Assembly: GCA_030706605.1 (NCBI GenBank) | Contig: JAUZOE010000008.1 | Span: 1-64,000, forward strand | Source: Bacteroidota bacterium | GTDB taxonomy: Bacteria; Bacteroidota; Bacteroidia; Chitinophagales; Chitinophagaceae | DNA length: 64,000 nt | Reading direction: 5' to 3' | Part shown: one piece after another, positions 1 to 64,000 of the stretch | How positions within the stretch are numbered: the stretch's first letter is position 1 | Layout: each line of letters opens with the position of its first letter | Notes under the pieces: generated by a model | The model's input: the letters and a program-made list of their open reading frames with translations, nothing else | Databases searched by the model: none | What the model was told of the DNA's origin: nothing | Translations under genes and position numbers: made by a program

Positions 1-59
1 CCTTTTAGCAGATCATCCACTAAACAGAAAATTGCTATAATTTTATCTTCATTAAGCAT
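1..59 (-). CDS. Start of a probable IS transposase (cut by window edge)
   Basis: Reading leftward from an ATG at 59-57 gives about 19 codons (MLNEDKIIAIFCLVDDLLK) open to the window edge. This resembles the N-terminus of IS982-type transposases of Bacteroidota, which begin with a short acidic start followed by K-I-x-x-I-F-x-x-D-D. The upstream stretch up to about 132 would then be the element's left end; AGCAACTTGGGT at 121-132 reads ACCCAAGTTGCT in the other direction and could be a terminal repeat. Only 19 residues are visible, so family assignment is tentative. Confidence 0.4.
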   Translation of the reverse strand, partial: MLNEDKIIAIFCLVDDLLK

Positions 60-208
60 CGGTAAAGATTTTTTAAGTGTCGTAACTCAAAATTATTCTT
101 TATCGATGTCCTTTTTAATTAGCAACTTGGGTTAATTAAATATTTAAACTTTGGATGGAAACATTAATTTGTACCAAAAATTATTTTCAAAACTCCAGCA
201 GGTATTAA

Positions 209-817
209 ATGAACAACCAGGATACCATAAAAGCAAACAGCTATTTTATTATCAACAAGCCCTGCAATATGGTATCACAATTTGTGAGCCCACATAAAGT
301 TGGTTTACTTGGCGATCTTGATTATCGCTTTCCTGAGGGCACACATGCTATCGGCAGGTTAGACAATCATTCAGAAGGCTTATTAATATTGACAACCAAT
401 AAAGATGTAACCCGGCTATTATTTTCCGGCGGCACTCCTCATAAAAGAGTTTACCTGGTACAGGTCAATAATTTATTGAGCGAAGAAAGCCTTCAAATAT
501 TAAGAACCGGTGTTTCCATTCGTATTGAAGGAGGCAACAACTACCTGACTCCTGCGAGTGATGTAGATATAGTTGACCATCCGGAAAAGATTTATCCATA
601 TATTGAGTCATCGGAGCAATTTGGAATTCATACATGGCTGCTAATAACTTTATTTGAAGGAAAACACCGACAGGTTAGAAAAATGATGGCAGCGGTTCGT
701 CATCGTTGCAAACGGTTAATAAGAGTAAGCATTGAAGACCTCCTTTTAAAGGACCTGCAACCCGGTTGCGTAAAAGAAATTGAGGAAGATGATTTTTTTA
801 CAAAATTAAAAATTTAA
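209..817 (+). CDS. rluE: 23S rRNA pseudouridine synthase, RluE-like
   Basis: A 202-residue enzyme of the RsuA/RluB/RluE family that isomerises a uridine in 23S rRNA. The catalytic block is HAIGRLDNHSEGLLILTTN near residues 46-64, with the catalytic Asp in GRLD. The C-terminal motif ITLFEGKHRQVRKMM is typical of the family. The protein begins directly with the catalytic domain and lacks an N-terminal S4 RNA-binding domain, as in RluE. The start at 209 places YFIINKP close to the N-terminus as expected. It stands alone on the plus strand and converges with the minus-strand catabolic operon beyond. Confidence 0.85.
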   Translation: MNNQDTIKANSYFIINKPCNMVSQFVSPHKVGLLGDLDYRFPEGTHAIGRLDNHSEGLLILTTNKDVTRLLFSGGTPHKRVYLVQVNNLLSEESLQILRTGVSIRIEGGNNYLTPASDVDIVDHPEKIYPYIESSEQFGIHTWLLITLFEGKHRQVRKMMAAVRHRCKRLIRVSIEDLLLKDLQPGCVKEIEEDDFFTKLKI

Positions 818-863
818 CAGAATAAGAACCAGGAGGGGAAAAAGGTAGATTAAACATTCCTTA

Positions 864-2228
864 TTATCCTCTCAGATGCCAGGCCTTAGGTTTCACAAAT
901 GCACGTAACCCTGCATGTGAAAGCGTAACTCCAAATCCAGAATGTTTTCTTCCACTCCAGGGAAGGGCTGCACTTACCCTATCGCAGCAATTCCAGTAAC
1001 CGCTGCCAGAATTTATTTGTCTTAAAATATTTTCAGCTCTTGCTCTATCTGTACTATAAACTGAAGCGGTTAATCCATATTCCGTATCCTGCATTAATTG
1101 CATTGCCTCTTCATCACTATTTACTTTCATAATGCCGATAATAGGCCCGAACGATTCTTCTTTCATGACAAGCATTTCATTGGTAACATTTGTTAGGATA
1201 GTTGGCTCAAAATAATAACCACTTCCTTCTATTCGTTTACCTCCTGTTACAATATTGGCCCCCTTTTGTAGAGCATCTTTAACTTGATCTTCCAAAACAT
1301 TAAGTTGTTCTTTTCTTGTAAGAGAACCAAAATAAATTCCTTCTTCTGTTGGTAATCCTATCTTCCATGATTGCACTTCTTTCACAAACTCATCAAGATA
1401 TTGATCATAGATTTTTTCATTCACATAAATTCTTTCTACAGAACAGCAGCTTTGGCCATTGTTATAAAAGGCCCCATCCGCAGTGCCAGCCGCAATAGAT
1501 TTAATATCTGCTACATCGTCTGCTACATACAATGGATCTTTACCGCCCAATTCACATTGACATGGAACCATTTTAGCGGCTACCTTTTCAAAAATATATT
1601 TCCCGGTTTTATAAGATCCTGTAAAAAAATACCCATCAAATGGTAATTCAAGCAATAATTCTCCAACTTCCTTTGCTCCAATTGCTACATGAAAAACATT
1701 TTCATGCAATCCTGCCTTTTGTAATAGCTTTTCAATTTCCAATGCTGTAAGCGTAGCATATTCCGAAGGCTTATACATAACTGTATTTCCTGCTAACAGG
1801 GCAGGCACAAACACGTTCACTCCTACAAGGTAAGGATAATTCCAGGCCGAGATATTGCAAATAGTTCCTAAGGGCTCATAAGAAATTTTTTCTTCCAGGC
1901 CCTGTTCAAGATTCATAATTTCATCTGATAAATATTTTTCAGCATTTCCCGTAAGCCATTGGATACGGCTAACAGCACCATTAATTTCATTACGGGATTG
2001 CTGCAAAGGTTTACCAACCTCGCTTGTAAGCGTAAGCGCAAGGTGTTCTATATTTTCCTTAAGCAGAGTAGAAAATTGTTGCAAAATTGTTACCCTTTCT
2101 GCCAATAAAACGCTTTGCCATTCCGGCTGAGCAGCTTGCAATGTTTGAAACTTTTCTTGTATACTTGTCTTTGTATCTTCTTCAATTTCCCTGAGAAGCT
2201 CTTCTGTCGCGGGATTAATGATTTTCAT
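864..2228 (-). CDS. NAD(P)-dependent aldehyde dehydrogenase
   Basis: A 454-residue aldehyde dehydrogenase, last gene of the five-gene operon. Visible motifs are the general-base Glu in CELGGKDPLYV, the catalytic Cys in NNGQSCCSVERIY and the C-terminal ESFGPIIGI. These are standard for class I ALDH folds oxidising an aldehyde to an acid with NAD(P)+. It lies only 10 bp after the stop of the amidotransferase-type hydrolase, so the two are surely co-transcribed. With a gamma-glutamyl ligase and an alcohol dehydrogenase upstream, the likely substrate is a gamma-glutamylated aldehyde such as gamma-glutamylaminoacetaldehyde. That is inference; succinate-semialdehyde-type activity is the alternative. 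Confidence 0.9.
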   Translation of the reverse strand: MKIINPATEELLREIEEDTKTSIQEKFQTLQAAQPEWQSVLLAERVTILQQFSTLLKENIEHLALTLTSEVGKPLQQSRNEINGAVSRIQWLTGNAEKYLSDEIMNLEQGLEEKISYEPLGTICNISAWNYPYLVGVNVFVPALLAGNTVMYKPSEYATLTALEIEKLLQKAGLHENVFHVAIGAKEVGELLLELPFDGYFFTGSYKTGKYIFEKVAAKMVPCQCELGGKDPLYVADDVADIKSIAAGTADGAFYNNGQSCCSVERIYVNEKIYDQYLDEFVKEVQSWKIGLPTEEGIYFGSLTRKEQLNVLEDQVKDALQKGANIVTGGKRIEGSGYYFEPTILTNVTNEMLVMKEESFGPIIGIMKVNSDEEAMQLMQDTEYGLTASVYSTDRARAENILRQINSGSGYWNCCDRVSAALPWSGRKHSGFGVTLSHAGLRAFVKPKAWHLRG

Positions 2229-2238
2229 AAATTACTTA

Positions 2239-2943
2239 TTAAATGGTTTGTTGAACAACGTCTAAAAAACTGTCTTTAATTTTTTTTGAAAAAACACTTT
2301 TCTTGTCTTTCATTCTCTCCGGATGCCACTGTACAAGCATCAGGAATGATTTTCCTTCCGGATATCTTCTTTCCATTCCTTCAATAATTCCATCCGGCGA
2401 AAATGCATTTACGACAAGACCCAATCCCGGCATATCCGCTCCCTGGTGATGGGCACTGTTTATTACGCCCTTTTCTTTACCGATAATTTTATATAAAACT
2501 GAATTAGGATCGATGTCAACAAAATGCTCCCTGTCATTTCCTTCTTCAAATTTTCCATGATTAAATTTTCCAAATGCAGGTATATCTGGAATTAATGTGC
2601 CACCAAAATAAACGTTCACCATCTGAAGCCCTCTGCATATTCCTAATAAAGGTTTTTGAACTTCTTCGGTATGTCTTATAATATTCCATTCAAATTCATC
2701 TCTTTTCTCGTCAATATCTTTCGGATCAACATAAACTAAAAAGTCGGGCTGATTATACAATCTTGGATTGATATCATTTCCACCTGATAAAATAATTCCA
2801 TCACATCTTTCAACCTCCTTAAAATTATCCAGGTGATAACTCAATTTAATTATTTCTATTCCCGGCTCATCTTTAATCCAGTTTTCATAGTTAAAATATT
2901 TAGAGCCTTCGCTTATTCCGATAACTATATTTTTCATTTTCAC
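2239..2943 (-). CDS. Class I glutamine amidotransferase-like gamma-glutamyl hydrolase (PuuD-type)
   Basis: A 234-residue member of peptidase family C26. The nucleophile is in LLGICRGLQMVN (Cys about residue 98), and the His and Glu of the triad lie in QWHPERM near the C-terminus. PuuD in putrescine catabolism and IpuF in isopropylamine catabolism are of this fold and free the acid product from glutamate. No synthetase domain is attached, so it acts as a hydrolase rather than an ammonia donor. It starts 26 bp after the alcohol dehydrogenase stop and ends 10 bp before the ALDH. In this operon it probably releases glutamate from the final gamma-glutamyl acid. Confidence 0.85.
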   Translation of the reverse strand: MKMKNIVIGISEGSKYFNYENWIKDEPGIEIIKLSYHLDNFKEVERCDGIILSGGNDINPRLYNQPDFLVYVDPKDIDEKRDEFEWNIIRHTEEVQKPLLGICRGLQMVNVYFGGTLIPDIPAFGKFNHGKFEEGNDREHFVDIDPNSVLYKIIGKEKGVINSAHHQGADMPGLGLVVNAFSPDGIIEGMERRYPEGKSFLMLVQWHPERMKDKKSVFSKKIKDSFLDVVQQTI

Positions 2944-2969
2944 ATATTTTAATAAGAATAATTATTCCC

Positions 2970-4118
2970 TTAAAAAGCATTTAAATATAATTGCTTAAAA
3001 TCTTCCCTAGTAACAGGTTTTGGATTATTGGGATGAGCAAAATCTGCAATAGCAAGGTCTGCCAGTGCTTCGATATGTTCTTCTTTAACACCAATATCTT
3101 TAAGATGATGCGGTATGTTTATTTTATCATTTAGGTCATGTAAATATTGGATAACCCCCTCACCTGTTTCATCCTTTAATTCAAGCGTCCTTGCTATGCG
3201 TTTAAATTTATGCTCAAAGCCTTCAATATTAAATTGCATTCCATAAGGAATATTTACTGCATTGGCTAACCCATGATGCGTATCCAGTAATGAGGATAGT
3301 GGATGTGCTAATGAATGAACTACCCCTAATCCTTTTTGAAAGGCAACAGCTCCCATCAAAGAAGCTATGAGCATCTTACTTCTTGATTCAAGATCAGGTT
3401 TGTTCACCGCTTTTTCAAGTGATTGGTTAATTAAGGAAATGCCTTCCAATGCAATTCCATCACACATCGGATGAATCATATTTACCAGGAAAGCTTCCAT
3501 ATTATGAGTCAATGCATCCATACCGGTAGCGGCAGTAATAAAAGGAGGTAATTCCATTGTCAATAACGGATCTACAAAAACAATTTTAGCCAACAACTTT
3601 GGAGAGAAAAGTATTTTCTTCTGATGTGTTACTTCATCGGAAATGATTGCACTCCGTCCCACTTCACTTCCTGTACCTGCCGTAGTCGGAATCGTAATAA
3701 AGTGCGGAACATCGTTGGTCACATACACATCGCCACCAATCAAATCATCATACTTAAAAAGGTCTTCCCGGTGATTTACCCTCAACACAATTGCCCTTGA
3801 AACGTCCAAAGCTGCTCCACCTCCTATTCCTACAATAGAATCCCGATGAGTTGCATCATAAATATCGGTGCCCTTATACACATCAGGCCTGACAGGGTTT
3901 TTATGAATATCACTAAATACTTCTGTTGAAATATTGTTCTTTTTAAGATCAGCAATAATTTCTTTAAAAAAATCCAGTTGTGCCACGTTTGGGTCTGTAA
4001 CTATAAGGGGATTTGATAAATGATTCTTTAGTAAATAATCCCCTAATTCTTTGCTGGATCCGGCCCCAAACCGAATGGTGGTTGGGAAATTATATTGATA
4101 AATTTTATTGAAGTTCAT
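2970..4118 (-). CDS. Iron-containing alcohol dehydrogenase
   Basis: A 382-residue group III (Fe-dependent) alcohol dehydrogenase. The N-terminal NAD-binding region carries GIGGGAALDVSRAI. PTTAGTGSEVGRSAI is the family signature. Metal ligands are visible as the Asp/His of GMDALTHNMEAF, the His residues of VVHSLAHPLSS and the His pair of DTHHGLANA. Its place between a gamma-glutamyl ligase and an ALDH matches the gene set for gamma-glutamylated amino alcohols, where the hydroxyl is oxidised first. The putrescine route uses the FAD oxidase PuuB at this step instead. The gap to the ligase gene is 81 bp, the widest in the operon. Confidence 0.9.
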   Translation of the reverse strand: MNFNKIYQYNFPTTIRFGAGSSKELGDYLLKNHLSNPLIVTDPNVAQLDFFKEIIADLKKNNISTEVFSDIHKNPVRPDVYKGTDIYDATHRDSIVGIGGGAALDVSRAIVLRVNHREDLFKYDDLIGGDVYVTNDVPHFITIPTTAGTGSEVGRSAIISDEVTHQKKILFSPKLLAKIVFVDPLLTMELPPFITAATGMDALTHNMEAFLVNMIHPMCDGIALEGISLINQSLEKAVNKPDLESRSKMLIASLMGAVAFQKGLGVVHSLAHPLSSLLDTHHGLANAVNIPYGMQFNIEGFEHKFKRIARTLELKDETGEGVIQYLHDLNDKINIPHHLKDIGVKEEHIEALADLAIADFAHPNNPKPVTREDFKQLYLNAF

Positions 4119-4199
4119 GCAGAAAAGTTGAATGTTTTTTAATGTGTTACGAATTTTAATTTTTTTATTGATAAAACCGACAATTCCGGTTTCATAAAA

Positions 4200-5558
4200 T
4201 TATATGAGCTCAAAATATCTTCTATATTCCCAATCAGTAACAGCTTTCAAATGCTGTTTCCATTCCCATTCACGGGTCTGGACAAAGTGTTCAACAAATT
4301 CTTCGCCTAATATTTCTTTTGCTACAGCCGATTGCTTCATCATTTGTGTAGCTTCATGTAAAGTAGCCGGAAGTGTTCCATTTGAATAATCTTTATAGCC
4401 ATTTCCGATAGTAGCAGGCTTTTTTAATTTTAATTTATTTTTTATCCCATACAATCCAGAGGCCAATGAAGCAGCCATGGCCAAATATGGATTTACATCT
4501 GAACCAATCACTCTTGTTTCTAACCTGCAAGACTTATTACCTGCTGATAGCACACGCAATGCAACGGTTCGGTTATCCACTCCCCAGGTAAGCGTTGTGG
4601 GGGCCCAGGCACCTTCTACCAATCGTTTGTAACTATTTATAACAGGTGCAAACATGGGTAATATATAAGGTAGGCAATACAATTGACCTGCGATATAATT
4701 CTTCATCAGGCTACTCATCTTCATTGAGTCCTTTTCATTATAAAAAAGATTCTTTTGTCCCTTTATATCCCAAAGACTTTGATGCACATGCCCCCCGCAG
4801 CCGGGAAGATTTTCATTGATCTTTGCCATAAATGTAGCCATACATCCATGCCTGTACGCAATTTCTTTCACAGATGTCTTGAATAAGACAGCCCGGTCAG
4901 CTGCTTCTACCATCTCAGAATAGTTAATCGCTGCTTCATAAGTCCCCGGTCCTGTTTCTGTATGCAAACCTTCAATAGGAATATTAAATTTTCCAAGCAA
5001 CTCAAACAAATCCGTGAAATAGGGATTTTGCAATGAGCTCCTGAGAATTGAATATCCAAACATCCCCGGTGTAAGTGGGGTAAGGTTTTTAAATTGTTTA
5101 TCATGGATGCTCTGTGGAGTTTCAGCAAAATTGTACCACTCAAATTCCTGCGCAAAATAGGGCAAGAAGCCTTCCTTATTGGCATCATTTAAAACTTTCT
5201 TTAACAATTGTCTTGGGCACACAGAAGATGGTTTCCCTTTTTTATCAATCATTTCTCCGAGGAAAAAAGGAACATCATTCTCCCATGGAATCTTTCTAAA
5301 AGTTGACAAATCGATTTTAGCAGGCGCATCAGGATACCCGGTATGCCAACCGGTAAAAGCCACATTATCATAAGCCACATCATTTGAATCCCAACCAAAA
5401 ATCACATCACAAAAACTTGTATTACTATCAATTCCTAAAAGAAATTTCTCCGAGGAAATATATTTTCCACGCAGTATCCCATCTATATCAGTAAACGCAA
5501 TTTTCACTTTTCCGGAAGGATGATCTTTTACGTATTGAATGATTTCATCTTTGTTCAT
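4200..5558 (-). CDS. Glutamine synthetase-like gamma-glutamylamine ligase (PuuA/GlnA4-type)
   Basis: A 452-residue protein of the glutamine synthetase fold. The N-terminal grasp domain holds KVKIAFTDIDGILRGKY. The catalytic domain carries GCGGHVHQSLWD, the ATP/metal region, and the arginine-rich NRTVALRVLSAGNKSCRLETR. The length and the divergent N-terminus match PuuA and GlnA-paralogue ligases that couple glutamate to amines with ATP rather than true glutamine synthetase. It lies 34 bp after an ethanolamine-permease-like gene. The acceptor amine is inferred to be ethanolamine or a related amino alcohol. A role as housekeeping glutamine synthetase is unlikely given the operon. Confidence 0.85.
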   Translation of the reverse strand: MNKDEIIQYVKDHPSGKVKIAFTDIDGILRGKYISSEKFLLGIDSNTSFCDVIFGWDSNDVAYDNVAFTGWHTGYPDAPAKIDLSTFRKIPWENDVPFFLGEMIDKKGKPSSVCPRQLLKKVLNDANKEGFLPYFAQEFEWYNFAETPQSIHDKQFKNLTPLTPGMFGYSILRSSLQNPYFTDLFELLGKFNIPIEGLHTETGPGTYEAAINYSEMVEAADRAVLFKTSVKEIAYRHGCMATFMAKINENLPGCGGHVHQSLWDIKGQKNLFYNEKDSMKMSSLMKNYIAGQLYCLPYILPMFAPVINSYKRLVEGAWAPTTLTWGVDNRTVALRVLSAGNKSCRLETRVIGSDVNPYLAMAASLASGLYGIKNKLKLKKPATIGNGYKDYSNGTLPATLHEATQMMKQSAVAKEILGEEFVEHFVQTREWEWKQHLKAVTDWEYRRYFELI

Positions 5559-5592
5559 ATATCTTTTTTAATCAAAAAATTTTATAACAAAT

Positions 5593-6918
5593 TTATACTT
5601 CTTTACTTTTAAAAATCTTAAAAGCTCCATAACAAATACCCATTATCACAAAATAAATAATTGCCAGGTCCCGGTTAAAAATTACCATAGCAATAAAAGA
5701 AACGATTGCAATCACTAATGCCGTGACCGGAAAGAAAGGAAACATTGGCACTTTAAAAGGCCGCTCCAACTGAGGCTCTTTTTTTCTTAGTTGCAATTGC
5801 GATATCATAGAAATGATATATAACGTTAATGCACCAAATACTGAAATGGTAATAATCTCAGCAGTTTTACCTGTAAGTAAGGCTACAATTCCTATCCCCA
5901 TATTTACCAGCAATGCATTGGAAGGCGTTTGAAATTTTGGATGAATTTTGCCAATAAAAGAAGGAGCAAATTTTACTCTGCCAAATTCGAAGACTGATCT
6001 TCCTGCTGCCAAAATAATTCCATGAAAAGATGCTACCAATCCAAATAAACCTACTGTAATAAGCAAATGATACAAGACATGATTACTTCCTACAATATGG
6101 CTCAAAGCAAGTGGTAAAGGGGAATCTGAAGTAGTACCATCCGCTTTATAAACAATGGCTTCCCACCCGGCCACACCAACTGATGACGCAAATGTCAGTA
6201 TACATAAAATCACCAGGGTAAGGATAGCAGAACCAAATCCTATTAGGATCGTTCGCTGGGGATTGATAGCTTCTTCCGCCACATTAGCAACACCTTCTAT
6301 AGCCAGGAAAAACCATATAGCAAAAGGAATTGCGGCAAAAATTCCCTGCCATCCATGAGGCAATGCATTGTGCTGCAAATTTTTAAAATCAAAATGAGGA
6401 ATAGTAATCCCTGTAAATAATAATAATTCACCGACGGCTAAAATAGTAATGACCAATTCAAACATAGCCGCAGCCTTTACACCGTAAATATTCAACCCTG
6501 TAAATAATACATATCCAAAAATCGCAATAGCAATGATAGGGATTTGCGGAAAAAATAAATTAAAATAAGCGCCAATTGCAAATGCAATGGCAGGCGGAGC
6601 AAAAATAAATTCAATATTCTGTGCCATGCCGGCAACAAAGCCCATGTCTTTGCCAAGAGCCCTGTTTGCATAGTCAAAAGCCCCTCCTGCTTTAGGTATA
6701 GCACATGCCAGTTCAGCATAACTGAATGTAAATGTTACATACATTATAGTGATGAAAAAAGTAGCTATCGCTAACCCCAGGGTGCCCCCCTCCGCGAGTC
6801 CTAAGTTCCAGCCGAAGTACATCCCTGAAATAACATAACCCACACCAAGCCCCCACAACATAACAGGAGTAAGGGTGCGCTTTAATTCATTAGGAGGAGT
6901 TTTTGGTAACAGAGGCAT
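5593..6918 (-). CDS. APC-family permease, ethanolamine-permease-like
   Basis: A 441-residue APC transporter with about 12 hydrophobic segments and first gene of the operon. The N-terminus LWGLGVGYVISGMYFGWNLG, then TFSYAELACAIPKAGGAFDY and GMAQNIEFIFAPPAIAFAIG, closely resembles ethanolamine permeases (Eat/EutP type) of proteobacteria. The same family also holds amino acid permeases, so the substrate is a strong suggestion rather than proof. The start codon lies six bases from a 41-bp palindrome that may control expression of the whole operon. The ribosome-binding site before the start is weak, as is common in Bacteroidota. Confidence 0.85.
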   Translation of the reverse strand: MPLLPKTPPNELKRTLTPVMLWGLGVGYVISGMYFGWNLGLAEGGTLGLAIATFFITIMYVTFTFSYAELACAIPKAGGAFDYANRALGKDMGFVAGMAQNIEFIFAPPAIAFAIGAYFNLFFPQIPIIAIAIFGYVLFTGLNIYGVKAAAMFELVITILAVGELLLFTGITIPHFDFKNLQHNALPHGWQGIFAAIPFAIWFFLAIEGVANVAEEAINPQRTILIGFGSAILTLVILCILTFASSVGVAGWEAIVYKADGTTSDSPLPLALSHIVGSNHVLYHLLITVGLFGLVASFHGIILAAGRSVFEFGRVKFAPSFIGKIHPKFQTPSNALLVNMGIGIVALLTGKTAEIITISVFGALTLYIISMISQLQLRKKEPQLERPFKVPMFPFFPVTALVIAIVSFIAMVIFNRDLAIIYFVIMGICYGAFKIFKSKEV

Positions 6919-6924
6919 CTTATC

Positions 6925-6965
6925 TTAATGTTTAATTAATATTTGCAATATTAATTAAACATTAA
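6925..6965. promoter_or_regulatory. 19-bp perfect inverted repeat before the amine-catabolism operon
   Basis: The left arm TTAATGTTTAATTAATATT (6925-6943) and its exact complement (6947-6965) are separated by the three bases TGC. It lies six bases before the permease start codon. It could be an operator for a repressor or activator, or form an mRNA hairpin near the translation start. No regulator gene is adjacent. The arms are very AT-rich, but 19 matched pairs are not expected by chance in one intergenic region. Confidence 0.6.
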
Positions 6966-7183
6966 ATCAAAATATTAAACTTTTAATCCTTTTAGAAAAA
7001 AATTACATTATTGGGGAATAATTTCTATTACTGATTACTGATGTTATATTTATTATTTAAATAAGGATAATATTTACATTAATGAGGATGCATAGGCTAC
7101 TACTGAACTATATACCAGAATTAATCAGTTCAGTAATATCGGAATTTCTATTAATTTTCTAAAACAGATTGGCAACGCCTTGT

Positions 7184-7191
7184 TATATTTG
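7184..7191 (+). promoter_or_regulatory. Bacteroidota-type -7 promoter element
   Basis: TATATTTG matches TAnnTTTG and lies 21 bp before the start codon of the secreted DUF6263-like gene. ATTGG around 7169 may serve as a degenerate -33 element. The spacing leaves a short leader with an A-rich stretch before ATG. Confidence 0.55.
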
Positions 7192-7212
7192 TCATTCAAA
7201 AATTAAAAAATT

Positions 7213-8052
7213 ATGAAAAAAATCATACTAATCACAACTGCTTCATTGTTTAGCGGCACAATACTTTTCGCACAAAATAACAATGCTTTAAATCTTAAAA
7301 AAGGACAAAAATATTTGGTAGAAAACAAAGTATCTACCAAAAGCTCAACTAAAATGCAAGGCCAGGAAATGGAAGCTAATGCGGATGTAACTTCTACCTA
7401 TAGCATTGAAGTGAACGATTTAGTTGACAACAATTATAATCTTACCAATACTGTAACGGGTGTAAAAATGAATATGTCCCAAATGGGGCAGGAAATGAAT
7501 TTTGACTCCGAAAAAAAGGAAGATATTGATGGGCCAATCGGCAGTGCATTAAAAGAATACATCAACCAACCCAAAAAAGTGGTTATTGATAAATCGGGCA
7601 AATTAATCCCTCAACAAAATGATGATTCTTCAGAAGAAACCAATATGGTGGCAAAACAATTAGGCAATTTTGAAGCTACAGGGTATGGAGCCGATATGGC
7701 TTTCGAATCATTACCCCAAGATTTAAAAGCGGGTTCCACCTGGACTTTGAAAACAGATAATGATGGCATTTCAAAATCAACCACTTATTTAGTAAAAGAA
7801 ATCAATGGAAATATGGCAACTATTGAACTTAATGGCGACATGACTACTGATACCAAAATGGAAAACCAGGGAATGGAAATTACCACAAAAACTACCGGCA
7901 AATTTTCCGGAGAAGAAACAGTTGATATTTCCACGGGGGTTATTCATTCAAATACCTCTACTGTAGATGCATCAGGTATTATTGGCGTAATGGGCCAGGA
8001 ACTTCCAACTTCTTCGAAAATTACTTCTACTACGACAGTGACTATGTTGTAA
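7213..8052 (+). CDS. Secreted DUF6263-like protein
   Basis: A 279-residue protein with a clear signal peptide (MKKIILITTASLF..., predicted cleavage after LFAQ near residue 21). The rest is rich in Thr, Ser and acidic residues with repeated polar beta-strand-like segments and no cysteine. It resembles the DUF6263 group of periplasmic or surface proteins of Bacteroidota, whose function is unknown. It has its own promoter element. Its original terminator has been split by the mobile element that follows, so its transcripts now end, if anywhere, at the hairpin 8147-8175 inside that element. Confidence 0.7.
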   Translation: MKKIILITTASLFSGTILFAQNNNALNLKKGQKYLVENKVSTKSSTKMQGQEMEANADVTSTYSIEVNDLVDNNYNLTNTVTGVKMNMSQMGQEMNFDSEKKEDIDGPIGSALKEYINQPKKVVIDKSGKLIPQQNDDSSEETNMVAKQLGNFEATGYGADMAFESLPQDLKAGSTWTLKTDNDGISKSTTYLVKEINGNMATIELNGDMTTDTKMENQGMEITTKTTGKFSGEETVDISTGVIHSNTSTVDASGIIGVMGQELPTSSKITSTTTVTML

Positions 8053-8078
8053 TCTTTAAAAGGTATTTCTTTATCATT

Positions 8079-8089
8079 AAAGCCCTGCA
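8079..8089 (+). terminator. Left arm of a terminator split by insertion
   Basis: AAAGCCCTGCA (8079-8089) is the exact complement of TGCAGGGCTTT at 13076-13086, which is followed by further T residues to 13089. Rejoined through the shared AAAAAATG they form an 11-bp stem, an A5 loop and a T tail, a textbook intrinsic terminator for the DUF6263-like gene. Neither arm has a perfect local partner. The 5-kb element lies between them. Confidence 0.8.
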
Positions 8090-8096
8090 AAAAATG
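8089..8096 (+). repeat. Left target-site duplication of the 5-kb element
   Basis: AAAAAATG at 8089-8096 recurs at 13070-13077, directly abutting the two terminal inverted repeats. An 8-bp duplication is the size reported for IS1595-family transposition. Confidence 0.8.
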
Positions 8097-8123
8097 GGAT
8101 ATTATATAGAATAAGGGACAAGA
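8097..8123 (+). repeat. Left terminal inverted repeat
   Basis: Twenty-seven bases starting GGATAT and ending AGGGACAA, matching the complement of 13045-13069 apart from one AT dinucleotide insertion and about four mismatches. It immediately follows the AAAAAATG duplication. Confidence 0.8.
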
Positions 8124-8146
8124 TTTAATAACTTATTGAAATATAA

Positions 8147-8175
8147 AGCCTTACACTAAAAATGTAGGGCTTTTT
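8147..8175 (+). terminator. Intrinsic terminator inside the left end of the element
   Basis: AAAGCCTTACA pairs with TGTAGGGCTTT (one G-T pair) and is followed by TTTTTC. It lies 24 bp inside the left inverted repeat and would stop read-through from the host gene into the element. Its stem resembles the split host terminator, which may be coincidence or selection. Confidence 0.7.
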
Positions 8176-8312
8176 CTATTTTAAGCATACCATAACGTAT
8201 AATTATTAGAAATCGAGTACTTTTATTTTAATAGTATTATTAGAAATAGTTTCTAAATTATTTGGTTCGTAATTAGAAATACCATAATTTTGAGTATTAA
8301 TAAACCAATAAT

Positions 8313-8780
8313 ATGTCAATACACATAGAAATAAAAGATGAACACGTAAAATTAATGACAGATTTTTACGGGGGGCAGCTAAAGGCTATTCGTGAAAAGA
8401 AAAAGGAATTGGATAAAGAAGAAAAGGAAATCGAAAACATAATAAGCCAATTAAATTCGGGGAACAATGAGGCTACCCCCAAAGAACCACTAAAGCTAAC
8501 TACACAAAAATTTTATGGAGGTATGCCTCCCTACAACCCTAAATGGACAATACTTGAAAAAATAAAATATGTTTTAAACGAGAATCATGACACTTTTGGA
8601 AGTGGAATGACAAGCAGGGAAATTATAGACAGAATGTTAGCAATTGACCCAGTGTTAAACGCTGATAAAGTAAAAGCTGCAAAAAATGTTTCGACAGTAT
8701 TAAGCATACACAATGGCAAAGAACTTAAAAGAGATGAATTGTCAAAAGATGGAAGAATAAATGTGTATTCTATAAAATAA
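8313..8780 (+). CDS. Coiled-coil plus winged-helix-like protein, possible transposition accessory
   Basis: A 155-residue cytoplasmic protein. Residues about 5-50 are highly charged and heptad-like (KKKELDKEEKEIENIISQL), suggesting a coiled coil. The C-terminal half (about 75-155) has the alternation of a winged-helix domain, including KWTILEKIKYVLNE, MTSREIIDRML and a final beta hairpin ending in VYSIK. No enzyme motif is visible. It is the first gene inside the left end of the element, ahead of the transposase, so it may be a DNA-binding accessory factor or regulator of transposition. This is inferred from position and fold pattern only. Confidence 0.55.
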   Translation: MSIHIEIKDEHVKLMTDFYGGQLKAIREKKKELDKEEKEIENIISQLNSGNNEATPKEPLKLTTQKFYGGMPPYNPKWTILEKIKYVLNENHDTFGSGMTSREIIDRMLAIDPVLNADKVKAAKNVSTVLSIHNGKELKRDELSKDGRINVYSIK

Positions 8781-8845
8781 AAAAAGCCAAAATACAATGC
8801 TTTGGACGGCAGACTGTACAATGGCTTTAGTTCTTTAAAAAATTT

Positions 8846-8917
8846 GGGGCGGTAGCACAATGGCTAATGCAGGTACCTATCAAGTTCTTTATACGGGTTC
8901 AATCCCCGTCCGCTCCA
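8846..8917 (+). tRNA. tRNA-like gene with anticodon AUC (Asp-type or decoy)
   Basis: A cloverleaf can be drawn over 72 nt. The acceptor is GGGGCGG with CCGCTCC (7 bp, one G-U) and discriminator A at 8917. The D arm is GCA/TGC with loop containing TGG. The T arm is ACGGG-TTCAATC-CCCGT, perfectly paired. The anticodon arm GGTAC-CTATCAA-GTTCT has one U-U mismatch and one G-U pair. The loop gives anticodon AUC, which would read GAU (Asp); bacterial tRNA-Asp normally has GUC and G73. CCA is not encoded. A terminator-like hairpin follows at 8922. It may be a working unusual tRNA, a decoy or a degenerating tRNA carried as cargo. Confidence 0.6.
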
Positions 8918-8921
8918 TTCT

Positions 8922-8951
8922 TTTACTACTGTAAAGGTAGTAAACTTTTTG
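8922..8951 (+). terminator. Terminator after the tRNA-like gene
   Basis: TTTACTAC (8922-8929) pairs with GTAGTAAA (8937-8944) around a 7-nt loop and is followed by CTTTTTG. It starts 5 nt after the tRNA-like discriminator base, which suggests that the tRNA-like unit is transcribed separately from the transposase. Confidence 0.6.
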
Positions 8952-8992
8952 AATGATGCAATAGATCATGTAAAATTTAAACTACTTTTATT

Positions 8993-10156
8993 ATGAATAC
9001 TTACAAGCCAGTAAAGACCTTAACAGATGTGATAAGGCAATTTTCAGACGAAGATAAATGCAGACAATTTTTAGTGCAACAAAGATGGAACGGTTGCCCT
9101 GAATGCCCTTATTGTGGAAGCAATAAATATTATATTATTGAGAATGGCAAACGTTTTAAATGTGGTAATAAAGAATGTTATAAGAAATATAGCGTAACTA
9201 CCGGCTCCGTGTTCCATGCAAGCAATATACCTCTTACAACATGGTTCCCTGCTGTTTACTTAATCACTTCACACAAGAAGGGAATTAGTTCTATACAACT
9301 TGCAAAAGACTTAGGTGTGACACAAAAAACTGGATGGTTTATGCTTCATAGAATTAGGGAGTTTTTAAAAACAAATGGTTCATTGTTATTAAAAAATACC
9401 GTTGAAATTGACGAGGTTTTTATTGGCGGAAAGATGAAGAATATGCAGACATCAAAAAGAAGAGCAATTAGAGAAGTAGGCAAAAACGTAAATAAAACAA
9501 TGGTTATAGGTATGCTTGAAAGAGAGGGTGATTTAAGATTGGTAGTTTCTGGACAGGCAGATAGCCGTGAAAATATTTCTGTAATTCTTGAAAAGAATGT
9601 TGATAAAAGTGCATTCCTAATGACAGATGGAACCAGTGTTTATATGAACCATGCAAGCGATTATGCTGGACACCAATCTGTAAATCACTCTGCACAAGAA
9701 TATGTAAGAAATGGTGTAATTCATACGAATGGTATTGAGGGAGCATTCTCATTGTTTAAAAGGTCGATTATTGGCATTTACCACCAAATTAGTCCTAAAC
9801 ATTTATTTAGGTATTGCAGGGAAACCGAATACAGGTACAACACAAGAGAATTAAAAGATGGAGAAAGATTTGAAATTTCACTTACTAAAATAGCTGGCAG
9901 ATTAACTTATAAAGATTTAATAAAGAAAACAGAACTTTCAGAATTGCCAATGATACGTCCTCAATTACCTGATTTAAGCGTTGGTGCGCAGGGTAAAATG
10001 AGAGCTGTTTATCAAATAAAAAATAATAAGATTGTAGCTAAGTATAGTTCACTAAAAGAGGCTTCGATAATGACTGGTATTATAGCACCTAACATATCAA
10101 AATGTGTGAGAGGGTTAAGAAAATCAACAAAAGGATTTGTGTTTAAATATGCTTAA
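8993..10156 (+). CDS. IS1595/ISXO2-like transposase with C-terminal NUMOD1-like domain
   Basis: A 387-residue DDE-type transposase. A zinc ribbon is formed by C38/C41 and C57/C62. A helix-turn-helix lies near 95-125 (IQLAKDLGVTQKTGWFMLHR). The catalytic core holds D140 (VEIDEVFIGGK), D212 (MTDGTSVY) and the HTNGIEGAFSLFKR block with N246/E249. ISXO2-like enzymes usually end soon after this core, near 300-320 residues. Here residues about 337-387 add a compact module (VYQIKNNKIVAKYSSLKEAS, then NISKCVRG and GFVFKY) that reads like NUMOD1 or intron-endonuclease repeat DNA-binding motifs. The gene lies inside matched inverted repeats, so it is probably the active transposase of the element. Confidence 0.9.
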   Translation: MNTYKPVKTLTDVIRQFSDEDKCRQFLVQQRWNGCPECPYCGSNKYYIIENGKRFKCGNKECYKKYSVTTGSVFHASNIPLTTWFPAVYLITSHKKGISSIQLAKDLGVTQKTGWFMLHRIREFLKTNGSLLLKNTVEIDEVFIGGKMKNMQTSKRRAIREVGKNVNKTMVIGMLEREGDLRLVVSGQADSRENISVILEKNVDKSAFLMTDGTSVYMNHASDYAGHQSVNHSAQEYVRNGVIHTNGIEGAFSLFKRSIIGIYHQISPKHLFRYCRETEYRYNTRELKDGERFEISLTKIAGRLTYKDLIKKTELSELPMIRPQLPDLSVGAQGKMRAVYQIKNNKIVAKYSSLKEASIMTGIIAPNISKCVRGLRKSTKGFVFKYA

Positions 10157-10165
10157 TTTAGCTGT

Positions 10166-10333
10166 ATGACACAGCCTAAAAAAAAATTAAATAAAAAACA
10201 AGATAAAGTCCCAATTAAATACAAAGAAAAATTAGTTGTAAATGGAACCTTTGAAGAATTAATGGGAGCATTAGTTTCTACTAAAGTTATAAAAAAGAAC
10301 AAAGAAGAAAATAAGGAAAAGAAGTATCATTAA
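10166..10333 (+). CDS. Small basic protein downstream of the transposase
   Basis: A 55-residue ORF from ATG at 10166 to TAA at 10331-10333, starting 9 bp after the transposase stop. It is Lys-rich at both ends and has a central NGTFEELMGALVST stretch that reads as a short amphipathic helix. No function is recognised. Tight spacing to the transposase suggests co-transcription and a link to the element rather than independent cargo. The next ORF starts 6 bp further on. Confidence 0.5.
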   Translation: MTQPKKKLNKKQDKVPIKYKEKLVVNGTFEELMGALVSTKVIKKNKEENKEKKYH

Positions 10334-10339
10334 TAATCA

Positions 10340-10642
10340 ATGAAATTTACTAAAAAAATATTAATACTAATAGGTGCTTTGATGGTGATACTAATCATTA
10401 CAAATCCATCTTACAGCAGTTTTAAAAATTATACAAAAGATTTCGCCCTTCTAAATGTTCATACTAATACAAGAACCGCTTTTAATGGATTTATATTTTC
10501 TGTTTACTTGGAAGATATTGCGAAAGTTGGTGAGGATAATAATATCCATATAACAACAGTAAAATACTTAGGTATTTTATCTAACTTTTTTGAATTGTCA
10601 AGAAGCAGAAAAAATGTAAAAGACCTCTATATTAAATGGTAA
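10340..10642 (+). CDS. Small membrane-anchored protein of unknown function
   Basis: A 100-residue ORF with one N-terminal hydrophobic segment (ILILIGALMVILIIT, about residues 7-21) and a polar C-terminal portion outside or in the periplasm. It starts 6 bp after the 55-residue ORF, so translation is probably coupled. No family motif is seen. It could be a cargo toxin-like or surface-exposed small protein, but nothing in the sequence decides this. Confidence 0.5.
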   Translation: MKFTKKILILIGALMVILIITNPSYSSFKNYTKDFALLNVHTNTRTAFNGFIFSVYLEDIAKVGEDNNIHITTVKYLGILSNFFELSRSRKNVKDLYIKW

Positions 10643-10719
10643 TATTTACAGTACATAGATTCCGTTATTACTAAGTTTTTCTTCTTTCATTAAATACAAA
10701 TTTAGCTAACAAATTTTAT

Positions 10720-11256
10720 TCATTTTTTATTATTAATATGATAGTATATTAAATCAGAAATACCCCAAATCAATAAACTGGCAGATATAAATGAGTAAGC
10801 AAATTTATAAGGTATCAAAAATATTATTCTAATAAATGGATTAAATAAAATAGCATAAAACAAAAATGCGCGTGCGTAAGCTTTTTCCCCTTTGCTTATT
10901 TTAAGAAAAGCTAAAAAAGAAAATACTAAAAATGTGATACTTCTTATGCCCCAAGAAGGAATAGCCGGTATAAATAGTAGAATAAATAAAGACATCCCCA
11001 TTTTAACCCACACCGTGAAAGACTTATCTCCTTTTGTAAAATCCTCTTTAGTAATATTTAAACAGTAGCATATTATCAATAACACTGCTACTGGTAGTAC
11101 CGCAAATTTGGATATGGCAAACGCAATTTTAGAGATTACGGTATTTTGAAAATCATCAGATGTAAAAAACGTAAAATATACAAATAAAGGAACCCCGATG
11201 ACTACTATTACTATCAGTAATATTGAAGTAATATCCTCTGTATATTTTTTTCTCAT
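10720..11256 (-). CDS. Multi-pass membrane protein of unknown function
   Basis: A 178-residue protein with five or six hydrophobic segments and a short charged N-terminus (MRKKYTEDITS). There are no recognisable catalytic or transport motifs. It is the only sizeable minus-strand gene in the element and converges with the 100-residue ORF. Codon use is as AT-rich as the rest of the cargo. It is a cargo gene of unknown role. Confidence 0.55.
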   Translation of the reverse strand: MRKKYTEDITSILLIVIVVIGVPLFVYFTFFTSDDFQNTVISKIAFAISKFAVLPVAVLLIICYCLNITKEDFTKGDKSFTVWVKMGMSLFILLFIPAIPSWGIRSITFLVFSFLAFLKISKGEKAYARAFLFYAILFNPFIRIIFLIPYKFAYSFISASLLIWGISDLIYYHINNKK

Positions 11257-11380
11257 AATTTTAAAAAAAAGCGTGTGACTGACTACCAGAAATGGCTAAA
11301 CTTTAATTATATATTGTTTCAATAAAAATAACAAAAAATAAATCATGCGATAATTATTACTTTCATTGAAAATAAATATT

Positions 11381-11817
11381 ATGGTAGTTTTAAAAATTGA
11401 TTCTAAAATAAGTAACTGGAAACAGTCGAATAATAAAATAAAAGGGCATTTGACAGAAAGTGATGAGCCCGGATTCCAGTTAAATATTCATCACCCTATT
11501 TATAAATCAGTTTTAAAAATGGATAACGTCATTATCTAAAAATGGATAACGTCATTATCATTACTAATAGAGATAGTGATTTTACATTAGAATTTAATAT
11601 AGATACAATAATTCAGTTCAATATTGAAGGACTTCGACCAACTACTAAAGAATTATATGATGCTTATTTAAAAGCAAAAGATAATGAAGATGAAGTTATT
11701 TGGGAAGAATTAAAAGAAAAAAGGATATTAATTGCCAGACCTAAAGATAGGCGATCTTTTAATCATCTTGAACTGATTTTAGAAAATTTGATTCAAATTA
11801 CATACCCTTTAAATTAA
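11381..11817 (+). pseudogene. Cargo gene broken by a 23-bp tandem duplication
   Basis: An ATG at 11381 opens a 52-codon frame that stops at 11537-11539. A second frame of 91 codons starts at 11542 and runs to 11817. The break coincides with a perfect 23-bp direct duplication (11514-11536 and 11537-11559). Removing one copy joins both frames into one 137-residue protein. The joined product is acidic with a hydrophobic-polar alternation and no recognised domain. The second half still has an ATG and could be translated alone. The intact ancestor may have resembled the small immunity-like or regulatory proteins near it, but no family is assigned. Confidence 0.7.
11514..11559 (+). repeat. Two perfect tandem copies of a 23-bp unit
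   Basis: Each copy begins TAAAAATGG and ends CATTATC. Because 23 is not a multiple of three, the duplication shifts the frame and puts TAA in phase at 11537-11539. It explains the broken gene and could revert by slippage or recombination. Confidence 0.85.
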
Positions 11818-11971
11818 TCAAACAGTTATAGCTAAATTCATATTTTGAAGATTTTACATGATTATCTTTAGTGCTACACAACAAAATCATTATTCCCTTA
11901 TTTTCAAATAATGATTTTTCTTTTTTAGTTTCAACAATTTTAATGTCTTTACTTTTGGTTTTATTTTTCAT
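11798..11971 (-). CDS. Possible 57-residue lysine-rich peptide
   Basis: A minus-strand ORF from ATG at 11971-11969. Its N-terminus (MKNKTKSKDIKIVETKKEK) resembles that of another short minus-strand ORF at 12256-12378. It starts 17 bp before the divergent plus-strand gene at 11989. It overlaps the end of the broken gene by 20 bp. AT-rich DNA produces such frames by chance, so it is reported only because of the paired arrangement. Confidence 0.25.
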   Translation of the reverse strand: MKNKTKSKDIKIVETKKEKSLFENKGIMILLCSTKDNHVKSSKYEFSYNCLINLKGM

Positions 11972-11988
11972 AACAATATTTTTATTAA

Positions 11989-12276
11989 ATGAACATATTA
12001 TTTGACGTAGAGCCATTTGATACACCGAAAGCCAACCTTAAACTATTAGATGTATTCTTTCACATAAAAAGTAAAATAATTCAATCTTTATTACCTATAA
12101 AAGAAAAAATAATACTATGCGATGGCTCCTTGATAATCATATTCACTCCATCATCTATTGGCATAGATCATATCAATATAGATAATACCCTTTCAAAAGA
12201 AATATATCAACTAATTGGAGAGAATATTGATTTTTCACAAATAGCTAAAGATTTATTAACTTTCGATAGCAACTGA
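11989..12276 (+). CDS. Hypothetical cargo protein, 95 residues
   Basis: A short protein starting MNILFDVEPFDTPKANLK with alternating hydrophobic segments (KIILCDGSLIIIFTP) and a helical C-terminal part. There is no signal peptide and no recognised motif. It lies in line with the other plus-strand small genes of the cargo section. Its size and lack of enzymatic motifs are compatible with an immunity or antitoxin-like protein, but no toxin partner is visible. Confidence 0.45.
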   Translation: MNILFDVEPFDTPKANLKLLDVFFHIKSKIIQSLLPIKEKIILCDGSLIIIFTPSSIGIDHINIDNTLSKEIYQLIGENIDFSQIAKDLLTFDSN

Positions 12277-12378
12277 TCTTAATAAGGCTTCTCTTATAAT
12301 TTTCATTTCTTTTACAAAATGAAGTTTTCTTTTTTTGTGGGTTATATTGTGTTTTTTATTTTTTGTTTTATTATTCAT
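12256..12378 (-). CDS. Possible 40-residue lysine-rich peptide
   Basis: A minus-strand ORF with N-terminus MNNKTKNKKHNITHKKRK, similar in the first residues to the ORF at 11798-11971. It lies divergent to, and 23 bp from, the plus-strand gene at 12402, and overlaps the 3' end of the gene at 11989 by 21 bp. The matching position of the two short ORFs relative to plus-strand genes is the only argument for reality. Confidence 0.2.
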   Translation of the reverse strand: MNNKTKNKKHNITHKKRKLHFVKEMKIIREALLRSVAIES

Positions 12379-12401
12379 AAATATACTTTTTAAATATTAA
12401 A

Positions 12402-12824
12402 ATGGAATTCAGATATATTGAAGCAAACCGAAGTATGCGAATGTTTACACCTATAAATTTGCATAGCGTAAATTTTGATTTTAAACATCTTTTTTCATAT
12501 TCCCTTGACTTTATTCCTGCACTCGAAGAAAAAGAAAACGAACTTATTTTAGAGCTAGTATGGAACTATAAAATAATTCACGCAAATGAAGAAATTTATG
12601 ATTACAATCATTTAACTGAATATGAAATAACGGATAAAATAAATGCACCTTTAGTTGAGGATTTAAAACACATTATTAATCAATCATACTCAAAAATGTC
12701 ACTTGAATTTCAAAATAGACCTGATGAATTTAAGTCTTTAAATGAAATTGGTGATTTACCAGCTAATACCATTTCATCCACTCTTTACCAGTTACAGAAA
12801 ATCCTCCTTCCATTACACGGGTAG
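12402..12824 (+). CDS. Hypothetical cargo protein, 140 residues
   Basis: A cytoplasmic-looking acidic protein (MEFRYIEANRSMRMFTPINL...) with a central segment rich in Glu and aromatic residues (ELILELVWNYKIIHANEEIY) and a helical C-terminus. No motif is recognised. The last 62 bp overlap an opposing 69-codon frame on the minus strand (12763-12972); the plus frame is preferred because it is longer and in line with its neighbours. It is the last gene before the right-end terminator of the element. Confidence 0.45.
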   Translation: MEFRYIEANRSMRMFTPINLHSVNFDFKHLFSYSLDFIPALEEKENELILELVWNYKIIHANEEIYDYNHLTEYEITDKINAPLVEDLKHIINQSYSKMSLEFQNRPDEFKSLNEIGDLPANTISSTLYQLQKILLPLHG

Positions 12825-12956
12825 TAGAGGTTGCTATAATATTTTTTCCATCTAATAATATATTAATAGATGATTTATTGCCCTTTTTATTTATAGCAAC
12901 TTGGCATTTAGTTAATTTACCATTTTTTTGGTTTTCTATAAGTCTATTTTTCAAAA

Positions 12957-13026
12957 TAAAAAACCTCAACAAGATACCGTTTATAATAAAATATTTCTAC
13001 GGAGTACCTTGTTGAGGTTTTGTTTT
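12957..13026. terminator. Terminator near the right end of the element
   Basis: AAACCTCAACAAG (12961-12973) pairs with CTTGTTGAGGTTT (13008-13020) around a 34-nt AT-rich loop, with T-rich flanks on both outer sides so it can act in both directions. It ends about 20 bp inside the right inverted repeat and insulates the cargo from the host gene at 13154. Confidence 0.7.
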
Positions 13027-13044
13027 TAATTATATACAATTAGT

Positions 13045-13069
13045 TTGTCCCTAACTGTATATAATATCC
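13045..13069 (-). repeat. Right terminal inverted repeat
   Basis: Read on the minus strand it starts GGATAT and ends AGGGACAA, matching the left end at 8097-8123 with a 2-bp gap. It is followed on the plus strand by the second AAAAAATG copy. Confidence 0.8.
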
Positions 13070-13077
13070 AAAAAATG
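13070..13077 (+). repeat. Right target-site duplication
   Basis: AAAAAATG, identical to 8089-8096. The final TG also belongs to the right arm of the split terminator (13076-13089). Confidence 0.8.
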
Positions 13078-13141
13078 CAGGGCTTTTTTATAATCCGGTA
13101 ATTTAACTTTTATAGTGCCAACTCATTATGAAGGTTAGTAT

Positions 13142-13149
13142 TACTTTTG
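13142..13149 (+). promoter_or_regulatory. -7 promoter element just before a GTG start
   Basis: TACTTTTG matches TAnnTTTG and ends only 4 bp before the GTG at 13154. Transcription from it would begin at or next to the start codon, giving a leaderless or nearly leaderless message. Confidence 0.4.
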
Positions 13150-13153
13150 CAAC

Positions 13154-14986
13154 GTGAAAAAATATACCGGCTACATTTTTTATTTTTTATACTGGCTTTT
13201 GTTTTTTGTTGCTGCTAAAGCATTATTCCTCCTCTATCATTATCCACTTTCCAAAACATTAAGCATATCAGAAATTGCAAAGGTTTTTTTATATGGACTA
13301 AGGATGGATATTTCTTTCACAAGCTACATTTGTGTCTTCCCTTTTTTTCTTTTCCTTGTCAAATCAGTAGTTCCCAATATTCGCATTAATAAAATTATCC
13401 GCATTTACACTCAGTTTCTAGTAATATTAATTTCATTTTTAGTAACTGCTGATCTTGAATTATACTCTGCATGGGGTTTTAGAATGGATACTACCCCTTT
13501 GCAATATTTTAAAACACCGAAAGAAATGGGTGCTACCATTTCTACAGCTCCTGTCTTTGTTTTATTGCTCATTTTTATTTTAATAGTAGTACTTTTTGTT
13601 TTTAGCTATAAAAGATTTTTTGATCCTTATATTGAAAAAAATCAAAAGCGTTTTAAAATAGCAGATGTGTTTTTTTCTGCTTTCCTTCTTGTATTTCTTT
13701 TTATCCCGATTCGGGGAGGAATTCAAAAAATACCGATGAATGTCAGTGATGCCTATTTTTCTGAAAAAATATTTGCAGATCATGCTGCCATTAATTTGCC
13801 GTGGAATATTATGTTTTCTATTTTGAACAGGAACGATACACAAAATCCGTTTGAATATTTTTCATCTGAAAAATCAGAAAAACTAGTTGATTATTTATAC
13901 AACACAGGCCCCAAAAGAATTCCTTCGATATTATCTGTTAACAAACCAAACATTATCTTCATTATTTTAGAAAGTTTTACTGCCAAATGGATCGGCTGCC
14001 TTGGCGGTGTTCCACATGTTACACCAAATCTCGACAGTATCGCAGCGAATGGATTATTGTTTACTAATATTTATGCTTCCGGTGACAGAAGTGAGAAAGG
14101 TCAGGTGGCCGTTCTAAGCGGATATCCTAACCAGGCAATCACTTCAATCATTAAGACACCAACAAAAACCCGGCAACTTTCTTCAATAAACCAGGCACTT
14201 GAAAAGATTGGTTACCTCTCCAGTTATACTTACGGTGGCGAGTTGGAATTCGCGAATATTAAATCTTATCTCATTAATATTAAAATGGATCAGTTGATTG
14301 ATAAATATTCATTTCCTGTATCTGAAAGAACTACCTCATGGGGCGTACATGATCAATATGTTTTCAATCGTTTTTATAATGATATTCAAAAAGAAAAGCA
14401 GCCATTCTTTGCAACGATGTTTACACTTAGTAGTCATGAGCCATACGACGTACCAATGAAACCCGTTTTTAAAGGTAAAGATGAAACTACTCTTTTTAAA
14501 AATTCAGTTTATTACACAGATAGTGTAATTGGTAATTTTATGGCTAAACTTAAAAAAGATTCTTTGTGGAAAAATACCCTGGTGGTTTTTGTTGCCGATC
14601 ATGGGCATCCACTTCCCGGGCATGATCCCAATGACAGGCCTTCAAAATTTCATATTCCGTTGATTTTTTCAGGTGGAGCATTGAAGTTAAAAGGTGTCAT
14701 CAATAATATTGGTTCGCAAACAGATATTGTTACCACCCTTTTAGATCAACTTAATCTGCCCGCAAATAATTTTAAATGGGGGAAAGACTTGTTAGATTCT
14801 TCTGCACGACAATTTGCATTTTATTCTTTCAATAATGGGTTTGGTTTTGTAACTCCCAAAGGAACTGAGACAATAGATAATGTTTCTAAAAAAACTATTT
14901 ACAAAGATTCGGCTTACGATACTTCCGATATCAAATACGGTAAAGCTTATATGCAGTTTTCTTACCAGGATTTTTTAAACAGGTAG
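13154..14986 (+). CDS. LTA-synthase-family sulfatase-fold membrane protein
   Basis: A 610-residue protein starting at GTG. About five transmembrane segments fill the first 190 residues and a sulfatase/alkaline-phosphatase-fold domain follows. Key sites are the metal-binding Glu in NIIFIILESFTAKW, the probable nucleophile in GDRSEKGQVAVLSGYP, and VADHGHPLPGHDP with Asp and His metal ligands. The family transfers phosphoglycerol or phosphoethanolamine to envelope glycans and lipids, acting outside the cytoplasmic membrane. Gram-negative Bacteroidota lack lipoteichoic acid, so lipid or glycan head-group modification is more likely. Before the upstream insertion it would have been next to the DUF6263-like gene. 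Confidence 0.85.
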   Translation: MKKYTGYIFYFLYWLLFFVAAKALFLLYHYPLSKTLSISEIAKVFLYGLRMDISFTSYICVFPFFLFLVKSVVPNIRINKIIRIYTQFLVILISFLVTADLELYSAWGFRMDTTPLQYFKTPKEMGATISTAPVFVLLLIFILIVVLFVFSYKRFFDPYIEKNQKRFKIADVFFSAFLLVFLFIPIRGGIQKIPMNVSDAYFSEKIFADHAAINLPWNIMFSILNRNDTQNPFEYFSSEKSEKLVDYLYNTGPKRIPSILSVNKPNIIFIILESFTAKWIGCLGGVPHVTPNLDSIAANGLLFTNIYASGDRSEKGQVAVLSGYPNQAITSIIKTPTKTRQLSSINQALEKIGYLSSYTYGGELEFANIKSYLINIKMDQLIDKYSFPVSERTTSWGVHDQYVFNRFYNDIQKEKQPFFATMFTLSSHEPYDVPMKPVFKGKDETTLFKNSVYYTDSVIGNFMAKLKKDSLWKNTLVVFVADHGHPLPGHDPNDRPSKFHIPLIFSGGALKLKGVINNIGSQTDIVTTLLDQLNLPANNFKWGKDLLDSSARQFAFYSFNNGFGFVTPKGTETIDNVSKKTIYKDSAYDTSDIKYGKAYMQFSYQDFLNR

Positions 14987-14998
14987 CTACCTGTTTTT
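14977..14998 (+). terminator. Terminator containing the stop codon
   Basis: AACAGGTAG and CTACCTGTT form a perfect palindrome followed by TTTT. The TAG stop of the sulfatase-fold gene (14984-14986) lies inside the left arm, so the gene and its terminator overlap. Confidence 0.7.
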
Positions 14999-15089
14999 TG
15001 AAACGGCCGGTAAATAAAATGATACTTACTATACAAAGTTAGATAGTTCATATCCCTATAAATCAAAAAAAATGATTAAAAACGAATGG

Positions 15090-15803
15090 TCATGAGATAT
15101 GAATATTCATCAAATACAATAAATGACTTCCGACCCACCTAATTTCATAAAACATCCTTGAAATTTCATAAATAAGTAAGAAGCATAATGTATAAAATAA
15201 ACCGGTATATCTATTGGAAAATTGAAATACTTTTTGGGTAAGAGGTCGGCTTATCCTTTCCATTGAAATGAAGTAGGTTATAACTATTCCCAATATGGCC
15301 CCTGCTAAAATATCTGTTGGAAAATGATACCCCAAATAAACTCTAGGAAAACAAATGACAACTAAAACATATAGATAAGTCAATATTCCCACTCGTCTAG
15401 AAATCAAAAATATTCCAGTAGCCAATGAGAAAAAGAAAACGGCATTATCACTGGGAAATGAACTCCAGGTCCCCAGGTCAGGTGCTCTGGAACCAAAAGG
15501 TTTTATAAAATTAATTCCAGAATTCAAAATAGGTCTTAATCTAAAAGGTAGTGATAAAGCCAATGCCCTGGCAACAAATTCTGAAATAAAAGATGAAACA
15601 ATACATATGATTATACGCTCCCTATTAAAGGTTAGTTTATTACTTTTTTGGAACCAAAAAAACCATAATAATGAAACAATAGTTACTCCTTTTAAAAAAT
15701 TATTATCAACAATAAATACCATAAATGCATCAAATGACTTTGATGTTTGGGAAAACCCACCAAGGCACTTCATAATTGAGGCATCGAAGAAATTCATATA
15801 CAA
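15090..15803 (-). CDS. PAP2-superfamily membrane phosphatase with altered motif
   Basis: A 237-residue protein with about six transmembrane segments. The PAP2 motifs are present in order: LPFRLRP (motif 1), SFPSDNAVF (motif 2) and RVYLGYHFPTDILAG (motif 3). The family removes phosphate from undecaprenyl diphosphate or lipid phosphates at the membrane. In motif 2 the usual His of PSGH/PSDH is Asn (codon AAT), so the residue that normally protonates the leaving group is missing, while the motif 3 nucleophile His is kept. Activity may be reduced or altered. It converges with the sulfatase-fold gene. Confidence 0.85.
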   Translation of the reverse strand: MYMNFFDASIMKCLGGFSQTSKSFDAFMVFIVDNNFLKGVTIVSLLWFFWFQKSNKLTFNRERIIICIVSSFISEFVARALALSLPFRLRPILNSGINFIKPFGSRAPDLGTWSSFPSDNAVFFFSLATGIFLISRRVGILTYLYVLVVICFPRVYLGYHFPTDILAGAILGIVITYFISMERISRPLTQKVFQFSNRYTGLFYTLCFLLIYEISRMFYEIRWVGSHLLYLMNIHIS

Positions 15804-16208
15804 TAATTTTAAATTTTAAATTAAAGTCTTAATAAGATTTTGAGCCGCTAATAATTAATACTTTAAAAATATTGTTGATTTTGAGTTTGTAAAAATTCCT
15901 GCTTAAAAGAGTTGAATGGTAAAATTCCGTATTCTATTTAACTAACTTAAATCAATATTTTAAAAAATTAATGCATAATCTACTGAAAATACACAGCTAA
16001 AACGAAACGCTAATAAATTTAAATTTTTTTGTAAAAAAATAAGAACCAATAAAAGAAAACAGATCTATAGACTTTTCATTAAAATAAATTCAAAACCCTG
16101 CATTATTAACGATTCATACAAAACTACTTGAGTTTTTATCAAAAAGAAATATCTATAAAAAATGAGCCATAGATAAAATCCTATGTCTGCTTCATCAGAA
16201 TAAAAATA
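15804..16208. other. 405-bp AT-rich intergenic region
   Basis: The region upstream of the PAP2 gene and downstream of the glucan phosphorylase homologue. No ORF with a coding look, tRNA, convincing hairpin or TAnnTTTG element on the minus strand was seen. It is strongly AT-rich with A runs around 16020-16060. Confidence 0.5.
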
Positions 16209-17861
16209 CTATTTATACAAAATTTCATAATATTCTTCTACCATCCTGTTACTATCAAAAGCAAATTGAACATCTCGCATTCCGTTTTTAACAATTTGTC
16301 TCCATGTATCAAAATCATTATAATAAATTGGCAATATTTCATTTTCCAGGATTTCATAAAGTTTATTCAAATCATAATTATCCTGCTCTTCTATATGCAT
16401 GTTCATATAATCTGCCGGTGGTACCACAAATCCATTATTCCCATTATTTACAAATTCACAAATCCATCCATCATTGGTACTTAAATTTACAGCTCCATTC
16501 ATGGCTGCAGACATACCACTGGTGCCGCTGGCTTCTCTTGGAACTCTTGGATTATTTAACCAAACATCTGCAGCTTGTTTCAGCCGTTTACTAAGGGCCA
16601 ACTCATAACCTATACAAACCGCCACATTTTTATATTGTTTACTCAAACTTACCAGGTGATTAAAATCATTAATTGCAGGATAGTCAAGCGGATACGGTTT
16701 TCCTGCCCAAATGATCTGTACAGGATATTTTGAATTATTCAATAAAGCTTCAAAGCGTTTATGATCACGCGTTAATAATTCAGCTCTCTTATATCCTGCA
16801 AATCTTCTTGCCCAAACAATGGTCAGAACTTTGGGGTCCATTACCTTTCCCGTCTGATCAGCAACAATTTCAAATGCACGCCTTTTCAAATGTTGCTTCC
16901 GGTCATCAAACCATTCATCGTTGTGTTCCTGTCTTGCGCGGTATAATTGTTTATCAGACCAATAGCGCCAGTTTTGAGCATTGGTTATTGCTTTTATTTC
17001 ACAAATACCTTCATACTTAGACCACATTTGCCTGCTTACTTCTCCATGAAGTTGAGAAACGCCATTGGCAAGATGAGCAAATCGCAATGCCGCAAGGGAA
17101 TGATTAAAAAGATCATCCGTCATTCCTGTTAATTCTCTAACCTGAGCTATGGGCATACCACAGAAATAACTCATTTTTTCACACAAATAAATATCGTGCT
17201 TTTCATTTCCTGCTTCCTCCGGAGTGTGCGTAGTAAATACCAAACGTTTTTTTACTTCCTCCACATTACCGAACTTATTATATAAATAAAACACAGAACT
17301 TACTGCATGAGCTTCATTCAAATGATAAAGGTCTGGATTGAAATTTAATTCATCAATCAATTTAGCGCCACCTACACCTAACAAAATAAATTGTGCAATT
17401 TTTGTAGCGGCATTACCATCATAAAGACGGTGACAAATTGTTCGAGAAACATAATCATTTTCAGGCACATCAGTACTCAGCAGAAATAAAGGGGCACTGT
17501 TAAATGTTTTTGGATTCAGATATAAAACCTTTACCCAAACCGGGTGATCATGTATTGGTATCTGAAAACGAATGCCGGTTTCTTCCAAAAAATTATAGAT
17601 TTTTTCTATCCAGGTTACTTGTAAAGTTTGATCAGCATTACGTGCCTGGTCATAATATCCCTCTTTCCATAATATCCCGATCCCTATTAAATTCTGACGC
17701 AGTTCATAAGCACTTCGTAAATGCGAACCTGATAAAAATCCCAGTCCTCCGCTGTATGTCTTTAAAGGCTGATGAATAGCAAATTCCATTGAAAAGTAAG
17801 CCACTTTTTTTTGATACCTTTCATTAATTTCATAGGGTATTTTATAATTTTTAAAACTCAT
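16209..17861 (-). CDS. Short-type alpha-glucan phosphorylase homologue lacking the PLP lysine
   Basis: A GT35-like protein of 550 residues when started at MSFKNYKIPYEI (17861); a longer frame opens upstream but adds a cysteine-rich unlikely tail. Recognisable blocks are KVAYFSMEFAIHQPLKTYSGGLG, LYHLNEAHAV, VIWARRFAGYKRAEL and IIWAGKPYP. In the C-terminal block REASGTSGMSAAMNG the Lys that binds pyridoxal phosphate in phosphorylases (GTGNMK or GTSGMK) is Ser. The protein may therefore be a glucosyltransferase without PLP or inactive as a phosphorylase. It probably acts on glycogen or maltodextrin in the cytoplasm. No glycogen gene is adjacent. Confidence 0.8.
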   Translation of the reverse strand: MSFKNYKIPYEINERYQKKVAYFSMEFAIHQPLKTYSGGLGFLSGSHLRSAYELRQNLIGIGILWKEGYYDQARNADQTLQVTWIEKIYNFLEETGIRFQIPIHDHPVWVKVLYLNPKTFNSAPLFLLSTDVPENDYVSRTICHRLYDGNAATKIAQFILLGVGGAKLIDELNFNPDLYHLNEAHAVSSVFYLYNKFGNVEEVKKRLVFTTHTPEEAGNEKHDIYLCEKMSYFCGMPIAQVRELTGMTDDLFNHSLAALRFAHLANGVSQLHGEVSRQMWSKYEGICEIKAITNAQNWRYWSDKQLYRARQEHNDEWFDDRKQHLKRRAFEIVADQTGKVMDPKVLTIVWARRFAGYKRAELLTRDHKRFEALLNNSKYPVQIIWAGKPYPLDYPAINDFNHLVSLSKQYKNVAVCIGYELALSKRLKQAADVWLNNPRVPREASGTSGMSAAMNGAVNLSTNDGWICEFVNNGNNGFVVPPADYMNMHIEEQDNYDLNKLYEILENEILPIYYNDFDTWRQIVKNGMRDVQFAFDSNRMVEEYYEILYK

Positions 17862-18003
17862 CTTTAATCCTGAATAGTATTTTTTGAAGACGCAATATAA
17901 AATGAAAAAGTAAGAAACAGGTACTTTTGTAAAACATAATGTCCGCAAAATGCACACATTATTTAGTCCTTTTTATACTACCTGCCTATATCTCATCAAT
18001 AAT

Positions 18004-18399
18004 TTATTTATCCTGAATTAATGCAGTTACTTCTATTTCAATTAAAAGCCCGTCATTAATTAATCGGTTTACTTCAATCATAGTGGTGGCTGGTTTTATA
18101 CTTTTAAAAAAAAGTAAATGAGCTTTTCCTGCCTCTTCCCAATTAGCAATATCAGTAACATACATCCTGGTGCGAATGACATCTGATAAATTGCTGCCCG
18201 CCTCTATCAATATTTTTTCTATTTTTTGCAAAATTAAAACTGTTTGCTTGTAGATGTCACCTTTACCAAAAATGCTATCACCCTCCATTGCTGTTGTCCC
18301 GGAAACCTTGACAAGATTTCCCACTTTCACCGCTCTTGAATAACCAACAAGAGATTCCCATGGAGTGTCAGAACTGATAAGAAGTTTATCATCTTTCAT
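18004..18399 (-). CDS. RidA family protein
   Basis: A 131-residue RidA/YjgF/UK114 protein. The conserved Arg is in VIRTRMYVTDI and the C-terminal IEIEVTALI holds the family Glu. RidA proteins form trimers and hydrolyse reactive imine or enamine intermediates released by PLP enzymes. The N-terminus SSDTPWESLVGYSRAVKVGN is typical of the subgroup acting in amino acid or nucleotide degradation. It stands 35 bp from the next minus-strand gene. Specific substrate is unknown. Confidence 0.85.
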   Translation of the reverse strand: MKDDKLLISSDTPWESLVGYSRAVKVGNLVKVSGTTAMEGDSIFGKGDIYKQTVLILQKIEKILIEAGSNLSDVIRTRMYVTDIANWEEAGKAHLLFFKSIKPATTMIEVNRLINDGLLIEIEVTALIQDK

Positions 18400-18434
18400 A
18401 ATTTTTTATTGAAAAAATAAGCTATTTATTCAAA

Positions 18435-19037
18435 TTATGGCGCATAGCTTTCCCTGATATTTTTTATTTCTCCGGCAATTTTATTATTCCATTCCTCTTG
18501 TTTTTTTATATCAACACTATTTTTTGTTTCCAGGTCATAGTCTTGTTGCAAGGCCTGGTTCTCATAGTATACTTTAGTATAAATAGAGTTCAGCAGAGTA
18601 TTATAATTGTCTGCAGTAAAATGAGCATTTTTAATTTCTTCAACAAATTTTTGAGCGCCAAGCCGGGTTATATCAAAATGATGTTGTTCATGAAGTAAAA
18701 GATAATCCGAATTAATATTATTCTTTTTCCATGAATGACTTTTGGTAAAAAAAGGATATACCCCGATAGTGAATACCATATCCTGGTCTTCAAAATGCAT
18801 GCTGGCATTAAATGCAAAACCTGAAGCAGTAATTGCACTTCCAAAATAGCTAGAATCAGGTTTCCCCCGGAAATCAGCCCAGATAAGCTTTCGGTTAAAA
18901 TCGTAATAAATAGTATCGCTGCCCGGCTTTGATAACTTATTATCTATAAAAACATGTACTATTACTTTTTGTGAAAGGCATTTCATCGAAAAACTTAGAG
19001 AAAAAATCAGGAGCAATAAAAATTTTATCAGGGACAT
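18435..19037 (-). CDS. Secreted DUF922-like putative zinc protease
   Basis: A 200-residue protein with a signal peptide (FLLLLIFSLSFSMKCLSQ, cleavage after LSQ). The mid-region holds LLLHEQHHFDITRL, an HExxH zinc-peptidase motif, as in DUF922-type predicted secreted proteases. The family's substrates are unknown. The earlier segment RKLIWADFRGKPD is typical of the same group. It probably acts in the periplasm. The gene lies 50 bp after the GT9 gene and 35 bp before RidA on the same strand, so a loose operon is possible. Confidence 0.75.
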   Translation of the reverse strand: MSLIKFLLLLIFSLSFSMKCLSQKVIVHVFIDNKLSKPGSDTIYYDFNRKLIWADFRGKPDSSYFGSAITASGFAFNASMHFEDQDMVFTIGVYPFFTKSHSWKKNNINSDYLLLHEQHHFDITRLGAQKFVEEIKNAHFTADNYNTLLNSIYTKVYYENQALQQDYDLETKNSVDIKKQEEWNNKIAGEIKNIRESYAP

Positions 19038-19087
19038 TGCTGTTTAATTACCTGTAAAAATAAGAACATTGGTTTTTTAAATAAACA

Positions 19088-20083
19088 TTAAGCCGGATTA
19101 TTCTTAACAAAAGAACTGGCACTGTCGGCAATGGCATCCATGGGTTGCTTGTTCATACATTTAAAATGTCCAATCGGACATTTTGCAAATCCCGTTTTCG
19201 AACAGGGACGACACCATAATTTGTTAACCTGGAAGACTTCATAAGTAGTTTGATAAGGCACCATACCGAAAGACGGTACTGTATTTCCCCAAACCGACAG
19301 GATATTCTTTTTAAAAGCCGCCGCAATATGCATCAGTCCTGTATCATGACTAATTACCAGTTTTGAATTCCTGACAATATCCGCAGACTCATTTAAAGAA
19401 AATTTGCCACAGGCATTATATATTTTAATAGTATCAGATTCGGCTATCTTTTCACCATTTGTAAAATCATCTTTACCTCCTAATAAAATAATCGGGTAGC
19501 TGATTTTGTCTACGAGTTGTTTTAATTTCTCTACTGGCAATCTTTTAGTATTGTGTGCAGCACCAATAGCTATGGCAATATAACCGTGTGAATGAGAAAA
19601 TGGAATATCTTCTTTTTTTATCACATCATTTGCAGGTATAAAGTAATCAAGCCCCATTCCATCATTTATTACTCCGAGATGCTCTACTGTTGCCATATAC
19701 CGGTCTACAATATGATTACGGGGCATCAGGTTCACCTTAAAATTGGTAAATATCCATTTTTGGATATTCAGTTTATTAAAGGAGTGAAAGGCAATTTTTT
19801 CCAAAGATTGCTTTATTCTTAATGTACGCAGGTTATGATGAAGGTCAATGATATCATCATACTTTTCATCCCTGACCTGATCTATTGTTTCATTGATATT
19901 TTCTTCAAGTAAAAGTACCTTGTCTATATATGGATTGGATTGCAATATCCCGGCAAATTGCTTTTTTGTAAGATAATGAATTGTACTTTCCGGATATTTT
20001 TTTCGCAAACAGCGTATAACCGGCGTTGTTAGCACAATATCGCCGATTGAAGAAAAACGTATAATAAGGAATTTTTTTGGCAC
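19088..20083 (-). CDS. Glycosyltransferase family 9 (heptosyltransferase-like)
   Basis: A 331-residue GT-B enzyme. The N-terminal RFSSIGDIVLTTPVIRCLRKKYP is the family hallmark, followed by HYLTKKQFAGIL. The nucleotide-sugar-binding half contains LLGGKDDF, and VISHDTGLMHIAAAFKK carries the conserved Asp/His region. GT9 enzymes add ADP-heptose or related sugars to LPS core in the cytoplasm. The C-terminal cysteines (CRPCSKTGFAKCPIGHFKC) are often seen in Bacteroidota homologues. It ends a minus-strand run and is 25 bp from the DedA gene. Confidence 0.9.
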   Translation of the reverse strand: MPKKFLIIRFSSIGDIVLTTPVIRCLRKKYPESTIHYLTKKQFAGILQSNPYIDKVLLLEENINETIDQVRDEKYDDIIDLHHNLRTLRIKQSLEKIAFHSFNKLNIQKWIFTNFKVNLMPRNHIVDRYMATVEHLGVINDGMGLDYFIPANDVIKKEDIPFSHSHGYIAIAIGAAHNTKRLPVEKLKQLVDKISYPIILLGGKDDFTNGEKIAESDTIKIYNACGKFSLNESADIVRNSKLVISHDTGLMHIAAAFKKNILSVWGNTVPSFGMVPYQTTYEVFQVNKLWCRPCSKTGFAKCPIGHFKCMNKQPMDAIADSASSFVKNNPA

Positions 20084-20108
20084 TACTTATTTTTCAGGAA
20101 TGATTGAA

Positions 20109-20792
20109 TCAAATACTTTTTCTTTTTTTATGAAAAAACACTTTCCATATGACCGGGAAAGTAGTAACCACAATAATTCCCAATACAATAATTTCTAAAT
20201 GTTGTTTTAAATCAAATCCCCATTCTTTCATAATGATCCTTTGCAAAAAATGCCCTCCCACCAGCATACTCCCTACCCACAACATAGAACCCAGGATATT
20301 ATATAAAGTAAATTTCTTTTTATCCATCTCAACAATACCTGCAACAATAGGTGCAAATGTGCGAACAAATGGAATAAATCTTGCAATGATAATGGCGCTT
20401 CCTCCTTTCGATTCATAAAAATCATGCGCCTGAAGCAAATATTTTTTCTTAAAGAAAAAAGTATCTTTTCTTTCATATAAAAAAGGGCCGCTTTTTTTCC
20501 CAAACCAGTACCCGATAAAATTTCCAAGAATCCCCGCAGTAGAAATTAAAATCCATAAAATTCCCAGATCAAGCCATTCGCTGTTACCTGGGAAAATGGC
20601 AGTTGATACAATTTGATCACTATAAATTCCTGTAACAAATAACAAAGCATCACCGGGTAAAAAGAAGCCGGCAAATAAACCTGTTTCTGCAAACACAATA
20701 AATAAAATCATCCATAATCCACCATGTTCTATATAAAATTGCGGATTCAATAAGTCTTTTATGTTGATTCCAAAGATTTGCAAATGGTTCAC
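20109..20792 (-). CDS. DedA family membrane protein
   Basis: A 227-residue integral membrane protein with a VTT (SNARE-associated) domain. Visible landmarks are FAETGLFAGFFLPGDALLFV near residue 35, GNFIGYWFGKKSGPFLY, and ARFIPFVRTFAPIVAGI, where the paired prolines and Arg are conserved. DedA proteins are implicated in lipid carrier (undecaprenyl phosphate) recycling and membrane homeostasis. It precedes the GT9 gene by 25 bp, so co-transcription is likely and fits an envelope role. Confidence 0.9.
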   Translation of the reverse strand: MNHLQIFGINIKDLLNPQFYIEHGGLWMILFIVFAETGLFAGFFLPGDALLFVTGIYSDQIVSTAIFPGNSEWLDLGILWILISTAGILGNFIGYWFGKKSGPFLYERKDTFFFKKKYLLQAHDFYESKGGSAIIIARFIPFVRTFAPIVAGIVEMDKKKFTLYNILGSMLWVGSMLVGGHFLQRIIMKEWGFDLKQHLEIIVLGIIVVTTFPVIWKVFFHKKRKSI

Positions 20793-20875
20793 TTAATATA
20801 ATTTTAGTTGGATTAAAAACAATTCAGATTAATAAAGAAACAACAAAGATCCCTAAAAGAAAGAAAAAAACTAAT

Positions 20876-22252
20876 TTAATCGGGTACAAATGCCATGGCT
20901 TTATCATGATCAAACTCGCCTTCCCATCTTGCAATTACGCAACTTGCAAGGGTATTTCCGATCACATTTACAGAGGTGCGGGCCATATCCATTAATTCAT
21001 CAATGCCTAAAATGGCCATTACCGGCCATAGTGGTAATCCGAATGAAGAAACAGTTCCCAGCAAAATTACTAAAGAAGCCCGGGGTACGCCGGCAACGCC
21101 TTTGCTGGTAAGCATTAAGGTAAATCCCATAATTAACTGTGACCCGAAAGACATGTGTATACCGGCAGCCTGCGCTACAAACACACTTGCCAGTGAAAGA
21201 TACAGGGTGGTTCCATCAAGATTAAAAGTATACCCGGTCGGCAAAACAAATGAAACAATTTTTAGTGGCACACCAAATTTCTCCATGTTTTCCATGGCGA
21301 TGGGCAATGCTGATTCTGAACTTGTAGTTGCAAACGCAATAGCCACAGGTTCTGAAACAGCTTTTATAAACTGGCGAATAGGAATTTTTAAAAACCAGGC
21401 GATAGAAAAAAATACCAAACCAACAAACACAAGAAGGGAAGCATACAAAGTAAGAAGCAACTTCAATAGTGAATACAAAATATCAAGCCCCAAATGGCCC
21501 ACCGTAAACGCAATAGCCGCGCCTACACCAATCGGGGCAAAATACATGATGATGTTAGTGAATTTGAACATGGTTTCTGCAAGGCTTTCAGAAAACATTA
21601 GCATCGGTTTGCGTTTTTCCTCTTTCACCATCGCGAGGCCTATTCCGAAAATAACACTGAAAACAACGATTGGCAGTACGTCTCCATTATAAATGGATTT
21701 TACAAAATTTTCAGGGAAAATATGAAGAATAATATCCTGCCATGTTTGAGGAACCGTTGCAGGCAACTCTTCATGAAAGCCTGGAGGGATGTGTATTCCA
21801 ACGCCTGCCTGTGAAATATTAATGGCCAATAACCCTATAAATAAAGCAATGGTGGTTACCACTTCAAAATAGACCAAAGATTTCCAACCCATTCTTCCCA
21901 CCTGTTTCAAATCGGAGTGACCGGCAATGCCCACAACAAGGGTTGAAAAAAGAATAGGCGCAATGATCGTTTTCACCATTCTTAAAAATATCTGGCTCAA
22001 CACCCTTAAGTCTTTTGCAAATTCAGGAAAGTCTAAACCAACTTCTACACCAATCACCATACTTACCAAAATCCATGTAGTAAGATTGCGTTTGTAAAGT
22101 GCATAGATAACTAAGGATGCAATAAAAATCCATCTTAATATTCTCAGAAATAAAGGAGAAAGGCTATTGAAATTATAAATATCAACGAGATGAAAGATAA
22201 CGGTGATCGTAAGAACTATAAAAACAAGAAGTACACTTTTTCTTTTATTCAT
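20876..22252 (-). CDS. Dicarboxylate/amino acid:cation symporter
   Basis: A 458-residue DAACS transporter. The early helices contain SQIFLRMVKTIIAPILFSTLVVGI. The family signatures AFATTSSESALPIAMENM (hairpin HP1-like serine-rich motif) and LPTGYTFNLDGTTLYLSLA are present, with GVAGVPRAS near the C-terminus. These proteins import glutamate, aspartate or C4-dicarboxylates with H+ or Na+. The substrate cannot be fixed from sequence. It is divergent from the D-lactate dehydrogenase gene. Confidence 0.9.
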   Translation of the reverse strand: MNKRKSVLLVFIVLTITVIFHLVDIYNFNSLSPLFLRILRWIFIASLVIYALYKRNLTTWILVSMVIGVEVGLDFPEFAKDLRVLSQIFLRMVKTIIAPILFSTLVVGIAGHSDLKQVGRMGWKSLVYFEVVTTIALFIGLLAINISQAGVGIHIPPGFHEELPATVPQTWQDIILHIFPENFVKSIYNGDVLPIVVFSVIFGIGLAMVKEEKRKPMLMFSESLAETMFKFTNIIMYFAPIGVGAAIAFTVGHLGLDILYSLLKLLLTLYASLLVFVGLVFFSIAWFLKIPIRQFIKAVSEPVAIAFATTSSESALPIAMENMEKFGVPLKIVSFVLPTGYTFNLDGTTLYLSLASVFVAQAAGIHMSFGSQLIMGFTLMLTSKGVAGVPRASLVILLGTVSSFGLPLWPVMAILGIDELMDMARTSVNVIGNTLASCVIARWEGEFDHDKAMAFVPD

Positions 22253-22380
22253 AAATTAAGTTAGATGATAAACGCCAAAACTAATCAATAGTAAGATAAA
22301 TGCATTTTATGCAACAAATTATGATGATTGCTGTTGTAAAAATTCTACACCTGAAAAAAAGCTTATTTATCTTTACCCGC

Positions 22381-23379
22381 ATGAAGATCACATTTTTTTC
22401 TACCAAACCTTTTGATAAAGAATTTTTCATAAAGGGAAATGCCAATTTTGGTTTTGAATTTACTTTTTTTGAAACCCACCTTGGCCCTCATATCGTGCAG
22501 GCAGTTGAACCAACCGATGCGATTTGTGTTTTTGTAAATGATAAAGTGAATAAGCAGGTAATTGAGGTGTTGGCTGAAAAGGGAGTAAAAGTAATTGCTT
22601 TACGATGTGCGGGATTTAATAATGTAGACCTGGAAGCCGCAAAAGCGAATAATATTCACGTGTGCCGTGTGCCGGCTTATTCACCTGAAGCAGTGGCAGA
22701 ACATGCGCTGGCTATGATTCTAACGCTGAACCGAAAAACTCACAAAGCTTATAATCGTGTAAGAGAACAGAATTTTGCATTACATGGGTTACTTGGTTTT
22801 ACAATGAAAGGAAAAACAGTCGGTGTAATTGGTACCGGCCATATCGGCGCTGAATTTTGTAAAATTATGCAAGGCATGGGTTGCCATGTGATTGCTTATG
22901 ATGTAAAGCAGAATGCTTCATTAATTGAAAAAGGCATTGAATACCTGCCGTTGGAAGATGTTTTAAAGCAATCTGATATTGTTTCACTTCATTGTCCACT
23001 GATGCCACAAACCCACCACCTTATCAATTCAACTACACTAGCTATTATGAAAAAAGGCGCCATGCTTATCAATACAAGCCGGGGTGGATTAATAGATACC
23101 GAAGCCGTAATTGAAGCCTTGAAGGAGCAACATTTAGGTTATTTGGGAATTGATGTGTATGAGCAGGAAGAGAAAATCTTTTTCCGCGACCTGTCTGAAA
23201 ATATTATTGCCGATGACACTTTGCAGTTGCTCATGAGTTTCCCGAATGTGCTGGTTACTGCACACCAGGCTTTTTTTACCAGGGAAGCACTGGAACAAAT
23301 TACGCAGGTAACCCTTAATAATATCAACCAATTATTACTGAACAAAGTGCCTGAAACAGAAGGTGCGGTAATGGTGTAA
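22381..23379 (+). CDS. ldhA: D-lactate dehydrogenase-type 2-hydroxyacid dehydrogenase
   Basis: A 332-residue enzyme when started at MKITFFSTKPFD (22381); an in-frame ATG at 22300 adds 27 residues that look non-native. The Rossmann fold holds GVIGTGHIGAEFC. Catalytic residues are Arg in LINTSRGGLID, Glu in IDVYEQEE and His in VTAHQAFFT. The sequence and length match the LdhA group, which reduces pyruvate to D-lactate with NADH in fermentation. Other hydroxyacids are possible substrates. Confidence 0.85.
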   Translation: MKITFFSTKPFDKEFFIKGNANFGFEFTFFETHLGPHIVQAVEPTDAICVFVNDKVNKQVIEVLAEKGVKVIALRCAGFNNVDLEAAKANNIHVCRVPAYSPEAVAEHALAMILTLNRKTHKAYNRVREQNFALHGLLGFTMKGKTVGVIGTGHIGAEFCKIMQGMGCHVIAYDVKQNASLIEKGIEYLPLEDVLKQSDIVSLHCPLMPQTHHLINSTTLAIMKKGAMLINTSRGGLIDTEAVIEALKEQHLGYLGIDVYEQEEKIFFRDLSENIIADDTLQLLMSFPNVLVTAHQAFFTREALEQITQVTLNNINQLLLNKVPETEGAVMV

Positions 23380-23554
23380 GGCCGGCAAATTGATTTTTCA
23401 ATACTTTGTTTCCTGAAAAGTTTTTCCTGCTTTTTTAATTTATTCCTTATTTTTCAGGTTATTTAAAATCAGCCCGAAACAATTGTGTTAAATAATTTTA
23501 TATTATTTCTTTATTTTTCACTCTTTTTTAAACCAAAAACTCCGCAGATACACT

Positions 23555-25117
23555 ATGAGTAGTTTATTTATTACGAAGCCTGTAAGCCATTTGATGCATG
23601 AAGCAGGTGAATCTGAAAACAGTTTAAAAAGAACATTAGGCCCGTTAAACCTTATAGCACTTGGAATTGGCGCCATCATTGGCGCAGGGTTATTTGTAAG
23701 AACTGCCGCTGCTGCTGCACAGCACGCAGGCCCTTCCGTAACTTATGGGTTTGTAGTCGCTTCGCTGGGCTGCGCTTTTGCAGGATTATGCTATGCAGAA
23801 TTTGCCTCAATGATCCCGATTGCCGGTAGCGCTTACACGTATTCTTATGCTACCATGGGCGAATTTATTGCGTGGATCATCGGCTGGGATCTTATCCTGG
23901 AATATGGCGTGGGTGCTGCTACAGTAGCGATTGCCTGGGCAGAATATTTCAATAAATTTTTACAAATCTTCCATACTCAAATTCCTTATGAATGGTGTCA
24001 TTCGCCTTTCAATGTCTCGACGGACCACCTGCATCATGGAATTATGAATCTTCCTGCGTTGGGAATTGTAATTATCCTTTCACTTTTATTGATAAGAGGA
24101 ATGCAGGAATCCGCTTTGGTAAATTCAATCATTGTAATATTAAAAGTAGCCATTGTTGTAGTGGTAATTGTTGTTGGGTGGGAATATATGAAACCGGAAA
24201 ACCATACTCCTTTTATACCGGCACCCACTATTTATACCGATCACATGGGAATTTCCTATCACTATGGAGGAATATTAGGAATACTGGGAGCGGCGGGTGT
24301 TGTCTTCTTTGCCTTTATTGGTTTCGATGCAGTTTCTACTGCAGCGCAGGAAACCAGGAATCCGGGTAAGGATATGCCAATCGGCATTTTGGGATCATTG
24401 GTAATCTGTACCATTTTATACATTTTATTTTCTTATGTGCTTACCGGAGTTGCTTCCGTAGAAGAATTCAGAAACCAGGGAAGTGAAGCCTCTGTTGTTT
24501 ATGCCATTGAACACATGAGCGGCTCTATGGTGGGCGGCGTGTGGGTACCCGCTTTTAAATGGTTAAGTGATTTAGTGACTATAGCGATTCTCGCAGGATT
24601 CTCATCGGTAATCCTGGTAATGCTGATGGGGCAATCAAGGGTATTTTATTCAATGAGTAAAGACGGGTTGGTGCCAAGAGTTTTCGCTGATATTCATCCA
24701 AAATTCAAAACTCCTTATAAGTCTAATTTAATTTTCATGGCATTGGTTGGCGCTTTTTCGGTTTTCATACCGGGCGATATTGTGGGTGATATGACGAGCA
24801 TAGGAACCCTGTTTGCTTTTATCCTGGTATGCGCCGGCGTGTGGATCATGCGGGTAAAGCATCCGGAATTAAAAAGAGGTTTCAAAGTTCCTGCGTTTCG
24901 GGTAGTTTCTATTGCCGGAATTGTAGTTTGTGCAGCAATGATCTTTGGATTGGGCTGGACCAACTGGGTTCGACTTTTCGGCTGGTTACTCATCGGTTTT
25001 ATTATATATTTTGGATATAGCCGCCATCACAGCCGTTTAAGGAATCCGGATAAATATCCTTATGATGACCGCGAAAAAGCTCACGAAATTCGGGAAGATA
25101 TTCCACCACTTATTTAA
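23555..25117 (+). CDS. APC-family amino acid permease (cationic type)
   Basis: A 520-residue transporter with 12 predicted membrane spans. The N-terminal NLIALGIGAIIGAGLFVRTA and YAEFASMIPIAGSAYTYSYA are typical of CAT-type and YfnA/YhdG-like amino acid permeases. GFDAVSTAAQETRNPGKDMPIGI is the conserved cytoplasmic motif. It probably imports a cationic or branched amino acid by H+ symport. It is monocistronic, with a terminator 12 bp after the stop. Confidence 0.9.
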   Translation: MSSLFITKPVSHLMHEAGESENSLKRTLGPLNLIALGIGAIIGAGLFVRTAAAAAQHAGPSVTYGFVVASLGCAFAGLCYAEFASMIPIAGSAYTYSYATMGEFIAWIIGWDLILEYGVGAATVAIAWAEYFNKFLQIFHTQIPYEWCHSPFNVSTDHLHHGIMNLPALGIVIILSLLLIRGMQESALVNSIIVILKVAIVVVVIVVGWEYMKPENHTPFIPAPTIYTDHMGISYHYGGILGILGAAGVVFFAFIGFDAVSTAAQETRNPGKDMPIGILGSLVICTILYILFSYVLTGVASVEEFRNQGSEASVVYAIEHMSGSMVGGVWVPAFKWLSDLVTIAILAGFSSVILVMLMGQSRVFYSMSKDGLVPRVFADIHPKFKTPYKSNLIFMALVGAFSVFIPGDIVGDMTSIGTLFAFILVCAGVWIMRVKHPELKRGFKVPAFRVVSIAGIVVCAAMIFGLGWTNWVRLFGWLLIGFIIYFGYSRHHSRLRNPDKYPYDDREKAHEIREDIPPLI

Positions 25118-25128
25118 TCAATATTAAT

Positions 25129-25159
25129 AAAAACCGTTTCAATATTTGAAGCGGTTTTT
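25129..25159 (+). terminator. Intrinsic terminator after the amino acid permease
   Basis: AAAAACCGTTTCA and TGAAGCGGTTTTT form a 13-bp stem with one G-T pair and a 5-nt loop, ending in T5. Confidence 0.8.
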
Positions 25160-25331
25160 ATTTTTAAAGAAGGAACAGTAAACCAACTTTTATTCGGTAT
25201 TTTTATTTTGTAAAAAAGAACTTCTATGAAGTTTTTTTATCGGTTCAGATAACCTTTCGCACAAAGCCGTACTGCATATCTGCCATGGGAGATTCCACAA
25301 TATCTTTTTTCTTCATGCTCCTCAATATGAT

Positions 25332-26294
25332 CTACTTTTTTATGGATAATATATTTTTATCCAAGTTCAATTTCACATTGGTTGCCTGATCTGCAGTAAC
25401 ATAAAGCTTGGTAAGTGGATTATTAGAATGTTCAAAATCAGTCAGGTGAGAATTTTGTGAAATATTAAGAGTGGAAATTTGATTGTCATCAATACGAAGT
25501 GAATAAAGTTTTGGATTATGGGAAACATTAAGAGTTATCAGGTTATTTTTTGAACAATCAATATCATCAAGAACTATGTTTTTTGAAATATCTATATTTG
25601 AAATTTGATTGTTATCGCAATCTATTTTATGAATCAGTACGTTTTCTGAAAGATTCAACGAAGTAATGTTATTACCTGAACAACTTAATGACGTCAATTT
25701 TTTATTTAATGATAAATTAAGATATTTGAGTTTGTTATTATCACAGGACAATGACTGAAGCACGGAATTTTTTGCTAAATCTAATTTTGTAAGATTATTT
25801 ACAGTACAGAGCAAACCCGTTAAATTTTTATTTTTAGACACATCTAATTTTACAAGAAGATTAGAAGCACAAGACAAATCAGTTAATTTCATGTTACCAG
25901 ATAAATCTAAAGCAGCAAGTTTATTCTCTGAGCACGCAAGTGTCTTCATGTTTATGTTTTTAAACACGTCTAAATTTGTAATGTTATTATTTGAACAATC
26001 AATATCATCAAGAACTACATTTTTAGATACATTTAAAGTAGTAAGTTCATTATTGTTGCAGGCCAGATCTTTTATATTTTTAAATGATTCTATCCCTTCT
26101 AATGAAGAAATAGAATCATAAGAAACATTAATGGATGTTATCAACAGTGCTTCATTCTCTTGAATTTTACCATCATGGTTTATATCTACTCCCGCAGCTA
26201 TTAAAGCTTTTTTGAAATTAGCATCAGGAATATTTACAATTTGGGCTTTCAGTGCAGGTGACAAGGCACAAAGTATTATAAGTATTTTTTTCAT
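25332..26294 (-). CDS. Secreted leucine-rich-repeat protein with EF-hand loop
   Basis: A 320-residue protein with a signal peptide (MKKILIILCALSPALKAQ). Residues about 37-48 form a canonical EF-hand calcium loop, DINHDGKIQENE. From about residue 80 onward there are roughly eleven repeats of 21 residues following C-x-N-N-x-L/I-x-x-L-x-V/L-S-x-N, the pattern of bacterial LRR surface proteins. Repeats near the start and end share the identical phrase VLDDIDCS, pointing to internal duplication. There is no type IX secretion tail. A role in protein or glycan binding at the cell surface is likely but unproven. Confidence 0.85.
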   Translation of the reverse strand: MKKILIILCALSPALKAQIVNIPDANFKKALIAAGVDINHDGKIQENEALLITSINVSYDSISSLEGIESFKNIKDLACNNNELTTLNVSKNVVLDDIDCSNNNITNLDVFKNINMKTLACSENKLAALDLSGNMKLTDLSCASNLLVKLDVSKNKNLTGLLCTVNNLTKLDLAKNSVLQSLSCDNNKLKYLNLSLNKKLTSLSCSGNNITSLNLSENVLIHKIDCDNNQISNIDISKNIVLDDIDCSKNNLITLNVSHNPKLYSLRIDDNQISTLNISQNSHLTDFEHSNNPLTKLYVTADQATNVKLNLDKNILSIKK

Positions 26295-26400
26295 TTTTTT
26301 TTGTGATTTACTTTAGCTTTTATTTTTTTGTTTTTTTTTGATTAACCAAATATATTCAAATTAATATACTAAATGTGTAAATTTTATTAGATGTGTAATT

Positions 26401-26518
26401 CCCTCTCTTGGCGCGAGTATGTTCCATCTTATCTTGATTATAAAAAAGTAACTTTAGCGCATTTTGGTAGCCTGGCTTTGTGTGTTGGCTATACTTGTGC
26501 TATATTGGAAAGATTGGT
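26401..26518 (+). repeat. Upstream part of the RAYT duplication, copy 1
   Basis: About 118 bp nearly identical to 27276-27393 (both hold GGCGCGAGTATGTTCC and TGTGTTGGCTATACTTGTGC). With the RAYT genes and REPs it shows that a block of about 0.8 kb was duplicated in tandem. Confidence 0.8.
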
Positions 26519-26620
26519 CTTTCCCGAGCCGTGTTTTATATGACAAAAACAACTTTTATTTGGTATTTTTATTTTCATAAATACCATTTACAAATGATAC
26601 CCGAAAAAAATTACACGCTG

Positions 26621-26642
26621 TTGTTGGCGTCCCCGCCAACAA
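26621..26642. repeat. REP hairpin 1 (upstream of RAYT copy 1)
   Basis: TTGTTGGCG-TCCC-CGCCAACAA, a 9-bp perfect stem with 4-nt loop. The downstream hairpins carry the complementary loop GGGA, so upstream and downstream REPs are in opposite orientation. Confidence 0.8.
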
Positions 26643-26676
26643 TTTTACTTTACATACAATAGTTTACATTTAAGCA

Positions 26677-27192
26677 ATGCTTCTAAATTATCATACAGAA
26701 TTTTTAACTACTACTATCTATAACTGGAATCACCTTCTTAGGGAAGATTGCTATAAACAAATCATTATAAATTCTTTTGACTGGCTCTATCAAAATAAAA
26801 AATGTACGATCAATTGTTTTGTGATAATGCCCAATCACATTCATCTTTTATGGAAAATTTCGGACGGATTTGAAAGAAAGGAAGTACAAGGTGCTTTTTT
26901 GAGTTTCACAGCGCATGAATTCAAAAAGCACCTGAAGAAGAACGCCCCGAAACTATTGGAAGATTATTATGTAAATAAATCGGACAGAAGCTTTCAATTT
27001 TGGGAACGTGAGCCAATGGTCAAAGAATGTTGGACGGAAAAGTTTTTTAGGCAGAAATTTAATTATATCCATTTTAATCCTTGTCAGCCACACTGGAACC
27101 TCGCTTCTTTACCAGAAGATTATAAATGGTCTTCGGCAAATTTCTATGAAAAGGGAATAAAGGATTTTACTTTTTTAACCGATTTTAGATAA
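26677..27192 (+). CDS. REP-associated tyrosine transposase (RAYT), copy 1
   Basis: A 171-residue Y1_Tnp (HUH) protein. The HUH metal motif is FVIMPNHIHLLW (H54, H56), and the catalytic Tyr is Y130 in KFNYIHFNPCQPHW. The C-terminal EDYKWSSANFY is typical of RAYTs. It is about 94 % identical to the copy at 27475, with roughly ten substitutions. It lies between REP hairpins (26621-26642 and 27204-27227), forming a REPtron. RAYTs cut single-stranded REP hairpins and are thought to spread them; they are usually domesticated single-copy genes, so a tandem pair is unusual. Confidence 0.9.
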   Translation: MLLNYHTEFLTTTIYNWNHLLREDCYKQIIINSFDWLYQNKKCTINCFVIMPNHIHLLWKISDGFERKEVQGAFLSFTAHEFKKHLKKNAPKLLEDYYVNKSDRSFQFWEREPMVKECWTEKFFRQKFNYIHFNPCQPHWNLASLPEDYKWSSANFYEKGIKDFTFLTDFR

Positions 27193-27203
27193 TTTAAATT
27201 ATT

Positions 27204-27227
27204 GTTGTTGGCGGGGACGCCAACAAC
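27204..27227. repeat. REP hairpin 2 (downstream of RAYT copy 1)
   Basis: GTTGTTGGCG-GGGA-CGCCAACAAC, a 10-bp perfect stem, 11 bp after the stop codon. The arms match the upstream REP but the loop is complementary. A partial REP follows at about 27260-27290, fused to the second duplication unit. Confidence 0.8.
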
Positions 27228-27275
27228 AGCAGGAACAGTAGATTTTATTCAAATATTCACGCTGTTGTTGGCGTC

Positions 27276-27393
27276 CCCTCTGTTGGCGCGAGTATGTTCC
27301 ATCTTATCTTGATTATAAAAAAGTAACGTTAGCGCAAGTTTGGTAGCCTGGCTTTGTGTGTTGGCTATACTTGTGCTATCTTGGAAAGATTGG
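27276..27393 (+). repeat. Upstream part of the RAYT duplication, copy 2
   Basis: Matches 26401-26518 at an offset of 875 bp. The following sequence to REP 3 is about 77 bp shorter than in copy 1, so an insertion or deletion has occurred since duplication. Confidence 0.8.
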
Positions 27394-27418
27394 TTTTATT
27401 AAGCATGAGTCCACGCTG

Positions 27419-27440
27419 TTGTTGGCGTCCCCGCCAACAA
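27419..27440. repeat. REP hairpin 3 (upstream of RAYT copy 2)
   Basis: Identical to the hairpin at 26621-26642, offset 798 bp, with the same TCCC loop. Confidence 0.8.
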
Positions 27441-27474
27441 TTTTACTTTACTTACAATAGTTTACATTTAATTA

Positions 27475-27990
27475 ATGCTTTTAAATTACCATACCGAATT
27501 TTTAACTGCTACTATCTATAACTGGAATCACCTTCTTAAGGAAGATCGCTATAAACAAATCATCATAAATTCTTTTGACTGGCTTTCTCAAAATAAAAAA
27601 TGTACGATCAATTGTTTTGTGATAATGCCCAATCATATTCATGTTATATGGAAAATTTCGGACGGATTCGAAAGAAAGGATGTACAAGGTGCTTTTTTGA
27701 GTTTTACAGCGCACGAATTCAAAAAGCAACTGAAGAAGAACACCCCGAAACTATTGGAAGATTATTATGTAAATAAATCAGACAGAAGCTTTCAATTTTG
27801 GGAACGTGAGCCAATGATCAAAGAATGTTGGACGGAAAAGTTTTTTAGGCAGAAATTTAATTATATCCATTTTAATCCTTGTCAGCCACACTGGAACCTC
27901 GCTTCTTTACCAGAAGATTATAAATGGTCTTCGGCAAATTTCTATGAAAAAGGAGTAAAGGATTTTACTTTTTTAACCGATTTTAGGTAA
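27475..27990 (+). CDS. REP-associated tyrosine transposase (RAYT), copy 2
   Basis: A 171-residue protein with the same HUH motif (MPNHIHVIW) and Y130 in NYIHFNP as copy 1. Differences are mostly conservative (for example HLL to HVI, KEV to KDV, KHL to KQL). Both copies keep all motif residues and are free of stops, so both may be active. The flanking REPs at 27419-27440 and 28002-28025 complete the second REPtron. It converges with the prolyl oligopeptidase gene only 63 bp away. Confidence 0.9.
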   Translation: MLLNYHTEFLTATIYNWNHLLKEDRYKQIIINSFDWLSQNKKCTINCFVIMPNHIHVIWKISDGFERKDVQGAFLSFTAHEFKKQLKKNTPKLLEDYYVNKSDRSFQFWEREPMIKECWTEKFFRQKFNYIHFNPCQPHWNLASLPEDYKWSSANFYEKGVKDFTFLTDFR

Positions 27991-28001
27991 TTTAAATTAT
28001 T

Positions 28002-28025
28002 GTTGTTGGCGGGGACGCCAACAAC
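28002..28025. repeat. REP hairpin 4 (downstream of RAYT copy 2)
   Basis: Same as 27204-27227 at an offset of 798 bp. It sits between converging genes and could serve as a transcription terminator or mRNA-stabilising hairpin. Confidence 0.8.
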
Positions 28026-28053
28026 AGCAGGAAAGCTCCCGAAAGTTTTACAA

Positions 28054-30162
28054 TCACTTAAAATCCATTCCCAGATTATACATCACAAAACTCCAGATAT
28101 CGGCAGCTTCATCAATTTGTTTATCAGTAGGTTTTCCGGCTCCATGGCCTGCTTTGGTTTCTATACGAATTAAAGTTGGATTGGTACCGTCATTATCAGC
28201 CTGCAAAGTCGCGGCAAATTTAAAGCTGTGAGCCGGCACTACCCTGTCGTCGTGATCGGCAGTGGTGATTAATGTTGCCGGATATTTTATACCCGGTTTC
28301 AAATTTTGTAAAGGAGAATATTTGATGAGATTTTCAAAATCTTCTTTCTTATCGCTTCTTCCGTATTCCGTTGCCCACGCCCATCCAATAGTAAATAAAT
28401 GATAACGCAACATATCCATCACCCCTACCTGCGGAATCGCCACTTTAAAAAGATCAGGCCTTTGTGTCATTACTGCGCCAACCAGCAAACCTCCGTTGCT
28501 GCCGCCACGAATGGCTAATTTAGAAGGATTGGTATATTTTTTCTCAATTAAGAATTGAGCTGCCGCAATAAAATCATTAAACACATTTTGTTTGTTTTGC
28601 AACATTCCTTCCTTGTGCCAGGCTTCTCCATATTCACTGCCACCACGCAGGTTTACCACTACATATACACCACCCTGCTCCAAAAAGAATGCATTGGAAA
28701 TAGAAAAAGCCGGCGTCATTGGAATATTAAAACCACCATAGCCGTATATCAATACCGGGTTTTTTCCATTAAGTTTTAATCCTTTCTTGAAGGTAATGAA
28801 CATCGGCACTTTTGCACCATCCTTACTGATACAAAACAATTGCAATGTTTGGTAATTATCCGCATTTACTTTTGCTTCACTTTTACGGAAAAGTGTCGAT
28901 TTCCCTGTTCCAATATTATACCTAAAAATAGAAGCCGGGTAATCGAATGATGTATAAGAATAAAAAAGTTCTTTGTCCTTCTTATGTGCACTAAAACCCC
29001 CGGCAGTGCCTATTCCCGGCAATTCAATTTGTTGGGCATGATAACCTTTGTAATCCGTTTGATATACCCTGCTTGATGCATCCTGCAAATAAGTAAGAAA
29101 CAATTTACTTCCTGCTGTTCCCACAGATTCAAGCAATTCTTTTCGTTCAGGAATTACGGTCTCCCATTTTTCTCTTGAAGGATTTTTTGGATCGATCAAA
29201 ACTACTTTGTAGTTCGGTGCATCCGCATTGGTGCGAACCAAAATTTTATCACCATCATTATCTATTGCGTTTGATTCTGTATCGAAACCTTTTACCAGCA
29301 AAACAAAATCATTTTTTGGCGATTGATTTTGCATGTCTTTCACCCAAATTTCCGAACCACTTGTCCCTTCACTTTTCGTTACAACTAAAAAATGTTCATC
29401 TTCTGTAAGCCACGCTCCTATTATCCTTAATGGATGTTCTTTGTCTTCATAAATCAATACGTCGTCACTTTGTGGCGTGCCTATCTTATGAAAATAAACT
29501 TTGTGGTGTTGATTTTGAAGAGTCAGCTTTTCCTTGTCATCTGTTTGAGGATAACGGCTGTAATAAAACCCTTCATCACCTTTCCATGAGGTGCCACTGA
29601 ATTTTATAAATTTCAATTCATCTTTTAATAAACTTTTGTCAGCCACATTCATCACATGAGCTACTTCCCAGTCGCTACCAGCCTGCGCTTCCAAATAAAC
29701 GGCATACTTATTCGATTTACTGAAAGAAGGAATACCAATGGCGGCAGTACCGTCTTTACTCATTTTGTTGGGGTCGATAAAAACTTCCGGTTTGGCATTT
29801 AATCCTTCCTGGCGGTACAAGACAGCCTGGTTTTGCAAACCATCGTTCTTATAGAAATAATAATAATCACCTTCTTTAAAGGGAGAACCATAGCGCGTAT
29901 AATTCCACATCAACTTCAATTGGGCCTTCACTTTTTTGCGAAACGGAATTTGAGATAAATAGGTTTCGGTTACTACATTTTCTTCCTTTACCCACGCTTT
30001 TGTTTCTTCACTATTATCATCTTCGAGCCAGCGGTAGGGATCTTTTACAATCGTTCCAAAATAGTTGTCTTCCTGTTTTGTTTTTTTAGTATCCGGATAT
30101 TTTATTTGGGAGAAAGTTTGCGTAGTTACCGACATAAGTAAAATGAAAAATAAGTTCTTCAT
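28054..30162 (-). CDS. Prolyl oligopeptidase family serine peptidase
   Basis: A 702-residue S9A peptidase when started at MKNLFFILLMSVTTQTFSQ, which gives a signal peptide; an ATG six codons earlier is in frame but spoils it. The N-terminal part is a seven-bladed propeller beginning KQEDNYFGTIVKDPYRWLED. The catalytic domain has Ser in RGGSNGGLLVGA, Asp in DHDDRVVPAHSF and His in KAGHGAGKP. It cleaves after proline in short peptides, here in the periplasm. It is monocistronic. Confidence 0.93.
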   Translation of the reverse strand: MKNLFFILLMSVTTQTFSQIKYPDTKKTKQEDNYFGTIVKDPYRWLEDDNSEETKAWVKEENVVTETYLSQIPFRKKVKAQLKLMWNYTRYGSPFKEGDYYYFYKNDGLQNQAVLYRQEGLNAKPEVFIDPNKMSKDGTAAIGIPSFSKSNKYAVYLEAQAGSDWEVAHVMNVADKSLLKDELKFIKFSGTSWKGDEGFYYSRYPQTDDKEKLTLQNQHHKVYFHKIGTPQSDDVLIYEDKEHPLRIIGAWLTEDEHFLVVTKSEGTSGSEIWVKDMQNQSPKNDFVLLVKGFDTESNAIDNDGDKILVRTNADAPNYKVVLIDPKNPSREKWETVIPERKELLESVGTAGSKLFLTYLQDASSRVYQTDYKGYHAQQIELPGIGTAGGFSAHKKDKELFYSYTSFDYPASIFRYNIGTGKSTLFRKSEAKVNADNYQTLQLFCISKDGAKVPMFITFKKGLKLNGKNPVLIYGYGGFNIPMTPAFSISNAFFLEQGGVYVVVNLRGGSEYGEAWHKEGMLQNKQNVFNDFIAAAQFLIEKKYTNPSKLAIRGGSNGGLLVGAVMTQRPDLFKVAIPQVGVMDMLRYHLFTIGWAWATEYGRSDKKEDFENLIKYSPLQNLKPGIKYPATLITTADHDDRVVPAHSFKFAATLQADNDGTNPTLIRIETKAGHGAGKPTDKQIDEAADIWSFVMYNLGMDFK

Positions 30163-30266
30163 AATAAATTCAATTATCAAATGAAGTTAGAGTAATTTAA
30201 AAAAATAAGAGTTATGTTTTTAAGAAATAACTGAGGCAGTAAACCAACAAAAATAAAGATTCTCAT

Positions 30267-31148
30267 TTAGCCGATTCCATTCACCTGCACTTCCCTGTTT
30301 ATCTTAACCACCAATCCCTGCAAAACCTTTCCAGGCCCACATTCAGTAAATTGGGTAGCACCATCTGCAATCATTTGTTCAACTGTTTGTGTCCATTTTA
30401 CAGGGCCGGTTAATTGGGCGATCAGGTTCGATTTTATTTCAGATGGATTGGTAACACCTTTTGCCACTACATTTTGATATACGGGGCAAAAAGGAGTATT
30501 GAATTTTGTATTTTCAATTGCGTCAGCTAATTCATCTTTTGCAGGTTGCATTAAAGGTGAATGAAAAGCGCCACCTACGGGAAGAACCAAAGCCCGTTTA
30601 GCTCCTGCTTCTTTTAACAGAATACATGCTTCTTCGATACCTTTCATCGAACCGGAAATCACGATTTGGCCGGGACAATTGTAGTTAGCTGGAACTACTA
30701 CCTCATTTATAATATCAGCACAAATGTCTTCAACCTTTTTATCCTCCAACCCAAGAATAGCCGCCATGGTGGAAGGATTGATTTCACAGGCTTTTTGCAT
30801 TGCTTTCGCTCTTACAGAAACTAATTTTAAAGCATCCACAAAACTCAGGCAGTCATTAGCAACCAAAGCAGAAAACTCGCCAAGCGAATGCCCCGCAACC
30901 ATATCGGGTTTTGTATTGGCGATGGTTTTAAAGGCGATCACCGAATGCAAAAAAACCGCAGGTTGCGTTACATTCGTTTGCTTTAATTCATCGGCAGTTC
31001 CAAAAAACATAATATCCGAAATCGGGAAACTCAGTACATCATTGGCTTCATCAAAAAGCAATTTTGCCTGGTCATCCTCATCATATAAATTTTTACCCAT
31101 TCCAATAAACTGGGACCCCTGCCCGGGAAATACAAAAGCATGCTTCAT
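30267..31148 (-). CDS. fabD: Malonyl-CoA:ACP transacylase
   Basis: A 293-residue enzyme of fatty acid synthesis that loads malonate on acyl carrier protein. The N-terminus AFVFPGQGSQFIGMGKNLY and the nucleophile motif VAGHSLGEFSALVA (Ser about 90) are diagnostic. The catalytic His is in GGAFHSPLM. The length is normal for FabD. It is downstream of folE on the same strand with 17 bp between, so the two may share a transcript, although the functions differ. Confidence 0.95.
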   Translation of the reverse strand: MKHAFVFPGQGSQFIGMGKNLYDEDDQAKLLFDEANDVLSFPISDIMFFGTADELKQTNVTQPAVFLHSVIAFKTIANTKPDMVAGHSLGEFSALVANDCLSFVDALKLVSVRAKAMQKACEINPSTMAAILGLEDKKVEDICADIINEVVVPANYNCPGQIVISGSMKGIEEACILLKEAGAKRALVLPVGGAFHSPLMQPAKDELADAIENTKFNTPFCPVYQNVVAKGVTNPSEIKSNLIAQLTGPVKWTQTVEQMIADGATQFTECGPGKVLQGLVVKINREVQVNGIG

Positions 31149-31165
31149 TGATATGTTTGTTTTAT

Positions 31166-31771
31166 TTATTTTGTTTTCAAAAGATCGGCCTGGATAAGAT
31201 TGATAAATTCATTACGCGTACTCTGTTTTTCAAATTCACCAAAAAAAGCAGAAGTAGTAGTTACTGAGTTTTGCTTTTGAACGCCCCGCATCATCATACA
31301 CAAATGCTCAGCTTCTATAACGACTGCCACGCCAAGCGGGTTTAAAGTTTCTTTGATGGCATCTAATATTTGCGAAGTCAATCTTTCCTGCACCTGCAAT
31401 CTTCGGGCAAATACATCTACCACTCTTGCCAGTTTGCTTAAACCGGTAATCCAGCCATTTGGTATATAAGCGATGTGCGCTTTGCCAAAAAACGGCAACA
31501 TATGGTGCTCGCACATGCTATACAATTCTATATTTTTTACAATGATCATTTCATTCACTTCTTCATGAAATTTTGCAGAATTTAAAATGACGTGGGCATC
31601 CATTCCGTATCCCTGCGTACAATACTGCATTGCCCTGGCAATTCGTTCAGGCGTTTTCAATAACCCTTCCCGGTCTGGATCTTCACCAATCAACTTAAGG
31701 GTTTCACGATAGTTTTTCATCAAACCTTCCGTAACATCTTCATCGTAATGCTCAATCTTTTTATAAGCCAT
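31166..31771 (-). CDS. folE: GTP cyclohydrolase I
   Basis: A 201-residue enzyme that converts GTP to 7,8-dihydroneopterin triphosphate, the first step to folate, and also to biopterin or queuosine precursors. The zinc and catalytic site is in [21 protein letters not shown], and the C-terminal [14 protein letters not shown] and [12 protein letters not shown] carry further active-site residues. It follows two PTPS paralogues (25 bp gap), so the cluster can turn its product into a reduced pterin. Confidence 0.95.
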
Positions 31772-31796
31772 AAAATATTGTATTTATAATAAAAAA

Positions 31797-32213
31797 TTAT
31801 TCTGCAGGATATTCTGCAAAATTCCTGGGTGTTTCATACAGGCGTACCTGCAAATCCATTTTAGTATCTATTTTACTACGCAAAATATTATAAATAACAA
31901 TTACAATATTTTCAACGGTAGGATTCAGTTTAGCAAATTCGGGTAGATCCAGGTTAAGATTCTTATGATCTAATTTTTCCAAAATTTCTTCTTTAATGAT
32001 ATCGCTCAAAAACTTTAAATCAATAACAAAGCCGGTATCAGCGGCAGGTACCCCTGTCACCTTTACTTCCATTTCATAATTATGTCCATGATAATTCGGA
32101 TTATTACACTTGCCAAAAACTATATTATTTTTAGCATCATCCCATGCAGGATTATGCAATCGGTGTGCTGCATTAAAATGCTCTCTTCTGTAAACTGATA
32201 CTCTTTTGTCCAT
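31797..32213 (-). CDS. 6-pyruvoyltetrahydropterin synthase / QueD family, paralogue 1
   Basis: A 138-residue member of the PTPS/QueD family. Zinc ligands are His in REHFNAAHRLHNP and the pair in NYHGHNYEM; the catalytic Cys is in FGKCNNPNYHGH; KLDHKNLNLD and ENIVIVIYN follow. The FGKCNNPN form is closer to 6-pyruvoyltetrahydropterin synthase than to typical QueD. It acts on dihydroneopterin triphosphate from FolE. It is 26 bp from a second paralogue, and the pair may divide biopterin and queuosine roles. Confidence 0.9.
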   Translation of the reverse strand: MDKRVSVYRREHFNAAHRLHNPAWDDAKNNIVFGKCNNPNYHGHNYEMEVKVTGVPAADTGFVIDLKFLSDIIKEEILEKLDHKNLNLDLPEFAKLNPTVENIVIVIYNILRSKIDTKMDLQVRLYETPRNFAEYPAE

Positions 32214-32239
32214 TCTATAAATATAATTAATTCATTACT

Positions 32240-32650
32240 TTATTCACCAAAATATTCTACATAAATGCGTGGAGTTTCATACAATTTTATACAATGCAAT
32301 TGTACCTCTCCGGGTAAGCGGAGATTTAATTGTTTCCAGATGGCAATGGCAATATTTTCCGTGGAACACATTTTCCCTTTTAAAAATTCTACATCCAGGT
32401 TCAGATTTTTATGATCTAATTTTTCTAAAACAAACTGATTAATTAATAAACTTAAAATTTTTACATCAAATAAGAACCCCGTATCCTCAGACACTTCTCC
32501 CTTTATAGTGACATGCAATTCATAATTGTGCCCATGCCAGTTTTCATTGGCACATTTACCAAATACGATTTCATTTCTTTCCTTATCCCACGCAGGATTG
32601 TACAATTTATGAGCTGCATTAAAATGTTCTATCCGTGTTAAATAAACCAT
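32240..32650 (-). CDS. 6-pyruvoyltetrahydropterin synthase / QueD family, paralogue 2
   Basis: A 136-residue paralogue of the downstream gene. It keeps the His of HFNAAHKLYNP, the Cys of FGKCANENWHGHNY and KLDHKNLNLD, so it is probably active. It differs from paralogue 1 in the substrate-side loop (CANENW against CNNPNY). First gene of a run leading to folE and fabD. It is divergent from mqnB. Confidence 0.9.
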   Translation of the reverse strand: MVYLTRIEHFNAAHKLYNPAWDKERNEIVFGKCANENWHGHNYELHVTIKGEVSEDTGFLFDVKILSLLINQFVLEKLDHKNLNLDVEFLKGKMCSTENIAIAIWKQLNLRLPGEVQLHCIKLYETPRIYVEYFGE

Positions 32651-32723
32651 AATACCTTTTCAATAATTTTGGTAAAGGTAAAACCGAAATGCATAATACA
32701 ATTGTAAATACGAAATTTGCCTA

Positions 32724-33347
32724 ATGAATATACTAATTGTAGCAGCAACAGAATTGGAGATCAGCCCCTTCATGAAGACAAATAAAAAGGCCGACATCTT
32801 AATAACAGGGATAGGAGTGCCTGCCACCGTATTTCACCTGGCAAAAAATTTAATGAAAAAAAAGTATGATTTGGTGATACAGGCTGGCATTGGAGGCACA
32901 TTTACCGATTCGCTAAATTTAGGAGAGGTAGTTCTCATAAAAAAAGACACTTTTGCCGATTTGGGAATTTCTGAAAAAGGAAATTTTAAAACACTATTTG
33001 AAGAAAATTTTATAAAGAAAAATGATTTCCCTTACCAGGATGGATGGCTGGTTAATCATACTATCGGTTTAGATAAGAATACCCTTCCATGGGTTAATTC
33101 CGTTACCGTTAATACTATAACTGACAACCCGATACAAATTAAAAACATTCAACAACAATTTTCAGCACAAGTTGAAAGCATGGAAGGCGCAGCTTTTCAT
33201 TATGTCTGCATCGAACAAAAAACAATTTTTTTACAAATGCGCAGTATTTCAAATATTGTTGGAGAAAGAGACAAAACAAAATGGAAAATAGAGAATTCTA
33301 TTGAAAACCTGAACATAGAATTATTTAAATTTATTAAAAGTCTTTAG
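32724..33347 (+). CDS. mqnB: Futalosine hydrolase
   Basis: A 207-residue nucleosidase of the PNP/MTAN fold. ILIVAATELEISPF opens the protein, GIGVPATVFHL and VIQAGIGGTF line the base and ribose sites, and VESMEGAAFHYVC carries the catalytic region. MqnB splits futalosine into dehypoxanthine futalosine and hypoxanthine in the alternative menaquinone route. mqnD begins 5 bp after its stop, which supports the assignment. Confidence 0.92.
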   Translation: MNILIVAATELEISPFMKTNKKADILITGIGVPATVFHLAKNLMKKKYDLVIQAGIGGTFTDSLNLGEVVLIKKDTFADLGISEKGNFKTLFEENFIKKNDFPYQDGWLVNHTIGLDKNTLPWVNSVTVNTITDNPIQIKNIQQQFSAQVESMEGAAFHYVCIEQKTIFLQMRSISNIVGERDKTKWKIENSIENLNIELFKFIKSL

Positions 33348-33352
33348 ACACC

Positions 33353-34204
33353 ATGATAAATTATACCCTCGGGTTTTCTCCCTGCCCAAATGATACTTTT
33401 ATTTTTGATGCCCTGGTTAATGGCAAAATAGATACCGGAGATTTTAAATTTAATGTCCGGCTTGAGGATGTAGAAACTTTAAATGAACTGGCAAAAAATG
33501 AAGTGCTTGATTTTACCAAAATAAGCTACGGCGCACTTCCATTGATTTCCGAAAATTACGTGGTACTCAATAGCGGGAGCGCGCTGGGCAAAGGTGTAGG
33601 GCCACTTCTTATTTCAAACGGGCCAGTTAATAGTAATGAAGTTAATAAATACACAATAGTGATTCCCGGCGAAAACACTACAGCCCATCTTTTATTCTCC
33701 CTTGCATTTCCTGGTGCAAAAAATAAGATTTTTAAAAGATATGATGAGATCGAAAATTCAGTACTTGAATCCGATAATGTACTCGGTGTAATCATTCATG
33801 AAAACAGGTTTACCTACATGCAAAAAGGCTTGCACAATATCATTGATCTTGGCAATTTCTGGGAAGAGAAAACATCTTTTCCAATCCCGTTGGGAGGCAT
33901 TGTTGCCAAAAGAAGAATCAATGAAAATGTTTTAAAACAAGTAGATGCGCTCATAAAAGCAAGCATTGAATATGCTTTTGAAAATTACCCGCTAATCACA
34001 GACTATGTAAAACTCCATTCACAGGAAATGGAACCTGAAGTAATGAAAAAGCATATAGACCTTTATGTGAATCAATTTTCAATCAGCCTTGGCGATGATG
34101 GGAAAAAAGCTATACAGAAATTCATGGAAATTTACCGGGATATTCATAATATCACGGATCAACCGGTTTTTTTATATCCTAGCCTTTTCCTCGAAGAAGC
34201 CTGA
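33353..34204 (+). CDS. mqnD: 1,4-dihydroxy-6-naphthoate synthase
   Basis: A 283-residue MqnA/MqnD family protein. The N-terminal YTLGFSPCPNDTFIFDALVN is diagnostic for MqnD. DFTKISYGALPLISENY and IPGENTTAHLL form the substrate cleft of this periplasmic-binding-protein-like fold. It converts cyclic dehypoxanthine futalosine to dihydroxynaphthoate. Pairing with mqnB shows that the organism makes menaquinone by the futalosine pathway. It converges with the class IV aminotransferase. Confidence 0.95.
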   Translation: MINYTLGFSPCPNDTFIFDALVNGKIDTGDFKFNVRLEDVETLNELAKNEVLDFTKISYGALPLISENYVVLNSGSALGKGVGPLLISNGPVNSNEVNKYTIVIPGENTTAHLLFSLAFPGAKNKIFKRYDEIENSVLESDNVLGVIIHENRFTYMQKGLHNIIDLGNFWEEKTSFPIPLGGIVAKRRINENVLKQVDALIKASIEYAFENYPLITDYVKLHSQEMEPEVMKKHIDLYVNQFSISLGDDGKKAIQKFMEIYRDIHNITDQPVFLYPSLFLEEA

Positions 34205-34208
34205 TCGG

Positions 34209-35051
34209 TTATTCCATATTATTCAGAACGCATTGAAAAATTTCTATTACCTTCTGGTTTTTATATTTTTTTTCTCCGAAATTTTTCACCCATCTAACCG
34301 GGTGAATGGAATTAGTAAGAAAACATTCATCAGCGTTTAGTACCTCTTCTACTGAAAGTTCTTTTTCAGATATATGAAACTGTTTAAACACCTTTTGTTC
34401 CAGCAAGCAACGACGCATAATGCCTGCCACGCAGCCTTCTGAAAGTGGAGGGGTAAAAATATTTTCATCCTGAATAATAAAAATATTAGCTATAGCAGAT
34501 TCGCAAACTCTCTCCCGGGTATTGAGCAAAATGGCATCATTGAGCTTATTTTTTTTTGCAAATAACCCAGCCATGGCATAAGGCAGATAATTATTCGTTT
34601 TTAAACTTGAAAATTGATCACAACTTTTCCGGGAAGCCGGAAAAACATCTATATCCAGGCCATTTGTATTCAATTCGATTTTACCAGGAAGCGACCAGGT
34701 TTCTATTATATAATGTGGGGAATTATTTTGCAGATCAAAAATACCTCCATCACCGCGAAAAACCATCAGGCGGATTCTTGCATTTTCTTCATGCCTGTTT
34801 TTTTTCAGCAGGGCATCAATTTTTTTTATCAAAAATTCTGCTGAAAAAGATTTTTTAATTTCAAACTGTAAATCTGAAAGGCCTTTAAAAAGGCGTTCAA
34901 AATGAAAATCAACATTCCTTATCTGGCCATTATACAATCGCATTGTCTCAAAGAGACCGTCTCCATACCTCAGCGATCGGTTACCGGCGCTTATTACGGG
35001 TGTACCCGAAATAAAAAACTGGTCGTTGTAAATAAAAAAAAGCTCATTCAT
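34209..35051 (-). CDS. Class IV aminotransferase (PabC/branched-chain type)
   Basis: A 280-residue PLP enzyme, started at MNELFFIYNDQFF (35051); a further ATG seven codons earlier is possible. SLRYGDGLFETMRL and FHFERLFKGL are the N-terminal hallmarks. The PLP Lys is in SSLKTNNYLPYA, and CESAIANIFI and GCVAGIMRRCL close the cofactor site. Members are branched-chain aminotransferases, D-amino acid aminotransferases or aminodeoxychorismate lyase (PabC). The nearby folE favours PabC in folate synthesis, but this is not decisive. Confidence 0.85.
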   Translation of the reverse strand: MNELFFIYNDQFFISGTPVISAGNRSLRYGDGLFETMRLYNGQIRNVDFHFERLFKGLSDLQFEIKKSFSAEFLIKKIDALLKKNRHEENARIRLMVFRGDGGIFDLQNNSPHYIIETWSLPGKIELNTNGLDIDVFPASRKSCDQFSSLKTNNYLPYAMAGLFAKKNKLNDAILLNTRERVCESAIANIFIIQDENIFTPPLSEGCVAGIMRRCLLEQKVFKQFHISEKELSVEEVLNADECFLTNSIHPVRWVKNFGEKKYKNQKVIEIFQCVLNNME

Positions 35052-35101
35052 AATTAGAAAATGAATGAGCAAAAATAGTTGTATGTATTGAGTAAACGAT
35101 T

Positions 35102-35782
35102 TTAATTTTCCTGGTCGAGCAGATTATTTTTAACTGCGAACATGATGAGCCCCGCAGTACTTTTAGCACCTGTTTTGGCTTTTAGTTTATCACGTATTGC
35201 TTCGATGGTACGTGGACTTAATTCAACTGCTTCAGCAATTTCCCTGGTACTTTTTTCTTCGCACATCAATCTTAAAATGGTAATTTCTTTATCATTAAGT
35301 GTGGCGTCTTCCTGTTGTAATTTAAATGGAGAGGCCATATTTTTCTGTCGAAGATTATTCAGGAGCGCTTTATTCGTTAAAGAGTTAAAGTAAAACTCCT
35401 GCAGATGGCAGGTCTTAATGGCTTCATAAATCACTTCAGCATCAGATGTTTTAACGAGATAACTGTTGGCACCTAATTCCATCAACTTAGTAATCATACT
35501 CTGATCATCAAGTAAAGTCAGCATGATCACTTTTATCTGGGGATATAGTTTTTTTATCTCAGGTAAAGTGGCAATACCATCCATAATAGGCATTTGAATA
35601 TCTAAAAGAATAACATCTGGCTGGATACTTTTTAGCATACTAAGCAAATGAGCGCCATTATCTGCTTCAGCAATTACTTTAATATCTTTTTTTGAAGAAA
35701 GTGCAGTTTTAACGCCTGCCCTGTATAGTACATGATCGTCGACAATCATTACATTAATCACTTCATCGTTTTCTTGTTTCAT
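35102..35782 (-). CDS. NarL/LuxR-type response regulator
   Basis: A 226-residue two-domain regulator. The receiver domain has the acidic pair in MIVDDHVLYRAG, the phospho-acceptor Asp in VILLDIQMPIMDG and Lys in YLVKTSDAEV. The C-terminal LuxR helix-turn-helix (about 160-220) reads LNDKEITILRLMCEEKSTREIAEAVELS. It controls transcription on phosphorylation by a sensor kinase, but no kinase is adjacent, so it is an orphan here. Confidence 0.92.
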   Translation of the reverse strand: MKQENDEVINVMIVDDHVLYRAGVKTALSSKKDIKVIAEADNGAHLLSMLKSIQPDVILLDIQMPIMDGIATLPEIKKLYPQIKVIMLTLLDDQSMITKLMELGANSYLVKTSDAEVIYEAIKTCHLQEFYFNSLTNKALLNNLRQKNMASPFKLQQEDATLNDKEITILRLMCEEKSTREIAEAVELSPRTIEAIRDKLKAKTGAKSTAGLIMFAVKNNLLDQEN

Positions 35783-36148
35783 ATAAAGTAGTCTATTGGA
35801 TAAATTTGGATTTTAATAACATAACAAAATTCGATTATTTTTATGGTAAAACATACAGAAGTATTACCGAATTTGAGACATAGTAATAATACGTATAAAT
35901 TGGGTAAAACAACTAACAATATAATAACAATTTAGTCACAAAAAGAGAGGTTTTATACTTAAAAAGTATCCAAAGCACTAAATTTATTTTTATTGTGCTA
36001 TTCTTTTCGCAGAATCAAAAAGTAAAAGTTGCCTTACTTATATGTCAATGTAAAAAAGCACCGTGGAAACGATACTTTTTTGTTATAACACAATTATTGT
36101 TCTGTAATCATTCTTTTGAATCAACAAAAAATTAAAGAATTACAGAAA
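35783..36148. other. 366-bp intergenic region between infC and the response regulator
   Basis: Genes rpmI and rplT, which usually follow infC, are absent here. The stretch is AT-rich, holds no coding-looking frame and shows no obvious strong terminator or ribosomal-protein leader. It probably contains the regulator's promoter. Confidence 0.5.
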
Positions 36149-36724
36149 TTATTTTTTCTTTTGACTTTTAGGCGCAAAAATTGCAAACATTCTTTTCCCT
36201 TCTAATTTAGGCATGCTTTCAAGAGTCCCCACATCTACAAGGCGCTCCGCAAATTTCAACAACAATAATTCTCCTCTTTCTTTGAACATGATAGCTCTTC
36301 CCTTAAACTGGACATAAGCTTTTACCTTATTACCATCTTTCAAAAAATTTTCAGCATGTTTTGATTTAAAATCAAAATCATGATCATCGGTATTAGGTGT
36401 AAAGCGAATTTCTTTGACTTCAGAAACTTTACTCTTCGCTTTCATATCCTTATCACGTTTCTTTTTTTCATAAAGAAACTTATTATAGTCAATAACTTTA
36501 CAAACAGGCGGATCTGCCTGAGGTGATATTTCTACCAGGTCAAGTCCCTGGTCATTTGCTATTCGTTGTGCTTCTGCAATCGGGTAAATTCCTATTTCAA
36601 TATTTTCACCTACCAATCGCACCATTGGTACTTTTATCATGTGATTGGTACGATGCTCTTGTTGCTGTTCTTTTTTAAAACGTGGATTAAATGCCCCTCT
36701 GGGCGGTCTGGGAGGAAATGCCAT
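36149..36724 (-). CDS. infC: Translation initiation factor IF-3
   Basis: A 191-residue IF-3. The N-domain has VRLVGENIEIGIYPIAEA and DLVEISPQADPPVCKVIDY. The C-domain has VKEIRFTPNTDDHDFDFKSK and GRAIMFKERGELLL. It binds the 30S subunit and selects the initiator tRNA and start codon. The start is ATG rather than the rare AUU used in enterobacteria. It follows thrS by 39 bp, the common bacterial order, but ribosomal protein genes rpmI and rplT do not follow. Confidence 0.95.
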   Translation of the reverse strand: MAFPPRPPRGAFNPRFKKEQQQEHRTNHMIKVPMVRLVGENIEIGIYPIAEAQRIANDQGLDLVEISPQADPPVCKVIDYNKFLYEKKKRDKDMKAKSKVSEVKEIRFTPNTDDHDFDFKSKHAENFLKDGNKVKAYVQFKGRAIMFKERGELLLLKFAERLVDVGTLESMPKLEGKRMFAIFAPKSQKKK

Positions 36725-36763
36725 TAATTGATTTTAGATTAAAAATTATTTTTTTATTTGTTA

Positions 36764-38719
36764 CTAAGATACTATTTCCAAGTTAAATGCTATCTTATTA
36801 TTAACTTCTTCCTTAATATTGGTAATCACTTCAGATAAAGATTGAGTTCCTTCATCCCCCTTACCCTGTCGCCTCACAGATACCATAGCCTCATTCACCT
36901 CTTTTTCACCAATTATAAGCATTATTGGAACCTTTGCCAGTTCTGTATCCCTGATTTTTTTACCGATTTTCTCACTTCGATCATCTATTTCAGCGCGAAT
37001 ATCATTATTTTTTAATTCATGTAAAACATTTTCTGCATAAGAAATAAATTTATCGCTTATCGGTAATATTTTTACCTGAACCGGAACCAGCCACATCGGG
37101 AATTTTCCTGCACAATGCTCCGTAAGAACCGCCACAAATCTTTCCAGGCTTCCGAAAGGTGCCCGATGAATCATTACCGGCCTGTGCTTCGCATTATCTT
37201 CTCCAATGTAAGTGAGGTCAAACCTTTCAGGTAAATTATAATCAACCTGTATTGTTCCTAATTGCCACTTTCTTCCAATAGCATCCCTCACCATAAAATC
37301 AAGTTTCGGGCCATAAAAAGCAGCCTCGCCGTATTCGATTATTACATTTTTCAACCCTTTTTCTTCTACAGCTTCTATAATATCTTTCTCTGCTCGTTCC
37401 CAATTTTCATCGCTGCCTATATACTTTGAGTGGTCATTCTGATCCCTCAATGAAATCTGTGCAGTATAATCGCTAAATCCTAGCGAGCTAAATGTGTACA
37501 AAACAAGGTCAATTACTTTTATAAACTCTTCTTTCACCTGTTCTGGCATACAAAATAAATGTGCATCATCTTGTGTAAATCCACGAACCCGGGTAAGTCC
37601 GTGCAATTCGCCTGATTGCTCATAGCGATAAACGGTTCCAAACTCAGCAAGCCTTAACGGAAGATCTTTATAGCTTCTTGGCGAAGATTTATAAATTTCA
37701 CAATGATGTGGACAATTCATAGGTTTTAAAAGAAACTCCTCTCCTTCTACCGGAGTTTTTATCGGCTGGAAACTGTCTGCTCCATATTTTTCATAATGCC
37801 CACTCGTTACGTATAAGCTTTTAGAACCGATGTGTGGAGTAATCACAGGAAGATAGCCCGATTCCAATTGTGCTTTCTGCATAAAATCCTGTAACCTTTG
37901 ACGAAGCATCGCTCCCTTAGGCAACCATAATGGCAAGCCTGCCCCGACTTTCTCTGAGAAAGTAAACAATTCCAGTTCCTTACCCAATTTTCTATGATCC
38001 CGCTTTTTGGCTTCTTCCAGGAAAATGAGGTATTCCTGTAATTCTTTTTGATTGGGAAAGGTAATTCCATAAATGCGTGTCAGCATTTTATTCTTTTCGT
38101 CTCCCTTCCAGTAAGCACCGGCAATACCGGTTAATTTTATCCCTTTTATTAACCCTGTAGAAGGAATATGAGGACCACGACATAAATCTGTAAATGCTCC
38201 CTGGGTATAAAAAGTAATATTGCCATCTTTTAACCCTGTGAGCAAATCCAGTTTATATTCATCTCCTTTTTCTTCAAAATATTTGATGGCATCGGCTTTT
38301 GAAATTTCTTTCCGAAGGAACGAATTATTTTGTTTGGAAAGCTCAGCCATTTTCTTTTCGAGCTTTTCGAGGTCGGTTTCTGTAATTACATTTTCACCCA
38401 AATCAATATCATAATAAAATCCTTTTTCGATAGGTGGTCCCACCCAGAATTTTACACCGGGAAAAGTATCTTCAACCGCTTCAGCCATCAGATGGGCGGA
38501 AGAGTGCCAAAAAGTAGATTTTGCTTTTTCATCATCCCAGGTAAGAAAATTTATAGAGGCATCATCATTAATCGGGCGCGACAAATCCCATACTTCATTG
38601 TTTACTTCAGCTGCTAAAATTTTACGTGCAAGTCCTTCACTAATTGATTTTGCAATCTCCAATGCGGAAACCCCTTGCTCATACTGCCTTACAGCGCCAT
38701 CAGGAAAAGTTATATTCAT
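36764..38719 (-). CDS. thrS: Threonyl-tRNA synthetase
   Basis: A 651-residue class II aminoacyl-tRNA synthetase. It has the N-terminal TGS domain ([16 protein letters not shown]), the editing domain with [12 protein letters not shown], catalytic motifs [24 protein letters not shown] and [22 protein letters not shown], and the C-terminal anticodon-binding domain. It charges tRNA-Thr and corrects serine misacylation. CAAATTTA at 38764-38771 reads TAAATTTG on the minus strand, a good -7 element. It is co-transcribed with infC. Confidence 0.97.
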
Positions 38720-38836
38720 AATTTACTAACTCAAAAATGTTTTATTTTAATTATCTTGAAAAGCAAATTTAACGAAGTATTAGACAAAGATGCTATTCCT
38801 TTGACAGGATATGCTTTTAATAACAATTAATTTTGA

Positions 38837-39979
38837 ATGAAACAATTATCAGGCATAGTGAAACAAATATTTACATTATCTTTTTTGTTGTTGTTGCGTT
38901 TTACTTCATTCGCTCAAGAGCTCGCACCCAAGCAATATTCTTCAAGGTTACCTCATTCGAATAATAAATTAAGAGGTGTCAATTTTAATGGTCAATGGAG
39001 AGGGCAGTTTAATGAAGTAACTAATGGATATTCAGGTTTTGGAGAAAATACTATAGTCTATGTTTTAGAGTTAAACACCAATGGCTCAAGAGTATCCGGA
39101 TATTCATATACTTATTTTACAGAAGGCGCTAAAAAATATTATACCATTTGCCGTCTTTCCGGTTCACTTAACAGGGAAACCAACGACCTGGTAGTAACAG
39201 AAGTTGAAAGGACAAAATTCAATACACCTCCGGGTTTTGTAAATTGCTTTCAAACACACCATCTCCATTATGAAAAAGATAGCGCCGATTTAGAAGTATT
39301 GCGCGGGACCTGGGAACCTGCTCCCAATCAGGGTGTCGGGTGCGGAAATGGGATCACCGTTCTTTCAAGGAGAATTTTATCCTCACTGCCCTTGGGAATA
39401 AGCTCGCCTAATCATAAAAACATAACAAAATCTCACCCGAGGGAAACTGAACATAAAAATCCCGTAGCAGTTGCCCCAAAAAGATCTGCACCGGCTATAG
39501 CTCCTAAAGCGGTAGAAACAAAGCCTGGAATCGAAAAGAATCAAATTAGCCTTGAAGAACCTCCGATCCAGAAAAATACTATCCCTGAAATTAAAAACAG
39601 TAATATTCTCTCTGTCAATTCTCCGAAATTTGAACCTCGCAGAAAAAATATCATAAAAACAATTACTATAGAGCAACCCACTTTTCACCTTGATTTTTAT
39701 GATAATGGTGAAATTGATGGTGATTCCATCTCTGTATTTTATAATGGAAAAGTGGTACTATCGCATAAAAGACTTTCCGATAAACCTATTTCACTCACAC
39801 TCACCCTGGATAAAGATGCAAAAGAAAATATAGTAACTATGTATGCTGATAACTTAGGTACTTTACCTCCTAATACAGCCTTAATGGTAGTTACAGATGG
39901 AAATAAAAGATATGAAGTAAGAATAGAATCTGATTTAGGCAAAAGCGGAAGTGTCATCTTTGAGCATGACAATAAGTAA
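38837..39979 (+). CDS. Secreted two-domain protein of unknown function
   Basis: A 380-residue protein with a signal peptide (FLLLLRFTSFAQ). Residues about 50-185 form a compact beta-rich domain (FNGQWRGQFNE, YTYFTEGAKKYY) that looks like a lipocalin or ligand-binding barrel. A Pro/Lys-rich linker spans about 195-275. The C-terminal domain (about 285-378) starts with HLDFYDNGEIDGDSISVFYN, a beta-sandwich pattern common in Bacteroidota surface proteins. TAATTTTG lies 1 bp before the ATG and may be a chance promoter match. No enzymatic motif is visible. Confidence 0.6.
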   Translation: MKQLSGIVKQIFTLSFLLLLRFTSFAQELAPKQYSSRLPHSNNKLRGVNFNGQWRGQFNEVTNGYSGFGENTIVYVLELNTNGSRVSGYSYTYFTEGAKKYYTICRLSGSLNRETNDLVVTEVERTKFNTPPGFVNCFQTHHLHYEKDSADLEVLRGTWEPAPNQGVGCGNGITVLSRRILSSLPLGISSPNHKNITKSHPRETEHKNPVAVAPKRSAPAIAPKAVETKPGIEKNQISLEEPPIQKNTIPEIKNSNILSVNSPKFEPRRKNIIKTITIEQPTFHLDFYDNGEIDGDSISVFYNGKVVLSHKRLSDKPISLTLTLDKDAKENIVTMYADNLGTLPPNTALMVVTDGNKRYEVRIESDLGKSGSVIFEHDNK

Positions 39980-40058
39980 TATATTGATTTATTCAAATGG
40001 CTACCGAATATGCAAAAAATTATTCAGGAAGAAGGGTGCATATATCCAGGACAAAGGC

Positions 40059-40802
40059 TCAAATTTTCTTAGCCACTATAATCATGCGTGGTGATCTTTT
40101 TACATCATAGCTTCCAAAATTATAATCTCCAAAGACCTTCTGAACCTGCATTTGATGATAAGAAAACATTTCTGTAAAATCTCCTAATGAAAATTTTGCT
40201 ACTTTTTCACTATGCTCAACAGGTTGTTTCAAAGAATCATCCTCCACTATTATCTTTTTATAAAAATGATCTTCATCAAACCACTTAGTAATAAAATAAT
40301 TAGTACCTCCTACCTCCAATTCCGATTGAGGAACCAGGTGGGTTTCTTCATAATGCACATTCAGATAATCAATAACAAAAATTCCATCAATTTTTAAAGA
40401 TTGAGCAATTGTTCTAATGGCATTATTATGTTCTCTCCTGGTATTAAAATATCCAAAGCTGGTAAAAAAATTAAAAGCATATTGAAAATAATTGATCCAG
40501 AACGGAAGACGCATATCATGTAAAAAAAAATGAAGATTTTTATTTTCATTTCTTTTAGCATCAGAAATACTGTCTTCAGACCAATCAATTCCGGTAACAT
40601 CAAATCCTTTTGAGGCCAGTTGAATAGAATGGCGTCCTTTGCCACAGGCTATATCGAGCATCATGGATCCGATTCGAGGATTTAAATGATCAATTAATTT
40701 ATTAATAAACTCCGCAGCTTCTGCCTCATCTCTTTTAAAATACAATTGATGATAATAAGGGGAATTAAACCATTCTTTAAACCAAGGTTGCGTGTCAGTC
40801 AT
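40059..40802 (-). CDS. Class I SAM-dependent methyltransferase
   Basis: A 247-residue methyltransferase. The SAM-binding motif I is MMLDIACGKGRHSIQLAS, followed by FDVTGIDWSEDS (acidic ribose contact) and FFTSFGYFN. The N-terminal WFKEWFNSPYYHQLYFKRD is typical of a widespread Bacteroidota group whose substrate is unknown. CAAAGGTA at 40820-40827 gives TACCTTTG on the minus strand, a -7 promoter element 18 bp from the start. Confidence 0.85.
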   Translation of the reverse strand: MTDTQPWFKEWFNSPYYHQLYFKRDEAEAAEFINKLIDHLNPRIGSMMLDIACGKGRHSIQLASKGFDVTGIDWSEDSISDAKRNENKNLHFFLHDMRLPFWINYFQYAFNFFTSFGYFNTRREHNNAIRTIAQSLKIDGIFVIDYLNVHYEETHLVPQSELEVGGTNYFITKWFDEDHFYKKIIVEDDSLKQPVEHSEKVAKFSLGDFTEMFSYHQMQVQKVFGDYNFGSYDVKRSPRMIIVAKKI

Positions 40803-40819
40803 TACATTTTTTTATGAAA

Positions 40820-40827
40820 CAAAGGTA
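40820..40827 (-). promoter_or_regulatory. -7 element for the methyltransferase gene
   Basis: TACCTTTG on the minus strand matches TAnnTTTG, 18 bp before the ATG at 40802. Confidence 0.5.
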
Positions 40828-40942
40828 AATCAGAAGATTTTATGAATTATAGATTAAGAGGGCTGATCCGTTAGTTTATTGAAATACAGAGTTTCAATAA
40901 TAGCCTTTAAACAGGAATTGAATAACTAACCAATTAAAAACT

Positions 40943-40950
40943 TAAATTTG
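40943..40950 (+). promoter_or_regulatory. -7 element for the glmM gene
   Basis: TAAATTTG matches TAnnTTTG and lies 19 bp before the GTG start at 40969. Confidence 0.55.
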
Positions 40951-40968
40951 CAGCTATAAAAACAATAA

Positions 40969-42348
40969 GTGGCACTCATAAAAAGTATATCAGGGATCAG
41001 GGGAACTATTGGTGGAAAAACAGGCGAAAACCTTACTCCCATAGACATTGTAAAATTTTCAGCAGCCTTTGCAAGTTCACTAGATTGTAACAGCAAAAAT
41101 AAGTCGATTGTTATTGGCCGCGATGGGAGGATGAGCGGAGAAATGGTAAGTAATTTATGCGCTAACACACTTATTGCCTGCGGATTTAATGTGACAGACC
41201 TTGGGCTTACCACTACTCCAACAGTTGAAATAGCGGTAAAGACAGAGAATGCTGCGGGAGGAATTATTTTGACTGCAAGCCATAATCCAAAAGAATGGAA
41301 TGCATTGAAACTGCTGAATAGTGAAGGAGAATTTATTAGTGCTTCGGAAGGTAAAGAAGTGCTCTCCATTGCAGAAAATGAGGATTTTAAATTTGTAGAT
41401 GTTGATCATATCGGGCTTTATCAGAAAGATGATTCTTACTTACAAAAACATATTGATGCCGTCTTGAACTACGATCTTGTAGATGTAGAAGCTATAAAGA
41501 AAGCTAATTTTAAAATAGTTTTAGATGCTATCAATAGTTCAGGCGCTATTTATATACCTACATTATTAAAGGCATTGGGGGTAAAAGATATTATCGTTAT
41601 CAATGGAGAAGTCAGTGGAAAATTTGATCATAACCCGGAGCCACTACCTAAACATTTAACTACGCTCAGCAATGAAGTAAAAAATCAGAAAGCCTCTTTA
41701 GGGATTGCTGTAGATCCTGACGTGGACCGGCTTTGTTTTGTTTGCGAAGATGGCAGTATGTTTGGTGAAGAATATACATTAGTAGCTGTTGCAGATTATG
41801 TTCTTACCAACAGAACAGGAAATACCGTCAGCAATATGTCTTCTACCAAGTCGCTCAAAGAAATTACCCATAAACACGGAGGAAAATATTTTCCATCTGC
41901 GGTAGGCGAAGTGAATGTGGTAAACAAGATGAAAGAATCAAACGCAGTAATTGGTGGAGAAGGAAACGGCGGAATCATTGTTCCGGATTTTCATTATGGC
42001 CGCGATGCATTGATAGGCATTGGCTTATTCCTGAGCCACCTTGCCCATTCACAAAAAAGCATTAAACAACTAAGAGGTAAATATCCTGATTATTACATTT
42101 CCAAAAATAAAATCGCACTTGAAAAAAATGTAGATGTAAAAGATATTTTCAAAAAAATAAAAGACAAGTATAAAAATAACCCTGTCAACACAGAAGATGG
42201 ATTAAAAATAGAATTTGATAATGATTGGGTTCATCTAAGAACAAGTAATACTGAACCTATTATAAGAATCTATTCTGAAAGTGATTTTGAAACTACTGCA
42301 GAAAATATCGCAAAAAAAATCATGAAAGATATTCATGAAGCAATGTGA
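40969..42348 (+). CDS. glmM: Phosphoglucosamine mutase
   Basis: A 459-residue phosphohexomutase, started at GTG because SISGIRGTIGG then begins the protein correctly. The phospho-Ser lies in GIILTASHNPKEWN, the Mg site in AVDPDVDRLCFV, the sugar loop in GGEGNGGIIVPD and the phosphate loop in RTSNTEPIIRIY. It converts glucosamine-6-phosphate to glucosamine-1-phosphate for peptidoglycan and LPS precursors. A general phosphomannomutase or phosphoglucomutase is the alternative. A cysteine desulfurase gene follows 89 bp downstream. Confidence 0.88.
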   Translation: MALIKSISGIRGTIGGKTGENLTPIDIVKFSAAFASSLDCNSKNKSIVIGRDGRMSGEMVSNLCANTLIACGFNVTDLGLTTTPTVEIAVKTENAAGGIILTASHNPKEWNALKLLNSEGEFISASEGKEVLSIAENEDFKFVDVDHIGLYQKDDSYLQKHIDAVLNYDLVDVEAIKKANFKIVLDAINSSGAIYIPTLLKALGVKDIIVINGEVSGKFDHNPEPLPKHLTTLSNEVKNQKASLGIAVDPDVDRLCFVCEDGSMFGEEYTLVAVADYVLTNRTGNTVSNMSSTKSLKEITHKHGGKYFPSAVGEVNVVNKMKESNAVIGGEGNGGIIVPDFHYGRDALIGIGLFLSHLAHSQKSIKQLRGKYPDYYISKNKIALEKNVDVKDIFKKIKDKYKNNPVNTEDGLKIEFDNDWVHLRTSNTEPIIRIYSESDFETTAENIAKKIMKDIHEAM

Positions 42349-42437
42349 GTATTGGATAGTTCTTCTCTTACAATATTCTATCGGTACCATACTCCGGCTA
42401 ATGAATCTGGAATCACATCAACAGGTTAATCTTTGTC

Positions 42438-43565
42438 ATGGAAAAAATTTATTTCGATAATGCCGCAACTACATCTCTCGACCCGGAAGTACTCCAGGAG
42501 ATGTTACCATTTTTTACTGAAAAATATGGCAACCCTTCTTCAATCTATTCTTATGGACGTGAAACAAGAATGGCTATTGAAACCTCACGTAAGTCAGTTG
42601 CCAAGATATTGAATGCACATCCTTCCGAAATTTTTTTTACCAGTGGCGGGACAGAGAGCAGTAATACAGCCATCTATGCAGCGGTGCGAGATTTAGGTTG
42701 TAAGCATATTATCAGTTCCCCCCTGGAGCATCATGCCACATTCCATTGCATAGAACATTTAGCCCAAACCGGGGCAGCAAAATTATCTTTTGTAAAAATA
42801 TTACCCAACGGGCACATAGACTATAATGACCTGGAAGAATTATTACAAGAAATTGATGAAAAATGCCTGGTTACCTTAATGCACGCCAATAACGAAATTG
42901 GAAATATCACCGATATAGAACATGTTGGAAATCTTTGTAAAAAATACGATGCGATTTTCCATTCAGATACAGTTCAGACTGTGGGACATTTTCCATTCGA
43001 TCTGCGCAAACTCCCGGTACATTTTATCACCGGTTCAGGTCATAAATTTCACGGCCCGAAAGGGGTAGGCATTCTATACATCAACGAAAATATTAAAATA
43101 CATCCTTTCATTAACGGGGGAAGCCAGGAAAGGAATATGCGTGCCGGAACAGAAAATATTTATGGAATCGTAGGGTTTGCCAAAGCCCTGGAGATAGCCA
43201 CAGAAGAGTATAAAAAAGATAAATATTATATTCAGGGGATAAGAAATTATATGAAAGAAAAGTTATTAACAAATATTCCCGGAGTTTATTTTAATGGAGA
43301 TCATGAAGGAGATTGCCTATATACTGTTTTAAGTGTAGCCATTCCTGAAACAGAAAAATCTGAAATGCTTTTATTCAATCTTGATATTCATAATATTTGC
43401 GCCAGTGGCGGGAGCGCTTGTACCTCAGGTGCCCAGACAGGAAGCCATGTCATCGCCGCTATTTCTACAAATACAAACCAGGCAACGGTTCGTTTTTCAT
43501 TCAGTAAATACAATACCAAACAGGAAGTAGATATAGTAGTGGAAAAACTGAAAGAAATGATTTAG
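42438..43565 (+). CDS. Cysteine desulfurase (NifS/IscS-like)
   Basis: A 375-residue PLP enzyme that takes sulfur from cysteine for Fe-S clusters and thiolated tRNA. FDNAATTSLDPEVL opens the protein. The PLP Lys is in TGSGHKFHGPKGVG, and the persulfide Cys is in SGGSACTSGAQTGSH. The short loop around this Cys is typical of IscS/NifS group I enzymes. The spacing from glmM suggests an own promoter. TAATCTTTG just before the ATG is a near match only. Confidence 0.92.
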   Translation: MEKIYFDNAATTSLDPEVLQEMLPFFTEKYGNPSSIYSYGRETRMAIETSRKSVAKILNAHPSEIFFTSGGTESSNTAIYAAVRDLGCKHIISSPLEHHATFHCIEHLAQTGAAKLSFVKILPNGHIDYNDLEELLQEIDEKCLVTLMHANNEIGNITDIEHVGNLCKKYDAIFHSDTVQTVGHFPFDLRKLPVHFITGSGHKFHGPKGVGILYINENIKIHPFINGGSQERNMRAGTENIYGIVGFAKALEIATEEYKKDKYYIQGIRNYMKEKLLTNIPGVYFNGDHEGDCLYTVLSVAIPETEKSEMLLFNLDIHNICASGGSACTSGAQTGSHVIAAISTNTNQATVRFSFSKYNTKQEVDIVVEKLKEMI

Positions 43566-43667
43566 GACCATTATATCATTTTTCCATTACAGGTGTCGAA
43601 TACTCTTTATTTAGTAAAAAAGGAAGTCTGAGAAAAAGTTATTTTGAACACGAACAGTATCCAGAGA

Positions 43668-45005
43668 TCAACTCATTTTGAAACCTTCTAAAAACTTAGT
43701 AGTGAAATTTCCTTTTCTAAAATCTTCATTTTGCATTAGCTGAATATGAAATGGAATGGTAGTTTTAATTCCTTCAATAATATATTCACTTAATGCTCTG
43801 CTCATGGTATCTATGGCCTCATCACGGGTTTGAGCCATAGTAATTAATTTCCCTATCATACTATCATAATAAGGAGGAATCACATAACCTGCATACGCGT
43901 GGCTATCAACCCTTACGCCATGTCCGCCAGGCTGATGTAATACCGTTATACGGCCCGGAGAAGGCCGGAAATCATTATAGGGATCTTCTGCATTAATTCT
44001 GCATTCAATAGCATGCATTTCAGGATAATAATTCCTTCCTGAAATTTTATCGCCTGCTGCTATTTTTATTTGTTCTTTAATAAGATCGTAATTAATCACT
44101 TCTTCAGTCACACAATGTTCTACCTGTATCCTGGTATTCATTTCCATGAAATAAAAATTGCGATGCTTATCTACCAGGAACTCAACAGTACCCACACTTT
44201 CATAATTAATTGCTGAAGCCGCTTTAATAGCAGCTTCACCCATTTTTTCACGCAAGTCTGTTGTCATAAAAGGTGAAGGAGACTCTTCTACTAGTTTTTG
44301 ATGACGACGCTGGATAGAACAATCACGTTCGCTTAGATGGCATACATTTCCAAACTGATCACCAGCAATCTGAATTTCTATATGGCGTGGTTCTTCAACA
44401 AATTTTTCCATATAAATACCATCATTTTTAAAAGATGCAGCAGCTTCCGTTTTAGCATTTTCAAAAGATTTTTCAATTTCTTTTTCTTCCCAAACCACAC
44501 GCATTCCCTTACCTCCACCACCGGCAGTCGCTTTTAAAATAACCGGGTAATCAATTTCAGCAGCCGATTTTTTGGCATGATCTACATCCCTGAGCAAACC
44601 CTCTACGCCTGGTACCACGGGTACACCTGCCTTTATCATGGTTTCTTTTGCTGTTATTTTATCGCCCATAGAATTAATCATCTCAGGGGTAGGACCGATG
44701 AATTTTATATTATGGTCGAAACAAATTTGGGCAAACTTAGAATTCTCTGCCAGGAAACCATAACCAGGATGTATCGCATCGGCATTAGTAATCTCTACTG
44801 CTGCCATCAGGTGAGGAATATTTAAATAGCTATCTACACTGGCGGGTTTTCCAATACAAACGGCTTCATCCGCAAACTTTACGTGCAGGCTATCCTTATC
44901 AGCAGTGGAATAAACGGCAACCGTTTTTATTCCCATTTCTTTACAGGTACGAATAATTCTTAAAGCAATCTCACCCCTGTTGGCAATTAGTATTTTTTTA
45001 AACAA
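43668..45005 (-). CDS. accC: Acetyl-CoA carboxylase biotin carboxylase subunit
   Basis: A 445-residue ATP-grasp enzyme. [22 protein letters not shown] opens the N-domain. [14 protein letters not shown] is the ATP-binding loop, and [17 protein letters not shown] holds the catalytic Glu and Arg. It carboxylates biotin on AccB in the first step of fatty acid synthesis. It lies 42 bp after accB in the order efp-accB-accC common in Bacteroidota. Confidence 0.96.
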
Positions 45006-45047
45006 AATATTTTAATTTGAAAATTAGAAAATCTGCCAGTTATCTAA

Positions 45048-45524
45048 TTAAGCAGGTTCTACCAGGAATAAAGGCTGATCAAACTCTACAGGAGAAGCAT
45101 CTTCTACCAAAATTTTTACAATCCTACCGGTAACTTCACTTTCAATTTCATTGAAAAGTTTCATGGCTTCAATAATGCAAACCACCTGGCCCGTAGCTAC
45201 CTCATCCCCAACGCTTACAAATATTGGCTTTCCCGGACCTGCCTGCCGGTAAAAAGTACCGATCATAGGGCTTTTTATCGTGAGTAAATTTTCCGGTTTC
45301 GAAGTTGTCTCTGCTACAACCTTTTTTTCAACTGGTGTCTGAACTGCAGAAACTGGAGCGTTTTGAACCTGTGGAGCCTGATGCATTACCGGGGCACCAA
45401 AATGTTGCACGGGTTCTTTCTTCTGCTTAATGGTTATCTTAAAATCATCTTTTTCAATGCTCAGTTCACCAATATTACTTTTATTAACAAGCTTTACCAG
45501 TTCATGAATTTGCTTAATGTCCAT
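45048..45524 (-). CDS. accB: Biotin carboxyl carrier protein of acetyl-CoA carboxylase
   Basis: A 158-residue protein with a C-terminal biotinyl domain; the biotin Lys lies in CIIEAMKLFNEIES about 35 residues before the end. A Pro/Ala/Val/Gln-rich linker (about 45-75) joins it to the N-terminal segment. It carries carboxybiotin between AccC and the carboxyltransferase. accC follows directly, and efp lies 65 bp upstream. Confidence 0.96.
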   Translation of the reverse strand: MDIKQIHELVKLVNKSNIGELSIEKDDFKITIKQKKEPVQHFGAPVMHQAPQVQNAPVSAVQTPVEKKVVAETTSKPENLLTIKSPMIGTFYRQAGPGKPIFVSVGDEVATGQVVCIIEAMKLFNEIESEVTGRIVKILVEDASPVEFDQPLFLVEPA

Positions 45525-45589
45525 ATTGGATATTTAAATTTATGGTTTAAAAACAAAGAGCTAAGATAGAATAGAATTATCAATTTAAT

Positions 45590-46156
45590 CTATTCTTTTA
45601 CTCTCTCAACGTATTCTCCTGTTTTAGTATTTATTCTTATCAATTCGCCTTCATTCACAAATAAAGGAACATTCACAGTGGCTCCGGTTTCCACCGTTGC
45701 AGGTTTTAGAGTGCGGGTAGCAGTATCGCCTTTTACACCCGGCTCGCTATAAGTAACCAGCATTACAATTTTATCAGGAAGTTCTACGCCCATAGGCAAA
45801 TCTGTCTCAGTATTTATTAAAACCGAAACTTCCTGTCCATCTTTCAAAAACTGGGGAGCATCTACCATTTCAGGAGCAACTGCAACCTGTTCATAGGTTT
45901 CTGTATCCATAAAAGTATAGCCAGTATCATCTTTAAATAAAAATTGAAAAGGTCTCTTCTCAACTCTTACAGGGTAGATGGTTTCTCCACTATTCCAGGT
46001 TTGCTCTATTGTGCGTGCATTATCCACGCCTTTCAATTTTGCCCAAACCTTTGCTGCAGCACGGGCTGTCTTATTTTGTCCAAATTCAATAACTGTATAT
46101 AGGCTTCCATCAATTTTTAATATCAAGCCGGTTCTCACATCTGAAGTAGTTGCCAT
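45590..46156 (-). CDS. efp: Translation elongation factor P
   Basis: A 188-residue EF-P with three beta-barrel domains. The N-terminal part includes the loop GQNKTARAAAKVW, whose Lys/Arg region is the tip that reaches the ribosomal peptidyl-transferase centre. The C-terminal GATVNVPLFVNEGELIRINTKTGEY is diagnostic. It relieves stalling at proline runs. First gene of the efp-accB-accC run, with a -7 element at 46175-46182. Confidence 0.96.
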   Translation of the reverse strand: MATTSDVRTGLILKIDGSLYTVIEFGQNKTARAAAKVWAKLKGVDNARTIEQTWNSGETIYPVRVEKRPFQFLFKDDTGYTFMDTETYEQVAVAPEMVDAPQFLKDGQEVSVLINTETDLPMGVELPDKIVMLVTYSEPGVKGDTATRTLKPATVETGATVNVPLFVNEGELIRINTKTGEYVERVKE

Positions 46157-46174
46157 AAAATATTTTTAAGGCGT

Positions 46175-46182
46175 CAAAGGTA
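46175..46182 (-). promoter_or_regulatory. -7 element for efp-accB-accC
   Basis: TACCTTTG on the minus strand matches TAnnTTTG and lies 19 bp before the efp start. Confidence 0.55.
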
Positions 46183-46380
46183 TATTTTTTATTGTTTTTC
46201 TACTGAATAATGTTAAAAGATTCATTTTTTATTTAGTTCTTAATTGTGTATTTAATTGAACAAGGCAAATAAAATTTTATTAATCCCCGTTTTAAATACT
46301 CTTAGTAAAATTCAAAAACCTGTTAAATTTCATAGCATAATAAAACTACCGCTATTGGTAATACAGATGCAGAGCCTTGT

Positions 46381-46396
46381 AGCATATTAATATGCT
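46381..46396. promoter_or_regulatory. Perfect 16-bp palindrome in a 378-bp intergenic region
   Basis: AGCATATTAATATGCT is self-complementary. It lies in the gap 46157-46534 between divergent efp and the PepSY-like gene. It may be an operator, but nothing else supports this. The rest of the gap shows no gene. Confidence 0.35.
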
Positions 46397-46534
46397 TTAA
46401 AGAATGTTAAAGCTACTAATCAACAATAAAATTGGCAAATAGGGGCGCACAATTTGATTCAGGTATTTTTAAATTAATAACCTGAATGAAATTCATTTCA
46501 TCCAGATTTATCTACTAATCTTAAAATATAAAAA

Positions 46535-47248
46535 ATGAAACAGATGACAAACAGTCAATCATTTGCATTGACAAAAAAAGACAATGACAATCTCCAACCC
46601 AACCACGTAAAATCTTCCAGAATCAAAAATATTCTTACTAAAATTTTTCTCACTGGAATTATGTTTTTTGGATTTATTAGTTTTTCTCTTGCACAAAATA
46701 CCACCTATAAAAATGCGTCCTATAAGAAAGATCTGCTTAAAGAAAAACGTGAAATCAGTGAAAAACTAAGAACAGAAAAAAAAGAATTAAACAATGTAAA
46801 ATCCATCTTAAATAAAATTTCAGATATGCCTACACTCACTGTGGAAAAATTTAAAACGGATTTTCCCAAAGCCCAAAATGTAAACTGGTTAAAAACTGAT
46901 GGGTATATAGAGGTAAATTATAAATTAAACAATTCTCAAATGGTAACTTTCTATGATTTTAATAACAACCTGATTGGTACAGGGAAATATGTAACTTATC
47001 AATCACTCCCAGCCAGGAGTCTTAAAAAGATCGCTAAAGACTATAAAGGTTACAAACCTGAAAAAGTGATGTATTTCGATGATAACGATCAAAATGCTAA
47101 TAACATGAACTTCTTTGGAAGCGATATTGATGTAGATGATTATTATGCGTTATTGAGAGATAAAAAAAATGCTCAGAAAGAAATTGTATTGCAGATAACC
47201 CCCACTGGGCAAGTATCTTATTTCAGTGATGTCAGGCATGACTCATAA
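46535..47248 (+). CDS. Secreted PepSY-like domain protein
   Basis: A 237-residue protein with an unusually long N-terminal region (about 36 polar residues) ahead of the hydrophobic segment IFLTGIMFFGFISFSLAQ, which ends like a signal peptide. A coiled-coil-like stretch (about 65-95, KEKREISEKLRTEKKEL) follows. The C-terminal half (FKTDFPKAQNVNWLKTDGYIEVNYKL) resembles the PepSY-like/BLIP-like fold of DUF2874 and related proteins. Its role is unknown. A strong terminator follows. Confidence 0.65.
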   Translation: MKQMTNSQSFALTKKDNDNLQPNHVKSSRIKNILTKIFLTGIMFFGFISFSLAQNTTYKNASYKKDLLKEKREISEKLRTEKKELNNVKSILNKISDMPTLTVEKFKTDFPKAQNVNWLKTDGYIEVNYKLNNSQMVTFYDFNNNLIGTGKYVTYQSLPARSLKKIAKDYKGYKPEKVMYFDDNDQNANNMNFFGSDIDVDDYYALLRDKKNAQKEIVLQITPTGQVSYFSDVRHDS

Positions 47249-47263
47249 GCCAAACAAATATCT

Positions 47264-47305
47264 AAATTGTAACCAGTCTGCAAAATTGACTGGCTACAAT
47301 TTTTA
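47264..47305 (+). terminator. Intrinsic terminator after the PepSY-like gene
   Basis: AAATTGTA and CCAGTC pair with GACTGG and TACAATTT (one A/C mismatch between) around a 9-nt loop, then TT. Confidence 0.75.
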
Positions 47306-47490
47306 TAAAAGAGAAATTCAGGCATTTTATCTTCCCCTAACAAACTATACTTGCAGATATTTCAAAAAAAATTAGTGCATAAAACACAGAGTTAATTTAA
47401 AAAATAACCAATTAATAATTATGCTGGCATAAAATGATGCTTTGCTGTTAATCTAAATCTTTATCGTGCTTCATTTTTAATTTTGCTTTT

Positions 47491-47640
47491 ATGAATAACA
47501 TCACCAAGTACTATTGGGTATTTCTGAAGCTCTTGCAAAAAGAAAATATCAACTTTGCATATCCTACTCAAACCCGCATTTTACAATCCAAATCTGAAGA
47601 AATGAAAAAGCAGGTACCTCCAGAAAATCATTTTAAATGA
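47491..47640 (+). pseudogene. Likely remnant of a mechanosensitive channel (MscS) C-terminus
   Basis: A 49-codon ORF from ATG at 47491 to TGA at 47638-47640. The phrase LLQKENINFAYPTQTR matches the end of the cytoplasmic domain of MscS-type channels, where I-x-F-A-Y-P-T-Q-T is highly typical. The rest of the channel is absent upstream. It overlaps the end of the ROK gene by 8 bp on the other strand. It is best read as the tail left by a deletion. Confidence 0.55.
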
Positions 47641-48490
47641 AATGATCCATATCATAACACAAAGCTGCAGCACCCAAGATACCACTATTCTCCAATTCAG
47701 AAACTTCAATCTTTAAATTATCAATAGAGTTTTGAAAAGCAAATGTTCTGATTTGTTGCCACATCGTTTTAGAAAAATAGGGATAAGCATGCCTCACTGA
47801 TCCACCAAGAATAATCTGTTCAACATCGAGGGCAAACAAAATCATCTTAATAGCTTTTCCAAGATGATCCCCCATCTCTTCATACATTTTTATAGACTTC
47901 GCATCACCTTCAGCTGCATTTTTAAAAACGACTTCTCCACTAATATTATAGACATTTTCAAAAAATTGTCCACTAGCGTAATATTCATAATATTTATCAA
48001 GATAATCAACCATTCCAAATTCACCAGCTCCACAATTTCTTCCGTTATATAATTTCTTATTAATAATGATCCCGGAACCTAACCCTGTACCAATCGTAAG
48101 TCCCACCATAGAATCACATCTCTTTCCTTTACCAAAATAAAATTCACCCAATGCGAAACAATTAGCATCATTATTAATCATAACTGGTATATGATAGCGA
48201 TCTTCCATTAATTCTCGTAAAGGAACTTCTTTCCAGGAAGGAACATTTACAAGATCATAAACAATTCCTTTCTCAATATCAACAGGTCCGGGCACACCTA
48301 TCCCTATTGATTTTACCGAATCAGTAATTAATTCATCAGTTAATAAAAATAATTCTTCCAATACCTCTTCAAAAGACCCCATTGAATTGAATTTTTTGGA
48401 AATAATTCTATCCAATTCTTCTTTATGTATTAGCCCTCCACGAATGTTAGTACCTCCAAAATCTATCCCCATTATTTTTTTATTGTCCAT
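47633..48490 (-). CDS. ROK family sugar kinase
   Basis: A 285-residue ROK kinase. The N-terminal phosphate loop is GIDFGGTNIRGGLI, the catalytic Asp is in INNDANCFALGEF, and GLTIGTGLGSGIII follows. The usual Cys-rich zinc motif (CxCGxxGCxE) after the GHM block is missing; the segment reads GAGEFGMVDYLDKYYEYYASG, so it belongs to a zinc-free ROK subgroup. It phosphorylates a hexose or amino sugar in the cytoplasm. The neighbouring MurQ and deacetylase make an amino-sugar substrate plausible. Confidence 0.85.
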   Translation of the reverse strand: MDNKKIMGIDFGGTNIRGGLIHKEELDRIISKKFNSMGSFEEVLEELFLLTDELITDSVKSIGIGVPGPVDIEKGIVYDLVNVPSWKEVPLRELMEDRYHIPVMINNDANCFALGEFYFGKGKRCDSMVGLTIGTGLGSGIIINKKLYNGRNCGAGEFGMVDYLDKYYEYYASGQFFENVYNISGEVVFKNAAEGDAKSIKMYEEMGDHLGKAIKMILFALDVEQIILGGSVRHAYPYFSKTMWQQIRTFAFQNSIDNLKIEVSELENSGILGAAALCYDMDHFI

Positions 48491-48604
48491 AGTTATCTTT
48501 TATTATAAAATTGTAATGTCTGTGTCTAAATAAGAAAGTATCTGCCTATACCTTCGCAGCAGGTTTTGCAATAATTATTGAGAATTTTATCTATAATGAT
48601 TTGC

Positions 48605-49696
48605 TTAAATTTCCGGTGTTCCTAACCAAAGATCAATAGGCTTTGAAATTTTGGGTGTAAAAGGAAGCATTATTTTTTTACCTTCTCCAGCAGATGCATA
48701 TGCTGCATAAATAATTTCAAGAACAGCACGCCCATCTTCACCTGTTACTAAAGGCTGTTTATCTTGTTGTACACATTCAATAAAATGTTTTAATTCATGT
48801 GGGTATCCCTGGTTAAAAACTTCTTCAGAAACTGTAAAGCTCCACCCTGCCGTTGTATCAGCTTTTTCCATCGCATAACCATACCCGTTTTTACTATAAG
48901 ATATAGCTGCATTTCCCATAAATAAATCTGCGTAAACAACTCCTTCTGTTCCATATACTTCACTGCGATCATCCATTCCTCCAAGTTTAGCCCAACTATT
49001 CTCGGCAACTGCGGTTACTCCATTTTCAAACTCCACAATCACAATTGAATTATCTTCACCTTTAGTGCGGCCATTATGTAAAACAGTTGACATAGTTGCA
49101 TAAACGCTTTTCACTTTCGCATTTTTCAGCATCCAGCGAAACCACTCAAATGCATGGCACCCCATATCCATTAAAACACCTCCACCTGCAAGATTTACAT
49201 CATAAAACCAATCGGAATGAGGACCGGAATGCTTTTCAGATTGTTTGAGCATATAAATATCGCCGAAAGCACCTTCGTTTACCAACTGCCGTACTCTTTC
49301 ATATTTTGGTGCAAAACAAAGTTCCTCGGCATACATTAATTTTACCCCGGATTTTTTGCATGCTGCAATCATTTCATCTGCTTCTTCAATTGTAACAGCT
49401 AAAGGTTTTTCAATAATAATATGTTTCCCTGCTGCTACGGCTTTTAAGGTGGCTTCAAAATGAAGAAAATTGGGCAAACAAATATCCACTATTTCGCAAC
49501 CAGAGTTTTTAATAATATCATCAAGTTCATCATACCACTTCGGGATATTAAATTTTTCAGCAAAAGCTTGCGCTTTATTGATATCGCGCGCATATACTGC
49601 TACGATTTCTGCTTCCGGCACAAAACGATGATAACTTTCTAAATGAATATTTGAAATAAATCCTGCTCCTAAAATGGCGACTTTGGTTTTCTGCAT
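48605..49696 (-). CDS. Gfo/Idh/MocA family oxidoreductase
   Basis: A 363-residue NAD(P)-dependent dehydrogenase. The N-terminal KVAILGAGFISNIHLESYH binds the dinucleotide, IIEKPLAVTIEEADEM carries the EKP motif, and GGGVLMDMGCHAFEWFRWML holds the conserved GxxxDxxxH. These enzymes oxidise or isomerise sugars and cyclitols or hydrolyse glycosides via a redox cycle. The neighbouring GH paralogues are divergent and share a promoter region. Substrate unknown. Confidence 0.9.
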   Translation of the reverse strand: MQKTKVAILGAGFISNIHLESYHRFVPEAEIVAVYARDINKAQAFAEKFNIPKWYDELDDIIKNSGCEIVDICLPNFLHFEATLKAVAAGKHIIIEKPLAVTIEEADEMIAACKKSGVKLMYAEELCFAPKYERVRQLVNEGAFGDIYMLKQSEKHSGPHSDWFYDVNLAGGGVLMDMGCHAFEWFRWMLKNAKVKSVYATMSTVLHNGRTKGEDNSIVIVEFENGVTAVAENSWAKLGGMDDRSEVYGTEGVVYADLFMGNAAISYSKNGYGYAMEKADTTAGWSFTVSEEVFNQGYPHELKHFIECVQQDKQPLVTGEDGRAVLEIIYAAYASAGEGKKIMLPFTPKISKPIDLWLGTPEI

Positions 49697-49811
49697 TTCT
49701 TCTTCTGATTTTAAAAAAGTGTAAATTAAATATTTTTAAAGAAACATCCCCCTCAAATAATTCTGGCGATTCTGGCGTAGACCAAAATTGTTGTTTTTTT
49801 TAGGATTAGAC

Positions 49812-49819
49812 TATTTTTG
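49812..49819 (+). promoter_or_regulatory. Possible -7 element before the glycosidase pair
   Basis: TATTTTTG fits TAnnTTTG and lies about 225 bp before the ATG at 50044. The 347-bp gap 49697-50043 is otherwise empty of coding frames; a short direct repeat of ATTCTGGCG lies near 49760-49780. Confidence 0.3.
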
Positions 49820-50043
49820 TTAATTTACGCCGTCATTAAAATCAACAGATAGTCATGGGTAAAAAATTGATTATAAATCTTTTGGCAGATTTATATAAAT
49901 TATTATCAATAAGAATCTCTGTTATTGCTCCGAGTTAAGAATTCAAAAAAATTAAGACTAGTGATAAAAGCTTTACGATGTAAAACTACTTTAGTAATCC
50001 TCAAGCATTGAATATTTAAGTACCCAAAATAATATCGAATATT

Positions 50044-52386
50044 ATGAAGAAATTGATTTTTTTCAAAACTATTTTACCTTCTTTGTTTCTATTTTATTCA
50101 GGTCTGTTACCAGCACAAATTAGTAATCTCAGTAAAGCTACTATAATTGCTTCCTCCAAAATAAATCATCCGGTAAGGGAAACGGCAATTAGAGTTTTGC
50201 AGGAAGAAGTAGCTCATCGTACCTCGATAAATCTTCTGCTTAAATCAAAATGGGGAAACACTCCTGTTATTGTTTTGGCCACCAAAAAAGATGATGCAAT
50301 TGATGGATTGCTTGTACCTAAACGTTCAGGAGAAAATCTTCCGGAAACTAAGGCCGAAGGATTCAGGATTGTTCTTACACAGTCGGATGGGAAAGATATT
50401 CTCTGGCTAATCGGAGCTGACGAAAGAGGAGTAATTTTTGCTATCGGCGATTTTTTGCGAACTGCGCAACTTTCAAAAAAGAAGATATTATTCAACAAAA
50501 ATGACGAGATTGAAACTTCGCCAACTTATCCAATAAGAGGTCACCAGATTGGCTATCGCAACACAGCCAATTCATGGGATTCGTGGACGCCGGAACAGTA
50601 CGAAAAATATATTCGCGAACTTGCGATTTTCGGCACTAATGCCATCGAAAATATTCCGTTTCAGGACGGCCCTCCCGGACCGCTTATGAAACTTCCGCGA
50701 GCAGAAATGAATTTAAAAATCAGTCAGATCTGTAACAAATATGATCTGGATTATTGGGTTTGGACGCCTGCCGACGTGGATTTGTCTGACCCGGTAAAGT
50801 TTGCCGCCGAGGTTAAACGTCATGCAGACTATTACAAAGTGACCCCAAGACTGGATGGTGTTTTTTTCCCAGGTGGCGACCCCGGAAACAACGATCCGAA
50901 ATATGTGATGCCTTTCCTGAAAGCTATTGCGGCAGAATTGAAAAAATATCATCCAAATGCCGGTGTATGGATTTCGCTGCAAGGATTCAGTGATGAACAA
51001 GTCGATTATTTCTACGATTATCTGAATCAATATCAGCCAGATTGGCTGACCGGAGTTGTTTCGGGGCCGAGCAGTCCGGATATTGCCGAAACACGTTTCA
51101 GGCTTCCGAAAAAATACAAGCATCGTTTCTATCCCGATATCACGCATTCTGTTCGCTGCCAGTATCCGGCACTTAATTGGGATCAGGCTTTTGCACTGAC
51201 TGAAGGCCGCGAAATCTGTAATCCACAGCCATTTTACTATGCACAAATTCACAACCGTTTCGCTCCTTTCACTGATGGATTTATTTCATATTCCGACGGA
51301 TCGCACGATGATGTGAACAAAATAATTTGGAGCCAGATGGCATGGAATCCAGATCAACCGGTACAACAAGTACTCGAAGAATATTGTCGTTTCTTTTTTG
51401 GTCCTTCAGTAGCAAAACCCGGAGCCGACGGCATTTTGGCTCTTGAACGGAACTGGGTTGGTCCGATCGAACAAAACGGAGGTATTGAAACCACTTTTAC
51501 GTTCTGGCAAAACCTGGAAAAGACTCACCCCGAATTGCAGAGCAATTGGCGGTGGCAGCAACTTGTGATGCGCGCATACTATGACACGTATGACCGTCGC
51601 CGGAAGATTTATGAGGAAGGCCTTGAAAAACAAGCTAATCAAATTTTAGCTGAAGCGCCTGAAATTGGTGCCGAAAAAGCCATGAATAAAGCACTGGCCG
51701 TTGTCAACAAAGCTTACCTGCAAAGAGTTTCACCCGAATTACGGCAAAAAGTATTCGATTACTGTGAAGCACTTTGGAAATCGATCGGAGCGCAAACCAG
51801 CGTCAAAAAATATCACGCCAGTGGCGAAGAGCGCGGTGCCATTCTCGATTTTATCGACTACCCACTGAATAATCGATGGTGGCTCGCCGACCAGTTTGAC
51901 ACAATCCGCAAAATGCCTACAGAAAAAGAAAAACTTGACCGGCTGAAAATCATTGCAACCTGGGATAATCCCGGTCCCGGAAGTTATTATGACAACATTT
52001 CCAATATCTCTCAGGAACCGCACGTACTGACTAGATCGGATGATGGAACCGATGTGGCCTGGTGGGACAACGGCTTGAGCCGTAAACGTTTGTCAACGCA
52101 GCTTTTCCAGAATTTCCCAGTACTTGATTACCATGATCTCGACCCGAACGGTCGCTACATCATCCGGATTGCTGGCTACGGCGATGCTTTGTTGCGTGTT
52201 GATGGCGTTCGCATCGATCCGATTGTTTACAACAAAGGACTGGAAGAATTCAAAGAATTTGAGATTACGCAAAAATATGTGGCTGATGGAGAACTTAAAG
52301 TCACGTTTGATCAGCCTGAAGAATCGAAACTAAACTGGAGAAACAAATCGAAAGTTTGTGATATATGGTTGCTGAAGCAGGAATAA
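50044..52386 (+). CDS. Secreted GH20b-like/TIM-barrel glycosidase, paralogue 1
   Basis: A 780-residue protein with a signal peptide (LPSLFLFYSGLLPAQ). Residues about 30-155 form a GH20 domain-2-like alpha/beta domain (GADERGVIFAIGDFLR). A TIM-barrel region follows, starting TSPTYPIRGHQIGYR and holding DGVFFPGGDPGNNDP with acidic candidates for catalysis, then YPDITHSVRCQYP. The C-terminal part is helical with a small beta domain. The layout resembles alpha-glucuronidase-like and hexosaminidase-like hydrolases; the CAZy family is not fixed. From about 50500 the GC content rises to 45-55 % in many lines, unlike its neighbours. The paralogue follows 78 bp later. Confidence 0.75.
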   Translation: MKKLIFFKTILPSLFLFYSGLLPAQISNLSKATIIASSKINHPVRETAIRVLQEEVAHRTSINLLLKSKWGNTPVIVLATKKDDAIDGLLVPKRSGENLPETKAEGFRIVLTQSDGKDILWLIGADERGVIFAIGDFLRTAQLSKKKILFNKNDEIETSPTYPIRGHQIGYRNTANSWDSWTPEQYEKYIRELAIFGTNAIENIPFQDGPPGPLMKLPRAEMNLKISQICNKYDLDYWVWTPADVDLSDPVKFAAEVKRHADYYKVTPRLDGVFFPGGDPGNNDPKYVMPFLKAIAAELKKYHPNAGVWISLQGFSDEQVDYFYDYLNQYQPDWLTGVVSGPSSPDIAETRFRLPKKYKHRFYPDITHSVRCQYPALNWDQAFALTEGREICNPQPFYYAQIHNRFAPFTDGFISYSDGSHDDVNKIIWSQMAWNPDQPVQQVLEEYCRFFFGPSVAKPGADGILALERNWVGPIEQNGGIETTFTFWQNLEKTHPELQSNWRWQQLVMRAYYDTYDRRRKIYEEGLEKQANQILAEAPEIGAEKAMNKALAVVNKAYLQRVSPELRQKVFDYCEALWKSIGAQTSVKKYHASGEERGAILDFIDYPLNNRWWLADQFDTIRKMPTEKEKLDRLKIIATWDNPGPGSYYDNISNISQEPHVLTRSDDGTDVAWWDNGLSRKRLSTQLFQNFPVLDYHDLDPNGRYIIRIAGYGDALLRVDGVRIDPIVYNKGLEEFKEFEITQKYVADGELKVTFDQPEESKLNWRNKSKVCDIWLLKQE

Positions 52387-52464
52387 TCATTTTTTAACCA
52401 ACATTTAAAAATGATATAAATGTTTGCCAAGTATTTTTTTTATTTATACCAAATAATTTTTAGA

Positions 52465-54897
52465 ATGAATTTAAAGCGATTGATAACTCCCTTAATTATG
52501 TGTGCATTGGTTCCTCAATTTACTTTAGCACAACAAGCAGATTTTTCTCATGCAGTAATTTTCTCTCCGAAGGGAAATAGTCCGCAATTACAGGAAGCTA
52601 TTTCTGTTTTACAGCAAGTTGTAGAGGAACATAGCAATATTCATTTAGCTATTTCTTCTGAGGCTACGGAAAATAGTAACCCACTTATTGTGGTAAGTAT
52701 AAATAAGCAGGAAGCTTCTCTCCCAAAAGTATTTCAAACTGCTTTGAATAAACTTTCTCCAACTCGCAAAGATGGGTATAAGATAACTTTTCTAAAAGGC
52801 AAACAAACCATTCTGATTGCAGGGTATGATGATCGTGGAGCATTATATGGTGTTGGATATTTACTCAGAAAGGTGGAAATGCGCCAGGGCCAGATCCTTG
52901 TCCCCGATAATTTAAATATTTCTTCCACACCGACCTATCCAATTCGCGGGCACCAATTGGGCTATCGCCCAAAAACAAATGCTTATGATGCCTGGTCTGT
53001 CGATCAATTCGATCACTATATAAGGGATTTGGCAATTTTTGGAGCTAATAGTATAGAAATTATGCCGCCCAAAACTGATGACGATTCCAGTAATGATCAC
53101 ATGAAGTTGCCAGCTATTAAAATGATTGCTGAACAATCACGTATTTGCAAAAAGTATGGGCTTGATGTATGGATGTGGTATCCGAATATGGGAAGCGATT
53201 ATACGTCACCTAATTCAATTCAGAAGGAATTGGAAGAGCGAAGCAAAGTTTTTAAAGTATTACCAAAACTAAATGCACTTTTTGTTCCGGGAGGAGATCC
53301 CGGAGATCTTGAACCAGATGTTTTGTTTAATTTTTTGAAAAAATTGGCAGTGGTTTTACATCAATACCATCCCAACGCCAAAATATGGGTTTCACCACAG
53401 GTTTTTCGCCCTTCCCAAAAATGGTACACTGCATTTTATAAAGAGGTCAATCGCAAATATTCATGGTTTGGAGGAGTGGTATATGGTCCTTGGGTAAAAG
53501 AACCTATTCAACAAGTACGTCGACTTGTAGATAAAGAAATTCCGATAAGAAGGTATCCTGACATTACTCACAGTTTAAGTAGCCAGTACCCCATTCCCCA
53601 ATGGGATCTCGCTTATGCCATTACGTTAGGTCGTGAGTGTTACAACCCCAGGCCCTATGAAGAAAAACATATTCAAAATGTTTTTGCAAAATATGCACAA
53701 GGCAGCATTAGTTATTCGGAAGGTATAAATGATGATGTAAACAAATTCGTCTGGAGCGGACAAGATTGGGACCCTACAACTCCGGTCATAGAAACGCTGC
53801 GTGATTATGCAAGATTGTTTATTGGGCCTGATTATTCAGAAACAGTTGCTGAAGGCCTGATTTCACTTGAAAATAATCTTAAAGGTCCTTTGTTGGTTAA
53901 CACTGGAGTTGACAGGACTTTAGAACAATGGAAGGATATGGAAAGAAATGCAACTCCTGAAGTATTGAGTAATTTCAGATTCCAGATGGGATTATTAAGA
54001 GCTTATTATGATAGTTATACCCGTCGTCGGCTTATTTATGAAACCGAACTTGAGCAAAGTGCCAGAGACGCCTTAAAGGATGCAAAAAATACTGGTTCTA
54101 CTGAAGCAATTAATAAAGCTATATATACTCTTGAAGAGGCTGTAAAAAAACCCGTTGAATCAGAACTTCGTCAACGCTGTTTTGCACTTGCCGATTCTGT
54201 TTATCGTAGTATTAGTTCACAATTAACAGTCAAAAAACCTCAGGAAGCACAATCTGGCAGAGGTAATTTTATGGACAATATTGATTTGCCTTTAAATGAT
54301 TCAAGATGGCTATTGTCTCAATGTGCAAAAATCGAAAAACTAAATACCGAAAAAGAAAAATTGCAAGATATTGATAAAATGCTCAACCGAACCAACCCTG
54401 GTCCAGGAGGCTTTTATGATAATTTAGGATCGCCTGAAAGTTGGAAGCGTGTGGTTCACCAAAAAACCTGGGAAGAAGACCCGGGCGGGTTGGAATCTCC
54501 GCTGATTGATTTTGGCGCAAGCCTGAAGGGAGATGAATGGGTTGATATTTTACCAGTTGGCTTCGAGGGCCAATCTATCCCCCAGGCCTGGATGACCCAG
54601 GTTACAACTTTATATGATACCCCTTTAATTCTAAAGTATGACCATCTTGATCCCCACAGTTCTTATATCATAAAGGTCGCCTATACAGGTCGGTTTAATT
54701 CTAAATTGAAATTAGTAGCCGATGGGAAATACCTAATTCACGATTTTATTCAAACTGGTAAAAACCCAATTTATGAATTTCCTGTCCCGTCTGGTGCTAT
54801 TGCTGATGGAAAGGTTGAATTTACATGGACTTGTGGCAAAGGTGAAAGAGGAGCACAAGTTGCAGAAGTTTGGCTGATGAAGCAACAAGGTAAATAA
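52465..54897 (+). CDS. Secreted GH20b-like/TIM-barrel glycosidase, paralogue 2
   Basis: An 810-residue protein started at MNLKRLITPLIMCALVPQ (52465), which gives a signal peptide ending LAQ; an ATG 15 codons earlier is less likely. It shares the whole layout with paralogue 1: GYDDRGALYGVGYLLRK, TPTYPIRGHQLGYRP, LFVPGGDPGDLEPD and YPDITHSLSSQYP. An extra insertion of about 30 residues lies near the C-terminus. GC is closer to the genome average than in paralogue 1, so the two may not be a simple recent duplication. Both probably act outside the cell on the same glycan. Confidence 0.75.
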   Translation: MNLKRLITPLIMCALVPQFTLAQQADFSHAVIFSPKGNSPQLQEAISVLQQVVEEHSNIHLAISSEATENSNPLIVVSINKQEASLPKVFQTALNKLSPTRKDGYKITFLKGKQTILIAGYDDRGALYGVGYLLRKVEMRQGQILVPDNLNISSTPTYPIRGHQLGYRPKTNAYDAWSVDQFDHYIRDLAIFGANSIEIMPPKTDDDSSNDHMKLPAIKMIAEQSRICKKYGLDVWMWYPNMGSDYTSPNSIQKELEERSKVFKVLPKLNALFVPGGDPGDLEPDVLFNFLKKLAVVLHQYHPNAKIWVSPQVFRPSQKWYTAFYKEVNRKYSWFGGVVYGPWVKEPIQQVRRLVDKEIPIRRYPDITHSLSSQYPIPQWDLAYAITLGRECYNPRPYEEKHIQNVFAKYAQGSISYSEGINDDVNKFVWSGQDWDPTTPVIETLRDYARLFIGPDYSETVAEGLISLENNLKGPLLVNTGVDRTLEQWKDMERNATPEVLSNFRFQMGLLRAYYDSYTRRRLIYETELEQSARDALKDAKNTGSTEAINKAIYTLEEAVKKPVESELRQRCFALADSVYRSISSQLTVKKPQEAQSGRGNFMDNIDLPLNDSRWLLSQCAKIEKLNTEKEKLQDIDKMLNRTNPGPGGFYDNLGSPESWKRVVHQKTWEEDPGGLESPLIDFGASLKGDEWVDILPVGFEGQSIPQAWMTQVTTLYDTPLILKYDHLDPHSSYIIKVAYTGRFNSKLKLVADGKYLIHDFIQTGKNPIYEFPVPSGAIADGKVEFTWTCGKGERGAQVAEVWLMKQQGK

Positions 54898-55139
54898 TGG
54901 GTTTTAACCAGGAGAAATAAACAAAAAACTATGTGTTGTATGGAATATCATAGAGAGTAGTCACTTACTAAAATATTTTTCAGGAAGTGAGTGCTTTATT
55001 TTATCCAGGATATTTTATACCTAGCCGAAAGTTTAGGAAAGTATGTTTATTGTAAGCCATCTTATCCAACTCTATTTTCATCACAAAAGCGCTGATTAAA
55101 ATAAAAATCCGGAAGTAAAAATCAACGTAACCTTCTTTT

Positions 55140-57266
55140 TTATTTCTTTTTTGCATCGAATTTTTTCATTATTTCTTTCCAGGTAGTCAATATGATATCG
55201 TTTTCTTTGAAATAATTAATAACAACAGGGTCAGAAAATAACTGCGATTCCCATACTCGTTGCTGCCATGAATTCGTAATAGATTTCAAATTATCGGTTT
55301 TAACAGAAGGGTGGAAAATAATTTCGGTCAATCCTGAATTTAATGAGTTAACCAAAGAAAGAAAATTTTCTCTTTTTAGTTCATAGGTTTTTCCTTCAGG
55401 AACACTGGTGAAATTATCAAGTTTTGGAAGATTATAAGAATTCATAAGGTCAACTACTTTATCAGTAATCGGATATCCCAAATCTTTGAATTTCTTTGCA
55501 ATATCCGGATTTGAGATATCAATAACATTGGCCGGAATATGATACGCTTCAGCCGTTTTTAGAAAAACCTCAACATATTCAGGCAATCCGTAAAGTGTCC
55601 CCATGTGTGTGTCAATATGCGATGGAGTAAGTCCGAGGGCAATCATTTTATTGATCTGTGAGTGAATTTCGGTTTCAACATCCTCGGCAGTAGCATGTAT
55701 CACCACTTCGGGAACTTCATGATAAAATTTACCATCCGTGTCAATCAAAGTTTTGACTTTAATAGGATCAGTGACAGGGCCCCATCGGTAAGTTTGCCAT
55801 TCGCTTGTTAAAGTTAAATGGACTCCGATATCAGCTTTATGGTGTTTTTTTACCCAGGCAATAAATTCTCCGGCATTTGGGCAAGGCATCATCACAGACC
55901 CCGAATGCAGAAAGCCCCCTTGAATATAATTTTCAGCAGCCTGGTTGGCCTCAGGACACATCCCCAAATCATCCATGTGAAGAAGCAGAACTTTCACTCC
56001 TTTCGGGTAACCTAATTTTTCTGCGTTTGTTATTCCAAGTGAATTTTCTTTTATCCAGCTTTCAGACAAAGCAGCATGCTTAATTGTTTCTTTTCTATCC
56101 ATGCTATAAGAATAAGAAACATGTATCAATCCATCTTTTGTTTGAATAACTGTAGGATAAGCAAACCCTCCCTCTTTGTTATTCTCCAGGTATTTAGTCC
56201 ATTTCCAACTTGCTCCTTCATCATCTGAAAGGCTTACAGCTAAACGATATCTTCCGTTTTCCAGATCGTTGTAAACCATAGACCAATTGCCATCTTTTAA
56301 CCTGATAATATTGACACTTGAGCCTGGATTTGGAATATCTGTTTTTTCGGCGCCACTCCATGTATTTCCATTATCTTTTGAATAACTTGTCATTATCCTT
56401 CCCGGAGAATCCCCGTTGTCACGCATATAAGCTACCAGTGTTCCATCATTTTTGCGGATGATTGCAGGCTGAACATTTCCGCGCCCCACAATTGGCAAAC
56501 TGGATTCCCAGGTATCTCCATTGTCATCAGAAATAGCAACCAATGAAAGATTGAATCCATCAGAATATAACGGAAGCAAAATCCTTCCACCAGGCAATGT
56601 CAGTGGCTGAATCCTGGTCATCCAGCCTGTTTCCCGTTTCTCAGGATCTTTTGCTGCATCAGAAAGCATTTTTTCATAAAGTGGAGCATAGGTACCCCAA
56701 GCCAGGCCAGGGTCTTTAGCTTCTTTAAATTTTTCTTTCAAGGTGTTGGCAAATTCTTGTCCCGGTTTTAGCAGAATAATATCCTGCCATTCCCATTTTG
56801 GAGGACCGTCGTTAAGATAGTCAGATGATATCCTGGTTTTTAAAATTGAATTCTCCCACTGGTTTGCAACTACCACAATCCATATAAGGTGCAAGCGGCC
56901 CTTCCCATCAATGAATATGGTCGGATTACAATCCGGATAATCGGGAGTGTCTGCCATTATAAAAGGTTCACTCCACTGTGACTGTCCTTTTCTTAAGCGG
57001 GCACCTTTAATCATTACATCGTTAGCAGATCTTTCACCTGACCCCTGAAACCAACAACTTAAAAGATCTCCATTTGGAAGTTCAACAATAGAACTACTAT
57101 GTACATGCTTATCCTGAAGAGGGAAAATAGATTCAGACTGGAAGTAAGGCTTTTCTATCTTTTTTTGATATATGCCTGCATGAAGGTTAGCTGTGCAAAA
57201 ACCTAATCCAGCTATCAGGCAGAACCGTGCGATTAGTTTACTAAACTTTAAATTTGTGTGTTTCAT
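55140..57266 (-). CDS. Sialidase-like BNR domain fused to YdjC/ChbG deacetylase
   Basis: A 708-residue secreted fusion. After a signal peptide (about 1-31) comes a BNR-repeat beta-propeller (about 40-405) with Asp-box motifs such as SDDNGDTWES, SKDNGNTWSG and SDDEGASWKW. From about residue 412 a complete YdjC/ChbG-type deacetylase follows: metal Asp pair in HMDDLGMC (D432, D433), IGVHLTLTSEW (H483) and SHIDTHMG (H550, H554). YdjC enzymes remove acetyl groups from N-acetylglucosamine-containing sugars. The propeller lacks the arginine triad as far as can be judged. The joining suggests recognition and deacetylation of one glycan in the periplasm or outside. Confidence 0.85.
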   Translation of the reverse strand: MKHTNLKFSKLIARFCLIAGLGFCTANLHAGIYQKKIEKPYFQSESIFPLQDKHVHSSSIVELPNGDLLSCWFQGSGERSANDVMIKGARLRKGQSQWSEPFIMADTPDYPDCNPTIFIDGKGRLHLIWIVVVANQWENSILKTRISSDYLNDGPPKWEWQDIILLKPGQEFANTLKEKFKEAKDPGLAWGTYAPLYEKMLSDAAKDPEKRETGWMTRIQPLTLPGGRILLPLYSDGFNLSLVAISDDNGDTWESSLPIVGRGNVQPAIIRKNDGTLVAYMRDNGDSPGRIMTSYSKDNGNTWSGAEKTDIPNPGSSVNIIRLKDGNWSMVYNDLENGRYRLAVSLSDDEGASWKWTKYLENNKEGGFAYPTVIQTKDGLIHVSYSYSMDRKETIKHAALSESWIKENSLGITNAEKLGYPKGVKVLLLHMDDLGMCPEANQAAENYIQGGFLHSGSVMMPCPNAGEFIAWVKKHHKADIGVHLTLTSEWQTYRWGPVTDPIKVKTLIDTDGKFYHEVPEVVIHATAEDVETEIHSQINKMIALGLTPSHIDTHMGTLYGLPEYVEVFLKTAEAYHIPANVIDISNPDIAKKFKDLGYPITDKVVDLMNSYNLPKLDNFTSVPEGKTYELKRENFLSLVNSLNSGLTEIIFHPSVKTDNLKSITNSWQQRVWESQLFSDPVVINYFKENDIILTTWKEIMKKFDAKKK

Positions 57267-57298
57267 GTTTTCTTCTTAAAGTAATTTTATTTGATTCA

Positions 57299-59614
57299 TT
57301 AGAATTGGCCATCTATAATTTGACGCTGATTGTTATTTTTTTGAATAGGAGCACTGATAAACCCAAGATAGCGTCCCATCCAATAAGGTAAGAGCCATGT
57401 ATCTCCTGCGCTGATAAGTGTTTTACCATCACCTTCTGAGTCTAAAGTAAAGATTTGCCCATTATGCCGGAAGAGCGGAATTTCACCTAATGGTAGTAAA
57501 TCCTGTGTGGTTTGACCTCTGAAATTTTTAGGAAGTATTTCGATGTCTTTTCTGTTTGAATTTTGCATTCCCCAGTTTCTCAGATCTAAAGGATACGTTT
57601 TTAAAAACCAGATAGATTGATCAAGATCAAATTCTTTTGCCCCTGTCATCGCATAGGTAAAGTTCCACAATGCATCTTTTTCCGGTCTTTCACTATTCCA
57701 ATGATCATGGATTGCAGCTCTGTATTTTTCCTTTAACTCCGGTGTAAACGCATAAGGATAAAGTCCCCAATAAGCTAAGAAATACATTTCATCATCTGAA
57801 TGATTCCATTCCTGTGAAAGTACTTCACTGATTTTATTTGCTTTTGATGGACCAAGTTGAGAAATAGGGCGGGTAAGGTTTTCCAGGTAACCATATTTAT
57901 CCATAAGTTCCAACGCCTTATTTTTATAAATCTCTTTACCTGTAAATTTATAAGCTGTTTGAAGAAATGCAATAATGTTTGAAGAATTAAGTCTGCGGTC
58001 ACCTACGTTTGTTGGAAATTTATTTACATAATCCGGGTTCCATTTCCCCCAAAGTGTTGGTTTACCATCCACATCAATAATATAAAGGTTGTTTTTTACA
58101 ATATATCCCATCAAATTATCTAAACACTTTAAGGCGCGTGCTTTCCACTGTTTATCATCAGACAGTTTTAATATCATAGTTAAAGCAAAAATCTGTCCTA
58201 CAGTTTGGTCACTACTAACTGCGGAACGCCAGGTCCAGTTATGGTGATCGTTAGCAGGAAGCCATAATGTAGAAGGACTACCGCTTAAAAGTTCTTTTTC
58301 CTGCCAACCTTTAACTTTTGTAGTTTCTACTTTATAATCACGTTCATAACTTCGGGCAAAAAGGCCTTGGATACCTGTTACAGTAAACATTCTTTCCATC
58401 GCCTCAAACGCTTCATAAGCATTTTCACGCGCAGACTCTGAGCCAGTTACTTTATAGCGGAACAATTGGCTTGCCAGGTACATCCCAGTCCAAAGATTAT
58501 CACTAGGTTGATTTGCGACTTGTGCTGACGAATATCCTGTCGGTAATTTGCTGGCTGAGCTATTCAGTCCATAACGAATATTCTTTTCCCTTACCTGTTT
58601 TTCAAAGAACATTGCTTTGTCTTCCAGTGTCATTTCTTTATAACAAATTTGGGCAAGTCCTTTTTCAGTAAGTACCAAAATACTGCTATCAGGGCCTTTC
58701 TCAATTGTAATCACACTGTCGTCTGGTAACCAGCGTTCTCCGGCATAGTAGCTATACTTTCCATCAGTATTAAGACGGTAAGCTCCCATATTAGAGCTGA
58801 ACCATAGTTGCCCGTCAATTTCCTTCATATCAGTAATGTCAGGACAAGGAACTTTTGTAATTAAGGTTTTGGCAGGAAGAAAAAAATAACCATTTGTTGT
58901 TCCAATGACTATTTTCTCACCGCTATCAAATGAAGTAGCACAGGTAATTCCTTGCCCTTTATAAAGTTCTTTAATTGACTGGCCGGGTGTAAATTCTGCC
59001 ACTGTTTCCGGAGAAACCAGCAAAAAACTATTTTTTGATTCGAGGTATCGAATTTGCTTAGCTCCTTTAAAAATACCAGACCAAAGTTTAGTTCCCTCCT
59101 GATCAACGTAAAGCAATTTTTCTCCATCCGAAATTAAAAAATGAAAATCTTTGCCGCCGGCAAAAAGACAAGCTTTAGGTAACCCGTGTTCAATTTGAAT
59201 TTTACCTGCCCAGGCATTACTGAATAGCTGCTTGTCATCAAGGTAGAAAGTCTGATTTTTGTAAGTACCAATTGCAGTAATTTTCTTGGATAATAATGGA
59301 GCATATGAAATATCGGAAATTAATTTTCCTGAATAGAAAAGCCTCCCATTATCAGGAACAAGAACTCCCTTATCTGACAAAATTCTTATTTGCCTGTCAC
59401 GATTTAAAGAGATCGATGAAAGTTTCATCGAATTTTGACTTAAAGTCAGGTAATATTTAATGCTATAGTCCTGCAAATAAGGCACATCCTGATAAACTTG
59501 CTGCCAATGGGAATTTGTAATTGCCCCTGATTTAACTGTAGGAGTTTCTTTACACCCAACTAAAAATAAGAATATATAGAACCATAATAAATCCCTTATT
59601 GCAATTTTACTCAT
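57299..59614 (-). CDS. Lipoprotein with beta-propeller and helical toroid domains
   Basis: A 771-residue protein whose N-terminus FLFLVGCKE is a lipobox, so it is probably anchored by lipid at Cys20 or so. Residues about 30-340 have repeated beta-blade patterns (YYAGERWLPDDSVITIEKG) like a two-component-regulator propeller. Residues about 350-760 are helical with DNLWTGMYLASQLFRY, HHNWTWRSAVSSDQTVGQIF and SQEWNHSDDEMYFLAYWGLY, the look of an alpha/alpha-barrel glycosidase or lyase. No CAZy family is assigned. It lies 32 bp after the fusion gene and probably shares its function. Confidence 0.6.
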   Translation of the reverse strand: MSKIAIRDLLWFYIFLFLVGCKETPTVKSGAITNSHWQQVYQDVPYLQDYSIKYYLTLSQNSMKLSSISLNRDRQIRILSDKGVLVPDNGRLFYSGKLISDISYAPLLSKKITAIGTYKNQTFYLDDKQLFSNAWAGKIQIEHGLPKACLFAGGKDFHFLISDGEKLLYVDQEGTKLWSGIFKGAKQIRYLESKNSFLLVSPETVAEFTPGQSIKELYKGQGITCATSFDSGEKIVIGTTNGYFFLPAKTLITKVPCPDITDMKEIDGQLWFSSNMGAYRLNTDGKYSYYAGERWLPDDSVITIEKGPDSSILVLTEKGLAQICYKEMTLEDKAMFFEKQVREKNIRYGLNSSASKLPTGYSSAQVANQPSDNLWTGMYLASQLFRYKVTGSESARENAYEAFEAMERMFTVTGIQGLFARSYERDYKVETTKVKGWQEKELLSGSPSTLWLPANDHHNWTWRSAVSSDQTVGQIFALTMILKLSDDKQWKARALKCLDNLMGYIVKNNLYIIDVDGKPTLWGKWNPDYVNKFPTNVGDRRLNSSNIIAFLQTAYKFTGKEIYKNKALELMDKYGYLENLTRPISQLGPSKANKISEVLSQEWNHSDDEMYFLAYWGLYPYAFTPELKEKYRAAIHDHWNSERPEKDALWNFTYAMTGAKEFDLDQSIWFLKTYPLDLRNWGMQNSNRKDIEILPKNFRGQTTQDLLPLGEIPLFRHNGQIFTLDSEGDGKTLISAGDTWLLPYWMGRYLGFISAPIQKNNNQRQIIDGQF

Positions 59615-59803
59615 TTTTAAAATAAATTATAGTTCTGCTATTTGTATTGATGCATTTAATGTTTTCTACTCTATTATTTCCGGGACTAAGATAATAAGAT
59701 TTGCAAAAAGCAAATTTAAAATACTCTTCCATTATCAGGACATAGCCCCGATAAATTTCTACATTGTCTTATTCAATAATAATCTAAATGCGATTAAGTT
59801 TTC

Positions 59804-62188
59804 TTATTCCATTACCTGAACTACATGAGCCAAGCGGCCATCTTTTGTCATGCCCTCAATTTCTACTCTAAAAGATTTTGCTACGTCATTATTGTAAAAA
59901 GTAAGTAATACTTTATTATTTTCTCCGTTTGTAATAACCATGGGATTCCAATATAATGTTGTTCGCAGATCCTGCTTTTCATTCTCTTCACTTATTTTCG
60001 AATAATCCGGGGAATAGAATTGACGAATAGCAGTATACCCATTTATAATATTATTATTTAATCCTTTGTCGGTCGATTTAACATCATCACCATGACGGGT
60101 ATAAATTGCAATAGCACCTGCACCACCACCTCCGATACCTCCAATAAAAGGAGGGCGTAAAACTTTTATATAAGCAACATCGGAAACCGGGATACTTGAA
60201 ATCATATTTGCGTCAGATGGAGTTTCGTCTAAAAATATCTGCGGTGTACCGCCACGCCATTGAAGTGTCGGAGGATGGCTCGAAGTATTAATTTGTAGCC
60301 CTGCTACTTTACCTTGTAAATAATTAAAGATATCAATCGAAGACCTGGCAGAAGGATCCGTTAAAAGGTCAAACTGAAAAGCATCACCTCCACTAAATAA
60401 ACCAGAGGTGTATTTTTCATCCATCACGTCAACCGGTGATTTACTTCTCCCCTTTATGGTAACAGTTTCTAAAACCTTTCCTTTATAATATTTTAGTGCC
60501 TCAGCTGTTGCATCTGCCAATTGAAGTTGACGATAATTCCCTGTGGTGTCAGCATTAAAATTATAAAAATTTGAAGTTGCTGTCATATTATTTGCAAGTG
60601 GAGGAAGCCGGTTTTGCATGAACTGCACAGAAACATCTTCAAGACCTTTAGATTTGTCAAACTGATAATATACATGAGCTGTATCAAAAAGAATATGAGA
60701 AGGATCTCTAAAAGTTCCATCCGGATTTACCGGAACCGAATATACCTGGTTCGCAGATTTTTTTTGATTTACAAGTAAAACAATACTTCCGGCACCACGA
60801 AGTTGATTAGGTGTAGCACCATATATTTTACCTGAAATAGAAAGATAAGATGTATCTTTTGGATATATAATCTTTGGATCATTTCCCTTTACAATTTCTT
60901 CCCAATTAAACCTACGCCATCCATGAGTCAGCATTACCAGGTCAAGTTGTTTGCTTAAAGAATCACTGTTATTTAAAAAATAATACGCGGGATCATTCAC
61001 TTTACCCTTCAATTCCCCGGTTAATAAAAGATGTGAAATTATATTATCACTCGTATCCGAAGCAATCGCCATATCTGTCACTGACACAGATAAGTTAGCT
61101 GAAAGACTATCTGGTACTGATATTTCAATTTCATTTCTTGCTCGTTTGTTTAAGCCCCAATGTTGCACCGTCATTTCCGGATAAAAAAGATACTCTTCAT
61201 TATTGATGTAAGTAATTCGTTCGGCCAATGGATTCCAGTTTTTGTCAAAAACGGTAATAGTTAAAATTCCACTAGGTAAATTTTCAGTAGGAATTACTTC
61301 CTGGATGGCACCGTTATTTAACTCTTTTGAAACTTTAAAAACTTCCTGCTGGTACATCGTACCAATAATATGAATCAGGCCTAATTGATTGATTGATTGC
61401 GGAGGTGCACTTACTAAAAAAGTTCGCCTGGTGCCATTAATAGCCACTTGTAAAGAAACTCCTTTTTCTTTAATTGCAGGTAAAGAAGTCGTATGTTCCG
61501 CTCCTTTTTCGTCTTTCCATATGGCAATGAAAGTATCTCCCTTTTCAGGCCTCAGGTAAAAGAATCCCATGCCATCATGAATAACACGAAGACTATCAAT
61601 GATTTTACCTTTTTTGTTTTTAATAATTCCTTTTACGTTTATCGGCCTACCCCATTGATCATTCGCTTTAAAAGCAATTTTGTTAGTAACGCCTGCTATA
61701 GCATCACCCCCTTCAGGAAAAAATGTAATTTCAGGAATAATACTTTTCTTTACAGAAGCAATATTAGTTTTTGTAAGAATTCGAATGTCTTTATTATAAA
61801 GAAAAGCTGAATCAAAATTGAGCATCCATTTCGTGTAGGCTTTCACATGAATGAATTGCCCTGTATACTTTGCAGGTATTTCAAATTGGCCAAAAGAAGT
61901 ACCCCCAACTACAGCACTTACAATATGTAACAGTAGATTTCCTTTATCATCGGTCCAATCAATATAAACAGACTTACTATCTTCAGAAGGAAAAATGGTT
62001 TTCATAATATAGGTTTTAAACCAAACCGTTTCACCAGGACAGTAAGCTGATTTATCATAATGAATATACATACGTTCCTGCCCGAACTCATTAGCATATC
62101 GGGCTATTGTAGAATCAATATTTTGCGCAGAAGCATTCTGAAATGAAAAAAAGAAGAAAATAATAGCAACACAAATATTTTGTTTCAT
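59804..62188 (-). CDS. MG2-type surface protein with TonB-plug-like domain
   Basis: A 794-residue protein with a signal peptide (FFFFSFQNASAQ). The N-terminal third holds a macroglobulin MG2-like domain (ERMYIHYDKSAYCPGETVWFK), followed by carboxypeptidase-regulatory-like beta segments. Near the C-terminus is a TonB-receptor plug-like domain (DIFNYLQGKVAGLQIN, PQIFLDETPSD, VAYIKVLRPP, GGGGAGAIAIYTRHG), but no outer-membrane barrel. This architecture is common and uncharacterised in Bacteroidota. It may bind a partner in the outer membrane. A possible link with the glycan genes is only by position. Confidence 0.75.
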   Translation of the reverse strand: MKQNICVAIIFFFFSFQNASAQNIDSTIARYANEFGQERMYIHYDKSAYCPGETVWFKTYIMKTIFPSEDSKSVYIDWTDDKGNLLLHIVSAVVGGTSFGQFEIPAKYTGQFIHVKAYTKWMLNFDSAFLYNKDIRILTKTNIASVKKSIIPEITFFPEGGDAIAGVTNKIAFKANDQWGRPINVKGIIKNKKGKIIDSLRVIHDGMGFFYLRPEKGDTFIAIWKDEKGAEHTTSLPAIKEKGVSLQVAINGTRRTFLVSAPPQSINQLGLIHIIGTMYQQEVFKVSKELNNGAIQEVIPTENLPSGILTITVFDKNWNPLAERITYINNEEYLFYPEMTVQHWGLNKRARNEIEISVPDSLSANLSVSVTDMAIASDTSDNIISHLLLTGELKGKVNDPAYYFLNNSDSLSKQLDLVMLTHGWRRFNWEEIVKGNDPKIIYPKDTSYLSISGKIYGATPNQLRGAGSIVLLVNQKKSANQVYSVPVNPDGTFRDPSHILFDTAHVYYQFDKSKGLEDVSVQFMQNRLPPLANNMTATSNFYNFNADTTGNYRQLQLADATAEALKYYKGKVLETVTIKGRSKSPVDVMDEKYTSGLFSGGDAFQFDLLTDPSARSSIDIFNYLQGKVAGLQINTSSHPPTLQWRGGTPQIFLDETPSDANMISSIPVSDVAYIKVLRPPFIGGIGGGGAGAIAIYTRHGDDVKSTDKGLNNNIINGYTAIRQFYSPDYSKISEENEKQDLRTTLYWNPMVITNGENNKVLLTFYNNDVAKSFRVEIEGMTKDGRLAHVVQVME

Positions 62189-62421
62189 CGCAGAAGCTGG
62201 TTTTTTTTATATAAAATAATGAGTGTAAATTAATGCAAGAATAGAATTGAACCAAAGGGTGAATTTTATTTAACAATAGTTAATATTAAAAGTCGTTTAT
62301 TGCATTGAAAAAATAAAATAGTCTCTTCAAGAAAACCATAAATAAATTCAAGTCAATATTGGGTGAGATTCATTTACCATTATTGAAATTGATGTAATAA
62401 TTTTGCCTAAAGTATTTATGA

Positions 62422-63234
62422 ATGTCCTTTACGAAAATTACTGAACAGTCTTCCCATTATCACAATCTTGAAAAAATGTCTATTGGTCAGATTATTACCA
62501 ATATTAATAAAGAAGATTTCCTGGTAGCAGCATCCGTAGGAAAAGTACTCCCGCAAATTGAAAAAATGATTGGCGCAGTTTCTGAAAAAATGTTAGCAGG
62601 AGGAAGATTATTTTACATTGGAGCAGGCACCAGTGGAAGATTAGGCATCTTAGATGCCAGTGAATGCCCGCCCACATATGGTGTGCCTCCGGGACTGGTG
62701 ATTGGGGTGATTGCAGGTGGTTCAAAAGCAATAATAAATTCCGTAGAAAGTGCGGAGGATAGTACCAGCAGTGGATGGAAAGATCTTCAAAAGCATAATA
62801 TTTCAGAGTCAGATGTAGTAATTGGAATTGCCTCAAGTGGTACTACACCCTATGTGATAGGAGCCTTGAAAAAATGTAAAGAAAATAATATTATAACCGG
62901 AAGCATTTCATGTAATCCCGACTCCCCTATAAGTGCAGTTGCTGATTTTCCGGTAGAAGTCATTGTAGGTCCCGAATTTGTAACCGGCAGTACCCGAATG
63001 AAAAGTGGAACTGCACAAAAGATGATTTTAAATATGATTTCTACTGCCTCAATGATCCGGCTTGGCAGGGTAGAAGATAATAAAATGGTAAATATGCAAT
63101 TAACAAACAGCAAAATTGTAAACAGGGGAGTGCAGATGCTAATGGAAAAAACGGGGATGCAGAACGAAGATTCCGCAAAGGATTTATTAATGAAATATAA
63201 AAGTGTAAAAAAAGCAGTAGAACATTTTAAATAA
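62422..63234 (+). CDS. murQ: N-acetylmuramic acid 6-phosphate etherase
   Basis: A 270-residue SIS-domain enzyme that splits MurNAc-6-phosphate into GlcNAc-6-phosphate and D-lactate in peptidoglycan recycling. LFYIGAGTSGRLGILDASECPPTYG and SAEDSTSSGWKDL are diagnostic, as is FVTGSTRMKSGTAQKMILNM. It is about 30 residues shorter than typical MurQ, lacking the C-terminal helical extension. The start at 62422 is the only ATG that leaves the motif complete. It is alone on the plus strand among minus-strand glycan genes. Confidence 0.93.
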   Translation: MSFTKITEQSSHYHNLEKMSIGQIITNINKEDFLVAASVGKVLPQIEKMIGAVSEKMLAGGRLFYIGAGTSGRLGILDASECPPTYGVPPGLVIGVIAGGSKAIINSVESAEDSTSSGWKDLQKHNISESDVVIGIASSGTTPYVIGALKKCKENNIITGSISCNPDSPISAVADFPVEVIVGPEFVTGSTRMKSGTAQKMILNMISTASMIRLGRVEDNKMVNMQLTNSKIVNRGVQMLMEKTGMQNEDSAKDLLMKYKSVKKAVEHFK

Positions 63235-63467
63235 CTTGTCAGATTTTTTTGAAATAACCTAATTTGGGCTTACATAACGTGGAGTGGATAGACATTTTTT
63301 AAGTACCTTTTCAATTTTCCCATGCATTTGAAATAGATTTTTTGGCAGGTTACACTATCATCAATTTGTTTAATATCTTTAATTCGATAGCTATCGGATC
63401 AAGAAATACCCTCTAACAAGTAGTTCATTTCTTTTGACGATATACAATCCTGACAAATTTTTTCCAT

Positions 63468-64000
63468 TTAATAGACTTTTTTATCCTTCAGGTAGGAAGT
63501 ACTGGATGGTAGTAGTGTGAGATCCACTCTTCTATAAAATATTTCCGCACCTTCCGATTGTATTTGTATGCGCCCGGCATGCGGTTTAGCATATATTGCA
63601 TGATTTACCAGCGTCCCATTAAGATATATAGACAGTTCATTTCCTTTTGCAATACATTCCAACCTGTTCCACTCTCCAACTGGATTGTCCACGTCATTTT
63701 TTCCTTTAAACCCTTTCACATCCTTCCAATCCGAATCGCGGCCAACCCAATTAATACGACCCGCATTGACAGTTATCGGCTCTCCTCCTGGTTGGAATAT
63801 ATACGATCCATTTTGTTTTTCATGAGCTACAGGAGCCGTTAGTGAAAATTTATTACTCCCATCACCAACAACAATAAAATCCCCGGTACCGCCTTCAATC
63901 ACATTGCATTCAATTGAATGCATCCAGGTGCCTGAATAGCCACCATCCATACCGGTTGAATGAAAAAGAATTCCGTTGTCACGGGCTTTACCAAACCTTT
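63468..64000 (-). CDS. DUF1080 (3-keto-disaccharide hydrolase-like) protein, partial
   Basis: The frame from 63950 runs on to the window edge without a stop, so at least 177 residues are visible and the N-terminus is cut off. Motifs RDNGILFHSTG, WMHSIECNVIEGGTGDF and GEWNRLECIAKGNELSIYLNG are characteristic of DUF1080 jelly-roll domains. Some members hydrolyse 3-keto-glycosides, a step linked to Gfo/Idh-type oxidation. That fits the Gfo/Idh gene at 48605 only loosely. Confidence 0.85.
   Translation of the reverse strand, partial: RFGKARDNGILFHSTGMDGGYSGTWMHSIECNVIEGGTGDFIVVGDGSNKFSLTAPVAHEKQNGSYIFQPGGEPITVNAGRINWVGRDSDWKDVKGFKGKNDVDNPVGEWNRLECIAKGNELSIYLNGTLVNHAIYAKPHAGRIQIQSEGAEIFYRRVDLTLLPSSTSYLKDKKVY

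Follow-up and report, generated by a model that had tools for sequence, protein, structure and literature searches.

An IS1595-type passenger transposon in the loop of a split host terminator, and a partial preference for hairpin targets among its relatives

The window, a 64,000-nt stretch of a Bacteroidota bacterium (Chitinophagaceae) contig, carries a 4,973-bp element spanning positions 8097-13069, present in one copy in the assembly. It lies between a DUF6263 gene (E 2.4e-17) and a sulfatase/LTA-synthase-like gene (Sulfatase E 1.4e-43, with LtaS-type NCBIfam models matching solely below their cut-offs); its features are collected in Table 1. The 25-nt terminal inverted repeats returned by an inverted-repeat finder match at 22 of 25 positions (88% complementary), and a de novo ends search placed the ends at 8097/13069 with an 8/8 duplication, scoring 19.5 against 10 for the runner-up. 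A sequence-only reading of the window had considered these boundaries and the 8-bp flanking repeats firm; the repeat finder, the ends search, and the empty sites described below concur. The right repeat arm was placed correctly in that reading, while the left arm, drawn to 8123, was 2 nt too long and ends at 8121.

Table 1. Features of the element and its insertion site in the window
Feature	Position	Strand	Evidence
Left arm of split host terminator, AAAGCCCTGCA	8079..8089	+	sequence, empty sites, fold
Left copy of 8-bp target-site duplication, AAAAAATG	8089..8096	.	sequence, ends search
Left terminal inverted repeat	8097..8121	+	repeat finder, ends search
Intrinsic-terminator-like hairpin, 11 pairs, just inside left end	8145..8173	+	fold z -4.7
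ORF A, 155 aa	8313..8780	+	homologue and profile searches
Hairpin directly 5' of tRNA; terminator shape read on minus strand	8782..8830	-	fold z -3.9, sequence
tRNA-like gene, anticodon AUC, G3:U70, A73, anticodon-stem mismatch	8845..8918	+	ARAGORN, Rfam RF00005 52.3 bits, acceptor pairs
Transposase, 387 aa: zinc ribbon 19-62, DDE_Tnp_IS1595 133-283, NUMOD-like C-terminal domain 342-385	8993..10156	+	Pfam, NF033547
Passenger ORF, 100 aa	10340..10642	+	homologue search
Passenger ORF, 178 aa, hydrophobic by eye	10720..11256	-	ORF list
Passenger ORF, 91 aa	11542..11817	+	ORF list
Passenger ORF, 95 aa	11989..12276	+	ORF list
Passenger ORF, 140 aa	12402..12824	+	ORF list
Long hairpin near right end	12960..13021	.	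fold z -5.4
Right terminal inverted repeat	13045..13069	-	repeat finder, ends search
Right copy of 8-bp target-site duplication, AAAAAATG	13070..13077	.	sequence
Right arm of split host terminator, TGCAGGGCTTT	13076..13086	+	sequence, empty sites, fold

The transposase has an N-terminal zinc ribbon (PF12760, 34.9 bits, cut-off 25.4) and a DDE_Tnp_IS1595 domain (PF12762, 120.5 bits; NF033547, 183 bits, cut-off 75). D140, D212, and E249 are invariant in 8/8 sequences, and the motif suggests that they are catalytic. Together with the 8-bp duplication, for which there are empty sites without the element, these domains bear out the earlier assignment to the IS1595 family, whose insertion sequences and passenger-carrying forms have the same three features (PMC8101967, in part of its text). 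The NUMOD-like tail, the tRNA leader, and the hairpin-loop target are what the element has beyond the family pattern; the first two are absent from the sequence-only reading. A 2025 paper on the family (PMC12561309) describes its 8-bp repeats as A/T-rich, and the available part of its text does not contain "hairpin", "palindrom", or "terminator".

None of the passenger ORFs could be assigned to a family in profile searches. ORF A had no match in Pfam, PHROG, or PADLOC and an NCBIfam match solely below cut-off; homologues were found in five other genomes of the family, one of them within a bounded IS1595 element (L123), and none were found in phages. In L056, ~1.5 kb from a different IS1595 transposase, the 100-aa ORF has a weak relative (33% over 92 aa); the ends of that element were not found. 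The hairpin just inside the left end, the sole terminator-like site in 7000-14000 by a consensus scan that is weak alone (shuffles average 2.9), resembles the split host terminator and may replace it. The long hairpin near the right end is possibly a bidirectional terminator.

When the flanks are rejoined, AAAGCCCTGCA-AAAAA-TGCAGGGCTTT folds into a hairpin with a stem of 11 bp and a loop of 5 nt, after which comes T, and the insertion point is located exactly within the loop of this host transcription-stop hairpin. The empty site predicted from the sequence was observed in two genomes of the same genus (L003 in G006 and L004 in G018), in each of which a DUF6263 gene is followed by the uninterrupted AAAAGCCCTGCAATGATGTGTTGCAGGGCTTTTT upstream of the orthologous sulfatase/LTA-synthase-like gene. 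The claims that an insertion had split a terminator and parted these two genes thus hold. The pattern AGCCCTGC-N3..11-GCAGGGCT occurs at one site each in G006 and G018, with 0 matches in the window's own genome. We ruled out that the arms belong to the element: the 8-mers are direct repeats and, in the window's case, the hairpin is uninterrupted in relatives.

Hairpins centred on the duplication were also found among related elements, at rates well above chance. The sample comprised 84 bounded elements, including that of the window; in 12, a stem was centred no more than 0.5 bp from the middle of the duplication, compared to 0.44 expected from intergenic control positions at those loci (132/25,200, 0.52%; binomial p 3e-14). 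The window prompted this test, and the count without it is 11/83. Stem criteria were fixed after inspection of the first set of sites, in which 7/32 had a stem score of at least 8 (controls 0.6%); the second set, from a named genome collection with duplicates removed, gave 6/53 against 0.46% in controls, or 5/52 once L180, which shares its contig and right end with L139, was dropped. By the centring rule used for the 84 sites, this second set alone likewise gives 5/52. Across the 84 sites, positions 1-8 beyond the duplication formed 245 complementary pairs against 171.6 (sd 11.4), with a maximum of 213 over 5,000 partner shuffles, and complementarity peaked at axis shifts of 0 and -0.5. Fifteen sites had a strong stem with its axis within 12 bp, and 12 of these axes were at most 0.5 bp off the centre of the duplication. 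We consider the preference for hairpins beyond chance to be statistically firm. L204 (axis +1.0) and L160 (stem score 6) are hairpin-like sites outside the 12.

The remaining 72 of the 84 elements do not lie in such hairpins, so the preference is partial and differs by clade. Hairpin targets are spread across several clades of the tree, and this scatter rules out a single hairpin-targeting clade; the window's nearest set (seven rows) includes the non-hairpin members L046, L047, L062, and L140. Arm sequences vary by site, for example GGTGAGTCACC in L045, GAGACGC in L169, and GGTCCG in L227, while one sequence, TGC/GACGCAAS or a near variant, is targeted by six relatives, with a seventh landing beside it. 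Terminators were rejected as the general target: by eye, a T tract abuts the stem at one of the 12 hairpin sites, that of the window, and hairpin or palindrome is therefore the better description. Left ends were sought for two other NUMOD-tailed elements, L044 and L159, and not found. The right flank of L044 reads AATGGAAG then CATGGTTTTTT, for which the hairpin idea predicts a left flank ending in ..ACCATG.

From these sites, it is probable that this set of IS1595 transposases prefers hairpin-forming palindromes, with the duplication centred on the axis. We judge the element to be an IS1595-type passenger transposon with a preference for hairpin loops, and the split terminator, which served the sequence-only reading as a boundary marker, shows one instance of it. 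An alternative that we regard as improbable is that the transposases, like those of other insertion sequences, read the sequence of certain repeated palindromes (REP elements) rather than hairpin structure generally. A RAYT-like gene lies within 1.5 kb of 4/13 hairpin-class sites besides the window (L061, L059, L171, and L139) and of 0/70 others, in a search with one query that may miss distant RAYT genes, and intact GGTTCGTG..ACGAACC copies stand beside RAYT-like genes in two of four genomes searched (G205 and G068; none in G009 or G279). Because palindromes adjoin RAYT-like genes in the L061 clade, its transposases may recognise REP-like repeats by sequence. However, the assignment to RAYT is weak (Y1_Tnp, 16.6 bits against a cut-off of 23), arm sequences are unrelated between clades, and the window's hairpin is single-copy in its own genome, a terminator with orthologues in two relatives. 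The one query also had no match in L001, which covers window 6597-14569, and the window lacks the repeated palindrome, often beside a RAYT gene, of REP-targeting insertion sequences. Near-random insertion, with the terminator hit by chance or kept because intergenic insertions are less harmful, is strongly disfavoured and very improbable: an ORF of at least 100 aa is absent from 55/82 rejoined sites and relatives insert mostly outside hairpins, but the intergenic controls give 0.52% against 12/84, 12/15 strong-stem sites are axis-centred, and 6/13 hairpin-class sites are not intergenic by the same crude ORF rule, so survival is not the cause there.

The element inserted itself in the loop of an intrinsic terminator that was intact until then, between the DUF6263 and sulfatase/LTA-synthase-like genes, duplicating 8 bp. 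We infer that a transposase dimer may capture an extruded or single-stranded hairpin, recognising structure and not one particular sequence, and that joining would proceed symmetrically around the loop; in the window's subgroup, the NUMOD tail may contribute to holding the target. REP palindromes or hairpins are also the targets of other insertion sequences, namely IS1397, ISPa11, IS231A, IS30, and IS200/IS605. These have a palindromic or hairpin target in common with the element, yet they belong to other transposase families, and the element differs in its 8-bp duplication on the hairpin axis and in using hairpins of unrelated sequence.

The tRNA gene sits directly 5' of the transposase gene. 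Four further IS1595 elements and an IS1-like element are arranged in a similar way, and a tRNA of this sort also stands ahead of a cas9 gene, giving a position 5' of a transposase gene in 6/7 cases. The alanine identity pair G3:U70 with A73, the sequence mark of an alanine-accepting tRNA, is present in the window's tRNA and occurs with non-alanine anticodons in 5/7; the tRNA body is kept while the anticodon varies. Hand-pairing gave anticodon-stem mismatches in the window, L246, L247, L248, L147, and L153. A copied host tRNA was rejected by a rough comparison with fetched host tRNAs (best alignment 11, self-score 74). A 21-base pattern had no exact match in viral contigs, and blastn found no match in plasmids or phages. 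Over the whole window, ARAGORN listed one tRNA and no tmRNA, a molecule that combines a tRNA-like domain with a tag-encoding region. The tRNA-like domain of tmRNA has the same GGGGC..GCUCCA acceptor with G3:U70, whereas the element's tRNA is complete in shape, anticodon loop included.

We tentatively read the tRNA as a recurrent leader module of the transposase gene, a folded, RNase P/Z-processed leader that could limit or insulate transposase expression rather than a decoding tRNA. Somewhat less likely is that it is ordinary or mistranslating decoding cargo, charged with alanine via G3:U70 and reading GAU, UUC, AUA, or GGA codons. The identity elements in 5/7 cases suit such cargo, as does an Rfam score within the host tRNA range (36th of 38), and chimeric bacterial tRNAs are known; the six mismatched anticodon stems, the 6/7 placements 5' of a transposase gene, and the variable anticodon on a constant body speak against it. 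The known case, Streptomyces tRNA-ProX, joins the body for one amino acid to the anticodon of another (PMC11415595, in part of its text). According to that part, tRNA-ProX shares the body/anticodon mismatch and A34 anticodons (window, L147, and L153), while the element tRNAs differ in their alanine identity (G3:U70 in 5/7), weak anticodon stems, and carriage within transposons 5' of the transposase gene. Broadening the leader reading, we think it unlikely, though conceivable from the sequences, that transposons with transposases of two families in Bacteroidota, and possibly also a cas9 locus, have in common a mobile alanine-identity tRNA-like leader, whose folding or aminoacylation would control downstream nuclease or transposase expression and so tie mobility to the processing of tRNA or the supply of amino acids.

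If a DDE transposase recognises the structure of a hairpin and not its sequence, this would show how elements of this kind come to choose terminators and similar sites. The repeated occurrence of a tRNA 5' of transposase genes points to an undescribed way of controlling transposases, or to a means of spread for unusual tRNAs.

All three signals of the sequence-only reading, namely terminal inverted repeats, an 8-bp direct duplication and a split host terminator, are present in the window sequence, although the left inverted repeat, placed by that reading as far as 8123, was found by a repeat finder to end at 8121. Folding of the flanks rejoined through a single AAAAAATG gave a hairpin with a stem of 11 bp and a loop of 5 nt. 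The proposed empty site was recovered from two relatives of the same genus (loci L003 and L004), where the terminator between the DUF6263 and sulfatase genes has the same arms and is uninterrupted. For this comparison, 12 sulfatase loci were fetched, one of them the window's own, and three of the 11 others (L003, L004, and L008) had a DUF6263 match within the fetched stretch. At L008, the two genes are spaced more widely than at L003 and L004, and a stem related to the window's (ATCCCTGC..GCGGGGAT, then T) was seen by eye after the DUF6263 gene. A pattern search for the hairpin returned one site each in G006 and G018, the genomes carrying L003 and L004, and no intact match in the window's own genome, the hairpin being split there by the element. 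The element is present in one copy in the window's assembly.

Coordinates of the element, its target and features of related loci
Feature	Locus	Positions	Remarks
Element	window	8097-13069	
Split host terminator	window	8079-8089/13076-13086	
Hairpin just within left end	window	8145-8173	terminator-like
ORF A	window	8313-8780	155 aa
tRNA	window	8845-8918	ARAGORN and Rfam; 75 nt ahead of transposase start
Perfect 23-bp tandem duplication	window	11514-11559	across start codon of 91-aa ORF
Right flank	L044	2903-2921 (oriented)	AATGGAAG CATGGTTTTTT after right end
tRNA-like gene	L248	5908-5981	~300 nt upstream of cas9
cas9	L248	1346-5614	RuvC_III, HNH_4

Transposase homologues (E 1e-20 or better) were found in 52 of 195 family genomes, its own genome counted, and at no fewer than 80 loci in a public genome collection. 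A place was considered bounded if its ends matched a terminal-repeat profile and carried a matching duplication. This was true of 29 of the first set's 67 transposase places and, among the matches listed, of 58 of the 82 in the second; one of 65 reversed-sequence controls passed. Two sites with duplications one base out of register, L059 and L047, were entered by hand. The second set without five duplicates comprised 53 sites among the matches listed. The total of 84 sites counts the window and leaves out L180, because its contig and right end are the same as those of L139. That contig has two left ends, TCGCCTGA before each, and a single common right end; this is a case of nested or tandem insertion at one hairpin.

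Duplication-centred stems scoring at least 8 were observed at 7/32 sites of the first set, compared with 0.6% at randomly drawn positions of those loci, and at 6/53 sites of the second among the matches listed (5/52 without L180), compared with 0.46%. Because the window gave rise to the test and the first set was used to choose the thresholds, it is the second set that replicates the result fairly. As a null that preserves base composition, right flanks were exchanged at random between sites: 245 complementary pairs were observed versus 171.6 in shuffles (sd 11.4, maximum 213 in 5,000), and there were 8 runs of at least five pairs versus 0.46. The pairing signal was strongest at axis shifts of 0 and -0.5. 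At 12 of the 84 sites, versus 0.44 expected from intergenic positions, the stem reached at least 7 and its axis fell no more than 0.5 bp from the duplication centre. These sites are the window, L045, L061, L123, L127, L139, L059, L169, L171, L173, L208, and L227; seven belong to the 32 of the first set and five to the 52 of the second, among the matches listed. By a crude rule (a rejoined site without an ORF of 100 aa), just 7 of the 13 sites in the hairpin class count as intergenic. In the transposase tree, hairpin sites make up five of the seven rows of one starred clade, plus the pair L127/L169; the set of seven rows that includes the window is mixed.

The targets are of several kinds. Beside L061 lies a gene that we call RAYT-like (REP-associated tyrosine transposase), based on its position between palindromes and an HxH motif that we take to mark such genes; its Pfam Y1_Tnp match is below the cut-off only. 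A similar gene occurs within 1.5 kb of 4/13 hairpin-class sites (window aside) versus 0/70 other sites. Intact copies of the L061-type palindrome, which look like REP palindromes, adjoin RAYT-like genes in G205 and G068; a search of G009 and G279 found none. The window's target differs from these in being a terminator and single copy. Six further elements (L048, L049, L051, L052, L053, and L157) have the common target TGC/GACGCAAS (GTACAAGAGTGCGACGCAAC) or a near variant, in either orientation, and L175 is inserted next to a target of this type.

The element's transposase combines an IS1595 zinc ribbon and DDE domain with a C-terminal tail that matches a homing-endonuclease domain of NUMOD-like type (Pfam PF22083, 30.3 bits, cut-off 27; PADLOC and PHROG give similar matches). 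Among the relatives examined, the tail is common to L044, L045, and L159, scoring barely above the Pfam cut-off in L045 and below it in L044. The L045 element is inserted in a palindrome scoring 19; therefore, both bounded NUMOD-tailed elements, a small sample, lie in hairpins (2/2). The L044 right flank looks like half a terminator, and the left end of the L044 element, which may be off the contig, was not found. No family could be assigned to the passenger ORFs. Homologues of ORF A were detected in 5 of 393 other genomes searched, that of L123 within a bounded IS1595 element, and the other four loci had no IS1595 transposase match.

A DNA search of 294 genomes with the element's tRNA gave any match in seven, the window's genome counted, and near-full-length matches in three other genomes (77-78%). 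The L247 tRNA lies 5' of another IS1595 transposase and the L246 tRNA 5' of an IS1-like transposase, while the L248 tRNA has a UAU anticodon, G3:U70, and the same body as the window's. The interval between it and cas9 holds a long hairpin; an apparent CRISPR repeat/anti-repeat was also seen there by eye. In a transposase-first survey of 162 distinct genes (153 with 300 nt upstream), from which the window and the loci of the tRNA search were excluded, three (L153, L147, and L289, the first two related to each other) were preceded by a tRNA on the same strand at a distance of no more than 200 nt, versus 0.26 expected from tRNA density. All five non-window transposase-tRNA cases have flanking inverted repeats and 8-bp direct repeats; four of these element ends are de novo finds with no null, and the lowest score belongs to L246. 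A pattern of the tRNA 5' half matched in 12 of 394 family genomes, four of the matches tRNA-like, and in 2 of 328 order genomes. ARAGORN also placed tRNAs within the bounded elements L141, L157, L163, and L178, not adjoining the transposase start.

G3:U70 with A73 is found in the tRNAs of the window, L246, L247, L248, and L289, while L147 and L153 have G3:C70 instead. G3:U70 was absent from all 32 distinct host tRNAs fetched, a sample outside which the alanine and isoleucine tRNAs fall. This pair is the known AlaRS determinant (PMC6451123, PMC11415595). Paired by hand, six of the seven tRNAs have anticodon-stem mismatches, a feature that speaks against efficient decoding; the L289 stem is well paired, with a 9-nt loop. 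In the window, L246, L247, and L248, the tRNA is immediately preceded by a hairpin, and by eye the same holds for L147 and L153; folding there is weak in L289. The window's hairpin has a terminator shape on the minus strand, and those of L147, L153, and L247 appear alike by eye.

Among the open-access papers listed, we found no description of hairpin or terminator targeting by IS1595 elements, or of a tRNA gene upstream of an insertion-sequence transposase. The novelty of both is provisional, since the search covered open-access papers.

We favour a mechanism in which an extruded hairpin would be captured by the transposase, with symmetric joining around its loop; at terminators, supercoiling behind RNA polymerase would perhaps aid this. 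The hairpin just within the element's left end is closely like the split host terminator (AAAAATGTAGGGCTTTTT versus AAAAATGCAGGGCTTTTT), and a long hairpin lies at the right end. Once the host terminator is split, these two hairpins would insulate the adjacent genes.
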